From: a virus
Strand: one strand, 5' to 3'
Length of the DNA: 20,194 bases
IMG/VR virus record: IMGVR_UViG_3300013132_000339
Coordinates: 1 to 20,194 of that record
In this document: in pieces, positions 1-20,194 of the stretch
How positions within the stretch are numbered: the first letter of the stretch is position 1
How the letters are laid out: every line of letters starts with the position of its first letter
Translations under genes and position numbers: made by a program
Notes under the pieces: generated by a model
Told to the model about the DNA's origin: nothing
Database searches by the model: none
The model's input: only the letters and a program-made list of their open reading frames with translations

Positions 1-1
1 C

Positions 2-2407
2 ATGACCATCAGCTCTACGACGCGCATTGCAGGGCCGTTTGTCGGCAACGGAACGGCGACCGTGTTCCCGTTCACGTTCAAGGTGTTCGCCGCCGCCGAC
101 CTCGACGTCGTGCGCCTCAATGTTTCAACGGGCGTTGAAACGACGCTCGTCTTGAACTCGGACTACAGCGTCACCCTGAACGGGGACCAGAACTCGAACC
201 CGGGCGGCAGCGTCACGCTGCTTGCCGGCGCGCTCGCGTCCGGCCTGACGCTGACGATCACGTCGGACATCGCGAACCTCCAGCCCACGGACCTGACGAA
301 CCAGGGCGGGTTCTACCCCGAGGTCATCACGGACGCGCTGGACCGGGCGACCATCCAGATTCAACAGATGTCCGAGGACGTCGGCCGCAGCCTAAAGGCG
401 CCGCTGTCGGACGGGACTCCGAACATGGAGTTGCCCAACACAACGAACCGCGCCAGCAAGTACCTGGTGTTCGATGCCAACGGACTTCCTACCGTTTCTG
501 TTGGAAGCGGAACTGATACGGCGCTGCGGACAGACCTTGCGAATACCTCTGTCGCCCTTGCCGGCGCAAGCCTCGTCGGGTTCCGGGCGGATGATGCATC
601 GTCCACGGCTCGCACGGTGCTGAACAAGCTCCGCGATGTCGTGAGCGTGAAGGACTTTGGCGCGGTGGGCGACGGTGTGGCCGATGACACGGCGGCGATT
701 CAGGCGGCGATTGATTCACTCGCGTCTGGCGGCACGCTGTGGTTCCCGGTCGGAACCTACATGATTGCCCGTACGGCCGGAACCGACGAGAACTTCGGAT
801 TGAAGATCACGGCGAGCAACGTGTGCCTGCTCGGCGCGAACGGCGCAAAGCTCCAGCGGCTTGACAGCATCACGACCAACGCCAACGCATATCCGATCCT
901 GTTCATCGGAACACCGAATAGCAACGCGGCTGCGGCTACGGAAAACTGCGTCATCGACGGGCTGTGGTTTGTCGGAAGCGACGTTCGCCACGCAAGTGCG
1001 GGCGACGTCCCGTACGACCAGCGCAATGCCATCACGGTGAAGAACACCCTGGACTGCACGATCAAGAACTGCCGATTCACGGCGATTGACAGCACGGCCA
1101 TTTACTGCACGGAGCCTGCCGCATACAGCCTGAAGAGCAGTTCGTACTTCAACACCACAAAGAGTTATCGTGCGAGCGTCACCGGGTGCGAGTTCATCGC
1201 AACGACGCACTCAACGGCTGGGCGCGCCTTTATCCATGCCGTTGTGCTTTCCGGCGTTGATCGTGCCATCGTCGCCGGAAATCAGTTCACGTGGTGCGAC
1301 AACGGGGTGTACGGGTTCACCACGTATGCGCTGGCGACACAAGTCGAGACTGACACCTACACGCTGTCTGGCACCGCGTACAACCGTTGCGGTAAGGGGT
1401 GGGTCATCTCCGACAACACGTTCCTGAACAGCAGCGAGCACGCCGTCTACAACACCGGGTTCGAGACGTCCATCAGCGGGAACATCGTTCTGACGGATGC
1501 GCCGACGATCTGCACATCAAGCGCGGTCAAGTGCCGAGCCAGGTATGCAATCATCGACGGGAACGTCGTGAACAACTACGCCGAAGCCATTGAGGTTGCC
1601 GAGCCATCCGCGTTCGTAACCGTTAGCAACAACACGGTGAGCGCGTATCCATCGACCACTACGGGGGCGGCAATCAATGTCAATGCGGATGGCTTGTCTA
1701 CGTTCCTGAATCCGGCGACGAGGCCGTGGTACGCGGCATACGACCCGATGGCGAGCATCGCCATCAACGGGAACACGGTCAACATGTCGCCTGGAACTAC
1801 GGGGACCAACGACAGGGCGATCAGGCTCGTGACATCGAGCACTGACGCAAACTACCCGAACGGACAGGTACAGAACCTGTCGATCAACGGGAACACGATC
1901 AGCAACCACAAGGTCGGCATCTGGATCAAGAACGCGCTGTTCAGGAACATGAACATCGTCGGCAACGCCTTTCAAGCGAAGTCGTTCACGGTGTCTGGGT
2001 TCAGCGCAGGAACCACGCTTGACACGGTTGCGACGTTGCAACTGTCTACTAGCACGGGCGGTGGCGAAATCAGTTTCAACGGCAACAGCGTGTGGGGAAC
2101 GCAGAACGTGTTTGATTCCGACACCGCCGCCAATACGCCGCCGCGACAGGTGGAAGGCAACGTGTTCAATTACGTTCGCGACAAAGTGTTCACGACGAAC
2201 TTCAACACGCCCGGGTTCGGGCAGATGGTGACGAACAACAACGGTGTGTTCGTCTTGGACCGAACGAGCTGGGCTGGTGGAGTGGCGATCAACAACCAAC
2301 TCAGCGACGGAACGGGGATGACGAATCGCAAGTACACAATTTCGTACACGGGATCACAGGTCGTGTTCACAACCGACGATGTGGGCACCACCATCGTGCT
2401 TGGATAA
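2..2407 (+). CDS. Tail fibre/tail spike protein with T7-like N-terminus and pectate-lyase-like beta-helix
   Basis: Receptor-binding or depolymerising virion protein of 801 residues. Residues 1-130 look like the phage T7 tail-fibre N-terminal domain that anchors fibres to the tail ([18 protein letters not shown] near the start, an [17 protein letters not shown] segment near 120). From about residue 215 comes the entry motif of pectate-lyase-3 proteins ([19 protein letters not shown]), followed by the typical [11 protein letters not shown]. The rest has many short strand-turn units ending in N-N or G-N (ISGNIV, IDGNVV, INGNTV, INGNTI), as in right-handed beta-helices, so the body is probably trimeric and may cleave or bind surface polysaccharide. 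The ATG at position 2 fits the usual start of this family, although the ribosome site lies outside the window. The catalytic residues cannot be assigned from sequence alone. It leads the late plus-strand block. Confidence 0.9.
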
Positions 2408-2411
2408 CACC

Positions 2412-2636
2412 ATGACCTCCCCCCACCACGACGAACTGTTCCTCGCCATCGGCCGCCTCGAGGGCAAGGTCGATTCGATCCTCGCCCAGCAGTCGCGCCA
2501 GACGGACGAGATCAAGGCGCACGACGCCCGCATCCGCTCGCTCGAGCACTCACGCGGCTACGTGCTCGGCTGGAGCGCCGCCATCGGGGCCGGCATGAGC
2601 CTGGTCGCCAACTACCTCATCAAGCACTTCGCGTAA
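2412..2636 (+). CDS. Small coiled-coil protein with C-terminal transmembrane helix (XhlA-like topology)
   Basis: A 74-residue protein. Residues 1-45 are charged and heptad-like (LFLAIGRLEGKVDSIL, DARIRSLEHSR), followed by one hydrophobic helix at about residues 49-70 (YVLGWSAAIGAGMSLVANYL). This topology resembles haemolysin XhlA/holin-accessory proteins, but homology is not proven. The ATG at 2412 lies 4 nt after the spike stop; in-frame codons continue upstream inside the spike gene, but this start begins the compact helical protein. Its place just behind the spike, in a block ending with two more membrane proteins, would suit a role in lysis or in tail-membrane contact. That role is inference. 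Confidence 0.75.
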   Translation: MTSPHHDELFLAIGRLEGKVDSILAQQSRQTDEIKAHDARIRSLEHSRGYVLGWSAAIGAGMSLVANYLIKHFA

Positions 2637-2644
2637 GGAAACCC

Positions 2645-3208
2645 ATGCCTACTGACATCGTCATCGCCACCGACAAGCCGGAGTACCGCACCACTGGTCT
2701 TGTGACAATTGTGAGTGCAGCTGCGTATGACGCCGCCAAGCCCACGGCGGTGATTCCGTCCACGACGGGACAGACATTCCTGATCCCGTCGAACCTCGGC
2801 GACAAGCCGAGCCTGCTGCGCCTGGTGCCGTTCTGCGGTTCATCGTCTGCCGCCACGAGCGGAAACTTCACGGCTGCCGGCGTGCGGGTGGTTGGCTGGA
2901 CCACATACAACCAGACGGACGGAACGCCGATCTATGTTCCGACCGTTCTTGCGGATCTGACCGTGACACTCGGATCGTCCGTTCCGACGCTGACGATCAA
3001 CACCGTGGCGCACTATTTCTTCAACACGGTGTCGGCGGGAGGTAGTGTTCCTACGGTGAACATCTATTCGCCTGGCACGGTTTCGGCGGCCAATGACAAC
3101 GCATGCTCTGCCGTGATCGACACGATTGGGCAGCAATACATCACGTTGCAGGTCAAGGGTACGAACGCAAACAGCCCGAAGATGGGCTGCTTCTACGCAT
3201 TCCTCTGA
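2645..3208 (+). CDS. Hypothetical virion-associated protein
   Basis: A protein of 187 residues without a recognised domain. It is rich in Thr, Ser, Val and Gly with alternating hydrophobic strands (GLVTIVSAAAYDAAKPTAVI, LTVTLGSSVPTLTINTVAHY), the composition expected of an all-beta phage structural or fibre-associated protein. There is no signal peptide or TM helix. A clear ribosome site (AAGGAA) sits 6 nt before the ATG at 2645. The gene lies between a coiled-coil membrane protein and a large lectin-like protein and is read in the same direction, so a role in the tail or capsid exterior is likely but is inferred only from context. Confidence 0.75.
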   Translation: MPTDIVIATDKPEYRTTGLVTIVSAAAYDAAKPTAVIPSTTGQTFLIPSNLGDKPSLLRLVPFCGSSSAATSGNFTAAGVRVVGWTTYNQTDGTPIYVPTVLADLTVTLGSSVPTLTINTVAHYFFNTVSAGGSVPTVNIYSPGTVSAANDNACSAVIDTIGQQYITLQVKGTNANSPKMGCFYAFL

Positions 3209-3220
3209 TCGGAGGCCGCG

Positions 3221-4738
3221 ATGCGGTACGACCTAGGCAGGTTCAGGCGCCCGATGCGCCGTTCGACCGAGGGCCAGCTGATGAGCCTCATCAGCCTGGG
3301 CGACGGCTCCACGCTCTCGCTTGACTTCACCACGGGCGTCCTTGACCCGCGCCTGACGTTCACGCGGACGAGCGGCGGCACCTACACCGGGAACGACGGT
3401 TACATCTACGGCATGGACTTCGCCACCAGCAGTTCGCTGGCAATTGGCACAGGCTCCAAGACGGTGACGCTGACGGCGACGGCAGGCGTTGACCGCCGCT
3501 ACCTCGTCGGGCAGACGGTGTATTTCAGCAACGGCGCGAACAACATGAGCGGCCCGGTGACCGCATACAGCGCGTCCACGCAGAGCATCACGATCAACGC
3601 GACGGCATCAAGCGGCAGCGGGTCATTCACTTCGTGGGCCGTTGGCAACGCCTCTGCCCGCTTCGACCACGACCCGACCACGCTCGCGGCGCGAGGGCTG
3701 CTGATTGAGGGAAGTGCGACGAATCTCGCGCTGCGTTCCAACGACTTCAACACGACCGTAACAGACGGAACGCAATGGGTTACCGGCTACACACGCGGCA
3801 ATGTTTCCACCACTCTTCCAGACGGCACAACCGGAAACGCGTGCCAAATATCTGGAACTGGTTCAAACTCGTTTCGATCCGCGGCGATCACCGTAACGGC
3901 AAGCACGGCGTACACATGGTCGTTCTGGGCGCGCAACAACGGTGGATCGCAGGCGCGATATCGCGTGTGGAATGTGACGGGTGGTTCGTCAATCGTTGAC
4001 TACACGCTATCTGGCAGCAATTACGTTTCGCAGATCGGTGGCGCAAACAACACCTCTAGCACTTGGGTGCGCGTATCCGTGTCCTTCACCACTCCGGTTG
4101 GTTGCACATCCATTTACGTGTACCCGGCAAGCAGCGACAGCGGTACGGTTGATCTGCTGGTATGGGGCGCACAAGTGGAGGCAGGTTCCGGCGCGTCCTC
4201 CTACATCCCCACGGGCGCAAGTCAGGTGACGCGGAATGCGGACAAGATGTCGATGACCGACATCACCACCATGCAATGGAATCAGACCGCCGGGACGTTC
4301 TTCCTGCACATGGATGTTGCGGCAGAAACCAACACCAGCAGTTTCCCTGCCATGATGGGGATGTACACCGCGACTCCGGTTCGCGTGGTCCGAATCCTGT
4401 TGAACAACTCGTCGGGAACGAATCCGCGCATTGGTCTGGATTCGTGGACTACCGCTCCAGCGCAGATACTAGCAAGCCTGCTTACCAGATCGACAGCACC
4501 GACAGCGTTCAAGTATGCAGCAGCGTTGTCAAACACCGGGCAGGCTTTGAGTCATGTAGTCAACAACGGAAGTGTCACGACGGCTACAGGAACCGGAACC
4601 CTGCAAACGCCGACCCGATTGCTGTGGCATCAAGACCCATCGGCGGGCGACACCGAGTACTTCCCGGTTCACCTTCGGACCGTCAAGTATTGGCCGACGA
4701 ATCTTCCTGACGCAACTCTCAAGGCCATCACCACCTGA
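3221..4738 (+). CDS. Large virion protein with lectin-like/carbohydrate-binding segment
   Basis: A 505-residue protein with a strongly beta, Ser/Thr/Gly-rich composition. The stretch LDFTTGVLDPRLTFTRTSGG near the N-terminus and GLLIEGSATNL near residue 155 are signatures I know from phage head-fibre and tail proteins that carry concanavalin-A-like or carbohydrate-binding-module-like beta-sandwiches (typically ...LLIEPQRTNLL...). The part after the LLIEG motif (SNDFNTTVTDGTQW, then YTWSFWARNNGGSQARYRVW) fits a CBM4/9-like jelly roll at about residues 170-325, and a second sandwich probably fills residues 340-505. GGAGG lies 5 nt upstream of the ATG at 3221; a Met at residue 21 is a less likely start. 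The gene probably encodes a host-surface-binding decoration, inferred from domain type. Confidence 0.75.
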   Translation: MRYDLGRFRRPMRRSTEGQLMSLISLGDGSTLSLDFTTGVLDPRLTFTRTSGGTYTGNDGYIYGMDFATSSSLAIGTGSKTVTLTATAGVDRRYLVGQTVYFSNGANNMSGPVTAYSASTQSITINATASSGSGSFTSWAVGNASARFDHDPTTLAARGLLIEGSATNLALRSNDFNTTVTDGTQWVTGYTRGNVSTTLPDGTTGNACQISGTGSNSFRSAAITVTASTAYTWSFWARNNGGSQARYRVWNVTGGSSIVDYTLSGSNYVSQIGGANNTSSTWVRVSVSFTTPVGCTSIYVYPASSDSGTVDLLVWGAQVEAGSGASSYIPTGASQVTRNADKMSMTDITTMQWNQTAGTFFLHMDVAAETNTSSFPAMMGMYTATPVRVVRILLNNSSGTNPRIGLDSWTTAPAQILASLLTRSTAPTAFKYAAALSNTGQALSHVVNNGSVTTATGTGTLQTPTRLLWHQDPSAGDTEYFPVHLRTVKYWPTNLPDATLKAITT

Positions 4739-4739
4739 C

Positions 4740-5048
4740 ATGGACTACCTCCTCCGCACCAACACCGAGTCGCAGATGGATGACGCGCTCGAAGCCGCAG
4801 GCATCCTCCGCGAAACCGACATCGGAGGCGGCACGGGCGAGATGGCCCTGCTGCCCGTCTCTGGCGCGTACCTCGACCGCATCGGGCCGATCCCGCCGCA
4901 GGTTGACCCGGACGGCATCATCATCAAGCCGGGTCACCCCGAGTACCACGCGAACCTGCGGGTGACCATCGAACTCACCGACGAGCAGGTCGAAGCCCTG
5001 CCGACGTTCGATCCGCTGCCGAGCATCCCCTACCGCGTGTTCGCATGA
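4740..5048 (+). CDS. Small hypothetical phage protein
   Basis: A 102-residue protein starting at the ATG at 4740, 1 nt after the previous stop (TGAC-ATG). In-frame codons reach back to 4572 but only duplicate the preceding gene, so the short start is preferred. It shows a compact pattern (MDYLLRTNTESQMDDALEAA; RIGPIPPQ; HPEYHANLRV) that I recall from small proteins near tail-fibre genes of other phages, where a central acidic/Gly-rich part is followed by (Y/W)H-x-NLR. Function is unknown. Its stop overlaps the next start by 4 nt (ATGA), so the two are translationally coupled. Confidence 0.7.
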   Translation: MDYLLRTNTESQMDDALEAAGILRETDIGGGTGEMALLPVSGAYLDRIGPIPPQVDPDGIIIKPGHPEYHANLRVTIELTDEQVEALPTFDPLPSIPYRVFA

Positions 5049-5527
5049 GGGCGCTGCTGCTCGTCCTCCTGCTCGCCGGGTGCAACCCGGTGCAGCGCAT
5101 CTCGAACCACGCCAACGCCATCCGCACGGAGGCGCAGGCGCTCGGGGAACACGGGCAGGCGACGGGCGACCCCGTGGTCGTGGCGGGCGCACAGCGCATT
5201 GACGGCCTTGCGGCGGGCATCCACGACGAGCTGCCCAACGTGACGAACAAGGTGCCGGCGTGGCTGTCCACGCTGCAATGGTGGGGCATCGCCGTGGCCG
5301 TCGTGGCCGTGGCGTTCGTACTGTGGAATTCGGGAATTCTGCAAACTATCCGCATCGCGGTCGGCTGGTTGCCTAGGCGCAAGGTGGCCCAGGCCGAGCT
5401 CGCACTTGATACCCTCGATGACTCGCGGCCGGAGAACGACCGCGAACTCGTGGCGGCGCTCCGGGCGGACCCGGAGTTTGATGCCGCGTTCCGCAAAGCG
5501 CAGACGCGCAGAAAGACACGCACATGA
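5045..5527 (+). CDS. Lipoprotein with internal transmembrane helix (possible lysis/spanin-type protein)
   Basis: A 160-residue protein. The N-terminus is a short signal sequence with a lipobox (LLAGC, Cys13), predicting a lipid-anchored protein. A helical, charged region follows (residues 15-70), then a strong TM helix at about 79-98 (WWGIAVAVVAVAFVLW) and a charged cytoplasmic-type tail (about 110-160) ending in Arg/Lys. A lipid anchor plus a TM span is unusual in one short phage protein and recalls fused (unimolecular) spanins, but in those the TM helix lies at the extreme C-terminus. Here 60 residues follow it, so this is only a suggestion. It overlaps both neighbours by ATGA. No endolysin gene is visible next to it. 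Confidence 0.7.
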   Translation: MRALLLVLLLAGCNPVQRISNHANAIRTEAQALGEHGQATGDPVVVAGAQRIDGLAAGIHDELPNVTNKVPAWLSTLQWWGIAVAVVAVAFVLWNSGILQTIRIAVGWLPRRKVAQAELALDTLDDSRPENDRELVAALRADPEFDAAFRKAQTRRKTRT

Positions 5528-5637
5528 TCCTCGCAGACGCACTCGGCACCGTGTGGTTCACCGCTCTCGTCGCCCTCGTCGGCCTCGCAGCCGGGTGGTA
5601 CCTGAAGGGCAAGCATGGGCACCGCTTCAAGCTCTGA
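5524..5637 (+). CDS. 37-residue single-pass membrane protein
   Basis: A very short ORF encoding MILADALGTVWFTALVAL and then VGLAAGWYLKGKHGHRFKL. It consists of one hydrophobic helix (about residues 8-26) followed by a basic tail (K-G-K-H-G-H-R-F-K), a class of inner-membrane topology seen in tiny holins and holin partners. The ATG overlaps the stop of the lipoprotein gene by 4 nt (ATGA), as for the preceding gene pair, which argues for real coupled translation. It is the last plus-strand gene before the terminators. Function is not recognised; a lysis role is inferred from size, topology and position. Confidence 0.6.
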   Translation: MILADALGTVWFTALVALVGLAAGWYLKGKHGHRFKL

Positions 5638-5646
5638 CCAGCCCAA

Positions 5647-5660
5647 GGGCGTTCGCGCCC
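5647..5660 (+). terminator. Small UUCG-loop hairpin after the late operon
   Basis: A perfect 5-bp stem GGGCG/CGCCC closes a TTCG tetraloop, starting 9 nt after the last stop codon. It has no U-tract of its own and probably works together with the larger hairpin 13 nt downstream, or stabilises the mRNA 3' end. Confidence 0.5.
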
Positions 5661-5672
5661 ACGGCACTGCGG

Positions 5673-5706
5673 GCGGGCGTGGCCTTCGGGCTGCGCCCGC
5701 TTTGCC
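5673..5706 (+). terminator. Intrinsic terminator of the plus-strand late operon
   Basis: The arms 5673-5684 and 5689-5700 form a continuous 12-bp stem (two G-U wobbles at the middle) capped by a TTCG tetraloop, followed directly by TTT at 5701-5703. It is placed at the end of the plus-strand gene block, where genes of the opposite strand converge. The short U-tract is the only weak point. Confidence 0.7.
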
Positions 5707-5714
5707 AAAGGAAA

Positions 5715-5758
5715 CCCCCTCGCCGGGTAACCGCATCCTGCGGAATCCGACGAGGGGG
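5715..5758 (-). terminator. Terminator for the minus-strand early operon
   Basis: CCCCCTCG (5715-5722) pairs with CGAGGGGG (5751-5758), and an inner hairpin CCGCA-TCC-TGCGG (5731-5743) stacks within it. Read on the minus strand, the stem is followed by the U-rich stretch TTTCCTTTGG. It lies 20 nt after the stop of the last minus-strand gene. Confidence 0.6.
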
Positions 5759-5777
5759 GAGAGGATGGACTTGCGGT

Positions 5778-6278
5778 TCAGCGGATTCGCAGGCTTGTGC
5801 CGCGAGGCAGGAGCTCGCAGCCGGCGATGGTAGCGCCGTTCTCGAGCGCCTGACGGATCGCGTCCTTGTTGGCCGCCACGGTCACCGTGGTCAGTTCCTT
5901 CGGCAGGCTGGTGGCATCGCACGTGACCGACAGCGGCTGCTTCCCGCCGTTGCCTGCGACCGACAGCCGGAACCGCGCCGTGTCGATCTTGGTGCGCCCG
6001 GTCGCCTCCATCGCCTCCTTCAGGCGCGCCTTGAGGCGGTCGGCGAGCGCCTCGTCGGTCGCCGCCAGGTCGCGCATGCGCTGGGCCTCGACGCGGCGGG
6101 CGTCGGCCCGGGCGGCGAGGTGCTGGATGAGGGCGGCGTAGTCATCGGCCTTCTCGTCGAGGGCCGCGTCCAAGCCGGCCAGGTGCGCCTCGAGCGCCTG
6201 CTGCGCCTCGGCGTCACCACCGTCGAGGATGGCGTCCACGATGTCGTTGATCTCGTTCTGAATTGCGTACAGGCTCAT
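5778..6278 (-). CDS. Gp157-family phage protein
   Basis: A 166-residue protein matching the Siphovirus Gp157 family in length and layout: a short N-terminus MSLYAIQNEINDIVDAI, a long charged coiled coil (about residues 25-110, rich in A, E, R, K), and a beta-rich C-terminal third (TARFRLSVAGNGGKQPLSV) ending in AIRQALENGATIAGCELL-type sequence and a basic tail. Family members usually sit beside phage recombination genes. One was linked to phage resistance in Streptococcus, but the biochemical role is unknown. GGAGGA lies about 8 nt before the ATG at 6278. It is read after bet with a 21-nt gap, so the two probably form one transcript driven by the promoter at 7373-7400. Confidence 0.85.
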   Translation of the reverse strand: MSLYAIQNEINDIVDAILDGGDAEAQQALEAHLAGLDAALDEKADDYAALIQHLAARADARRVEAQRMRDLAATDEALADRLKARLKEAMEATGRTKIDTARFRLSVAGNGGKQPLSVTCDATSLPKELTTVTVAANKDAIRQALENGATIAGCELLPRGTSLRIR

Positions 6279-6299
6279 GGTGTGTTCCTCCGGGTAGGG

Positions 6300-7316
6300 T
6301 TAGAAGGGGAGATCGCTGCCGTCCGTGACGGGCGCGGGTTCGGGGGCGGGCGGCTGCTCCGAGCGCAGCACGCGCATGATGGTGAGCGCCTTGCCGACGC
6401 GGGCGACGTCCATCGTGAGGTGGCCGTTGAGCGACTCGTCGGCGAGGTCGGCGTACTCCTTGACGGTGGTGGCGATCCAGACGGCACCGTGCTCGCCCGT
6501 CGCCTCGATGGCGATGGCACGGCCCGGGCGGCGGAACACGCGGTGGATGCGGAACGTGCCCTCGTACTCGTCGGGGTAGGCGTCGGTCGGCCCCGCGACC
6601 GGGACGTCGTTCGGGCTGGGCTTGGCGGGCGCAGGCGCCTCCTGTGCCTTCCGCGGCTTGCGGGCGGGCTTCGGGGCGTCCGCGACGGCCGGCGCGTCCT
6701 GGGGCAACGTAGCGGCCTCCACGGGGGCCGGCAGGGCCGGGGCCGCGACGGGGGCTGCGGCGGGCGGGTTGTCCTGCTGCCCCATCTCCTCGGCGGTATA
6801 GAGCCCGCTCAACTCGGCCGGGAACGCCTTCCTCAACGCCAACGCCTCGGCGCACTTGGCGATCATCACGGACGGCATCTTGGGCCACATGCCCGAGAGG
6901 CTGCCGTCCTTCTTGCGCTGCGCGTACTCGCGGAACAGGGCGACGGCGGTGACCGCCTCCACGAACCCCTTGCGGTACACCCCGACGCGGGCGGCGGCGG
7001 GCGGCTCGTCGTGCAGCCATACGTCGGTCCACTGCCCGTCCGTGCCGCAGAACGCCACCGAGGTCTGACCAGCGTACTCGCCACTTCGCTGGGCAACCAG
7101 GCGGAACCCGTCGATGCTGACCTGCGTCTGCATCACCTCGCGGCCAGCGCGGCTGTCCCACCGCTTGACGGCGTAGATCTGGCGGGCGAACGGGTCAAGG
7201 CCCGTGCGGTCGCACACGCTGAAGAACAGCTCCATCTCGTCGCGGCTTGCGCCCGCGCACAGGGTGCGAGCGAGCAGGTCGCGCTTCTCATCGTCCAATC
7301 GTGCCAATGCAGTCAT
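6300..7316 (-). CDS. bet: Phage recombination protein Bet (single-strand annealing) with extra C-terminal domain and SSB-like tip
   Basis: Residues 1-182 are a Red-beta/Bet core: DRTGLDPFARQIYAVKRW (36-53), QVSIDGFRLVAQRSGEYAG (65-83), SVMIAKCAEALALRKAFP (149-166) and LSGLYTAEEMG. The core anneals complementary ssDNA, normally with a 5'-3' exonuclease, which is not seen in this window. The protein has 338 residues, whereas lambda Bet has 261. A Pro/Ala-rich linker (about 183-245) leads to a second compact region (246-318) with strand-helix-strand pattern (EGTFRIHRV, AIAIEATGE, AVWIATTVKEYADLAD, HLTMDVARVGKALTIMRVL), followed by a Pro-rich tail ending TDGSDLPF, like the acidic tip of bacterial SSB. 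The start has AGGAGA 7 nt upstream. The OB-fold reading of the added domain is inference. Confidence 0.9.
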   Translation of the reverse strand: MTALARLDDEKRDLLARTLCAGASRDEMELFFSVCDRTGLDPFARQIYAVKRWDSRAGREVMQTQVSIDGFRLVAQRSGEYAGQTSVAFCGTDGQWTDVWLHDEPPAAARVGVYRKGFVEAVTAVALFREYAQRKKDGSLSGMWPKMPSVMIAKCAEALALRKAFPAELSGLYTAEEMGQQDNPPAAAPVAAPALPAPVEAATLPQDAPAVADAPKPARKPRKAQEAPAPAKPSPNDVPVAGPTDAYPDEYEGTFRIHRVFRRPGRAIAIEATGEHGAVWIATTVKEYADLADESLNGHLTMDVARVGKALTIMRVLRSEQPPAPEPAPVTDGSDLPF

Positions 7317-7372
7317 CGTGATCTCCTCTCGTGAATGCCGCAGCAGGCAACGCGCCCGCCGCTGACGTGGTC

Positions 7373-7400
7373 AGTATACGCCCCGGTATGGCGTTGTCAA
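7373..7400 (-). promoter_or_regulatory. Sigma70-type promoter for bet and the Gp157 gene
   Basis: On the minus strand TTGACA (7400-7395) is followed by a 16-bp spacer and TATACT (7378-7373), 11 of 12 bases matching consensus. It lies at and just after the rusA stop codon and predicts a start near 7366, giving a roughly 50-nt leader with a Shine-Dalgarno before bet. Confidence 0.85.
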
Positions 7401-7807
7401 GCCCAGACTTTGACGCGGGTTTCGGCCGTGTCCCCCCACTCCTTGCAGGCCGACAGGATCGCCACCTGCGAGTCATCGGCGTACACCACCCCGGTCATAG
7501 CGTCCAAAGCAGCTCTGGCAAGCTTGTCCAAATCGGGGCGTCCGGGCGCACGCGGCGCGCTCGAGCGCAGGGCGCCCGTGCTGGTGTAGTGCGACTTCGG
7601 GCGCGGGAACAGGAACAGCAGTTCGACCGCCACGACCCCCGTGGCCGGCGGCTCGGTCCACGCCTGACGCGCCGCCAGCGCGAACACGGCCCGGTACGGC
7701 CTCACCCGGGCGGATGACTCGAGCAACACCGTGCGCCCGTTCCGCAGGCGCACCGCCCGCTTGCTTCCTTGGGGGGCGGCGAGTCCTGGCACCGTGAACT
7801 CAATCAT
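7397..7807 (-). CDS. rusA: RusA-family Holliday-junction endonuclease
   Basis: A 136-residue protein, the normal RusA length. It has the family N-terminus (MIEFTVPGLAAPQGSKRAV, i.e. the P-x-P/PQ-x-K type start), a central V-E-L-L-F strand, and the catalytic block RPDLDKLARAALDAM plus GVVYADDSQV at about residues 91-115, where Asp92, Asp94 and Asp111 correspond to the metal-binding acids. It resolves branched DNA made during replication or recombination. The start at 7807 has AGGAGG 7 nt upstream; a longer in-frame reading to 7924 is only low-complexity overlap with the neighbour. It overlaps the upstream gene by 8 nt and precedes bet, forming a recombination set. Confidence 0.88.
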   Translation of the reverse strand: MIEFTVPGLAAPQGSKRAVRLRNGRTVLLESSARVRPYRAVFALAARQAWTEPPATGVVAVELLFLFPRPKSHYTSTGALRSSAPRAPGRPDLDKLARAALDAMTGVVYADDSQVAILSACKEWGDTAETRVKVWA

Positions 7808-7988
7808 CCCGCCTCCTGTGGTTCGTCTCGCGCAGCACGTAGTCGTTGATACGCCGTAACACCTTTGCCAGCTCCGACCGCAGGTACACGACCTCCTGCA
7901 TGAGCTCAAGGGTGAGCGGGTCATCGGTCCCGCTCGCCCGCACGCGGTCTACGACGTCCTCGTCCGTTTCCCCTCTCCCCGGTTTCAT
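7800..7988 (-). CDS. Small acidic/helical hypothetical protein
   Basis: A 62-residue protein, MKPGRGETDEDVVDRVRASG followed by a helical, leucine-rich part (LELMQEVVYLRSELAKVLRR). It was placed at the ATG at 7988 because GGGGAG lies 6-8 nt upstream and because this start overlaps the previous stop by one base (TGATG). The longer reading to 8129 has a different, Arg/Pro-rich composition. The EVVYLRSELAKVL segment could dimerise as a short coiled coil. No family is recognised. Confidence 0.65.
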   Translation of the reverse strand: MKPGRGETDEDVVDRVRASGTDDPLTLELMQEVVYLRSELAKVLRRINDYVLRETNHRRRDD

Positions 7989-8236
7989 CAGCCGCTCCCC
8001 TCGTACAGGATCTTGGCGATGTGCGTCGGCAGGCACCGCTGGCATAGGGCGAGCTCGCCGCGCAGGCGCATGATCTCGGCGCGTGCCTCGGCGCGTTCGG
8101 CGTTGGCCATCTCGCCCATGCCGGCCCACGTCACGGCGAGTCGGTCGCAGATGTCAGCGCCCGGGGGCGGGAACGCCCCGCCCCCAGGCTCTCCATAACA
8201 CGAAGGTGCGGTGTGCTCGTCGCCGTAGTCACGCAC
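7988..8236 (-). CDS. Small hypothetical protein with CxxC
   Basis: An 82-residue protein starting with GTG at 8236 (GGAGG about 9 nt upstream) and overlapping the upstream gene by 8 nt. A Gly/Pro-rich N-terminal third (GGGAFPPPGADI) is followed by a charged helix (MANAERAEARAEIMRLRGEL) and ALCQRCLPTHIAK with one C-x-x-C pair. Cys at residues 13 and 30 could add metal ligands, but a zinc site is not demonstrated. The final one-base overlap (TGATG) couples it to the next gene. No known family is recognised. Confidence 0.6.
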   Translation of the reverse strand: MRDYGDEHTAPSCYGEPGGGAFPPPGADICDRLAVTWAGMGEMANAERAEARAEIMRLRGELALCQRCLPTHIAKILYEGSG

Positions 8237-8432
8237 GGATGGCCTCCCTCCGTGCGTCCGCGGCTTCGCGCATGAGTTCCTCCATTGCGTCGGCCACGCG
8301 CCAGTAGAACGCGGCCTCGGCGCGGCACGTTTCGGCGAACTCGGCGTGCTTGGCAGGCTGCTTCTCGGCGGCGGCGAGCTTGTCGTTGGCGCGCTGACGC
8401 ACCATCGCGAGAACGTAGTCGGGGGTTGGCAT
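8229..8432 (-). CDS. Small helical hypothetical protein
   Basis: A 67-residue, wholly helical and Ala/Glu/Arg-rich protein (MPTPDYVLAMVRQRANDKLA; FAETCRAEAAFYWRVADAME). The ATG at 8432 shares one base with the upstream stop (TGATG), and GGAGGAGG lies just upstream; the GTG one codon earlier (8435) could also serve. Small helical proteins of this kind fill early regions of many phages, often as host-takeover factors, but nothing in the sequence fixes a function. Confidence 0.6.
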   Translation of the reverse strand: MPTPDYVLAMVRQRANDKLAAAEKQPAKHAEFAETCRAEAAFYWRVADAMEELMREAADARREAIRA

Positions 8433-8626
8433 CACGCCTCCTCCGTGGGCTTGTCTAATCGGGCCATGCGCGTTGCTAGTCGCCGGCGCTGGTCATCGCT
8501 CATGGCAAGGATCGTTGCCACGACCATGTCGATCATGGCATCGCCGCCCTTGGCTGCCGCGTCGTGCGTCGGCCCGAACATCATCTGCATGCGGTCTGTC
8601 GGGAGCGGGGGTTCGTCGCTGGTCAT
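8432..8626 (-). CDS. Small hypothetical protein
   Basis: A 64-residue protein (MTSDEPPLPTDRMQMMFGPT at the N-terminus, then KGGDAMIDMVVATILAMSDD and QRRRLATRMARLDKP). The middle is a hydrophobic Met-rich helix of about 14 residues, too short and too charged at its ends for a sure membrane span, and the C-terminus is basic. Its ATG overlaps the upstream stop by 4 nt (ATGA). It is one of a run of five tiny proteins between the CsrA-like gene and rusA. No family is recognised. Confidence 0.6.
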   Translation of the reverse strand: MTSDEPPLPTDRMQMMFGPTHDAAAKGGDAMIDMVVATILAMSDDQRRRLATRMARLDKPTEEA

Positions 8627-8883
8627 GGCTTGGTTTCTGTCCCGAAGCAGTCCCAGCCACGGATGTCCTCGGCCAGTTTCCGGGCCAACACTTCAACGGG
8701 TGCGCGGTTGCCCGTCTGTGCCAGAATCGACCGGATGCACACTTCGCGCCGCGCCTCATCGCGCTTGTGCAAGGCCGCCAACAGCGCAGTCTCAAGTCGC
8801 ACGATCTCATCCGCGGCCTCGTCCATCAGGCATGGGGCAAGGCAGTCGCGGTTCGTCCGCAGGCGGTTCACGATGTCGCTCAT
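8623..8883 (-). CDS. Small hypothetical protein
   Basis: An 86-residue protein. The N-terminal half (MSDIVNRLRTNRDCLAPCLM, DEAADEIVRLETALLAALHK) matches a pattern I often see in phage early genes: MSDIVxRLR, a Cys pair, then (M/L)xxAADEIxRLxxxL, probably a helical hairpin. The C-terminal half (AQTGNRAPVEVLARKLAEDI) is less typical. AGGAGG lies 6 nt before the ATG at 8883, and the start overlaps the stop of the CsrA-like gene by 4 nt. Function is unknown. Confidence 0.68.
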   Translation of the reverse strand: MSDIVNRLRTNRDCLAPCLMDEAADEIVRLETALLAALHKRDEARREVCIRSILAQTGNRAPVEVLARKLAEDIRGWDCFGTETKP

Positions 8884-9059
8884 GGGTCCTCCTTGTGTCG
8901 TTCAATCTTCACCACCTTCGGTGCGATGATGACGATATGGCATTTCCCGAGTTGCTTTGGCGTCGGCGCGACTACGCACACCGTGCCGTCAGGGTGGACG
9001 AGCGACACGCTCTGGCCGTGCCGAAGCGTCATGGCGACTTGGCCTGTATCAGCTTGCAT
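8880..9059 (-). CDS. CsrA-like small RNA-binding protein (candidate)
   Basis: A 59-residue protein. Its C-terminal part, CHIVIIAPKVVKIERHKED, aligns without gaps to the end of the CsrA/RsmA core (VRIGVNAPKEVSVHREE in E. coli), sharing the A-P-K turn, the alternating strand and the Arg equivalent to CsrA Arg44, a main RNA contact. The front part (LRHGQSVSLVHPDGTVCVVA) follows CsrA's R-x-G-E-x-(hydrophobic)-G-D-x-(V-T-V) strands with a 2-residue insertion. CsrA binds GGA in mRNA leaders and blocks or aids translation. The gene has GGGAGG 7 nt upstream, overlaps the methyltransferase end by 11 nt and the next gene by 4 nt. CsrA homology is my reading from memory of the family. Confidence 0.5.
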   Translation of the reverse strand: MQADTGQVAMTLRHGQSVSLVHPDGTVCVVAPTPKQLGKCHIVIIAPKVVKIERHKEDP

Positions 9060-9255
9060 TTCGATCCTCCCACGCCTGGATGCGCTCCCCGATCCACTCC
9101 ATGCAGTTCACGGCCATCGAGTTCCCGAGCGCCCGGTAGCGTGGCCCGTCCGGGCACTCGTCGGCGCCCTTCTTGCGCCACGGTATGAGCGTCCAGTCAT
9201 CGGGGAAACCCTGGAGTCTCTCGCACTCACGCGGCGTCAGGCGGCGCACGGTCAT
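9049..9255 (-). CDS. C-terminal part of C5-cytosine methyltransferase (motifs IX-X) as a separate ORF
   Basis: A 68-residue product containing only the end of a C5-cytosine DNA methyltransferase: RRLTPRECERLQGFPDDW is motif IX and YRALGNSMAVNCMEWIGERI is motif X. Motifs I-VIII are in the adjacent ORF in another frame. The ATG at 9255 overlaps that ORF's stop by 4 nt (ATGA); a GTG four codons earlier (9267) is an alternative. The same frame stays open a further 20 or so codons upstream (…TAQLQRCQTPAVAQA-MTVRR), and its protein sequence looks like a normal methyltransferase join, so an indel in one ancestral gene is likely. It could still complement the large part in trans. Confidence 0.75.
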   Translation of the reverse strand: MTVRRLTPRECERLQGFPDDWTLIPWRKKGADECPDGPRYRALGNSMAVNCMEWIGERIQAWEDRNAS

Positions 9256-10571
9256 TGCTTGCGCCACCGCCGGAGTCTGGCACCTCTGAAGCTGCGCGGT
9301 GTCCTTGGATCAAGCCCTCGGGAGTCGCCGCCGGATTGCCAATCAAACGCCATCACCGTCGGCCCGCTCGCGTTGACGCTTGATCCCGGCGTCCCCATCG
9401 TCGCCGCGACGTCGCCCGTGATCGCGCCGTTGTAGCAGTCGGTGCCGACCACGGCCATTGACGTGTTCCGTGCGCTGGCGTTGCCCGTCGTGCCGACCGT
9501 GAACCCGACCGGGCTGGTGAAGCATTCACCTACTTGGTTCTGATGGAACGCCACCGCATGCACATCGTTCCCACTCGGCTTGCACAGCGTCGGGCTTACG
9601 CTCCCGTCACCGACGTTCGCGTTGCCCTTGCAGGCTTGCATATCGATGGTGCCGACAACCGCCGCGTGCGCCGCGTTGTCCCTCGCAAGCGTGTGGCACG
9701 GGTCGCCGGGTGCGCGGTTCTGCCGATTGACCGGGGCGGTGATCTGGAAGAGGTCGTAGGGGACGGGCTGCGGGATGTACGCCCCGTGACCATCCAGTTC
9801 CGTGTGCGAACGCAGGCCGCGGTTGCCGAGGGTTGAGGCGACGGGCTGCGGAACCAGCCGCCCGGTGTACGCATCTTGCCCGCTGTACGCGCCCGCTTGC
9901 GTGTCCGCGCACAACGCACCTACGGTGTCGTGGATGCCTGCTCGAGCGCCTGCTTCAGCATCGGGGGCAACGCCTTGCCCCGGCGCTCGGCGCGGCGCAG
10001 AATCCCGGCACACGCTTTCGCGCTCAAAGAGAACCGCGGCGGCAGCGGCCCCGTCTCCAAGACATCCAACAACGAACACACGTCGCCGGCGCTGCGGGAC
10101 GGCGCGTGGATGCCGTTGTGTTCGCACCCATTGAGCGTCCAGCACCCGGTAGGCCCACCCATACCCCAGTTCCCCCAACGCCCCGAGGAAGGAACCAAAG
10201 TCCCGTCCTCTTCCGCTTGACAGGACACCGGGCACGTTTTCCCAGACAACCCATCGAGGCCGAAGACGTTGAGCGATCTCAAGGTAGGTAAGCATGAGTC
10301 CTCCTCGCGGGTCGTGCAGTCCCTTGCGGAGTCCTGCGACGGAGAAGGACTGGCAAGGGGTTCCGCCCACGAGAAGGTCAACTGATCCGGGTTCGAGGGG
10401 CCATTCGGCATGGCGGGTCATGTCTCCGTAGTTCGGGACGTTGGGGAAGCGGTGCTTCAGCACCGCCGCCGGGAAGGGTTCGATCTCGCTGAAACCGACA
10501 GGCTCCCAGCCGAGGTGATGCCACGCAACGCTCGCGGCTTCAATGCCGCTGCATACGCTCAAGTACCTCAC
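9252..10571 (-). CDS. C5-cytosine DNA methyltransferase, large part (motifs I-VIII and target-recognition region)
   Basis: A 439-residue product. Motif I LSVCSGIEAASVAW (4-17, AdoMet binding), motif IV GGTPCQSFS with catalytic Cys73, motif VI ENVPG (111-115) and motif VIII QRRRRVF (160-166) are intact. A 230-residue variable region follows, made of short Gly/Thr-rich units (VASTLGNRG, CHTLARDNAAHAAVVG, VSPTLCKPSGNDVHAVAF, VAATMGTPGSSV), as in the target-recognition regions of phage Dcm-type enzymes. The last 26 codons have switched frame, and motifs IX-X lie in the next ORF. Methylation would guard phage DNA from host restriction. No restriction nuclease is nearby, so this is an orphan enzyme. 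Its start overlaps the upstream stop by 4 nt (ATGA). Confidence 0.85.
   Translation of the reverse strand: MRYLSVCSGIEAASVAWHHLGWEPVGFSEIEPFPAAVLKHRFPNVPNYGDMTRHAEWPLEPGSVDLLVGGTPCQSFSVAGLRKGLHDPRGGLMLTYLEIAQRLRPRWVVWENVPGVLSSGRGRDFGSFLGALGELGYGWAYRVLDAQWVRTQRHPRAVPQRRRRVFVVGCLGDGAAAAAVLFERESVCRDSAPRRAPGQGVAPDAEAGARAGIHDTVGALCADTQAGAYSGQDAYTGRLVPQPVASTLGNRGLRSHTELDGHGAYIPQPVPYDLFQITAPVNRQNRAPGDPCHTLARDNAAHAAVVGTIDMQACKGNANVGDGSVSPTLCKPSGNDVHAVAFHQNQVGECFTSPVGFTVGTTGNASARNTSMAVVGTDCYNGAITGDVAATMGTPGSSVNASGPTVMAFDWQSGGDSRGLDPRTPRSFRGARLRRWRKQ
9920..10411 (-). CDS. Overprinted ORF nested in the methyltransferase gene
   Basis: A 163-residue ORF on the same strand as the methyltransferase but in another frame, spanning its residues about 54-217, including motifs IV, VI and VIII. 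The protein looks ordinary rather than random: conserved-looking blocks are TFSWAEPLASPSPSQDSARD, then WGNWGMGGPTGCWTLNGCE, then SLLDVLETGPLPPRFSLS and AKACAGILRRAERRGKALPP. I recall very similar sequences (SLSDxLETGxxPxRFxLSxKACAGILRRAExRGKxLP) from hypothetical proteins of many phages that overlap methyltransferases. GGAG lies about 12 nt before the ATG, a weak start. Function is unknown. The call rests on motif memory and must be tested against random overlap. Confidence 0.55.
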   Translation of the reverse strand: MPNGPSNPDQLTFSWAEPLASPSPSQDSARDCTTREEDSCLPTLRSLNVFGLDGLSGKTCPVSCQAEEDGTLVPSSGRWGNWGMGGPTGCWTLNGCEHNGIHAPSRSAGDVCSLLDVLETGPLPPRFSLSAKACAGILRRAERRGKALPPMLKQALEQASTTP

Positions 10572-10909
10572 GCTCGCCTCGCTTCCACGCCGGCGGCGCG
10601 CAGCATCTTGGCGATCTCGCCAGACTCGAGCGCCTTGAGGATCTCCTGCATCGGGAAGTCGGCGGGCACCTTGGACGGGTGATCCAACGCCACGCCGTCA
10701 AGCACGATGCGGAAGGGGTGCCAGAAGCGCACCTCCCACGCCTCGCGCACGACGCTGCCGTGCTGGTGGAACCGCTCGACGCCCTCGCGCTCCCACCGCA
10801 CGTCCAGGATCGCCTCAACGTGGTGGGCTGCGAGGTACTCGAGCACGGCGGCGTCGGGGCCGAACAGCGCGTCCGACACCTCAATCGTGACCTCGGTGGA
10901 CAGCATCAT
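10568..10909 (-). CDS. Hypothetical protein upstream of the methyltransferase
   Basis: A 113-residue protein starting at the ATG at 10909, which overlaps the upstream stop by 4 nt (ATGA). The in-frame part upstream (to 10981) duplicates coding sequence of the neighbour and is rejected. The body has an alternating strand/helix pattern (EVTIEVSDALFGPDAAVLEY; EAILDVRWEREGVERFHQHG; WEVRFWHPFRIVLDGVALDH) and a helical C-terminus (MQEILKALESGEIAKMLRAA). It is acidic at the start and basic at the end, with no TM helix and no recognised domain. Its stop overlaps the methyltransferase start (ATGA), so they are coupled. No function can be named. Confidence 0.65.
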   Translation of the reverse strand: MMLSTEVTIEVSDALFGPDAAVLEYLAAHHVEAILDVRWEREGVERFHQHGSVVREAWEVRFWHPFRIVLDGVALDHPSKVPADFPMQEILKALESGEIAKMLRAAGVEARRA

Positions 10910-11211
10910 GCCATGCTCCATTCGCGAATGAGGCGGCCGTGCGTGGACGGGCGCTTGCTCGGCATGACCCGGCCCGTCCATTGGAACTTGTGGTCGAACA
11001 CGCTGCCGGCGGCGTTGCCGAGGTTGCTGTAGTCCAGGCCGTTGGCGGCCATGAGCTCGGCAACATCGTCTGCCGTCACGGTGCCGTGTTCACGTGCAAT
11101 GAACGCGGCGAACCCACGGGCGGCCGCGAGCAGTTCGTGCCTCGCGTCGGCGGCAAGGGCCATGCCCACGGCCTTGCGGCGCTCGGCCTCGGCTTGATTG
11201 AAGAGGGTCAC
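10906..11211 (-). CDS. Conserved phage hypothetical protein
   Basis: A 101-residue protein with a GTG start at 11211 (GTGA overlap with the upstream stop). It contains a recurring phage pattern: AEAERRKAVGMALAADARHE, a helix, then GTVTADDVAELMAANGLDYS and LGNAAGSVFDHKFQWTGRVM ending in a basic S-x-H-x-R-x-(I/L)-(R/K)-x-W motif (STHGRLIREWSM). I recall homologues in early regions of unrelated phages, where they are annotated as hypothetical. The TADDVAELM-NLGNAAGSVF arrangement looks like a small helical domain. No catalytic residues or TM helix are visible. Confidence 0.72.
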   Translation of the reverse strand: MTLFNQAEAERRKAVGMALAADARHELLAAARGFAAFIAREHGTVTADDVAELMAANGLDYSNLGNAAGSVFDHKFQWTGRVMPSKRPSTHGRLIREWSMA

Positions 11212-11453
11212 TTGCGCCCCCGTGCGACCACGTCGCGGTTCAGGATGCCCGTGTCGTGCAGGACGTAGCCCTGCCCGGGCACGTGCTCGAGCCGGACCCG
11301 GAACAGAGTCCGGGCCCGGTTGAGGGTGTGGTTCACGTTCCGCGTGGTGCAGCCCCATTCCCGCGCTAGGTCGGCACGGCTGCGCGGGGCGCGGTTCAGG
11401 AGGCGAACAAGGGAGCAGACGCGACGGACGAGCTGTGCGGTGGAATTGCTCAC
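11208..11453 (-). CDS. Winged-helix-like DNA-binding protein (candidate regulator)
   Basis: An 81-residue protein with a GTG start at 11453 (GGGAG about 8 nt upstream, GTGA overlap with the previous stop). The central part, RSRADLAREWGCTTRNVNHT followed by LNRARTLFRVRLEHVPGQGY, reads as helix-turn-helix plus wing: a short helix (RADLAREW), the turn GCTTRN, a recognition helix (VNHTLNRARTL) and a beta-hairpin (VRLEHVPGQGYVLHD). This is the layout of HTH-11/replication-initiator-like winged helices in phage early genes. It could control the operon it belongs to or the divergent promoters nearby. The fold is inferred by eye. Confidence 0.6.
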   Translation of the reverse strand: MSNSTAQLVRRVCSLVRLLNRAPRSRADLAREWGCTTRNVNHTLNRARTLFRVRLEHVPGQGYVLHDTGILNRDVVARGRK

Positions 11454-11647
11454 GACAGGCTCCCGTACTCGTCCCCGGTGATGGGGCAACGGTCAGCGGC
11501 GGGGCGGTCCTCCTCGGCGCGGCGCTTGATCTCGAGGTCGATCATCGCGAACATCTGCGCCTCGAGCTCGGTGTGCCTGCGCTGGGCATTGAGCAACTTG
11601 CGGGCCTTCTCCTGCGCTGCCAGCATTTCGGTCGTGAATCGGTCCAT
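11450..11647 (-). CDS. Small coiled-coil protein, first gene of the early minus-strand operon
   Basis: A 65-residue protein (MDRFTTEMLAAQEKARKLLN, then RHTELEAQMFAMIDLEIKRR) that is predicted helical throughout with heptad-like spacing, and ends in a short acidic/Gly tail (CPITGDEYGS). The ATG at 11647 has AGAGGA 7 nt upstream; the longer in-frame reading to 11740 is not favoured because it crosses the intergenic promoter region. It starts the long overlapping operon running to rusA. No family is recognised. Confidence 0.62.
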   Translation of the reverse strand: MDRFTTEMLAAQEKARKLLNAQRRHTELEAQMFAMIDLEIKRRAEEDRPAADRCPITGDEYGSLS

Positions 11648-11769
11648 GGTGTCCTCTCGTTGTTGGCGGCCTCGGCAACACGCCTCGGCCGACTTGGGTG
11701 GTGTACTGACTCGTATATCGACCGCGCAAGGGGGCAGCATGAGAAAAAATCAGAAATATTCTCGCCAAC
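11648..11769. promoter_or_regulatory. Divergent promoter region between early operon and phosphoesterase operon
   Basis: An AT-richer 122-bp gap between divergent operons. On the plus strand TATTCT (11757-11762) stands 7 nt before the GTG start at 11770, with an A-rich stretch before it (GAGAAAAAATCAGAAA), predicting a leaderless transcript. On the minus strand TATACG (11717-11712) is a weak -10 candidate with no good -35, so the minus promoter is not securely located. Nothing else is seen here. Confidence 0.55.
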
Positions 11770-12723
11770 GTGAAATGCGGGTTGCACTTGGTAGGGTGCG
11801 GCCGGATGGGTGTGAGCATCAAGCAGCACCACCCCGGATCGTTCACGGTCGAGATGACCGAGGAGCGCGATGGCAACATCCCGAGCAGCGCCTGGGAGCA
11901 GTACTTCCTGCTGGTGTCCGATGCACACATCGACAACGCGCACTCGGATAGGTCAATGTTCGACAGACACATGCGCCAGTGCCGCGAGCGGGGCGGGAAG
12001 TGGTTGTCGAACGGAGACTTCCTGTGCCTGATGCAGGGCAAGTACGACCTGCGGTCGGACACCTCGGCCTGCCGGCCGGAGCACCAGCAGGGTCGCTACC
12101 TTGACGCGGTCATCAACACGACGGCCGACTATGTCGCGCCCCATGCCGACATGGCTCTCTTGTTTGCGCCCGGAAATCATGAGCAGGCCATTCGCAAGCG
12201 GCACGAGACGGACATGAACGAGCGGCTGGTCGAGGCGTTGCGCCATCGCAGGCCGGCCGATTGTCAGGCGTATGCCGGGAAGTACGCGAACTGGGTGCGG
12301 TTCCTGGTGCGGAACAAGTCGCGCCGGCAGCTCGTCGGCGGCAGCGTCGTGATGTACATGCACCACGGCTACGGCGGCGGCGGTCCCGTGACACGCGGCA
12401 CGATCCAGACCTCCCGCATGGCCGTGTACCTCCCGGACGCCGACATCATTTGGACGGGCCATACCCACGACGAATGGATCATGCCGATCCAGCGGGCGCG
12501 GCTGTCGCCGCACGGGCGACCCTACCTTGACCGTGTCACGCACGTCCGGTCGCCGGGGTACAAGGACGAGTTCAGCGAGCAGGCCGGGTGGGCCGTGGAG
12601 AAGGGGATGCCGCCGAAGCCCAAGGGCGCGCTTTGGCTACGATTCTACATGGACAAGTTCCGCAACGAGTACAACGGCGAATCGACCCGCGTGCTGCGGT
12701 ACGAGGTTCGCGAAGCACAGTAA
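11770..12723 (+). CDS. Calcineurin-like metallophosphoesterase
   Basis: A 317-residue protein with the full metallophosphoesterase signature in order: LLVSDAHIDN (Asp51, His53), LSNGDFLC (Gly82-Asp83), APGNHEQ (Asn136-His137), MHHGYGGG (His198-His199) and TGHTHDEW (His231, His233). These bind two metal ions and hydrolyse phosphodiesters or phosphomonoesters. The phage substrate is unknown (nucleotide, nucleic acid end or protein). Phages often carry such enzymes in replication or late-early operons. Residues 1-40 lie before the fold and are not typical. The GTG start at 11770 is chosen because a -10 hexamer lies 7 nt upstream and there is no good Shine-Dalgarno; Met13 (11806) is the alternative. 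Confidence 0.87.
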   Translation: MKCGLHLVGCGRMGVSIKQHHPGSFTVEMTEERDGNIPSSAWEQYFLLVSDAHIDNAHSDRSMFDRHMRQCRERGGKWLSNGDFLCLMQGKYDLRSDTSACRPEHQQGRYLDAVINTTADYVAPHADMALLFAPGNHEQAIRKRHETDMNERLVEALRHRRPADCQAYAGKYANWVRFLVRNKSRRQLVGGSVVMYMHHGYGGGGPVTRGTIQTSRMAVYLPDADIIWTGHTHDEWIMPIQRARLSPHGRPYLDRVTHVRSPGYKDEFSEQAGWAVEKGMPPKPKGALWLRFYMDKFRNEYNGESTRVLRYEVREAQ

Positions 12724-12746
12724 CTGGCCGTTTCAGAAGGACAGAT

Positions 12747-13013
12747 ATGCCGACACCAGCCAAGGGCAAGCGATTCGTCAAGGTGGTCAAGAACCCGGAT
12801 ACGGGCCGCACGCGCAAGGTTTCGTACGGTCAGGCCGGCAAGGCCAAGAGCGGCGGCGACCGCATCAAGCCAGGGACCGCGAAGGGTGACGCCTACTGCG
12901 CGAGGTCGTTCGCGCAGATGAAGTCGCACCCGGCGGCGGCGCGCAACCCGAATAGCCCGCTGCGGCTCTCGCGTGCGAAGTGGAAGTGCAGCGGCAAGAC
13001 CTCGAGAGGATGA
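12747..13013 (+). CDS. Small basic DUF6321-like phage protein
   Basis: An 88-residue, strongly basic protein. It has an N-terminal basic strand region (AKGKRFVKVVKNPDTGRTRK) and the segment IKPGTAKGDAYCARSFAQM followed by RNPNSPLRLSRAKWKC. This C-A-R-(S)…(R/D)-x-N-S-x-x-(R/K)-(L/S)-x-x-K-W-x-C pattern is what I remember of phage proteins grouped as DUF6321, which have no known role. Two Cys flank the block and could bind a metal. AGAAGG lies 8 nt upstream of the ATG at 12747. It follows the phosphoesterase by 23 nt and precedes another small basic protein by 2 nt, as part of one operon. Its charge suggests nucleic-acid binding (inference). Confidence 0.65.
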   Translation: MPTPAKGKRFVKVVKNPDTGRTRKVSYGQAGKAKSGGDRIKPGTAKGDAYCARSFAQMKSHPAAARNPNSPLRLSRAKWKCSGKTSRG

Positions 13014-13015
13014 AC

Positions 13016-13147
13016 ATGGCGAAGAAGCAACCACGCGGCCTGTACGCGAACATCAACGCCCGCCGCAAGGCTGGCACCAGCCGGCCCAAGTCGAAGTCCA
13101 CCGTAAGCGCCGCCTCGTACGCGGCGATGCGCCGCGGGTTCAAGTGA
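13016..13147 (+). CDS. 43-residue basic phage protein (GLYANIN type)
   Basis: A very short basic protein beginning MAKKQPRGLYANINARRKAG and ending in RRGFK, with a Ser/Lys-rich middle (TSRPKSKSTVSAASYAAM). The K-G-L-Y-A-N-I-(N/H)-x-(R/K)-R-K-x-x-G start is a recurring signature of tiny proteins in many phages, often encoded near terminase or structural genes, and is strong evidence that this short ORF is real. GAGAGG lies 8 nt before the ATG, inside the previous gene's end. Function is unknown; the net charge suggests DNA or RNA contact. Confidence 0.75.
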   Translation: MAKKQPRGLYANINARRKAGTSRPKSKSTVSAASYAAMRRGFK

Positions 13148-13151
13148 TGCG

Positions 13152-13415
13152 ATGCGCGTCCGCATCGGCGGCAAGTACTGGACGTTGAGGTTCTCGGGGA
13201 ACCTTCGGGACTACGGCAGCATGGTCGATCCCGGCCACGCCGAGGGCCGGCTCATCCGCATCGGCACGTGGCAGGGCGAGCAGGACACGCTCGACACCAT
13301 CATCCACGAGGCGCTGCACTGCGCTCGCCCGGAGCTTGACGAGGCGGCCGTGGACGCGACCGCCCGCGATCTTTCGCGCCTGCTCTGGCGGCTGGGCTAC
13401 AGGCGCACCCCGTAA
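13152..13415 (+). CDS. Small putative zinc metalloprotease-like protein (HExxH)
   Basis: An 87-residue protein with IIHEALHCARPELDEAAVDA: an HExxH zinc-binding helix (His52, Glu53, His56) followed by a D-E-x-x-V helix that may provide the third ligand, as in small phage gluzincin-like proteins next to terminase or DNA genes. The N-terminal 45 residues hold strands (RVRIGGKYWTLRFSGNL, RLIRIGTW), and the C-terminus is helical (ARDLSRLLWRLGYRR). It is much shorter than SprT or ImmA proteases, and no cleavage target is known. The ATG follows the previous stop by 4 nt without a clear Shine-Dalgarno, so coupling is likely. It is the last gene of the operon. Confidence 0.75.
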   Translation: MRVRIGGKYWTLRFSGNLRDYGSMVDPGHAEGRLIRIGTWQGEQDTLDTIIHEALHCARPELDEAAVDATARDLSRLLWRLGYRRTP

Positions 13416-13434
13416 GAAACTCTTACAGGTTCTT
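13412..13434 (+). terminator. Possible terminator of the phosphoesterase operon
   Basis: GTAAGA (13412-13417) and TCTTAC (13421-13426) form a perfect but AT-rich 6-bp hairpin that includes the stop codon, followed by AGGTTCTTCTTTCC. The U-rich tail and the convergent position support it; the short stem makes it weak. The rest of the 139-bp convergent gap to 13554 is AT-richer than its surroundings and contains an inverted repeat CGTACA (13522-13527)/TGTACG (13541-13546) of unknown meaning. Confidence 0.35.
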
Positions 13435-13554
13435 CTTTCCGCTGACGCGGTTGCTCCTGTTCACCGAAACGCATACAGAGCGGCTAACGATCCGCAATTA
13501 AGTTCAACAAAGTGGAAGTCGCGTACACCTTATCGGGACATGTACGTCGGGTCG

Positions 13555-14124
13555 CTATTCCTCCCAGTACATTCGCTCGCCCCGGCGGTAGTGCTTGAGG
13601 TCATCGTCGCGCTGCAAGTGCGTGAAGTGCTTGTCCATGAAGCGGCAGAAGTTGTTGGGGTACAGGAGGTAGCGCCCGTCCCACCGCTCAACAAGGTTGA
13701 GCGGCTTGTGCTCCTGGGGGTAGCGGCTGAACCCGTCCGACCAGTCGAGCACGATGCCTGTGTGTCGGCCCGTGAACCCCGGCCCCTTGCCGCTGCCCAT
13801 GACGAGGAGCCCCTCGAGGTAGTGCATATGCACGGCGGATATGCATTCACCCATCGCGCCCCACGGCTGGAGGTCGCCGCCGCACGGCTCGAACGCCGTA
13901 GCGTTGGCCTTGAATGCGCTTGGGTCGCTTCCCAGTTGGTGCAGCGGGATGCCGCACCATTCGGCTCCTGTCTCGAGCAGGACGTGCGCAGAGACGATTT
14001 GGCCGGGTCGGGCGTACACGGCGTGCCAGATGCCTCGCGTGGTCCCTGCGGGCATCGTAGGCCCGAGGGCGCGATTGTCTACGTGGACGTACAGGTGGTA
14101 CGGAAGATTCGCATGGCGCGTCAT
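13555..14124 (-). CDS. Hypothetical protein, unknown family
   Basis: A 189-residue protein with no recognised family. The N-terminal part reads as alternating strands (YHLYVHVDNRALGPTMPAG, GIWHAVYARPGQIVSAHVLL) and is rich in His and aromatic residues. A central Gly/His region (CGIPLHQLGSDPSAFKANAT; ISAVHMHYLEGLLVMGSGK) and an aromatic C-terminus (WDGRYLLYPNNFCRFMDKHF) follow. Three Cys and many His could bind metal. There is no signal peptide or TM helix. The ATG at 14124 is preceded not by a Shine-Dalgarno but by a -10-like TATACG 7 nt away. It follows the PP-loop enzyme by 171 nt and has its own candidate promoter. Confidence 0.72.
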   Translation of the reverse strand: MTRHANLPYHLYVHVDNRALGPTMPAGTTRGIWHAVYARPGQIVSAHVLLETGAEWCGIPLHQLGSDPSAFKANATAFEPCGGDLQPWGAMGECISAVHMHYLEGLLVMGSGKGPGFTGRHTGIVLDWSDGFSRYPQEHKPLNLVERWDGRYLLYPNNFCRFMDKHFTHLQRDDDLKHYRRGERMYWEE

Positions 14125-14131
14125 AGGTGTT

Positions 14132-14140
14132 CGTATACTA
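14132..14140 (-). promoter_or_regulatory. Candidate leaderless promoter for the 13555-14124 gene
   Basis: On the minus strand TATACG (14137-14132) ends 7 nt before the ATG at 14124; TAGTAT (14140-14135) ends 10 nt before it. Either would place the transcript start at or within 3 nt of the start codon. No Shine-Dalgarno and no convincing -35 are seen. The rest of the 171-bp gap to 14295 holds no recognisable gene or terminator. Confidence 0.45.
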
Positions 14141-14295
14141 CGGGTGCGGAGACGCAGGGCTGCGGCTGTCGGAGCCAAACACCTGCATGGGGCGGGCCTG
14201 AAGGCCGTGAGGTACGCCGCCCGCCAGCGCCACCATTGGGGTAGAAACAACCTCCCGCCAGGGGCAGGCACGACGAAGCTCGTGCGCTGCTCCAC

Positions 14296-15090
14296 CTACT
14301 CGGTGCAGTCGCAGGGGATGGTCGTGTCATCAAGGTGCTGGAACAGCTCGCCTTGCACGGTGATCTGCGTCAGGAGTTGCCGATACGTAGGGCGATCCTT
14401 GCGGAAGCGGGCGTTGATGGCGCTTTCCTGTTCAGCCCACCACGCTGCCCGATGTGGTTCGGCCCGGATCACGCGCTCTATGCGGGCGCTGCCCTTCAGG
14501 AAACACAGGTCACAGTTGCCGAAAGCCGGATCGTCGTTGGGCAGGGCGAGGTCAAATGGCTGTCGCTTCCACCACGCCACGATGGTTTCGCGGTCAACGC
14601 CGGCGTCGGCCAAAGGCATGGCAATGTCCCGCGTAGGGTCAGAGCGCAGCCGTGCGACCCGGTGCGGTTCGTCAGCCCGCAGCCCTAGCACGGAGGTGAA
14701 ATCGCCGTACCCGTGGTTGGACATGAATTTCTGCATGGGGATGACCTTGAGGTTGCTGGTGCAGAACCTGGCGATTGGGTTGGGCAAATAGTTGCGCTTG
14801 GCGATCATGGCAGCGAACGGCTCCCCGTTCCGGCTGGCCGTGTCGGGCCGAACGAGGTTGTATCCAAACGGCGACCATTCGATCCAAGTCACGACGCACC
14901 ATTCACGCCCGATGCGTTCCACGAACTCGTAGGTGGCATCGTGTTCCTTGCCCGTGTTGGCGAACAGGACATGGCCTCCCTTTGGCATGGTCCCGCCCCA
15001 TGCATCAAGGACGTGGCGCAGCAGATATCCGCTTGTCCTGCCGCCGCTGAACGACACGTAAAACGGCGGCTCAATGCGATACGGGTTCAT
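14296..15090 (-). CDS. PAPS-reductase/DndC-like PP-loop enzyme
   Basis: A 264-residue N-type ATP-pyrophosphatase fold protein. The PP-loop is VSFSGGRTSGYLL (12-24, SGGRTS in place of SGGKDS), followed by HVLFANTGKEHDATYEFVER with the T-G typical of the CysH family, then LGLRADEPHR (135-144). Cysteines at 110 (CTSNLK), 193/196 (CDLCFLKG) and 260/262 (CDC) could hold an Fe-S cluster, as in DndC/IscS-dependent sulfur enzymes. PAPS reductases reduce sulfate donors, and DndC-type enzymes adenylate DNA for phosphorothioation. Phage members are common but mostly uncharacterised. The ATG at 15090 is chosen because a TATACT lies 7 nt upstream; the longer reading to 15324 crosses the iterons and is rejected. 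Confidence 0.85.
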   Translation of the reverse strand: MNPYRIEPPFYVSFSGGRTSGYLLRHVLDAWGGTMPKGGHVLFANTGKEHDATYEFVERIGREWCVVTWIEWSPFGYNLVRPDTASRNGEPFAAMIAKRNYLPNPIARFCTSNLKVIPMQKFMSNHGYGDFTSVLGLRADEPHRVARLRSDPTRDIAMPLADAGVDRETIVAWWKRQPFDLALPNDDPAFGNCDLCFLKGSARIERVIRAEPHRAAWWAEQESAINARFRKDRPTYRQLLTQITVQGELFQHLDDTTIPCDCTE

Positions 15091-15097
15091 ACTGGCG

Positions 15098-15103
15098 AGT
15101 ATA
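15098..15103 (-). promoter_or_regulatory. Leaderless-type -10 element of the PP-loop gene
   Basis: TATACT on the minus strand, with 7 nt between it and the ATG at 15090, predicts a transcript start at or next to the A of the start codon. No Shine-Dalgarno lies between. The -10 and its flank (GCGTATACT) are identical to the bet promoter's. The -35 is weak (ATGACC at 19 bp). Confidence 0.6.
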
Positions 15104-15163
15104 CGCTTGTGACGAGTTTGCTGGTCATGGCGCGAAGTGACTACAGAACTGCACAAGTGTGTG

Positions 15164-15222
15164 TCGGACACAGCCGGAAACGGCCGGACACTGCCGGACA
15201 CTGCCGGACACTGCCGTTTCGG
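15164..15222. repeat. Iteron-like array of 10-bp direct repeats
   Basis: GCCGGACACT occurs three times head to tail (15183-15192, 15193-15202, 15203-15212), preceded by degenerate copies (TCGGACACA at about 15164, GCCGGAAACG at 15173-15182) and followed by GCCGTTTCGG. The outer pair GCCGGAAACG and GCCGTTTCGG is partly inverted, so the array is framed by mirror-image arms. The period of about 10 bp is one helical turn and is not a multiple of 3, which argues against coding repeats. Iterons of this spacing usually bind a replication initiator or repressor on one DNA face. The binding protein is unknown. Confidence 0.65.
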
Positions 15223-15232
15223 GTTGCGCTCG

Positions 15233-15377
15233 TTAAACGAAACACGCCGCGGACCGTGAGGTCTACGCGGCGCGCTTCCGGGGGCAAGAGAAGGTGCCGT
15301 CCATGGCACCAGGTGTCCGGTCACGCCGCGCTCGGCGGCACATGCCGCGTTGCCTCGTCAGAGAGGCGCGCCAGACA
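15233..15377 (-). ncRNA. Candidate small RNA or mRNA leader B with terminator
   Basis: From the promoter at 15384-15412 a transcript would start near 15377. It would pass the alternative hairpins 15335-15348 (GCGGC/GCCGC) and 15324-15337 (CGCCG/CGGCG), which share bases and cannot form together, then GGTGCC-loop-GGCACC (15310-15293). It would end at a strong stem 15272-15245 (CGCCGCG, bulge, GACC with a 4-nt loop) followed by the U-rich TGTTTCGTTTAA. A 13-codon ORF starts in the 15293-15310 loop and stops inside the terminator stem, as in attenuators. That it is transcribed is inference. Confidence 0.4.
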
Positions 15378-15383
15378 GGGGGC

Positions 15384-15412
15384 ACTATACCCCGACAACA
15401 GAACACCCGCAA
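15384..15412 (-). promoter_or_regulatory. Candidate minus-strand promoter for small RNA B
   Basis: TTGCGG (15412-15407), a 17-bp spacer and TATAGT (15389-15384) on the minus strand. The -35 lies in one arm of the UUCG terminator hairpin, so ending of the upstream transcript and starting of this one may affect each other. Confidence 0.45.
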
Positions 15413-15489
15413 GCGAACTTGCGGGTGCCTGCAAATTTTGCTCGCAGCTCGCGATTGTGTCGCTATGCTGCGGCCAGCTAATCCGTCGC
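15396..15489 (-). ncRNA. Candidate small RNA A with own promoter and UUCG terminator
   Basis: A transcript from the promoter at 15496-15523 would start near 15489 and end at a perfect 10-bp stem (15427-15418 with 15413-15404, CACCCGCAAG/CTTGCGGGTG) whose loop on the minus strand is TTCG, followed by TTCTGTTG. The predicted RNA is about 90 nt, without an ORF of note. The U-tract is short. UUCG-loop hairpins also end the late operon at 5647-5706, so the same terminator style recurs in this phage. Confidence 0.45.
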
Positions 15490-15495
15490 GCTTGC

Positions 15496-15523
15496 ATTGT
15501 AGCGAACGTGCCTTCAGGGGCAA
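15496..15523 (-). promoter_or_regulatory. Candidate minus-strand promoter for small RNA A
   Basis: On the minus strand TTGCCC (15523-15518), a 16-bp spacer and TACAAT (15501-15496). The -10 matches consensus in five of six positions. No protein gene lies within 400 bp downstream, which supports a non-coding product. Confidence 0.5.
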
Positions 15524-15543
15524 CAATGCCGCAGGACGCTCCC

Positions 15544-15597
15544 GGCGCGGTAGGGGAGCATGGATGTAGTCGCAGGGACGTGACCCTACCCTGCGCC
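15544..15597. other. Long stem-loop
   Basis: GGCGC (15544-15548) pairs with GCGCC (15593-15597), and GTAGGG (15550-15555) with CCCTAC (15584-15589), separated by a small asymmetric internal loop (G versus CCT). This leaves a 28-nt loop. The 11-bp stem is too well paired for chance in a short region. It is not a tRNA. It could be a regulatory RNA fold, a DNA cruciform at an origin, or a recombination site. Confidence 0.45.
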
Positions 15598-15782
15598 ACC
15601 GAAAGGTGCGCTCACCCACGATTGAAGCGGCTGGCAGTCCTCCAGCGAAATGGTGAAATTCGTGGCATCGACCGACAGCGCGGCTCCGTGCGGGCTGGTT
15701 GATTGTGGCCTCATTGCGGGGTCACACTCCCTCTGCGCTCACCATGCGAACTGCAAGCCCTGTCCGGGGCGGATCGAGGGGC

Positions 15783-15885
15783 GCGAAGCGCCCCGGAGCG
15801 TCCCGAGCGAAGCGAGGGAGACTGTCTGCTTCGTTCCCTTTCCGGTTGCGCCCGTGCCGCCGCGAAGCGGAGCCACAGGCGAAGC
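15783..15885. repeat. Cluster of four GCGAAGC mini-hairpin motifs
   Basis: GCGAAGC occurs at 15783-15789, 15807-15813, 15862-15868 and 15879-15885. The first lies in a perfect 7-bp hairpin (GGGGCGC-GAA-GCGCCCC); the second is framed by TCCC/GGGA with tandem G-A mismatches; the third is CCGC-GAA-GCGG. The d(GCGAAGC) heptamer is known to fold into an exceptionally stable single-stranded DNA mini-hairpin. The outer GCCGCC…GGCGGC of the last copies adds another stem. It is not coding in any frame I believe. Confidence 0.55.
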
Positions 15886-15936
15886 GCAGCGGAGCGGCGG
15901 CATACGACAATTGCATGACCGCAGCGAGTCGAACGG

Positions 15937-15942
15937 TAAACT
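15937..15942 (+). promoter_or_regulatory. Leaderless-type -10 element before the 15949 gene
   Basis: TAAACT, with 6 nt between it and the ATG at 15949 and no Shine-Dalgarno. A -35-like TTGCAT at 15911-15916 is 20 bp away, too far to be convincing. Transcription would start at or next to the start codon and read into the small genes and terminase. Confidence 0.45.
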
Positions 15943-15948
15943 CGGCGC

Positions 15949-16224
15949 ATGGCGCGCCGGCCGTACTCGATCCTTCTCTCGGACATGGACGATTGCCTCC
16001 TCGGGATCATGTACCCCAAGGCAACCGAACGAAACGGTATACCCGTCGCCGTATATAGCGCCGACATGATCGCCGCCCGCCTGCGCGACAATCACAACCT
16101 CACCCTGCCCGAAGCACGCGCATTCGTCACCGACAACATCGAAACCAACGAGCTCGGGCCAGGAACTCCACGAATCATCTGGGCCGCAACAAGCGAGGAT
16201 TTCGGGCAGCGCGTGGATGCCTGA
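15949..16224 (+). CDS. Small hypothetical phage protein
   Basis: A 91-residue protein (MARRPYSILLSDMDDCLLGI; VAVYSADMIAARLRDNHNLT; LPEARAFVTDNIETNELGPG-TP). The (V/A)-x-Y-(D/S)-x-(D/E)-x-(I/V)-x-x-L, E-A-x-x-(Y/F)-x-x-x-N-I and G-x-G-T-P pattern is one I recall in small phage proteins of unknown function, often next to terminase genes. It has an acidic strand-helix start and no TM helix. The ATG lies 6 nt after TAAACT, so it may be translated from a leaderless mRNA. The following gene starts 16 nt after its stop. Confidence 0.68.
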   Translation: MARRPYSILLSDMDDCLLGIMYPKATERNGIPVAVYSADMIAARLRDNHNLTLPEARAFVTDNIETNELGPGTPRIIWAATSEDFGQRVDA

Positions 16225-16227
16225 CGC

Positions 16228-16233
16228 TATACT
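16228..16233 (+). promoter_or_regulatory. Leaderless-type -10 element before the 16241 gene
   Basis: TATACT, with exactly 7 nt between it and the ATG at 16241 and no Shine-Dalgarno. A -35 is not clear (GGCAGC at 17 bp; the same hexamer lies 18 bp before the TATTCT at 11757). It suggests that packaging genes have their own start inside the operon. Confidence 0.5.
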
Positions 16234-16240
16234 GCGCCCA

Positions 16241-16483
16241 ATGAATATCCGTACGTATGACGATTTCAAGGCCGCCGTCACCACGGCCGTGGAATCGCAA
16301 GGCCATACGCGCTGCTCAATGGCACGACTCCTCGAGGAACAGGGCGCCCTACGCGCACACACCGTCATGTGCCTGCTGTCCAACGCCCCCGTCATCGGGC
16401 GGCGGAAGCCCACATTCGACTCCGTCCTCAAGCTCGCCGACGCGGCAGGGCTCGAGATCACCCTCACGCCGAGAGAACCGTGA
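16241..16483 (+). CDS. Small HTH-like DNA-binding protein (candidate)
   Basis: An 80-residue protein (MNIRTYDDFKAAVTTAVESQ; CSMARLLEEQGALRAHTVMC; LLSNAPVIGRRKPTFDSVLK; LADAAGLEITLTP). The part SMARLLEEQGALRAHTVMCLLS followed by KPTFDSVLKLADAAGLEI fits an XRE-type helix bundle, in which the first helix pair binds DNA and P-T-F-D-x-(L/V)-x-K-(I/L)-A-x-A-x-G precedes the final strand. It may regulate the local transcript. The ATG at 16241 is preferred to an upstream ATG at 16217, since the former sits 7 nt after a TATACT. Its stop overlaps the next start by 4 nt (GTGA). The function is inferred by eye. Confidence 0.6.
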   Translation: MNIRTYDDFKAAVTTAVESQGHTRCSMARLLEEQGALRAHTVMCLLSNAPVIGRRKPTFDSVLKLADAAGLEITLTPREP

Positions 16484-16734
16484 CGAAACTCGTCGCCTAC
16501 GGCGAGAACGGGCGCCGCGTAGGGGAAAGCCACCACCATGCCACGATCCCGCAAGCCACAGTCGATGAAATCCGCGAGCTCCACGAAGAGCACGGATGGG
16601 GCTACCGACGCATCGCCAAAGCCCTCGGACTCGCCTGGTACACGGTCGCGAAGATCGCGAAGTACCAGCGCCGCGTTGCCGTCCCCCGCCGATGGGAGCG
16701 CGTCCCCGAAGCGCCCCAGGGGCCGACCGCCTGA
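16480..16734 (+). CDS. Small HTH protein upstream of terminase
   Basis: An 84-residue protein with a GTG start at 16480 overlapping the previous stop (GTGA). A short beta start (TKLVAYGENGRRVGESHHHA) is followed by a resolvase-like helix-turn-helix: ATVDEIRELHEEHGWGYRRI, then AKALGLAWYTVAKIAKYQRR, where G-W-G-Y-R-R-I-A-K-x-L-G is the turn and W-Y-T-V-x-K-I the recognition helix. The basic C-terminus (RRVAVPRRWERVP) may touch DNA. This N-strand plus HTH design is common just upstream of terminases in phages, where its job is unknown. It may bind packaging or promoter sites. Confidence 0.7.
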   Translation: MTKLVAYGENGRRVGESHHHATIPQATVDEIRELHEEHGWGYRRIAKALGLAWYTVAKIAKYQRRVAVPRRWERVPEAPQGPTA

Positions 16735-16735
16735 A

Positions 16736-17113
16736 ATGACGCAAGCAATTGCGGATGAACTCGTTGCGTGGATTGCGGAAGGCAAGCCAATGCGCGAGTG
16801 GTGCAGGCTTCCGGGCAAGCCGCACTTTACGACGGTGTATGACTGGATGGACCGGGATGAGGGCTTTTCCCTACGCATCGCACGCGCCCGCGAGGATGGC
16901 TACGACGTGATCGCCGACCAGTGCATGACGCTGGCCGATGATGAGCCTCGCGACCAGGTCTACGTCGCATGGCGCAGGCTTCAGGTCGATACCCGGCTCA
17001 AGCTCCTCGCCAAGTGGAACCCGAAGAAGTACGGCGACCGACAGGCCGTAGCCCACGAAGGCGGCATCACCCTGAACGTCATCACGGGCGTGCCGGATGC
17101 CGACGAAGGCTGA
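16736..17113 (+). CDS. terS: Terminase small subunit
   Basis: 125 residues from the ATG at 16736. It has the TerS N-terminal DNA-binding pattern: QAIADELVAWIAEGKPMREW, CRLPGKPHFTTVYDWM (helix-turn-helix), then DEGFSLRIARAREDGYDVIA, followed by RRLQVDTRLKLLAKWNPKKY-GDR at the C-terminal oligomer region. TerS recognises the packaging site and stimulates TerL. Directly upstream, in the same frame, is KRPRGRPPE, the usual G-R-P-x-x-(Y/M)-T start of this family, so translation may begin earlier, e.g. at TTG 16676. No ATG with good context supports this. It overlaps terL by 17 nt. Confidence 0.85.
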   Translation: MTQAIADELVAWIAEGKPMREWCRLPGKPHFTTVYDWMDRDEGFSLRIARAREDGYDVIADQCMTLADDEPRDQVYVAWRRLQVDTRLKLLAKWNPKKYGDRQAVAHEGGITLNVITGVPDADEG

Positions 17114-18428
17114 AACCGTCACGCTTGGGTACGTCCCGCGCACGTGGCAGCGCAAGTGCCACAAGGAACGCAGGCGGTTCACGGTCCTCGCCCTGCACCG
17201 CCGTGCCGGCAAGACGGAGCTCGCCATCATGCAGCTCCTCAACGCCGCCCTGAAGTTCACGGGGGAACTGGGGTTCTTCGTCTACACCGCGCCGTACCTC
17301 AAGCAGGCCAAGGCCATCGCCTGGGCGCGCCTGAAGCAGAAGCTTGACCCGTTCATCCGCACGGGGGCCGTGGACATCAACGAGGCCGACCTCGCCGTCA
17401 CGTTCAGGCACAACAAGGCGACCATCCGCCTGTTCGGCGGCGACAACCCCGACGCCCTGCGCGGCGTGCGCCTCGACGGCTGCGTCATCGACGAGGTCGC
17501 CCAGATCAAGCCCGAGGTCTGGAACGACATCATCCAGCCCGCCCTGTCTGACCGCAAGGGCTGGGCCATGTTCATCGGGACGCCCGCAGGCATCAACCTG
17601 TTCAGCGAGCTGTTCTACCGCGCCGGCAGCCTGCCGGATTGGTATGCGGCGCGGTACACGGTCCACGACACCGACGCCCTTGACGCCGACGAGGTGGCCC
17701 GCCTCGAGCGCGACATGCCCGAGCAGGCGTTCGCTCGCGAGTACCTGTGCGACTTCAGCGCCGCCGGCGATGACCAGCTCATCAGCCTGTCCGATGCTGA
17801 GAGCGCCGCCGAGCGCATTTACCCAGACGGGGACGTCATTGAGTTCCCGCTCATCGTCGGCGTGGACCCGGCCCGGTTCGGGGATGACCGCAGCGTCATC
17901 GTCCTGCGGCAAGGACTCCGCATGGAGAACCCGCGAATCTATACGGGCATCGACAACATGGCGCTGGCGTCGGCGGTGGCGAACGTCATTGAGGACCGCG
18001 ACCCCGACGCCGTGTTCATCGACGCCGGGGCCGGCTCGGGCGTCATCGACCGCCTGCGGCAACTGGGCTACGAGGTCACCGAGGTGTCGTTCGGCGGCAA
18101 GGCGACGTTCCCGAACCTGTTCGTGAACAAGCGCACCGAGATGTGGTGGGCGATCAAGGAGTGGGTTGGCCAGGGCGGCGCGATCCCCAACGACACCACG
18201 CTGAAGCAGGAATTGTCCACGCCGCTGTACTGGTACGACGCCGTGGGCAAGCGCGTCCTCGAGTCCAAGGACGAGATCAAGAAGCGCCTGCAAGGCGGCG
18301 GCAGCCCGGACATCGCCGACGCGCTCGCGCTCACGTTCGCCTACCCGGTCGCCAAGATGTTGCCCCGCGAGGTGCGCGAGAAGCTGTCGCCAAAGCCCAA
18401 GGACTACGACCCGTACGAGCGAGTCTAG
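17097..18428 (+). CDS. terL: Terminase large subunit
   Basis: A 443-residue DNA-packaging motor. ATPase domain: Walker A LHRRAGKTE (33-41), Walker B CVIDEVA (Asp132, catalytic Glu133), and coupling motif IGTPAG (160-165). Nuclease domain of RNase H fold: Asp257 in VGVDPARFGDD, Asp309 in VFIDAGAGSG and Asp405 in SPDIADALAL are the expected metal ligands. It pumps DNA into the prohead and cuts it. The length fits this class of phage terminases. The ATG at 17097 lies inside the terS end, so the two are coupled. Downstream a 32-nt gap leads to an acetyltransferase gene. Confidence 0.96.
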   Translation: MPTKAETVTLGYVPRTWQRKCHKERRRFTVLALHRRAGKTELAIMQLLNAALKFTGELGFFVYTAPYLKQAKAIAWARLKQKLDPFIRTGAVDINEADLAVTFRHNKATIRLFGGDNPDALRGVRLDGCVIDEVAQIKPEVWNDIIQPALSDRKGWAMFIGTPAGINLFSELFYRAGSLPDWYAARYTVHDTDALDADEVARLERDMPEQAFAREYLCDFSAAGDDQLISLSDAESAAERIYPDGDVIEFPLIVGVDPARFGDDRSVIVLRQGLRMENPRIYTGIDNMALASAVANVIEDRDPDAVFIDAGAGSGVIDRLRQLGYEVTEVSFGGKATFPNLFVNKRTEMWWAIKEWVGQGGAIPNDTTLKQELSTPLYWYDAVGKRVLESKDEIKKRLQGGGSPDIADALALTFAYPVAKMLPREVREKLSPKPKDYDPYERV

Positions 18429-18460
18429 TACCCGTAACGATTAGCGAGGGGAATACAGTC

Positions 18461-18913
18461 ATGCCCGTCAGGCTTGCCACCACCGATGACCTTGACGCCA
18501 TCGCTGACATGGCGATGAGGTTCATGGTCCGTACCCGTTACGCCGCGATCCTCTCGCCGAACCGCGATGACCTCAAGAACACCATCGTCGGGATTCTGGA
18601 ACATGGCCGCATCTGGGTGGCGGAAATTGACGGCGTGGTTCGTGGGTTCCTCGCAGCCGTCATGCAGGGCGCATGGTTCTCGCCAAGCACCCGCATCGCC
18701 CTCGAAGCCGCGTGGTGGATGGACGAAGATGTCCGAGGCCGGCCTGAAGGCGTGCGCCTCATGCTCGCATTTGAGCGGTGGGCCAAAGAAGAAGGCGCAG
18801 ACGCGATCTGCATGTCAGACATCGTCATCGAAGGGAACACCGCAGCCGCGTCGATCCTCGAGCGCCTCGGCTACACGGTGAGCGAACGCACATTCATCAA
18901 GGCACTCCAATGA
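18461..18913 (+). CDS. GNAT-family N-acetyltransferase
   Basis: A 150-residue protein with GNAT layout: VRLATTDDLDAIADMAMRF (strand 1, helix 1), RIWVAEIDGVVRGFLAAVM (strands 2-4), a central WWMDEDVRGRPEGVRLMLAF-ERWAKEEGADAI helix containing R-G-R-P-E-G-V-R in the place of the acetyl-CoA loop (Q/R-x-x-G-x-G/A), and ILERLGYTVSERTFIK at the end. Small GNATs between terminase and portal occur in several podovirus lineages. The acceptor (protein N-terminus, host factor or small molecule) is unknown. A GAGGGG site lies about 10 nt before the ATG at 18461; the longer in-frame reading (to 18143) overlaps terL and is rejected. Confidence 0.82.
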   Translation: MPVRLATTDDLDAIADMAMRFMVRTRYAAILSPNRDDLKNTIVGILEHGRIWVAEIDGVVRGFLAAVMQGAWFSPSTRIALEAAWWMDEDVRGRPEGVRLMLAFERWAKEEGADAICMSDIVIEGNTAAASILERLGYTVSERTFIKALQ

Positions 18914-19392
18914 ACGAATACCGCATCCGCAACCGACGCGACCTGACCGCCCGCCGTGAACGGCACTTTGTGGTGTCAGGGATTGGCGGGCTTCTCACCG
19001 GACTCGGAACCGCGCTTGGTGCAGGTGGAGCCGCTGGTGCAGGTGCGAGCAGCGCGCTCGCCACTGGCCTCGCTGCCGCCGCCGCCGGCACCGCCGCGGC
19101 CGGAACCGCCTACGGGATCGTTGCTGGCGAGCAGGGCGCCAAGATGCAGCGGCAGGCTATGGGCGAGCAGAAGAAGGCGCAGGACGCCGCCGCCGCCCAG
19201 GCCCGCTCGCAGCAGCGCCGCAGCCAGCAGGCCATGGCCGCCGCCAACCGAGCCGAACCGAACGTCGCCGGGATCATGGGCGCAGCAGGCGCCGAGGCCG
19301 CAGGCGGTCCCTCGAGCACCATGCTGACCGGGCCCATGGGCGTCAACCCGCAGGATCTCCAGCTCGGGCGCTCCACGCTCCTCGGAGGCTGA
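18910..19392 (+). CDS. Gly/Ala-rich virion protein (podovirus internal/membrane-like)
   Basis: A 160-residue protein. A basic N-terminus (NEYRIRNRRDLTARRERHF) is followed by a long Gly/Ala-rich hydrophobic stretch (about residues 22-70, GIGGLLTGLGTALGAGGAAG and onwards) that may span or enter a membrane, then a Gln/Ala/Arg-rich helix (QRQAMGEQKKAQDAAAAQAR) and a C-terminal PMGVNPQDLQLGRSTLLGG. I recall the ending (L-x-L-G-(K/R)-(S/T)-T-L-L-G) from proteins between terminase and portal in podoviruses. It may be an internal virion or ejection protein. The start overlaps the GNAT stop by 4 nt (ATGA). Confidence 0.75.
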   Translation: MNEYRIRNRRDLTARRERHFVVSGIGGLLTGLGTALGAGGAAGAGASSALATGLAAAAAGTAAAGTAYGIVAGEQGAKMQRQAMGEQKKAQDAAAAQARSQQRRSQQAMAAANRAEPNVAGIMGAAGAEAAGGPSSTMLTGPMGVNPQDLQLGRSTLLGG

Positions 19393-19393
19393 C

Positions 19394-20194
19394 GTGAGCC
19401 AGTACACCGGAGACGCATCCTCGTACCCCAACGCGCCCACGCGGGATCGGTTGTTCACCCGCTGGGGGCAGCTCAAGAGCGAGCGCGCATCCTGGTACGC
19501 ACACTGGCAGGAACTCACCTCGTACATCCTGCCCCGCAACGGCCGCTACTTCGTGCAGGACCGCAACCGCGGCTACCGCCGGCACAACAACATCTACGAC
19601 AACACCGGGACGCGGGCGCTCCGCACCCTCGGCGCAGGCATGATGTCCGGCGCGACCAGCCCCGCCCGCCAGTGGTTCCGGCTCGCCACGCCCGACCCGG
19701 AACTGAACTCGTTCTCGCCTGTCAAGCTGTGGCTCGATGACGTGACCAAGCGCATGCAGCGCGTGTTCCAGAAGTCAAACACGTACCGCACGCTGCACCA
19801 AATGTACGAGGAACTCGGGTGCTTCGGCACCTCGGCGGCCATCATGCTGCCCGACTTCCAGGACGTGATCCACCACTACCCGCTGACATGCGGCGAGTAC
19901 TGCATCTCCACCGACGCCAAGGGCCGCGTCTGCACCCTGTATCGCGAATTCGATATGACCGTCTCGCAGATGGTCAAGGAGTTCGGCCTCGAGAACTGTT
20001 CCGTCAGCGTGCAGAACATGTACCGCACGGGCAGCCTGGACCAGTGGGTGCCCGTCATCCACGCCATCGAACCGCGGGCCGACCGCGACATCGGCAAGCG
20101 CGATGCGAAGAACATGCCGTTCGGGTCGTGGTACTTCGAGGTCGGCGGCGAGGACGGGCAGTTCCTGCGCGAGAGCGGGTTCATGCAGTTCCCG
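19394..20194 (+). CDS. Portal protein (head-to-tail connector), N-terminal part, cut by window end
   Basis: 267 codons are visible, open to the window end. The GTG at 19394 lies 1 nt after the preceding stop, with GGAGG 7 nt upstream. The sequence matches the podoviral head-to-tail connecting (portal) family: RWGQLKSERASWYAHWQELT, SYILPRNGRYFVQDRNRGYR, NTGTRALRTLGAGMMSGATS (the usual T-A-x-R-A-x-R-T-L-A-x-G-M-M-x-G-x-T-S), PARQWFRLATPDPELN, LYREFDMTVSQMVKEFGLEN and WVPVIHAIEPR. The dodecameric portal is the channel for DNA and the docking site of TerL. The rest of the structural genes probably follow outside the window. Confidence 0.95.
   Translation, partial: MSQYTGDASSYPNAPTRDRLFTRWGQLKSERASWYAHWQELTSYILPRNGRYFVQDRNRGYRRHNNIYDNTGTRALRTLGAGMMSGATSPARQWFRLATPDPELNSFSPVKLWLDDVTKRMQRVFQKSNTYRTLHQMYEELGCFGTSAAIMLPDFQDVIHHYPLTCGEYCISTDAKGRVCTLYREFDMTVSQMVKEFGLENCSVSVQNMYRTGSLDQWVPVIHAIEPRADRDIGKRDAKNMPFGSWYFEVGGEDGQFLRESGFMQFP

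Follow-up and report, generated by a model that had tools for sequence, protein, structure and literature searches.

The stretch of DNA analysed here, referred to as the window, is a linear viral record of 20,194 bases and represents a fragment. Its minus strand carries an operon in which a RusA-like Holliday junction resolvase (7397..7807; PF05866, 1.4e-16; PHROG 140) is followed by a single-strand annealing protein (annealase) of the RecT/Redβ family (6300..7316; PF03837) and then by a gene of the Gp157 / Mu Gam-like end-protection family (5778..6278; PF05565, 4.8e-35; PHROG 253, 2.4e-32). This order is that of a typical recombination cassette. The start codon of the resolvase is likely the one at MIEFTV, judging from the RusA ORF of a relative on a sister contig. 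The annealase ORF begins with an ATG at 7316, its stop codon ends at 6300 and the encoded protein of 338 aa terminates in ...APVTDGSDLPF. A likely Shine-Dalgarno sequence of the Gp157 gene, GGAGGAA (6285..6291, minus strand), is located after the annealase stop codon.

The Bet protein that the original prediction had placed at 6300-7316 was confirmed with correct coordinates, on the minus strand. Residues 13-185 (6762..7280, minus strand) match the Pfam RecT family PF03837 with an E-value of 4e-33 and 115 bits, for a curated cut-off of 24, and the annealase also matches the RecT-like PHROG 2780 (5e-65). In the same way, structure searches with the core retrieved the N-terminal domain of Redβ (7ujl; Z 10.9, 3.4 Å over 140 residues) and RecT of phage A118 (7ub2; Z 8.1). 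Judged by its core sequence, the annealase belongs to the RecT family. The core is followed by a linker rich in Pro, Ala and Lys (residues 186-243; 6588..6761, minus strand), then by a C-terminal OB-fold domain (residues 244-320; 6357..6587, minus strand) as predicted by AlphaFold2, and finally by an SSB-like tip, DLPF, within the terminal TDGSDLPF (6303..6314, minus strand).

Several other genes of the window were noted. A calcineurin-like phosphoesterase (11770-12723, plus strand) resembles a DNA repair exonuclease of phages (PHROG 7339, 7e-12); it is kept in sister contigs and possibly belongs to the same recombination set. A C-5 cytosine methyltransferase is found at 9252-10571 and 9920-10411 on the minus strand; its 439-aa frame has a Pfam family match over the first 173 residues only, so its C-terminal half is possibly a replacement or is read out of frame. 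Finally, 13555-15324 on the minus strand holds a PAPS-reductase-like gene and, beside it, one that weakly matches a PHROG with the label ferredoxin.

The predicted C-terminal OB-fold domain

When scanned by itself, the C-terminal part of the annealase gave no Pfam match with E up to 1 and no PHROG match. An AlphaFold2 domain model was made from residues 244-338 with 17 family members, and a full-length model was made separately. The domain model contains strands at 7-18, 25-31 and 34-40, a helix at 43-51 and strands at 56-64 and 67-77, followed by a disordered tail. The predicted order β1-β2-β3-α-β4-β5 is the canonical one of an OB barrel, with the helix between strands 3 and 4. Residues 250-320 reached a pLDDT of 92-96 both in the domain alone and in the full-length model. 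In the latter, the core was confident over residues 9-182, the tip was disordered and pLDDT fell below 50 at 181-239, so that the Pro/Ala linker noted at the outset is predicted to be disordered. The original prediction had also described residues 246-318 as a compact region that could be an OB fold with strand-helix-strand order; compactness and fold were borne out by the models, and the order is more exactly three strands, a helix and two strands. Structure prediction and fold search thus returned an OB barrel rather than disorder or another fold.

Comparison of the barrel with the PDB gave Z-scores of 10-11 for SilF, 9-10 for the N-terminal OB domain of RecO and about 8-9 for SSBs, PriB and RPA, so that the nearest solved DNA-repair relatives are the RecO domain and the SSBs. 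Since the best Foldseek E-values were merely near 0.01 and a Z of about 8 is common, these matches support the fold class and no specific family. Residues 244-320 are almost certainly an OB fold according to the models. By sequence, the barrel stands outside the PF00436 SSB family: hhalign against phage PF00436 SSBs gave a probability of 10%. Searching solved structures by sequence, with a profile of the domain, gave no credible match, and the annealase has no Pfam match to PF10991 (T7 Gp2.5 / Enc34-type SSB).

The net charge of the OB domain is -2 in the window protein and -2.9 on average over 75 residues, and this slight acidity is not favourable to strong binding of ssDNA. Proteins, too, are among the ligands of OB folds. 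Five residues of the domain are invariant (W280, Y288, F255, R263 and R306) and could form a putative ssDNA face. From the predicted fold, binding of ssDNA by the OB domain appears reasonably probable.

A tail shared by three annealing cores

Profile scans with the OB tail returned more than 100 loci each. The tail, made of OB domain and tip, was found on three core types: RecT as in the window, a second RecT-like core without any Pfam match that falls in the RecT-like PHROGs 561 and 4171 (6.5e-9), and ERF (PF04404, E 1.8e-21). The phages that carry it are related freshwater phages, while the annealing parts that are swapped look unrelated. At the protein level, the tail attached to a RecT core is 100% identical to that attached to the second core in the phage pairs L102/L105, L097/L098 and L112/L113. 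At the DNA level, blastn of L098 against L097 showed 95.9% identity as far as the start codon and no similarity in the core; similarity restarts inside the linker and extends over the tail and the gene after it (87.5%). Other near-identical phage pairs display the same pattern. Matching flanks around a dissimilar core indicate that recombination replaced the annealing core and left the tail in place. The OB-tip unit is a self-contained module whose attached cores have been exchanged, a point that was absent from the original prediction. In the three pairs above, the exchange between start codon and linker is a case of recombination acting on a recombinase gene.

A tblastn search with the OB domain in 50,697 phage records from isolates gave no match, and the module is consequently known solely from environmental contigs. 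Nor did the tail profile detect any relative among 84,980 cellular genomes. The annealase core has 73 cellular relatives, none of which bears the OB tail as judged by their C-terminal ends, and the tails of RecT relatives are highly varied.

The terminal TDGSDLPF was present as first described, and it was found to be conserved: the proteins of close relatives end in DLPF, ELPF, DVPF or DIPF. Among 82 distinct related tails, 69 end in PF, compared with none of the 543 other gene-like ORFs (>=100 aa) of the same phage loci. In 64 of the 82, the PF is preceded by a hydrophobic residue and an acidic one stands at or next to the position before it; the commonest tips are DLPF, EVPF, DVPF and ELPF. 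Most relatives thus keep [DE][LIV]PF, encoded by different synonymous codons. Proline is specified by all of CCC, CCG, CCT and CCA, the acidic position by GAT, GAC, GAA or GAG, and the hydrophobic one by 11 codons over L, V, I and M. Such synonymous variety points to selection on the peptide. The stretch that joins the barrel to the tip, for its part, is freely variable, both in length and in sequence. The DLPF end has the form of PF00436 SSB tips ([DE][IVL]PF), as seen in the SSBs of phages S-H1, S-LBS1 and ctQRb9. On these sequence grounds, the tip is very probably selected as a protein docking motif, and its conservation suggests that the whole tail is maintained by selection.

The full -PF tip is missing in 13 of the 82 distinct tails, five of which retain the terminal F alone and eight of which lack it. 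These tails end in EEVF/EEIF, THV, NDE, VVK, VKS or VVR. Where eroded tips were examined, the following gene starts directly beside the stop codon or overlaps with it, and no gain of an SSB was found among those records with an eroded tip that were searched. The odd tail of L020 is accounted for by frameshifts, the other frame giving ADTPF.

Related motifs were observed in other annealases. A RecT relative without the OB tail, from an Acidobacteria MAG (JAKALV010000346.1, ORF containing 2489-3079), ends in EDDDLPF; its C-terminal region is of another kind, and the SSB-like tip on this annealase appears to be independent. Alphaproteobacterial RecT relatives, including those of Pelagibacterium and Devosia (L253, L254) as well as L022, end with doubled acidic-FP motifs, for instance ADDDFPFPEDDDFPGDR, which recall SSB tips though they fall short of the very end. 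In the Synechococcus phage S-H1 type (L028-L080), RecT ends in EDPFADD or EEDPFDD and the SSBs end in EEAVF/EEPVF, a tip variant without the Pro-Phe pair.

SSB genes and the OB tail across phages

No PF00436 SSB gene was detected in the 20.2-kb window, as had been claimed, but the window is a linear fragment in which such an absence proves little, and the relatives provide the test. By six-frame search, PF00436 was found in none of 79 records with the OB tail, window included. These records reach up to 41 kb and many measure 35-41 kb, the size around which the group's largest contigs are gathered. A separate SSB elsewhere in the genome, which would have counted against the original prediction, was thus not seen in this material; together with the predicted OB fold and the conserved tip, this means that none of the three conditions given there as refuting it was borne out. 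Of 36 records in which the RecT relative bears another tail, 30 gave a PF00436 SSB in the same search. The Fisher test for 30/36 versus 0/79 gives p 5e-22, a descriptive value that overstates independence. SSB genes and the OB tail are mutually exclusive in the material examined, in a contrast that is partly phylogenetic and drawn from fragments. Searches for PF10991 and DUF669 in 26 records gave no match, and no positive-control signal either.

Isolates and complete genomes illustrate this distribution. In Synechococcus phages S-H1 and S-LBS1 the annealase lacks the OB tail and an SSB is encoded nearby, ending in DEDVPF and DDEEVPF, respectively, and Microcystis phage Mae-JY09 likewise combines an SSB with an annealase that lacks the tail. 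Manatee Spring phage ctQRb9, whose TerL is 70% identical to that of the window and which is its terminase sister, has a different RecT without the tail together with an SSB ending in DDIPF. Phage ctEw122 has neither tail nor SSB. On the other side, the ERF-type record G093 has the RusA-annealase-Gp157 cassette in common with the window but no detectable TerL similarity, so that the absence of SSB holds in two OB-tail lineages with no detectable terminase similarity. The terminase kinship of ctQRb9 and the shared cassette of G093 indicate that the contrast is not simply one of clade versus clade, though it is still not phylogenetically controlled.

A proposed working and its place among known systems

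Annealase and SSB genes commonly form one module in phages, with erf located next to ssb in nearly 80% of the cases in Firmicutes phages (PMC8093625). Known annealases interact with SSB tips: the nine final residues of SSB are the binding site of Redβ (PMC7496540), and the NDYPPF tip of the HK620 SSB recruits Sak4 onto coated ssDNA, its removal causing a 10-fold loss of recombineering (PMC5928155). We consider it fairly probable that an annealase fused to an OB domain and an SSB-type tip carries what phages usually supply as a neighbouring SSB. The core would anneal complementary strands, as expected from its family. The OB domain, given its fold, probably handles ssDNA or holds the annealase there by means of the flexible linker. 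By conservation and SSB precedent, the D/E-hydrophobic-Pro-Phe tip may dock on host or phage readers of SSB tips and bring them to the annealing site; possible readers, in well-studied bacteria, are RecO, PriA, exonuclease I, DnaG, RecG and the chi subunit of Pol III. Selection would retain the tail as the annealing core ahead of it is swapped by recombination. That the tail functionally replaces a separate phage SSB is slightly favoured. More tentatively, and with slightly less than an even chance, some phages may have given up a separate SSB for a chimeric annealase-SSB chain, in which interchangeable cores sit on a fixed OB-tip module that serves as an ssDNA interaction hub and inverts the usual relation where the annealase reads the SSB tip.

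Other explanations concern what each part of the tail binds. The OB domain might be a protein-interaction module, for example for the Gp157/Gam-like partner, an exonuclease or RecR, and bind no DNA, in which case the tip only would be SSB-like. The net acidic barrel is consistent with this, as are the closeness to the OB domain of RecO, a protein that acts in complex with RecR (entries 2v1c and 4jcv), and the RusA-annealase-Gp157 order kept across phages with different terminases. Nevertheless, the five invariant residues could make an ssDNA face, and OB folds alongside annealing or SSB functions mostly bind nucleic acid, which leaves a purely protein-binding domain somewhat unlikely. The tip might also act on its own annealase: by mimicking the host SSB tip, it would fill the tip pocket or OB groove of its own or a neighbouring subunit and regulate assembly or autoinhibit, recruiting nobody. 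Full-length Redβ does bind the SSB tip peptide at about 10 µM, mainly via its C-terminal domain (PMC7496540), and the tails of SSB and T4 gp32 can fold back onto their own DNA site (PMC5892887; PMC5928155). Yet the predicted model has no helical C-terminal domain such as Redβ uses to read the tip, and a core-specific pocket is improbable for a tail common to three cores, though an OB pocket would move with the tail. Such self-action is unlikely.

The tail could also be an ordinary lineage-specific extension without special function, the missing SSB being a coincidence of lineage and the host SSB being used. Phages can indeed lack SSB, as ctEw122 does in the absence of the tail, and the tails of RecT relatives are very diverse. 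Retention of the tail through core exchanges, tip conservation far over background and the lack of SSB in two lineages unrelated by terminase all speak against this, and we hold it to be quite improbable. The acidic-PF end was finally considered as a by-product of nucleotide signals of the downstream gene, namely a Shine-Dalgarno sequence and a start overlap. In the phages with an ERF core, the EEV of EEVPF is written GAG GAG GTT, which makes a perfect Shine-Dalgarno sequence ahead of an overlapping TAATG start, and several tips are eroded exactly at the stop/start overlap. In the window, RecT and second-core types, on the contrary, the Shine-Dalgarno sequence is found past the stop codon and none lies inside the tip codons, so that the tip of the window type is no by-product of it. 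Moreover, the Pro-Phe codons are outside any ribosome signal and vary synonymously. As a Shine-Dalgarno artefact the tip was ruled out for the window type; in the ERF types the two overlap, yet the signal is insufficient to explain the motif. Overall, the chance that nucleotide signals account for the acidic-PF end is very small.

Read as a docking module, the tail has practical interest. The annealases used as genome-engineering tools are effective chiefly in hosts with an SSB tip that they recognise (PMC10711431). A natural annealase with an SSB-like tip and an OB domain in cis suggests a route by which phages might escape or hijack the SSB-tip interaction, and it offers a portable tail naturally fitted to three different cores. 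With it, one can directly test which is recruited by an SSB-type tip, the annealase or the partners of the annealase.

The protein resembles RecT/Redβ annealases such as λ Redβ and A118 RecT (PF03837) in core family, fold and recombination gene neighbourhood. The C-terminal domain of Redβ reads the SSB tip (PMC7496540), whereas here a C-terminal OB domain displays a tip of that kind. Sak4 with the HK620 SSB is alike in that annealing is coupled to an SSB tip shown to matter (PMC5928155); there the tip acts in trans, on the SSB that recruits the annealase, and here it stands in cis on the annealase. In Firmicutes phages, one C-terminal HTH domain is likewise shuffled between the RecT, Erf and Sak4 families (PMC8093625), but that domain is Redβ-CTD-like and not an OB domain with an SSB-like tip.

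Bacterial SSB (PF00436) shares the OB fold and the D/E-hydrophobic-Pro-Phe tip with the tail, without sequence kinship of the OB domain. T7 Gp2.5, the nearest functional analogue, combines in one chain an OB fold, the ability to anneal and an acidic tail with Phe as its last residue. The difference is that its OB fold itself anneals, whereas here a RecT-type core would do so and the OB domain comes in addition. The gene neighbourhood of Gp2.5 (and Enc34-type SSB, PF10991) lacks ssb (PMC8093625). RecO, whose N-terminal OB domain is the best DNA-repair fold match to the barrel (Z 9-10), also anneals strands (PMC5928155). RecO binds the SSB tip and displays none; sequence identity with the barrel is about 10% with no family match, and the relation is one of fold similarity only.

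In the open-access literature, no report was found of an annealase with an OB domain and an SSB tip, which does not prove that none exists. The closest arrangement is that of the phage ssap-ssb modules (erf-ssb, sak3-ssb, sak4-ssb and recT near ssb; PMC8093625), which gather annealase, OB-fold and SSB-tip functions at one locus beside Gam/Gp157-type genes. Those modules consist of two genes, usually with a PF00436 SSB, whereas here a single polypeptide is found and PF00436 is absent from the 79 records. The fused annealase with OB domain and tip is a variant within this known kind of module and not a new kind of system.
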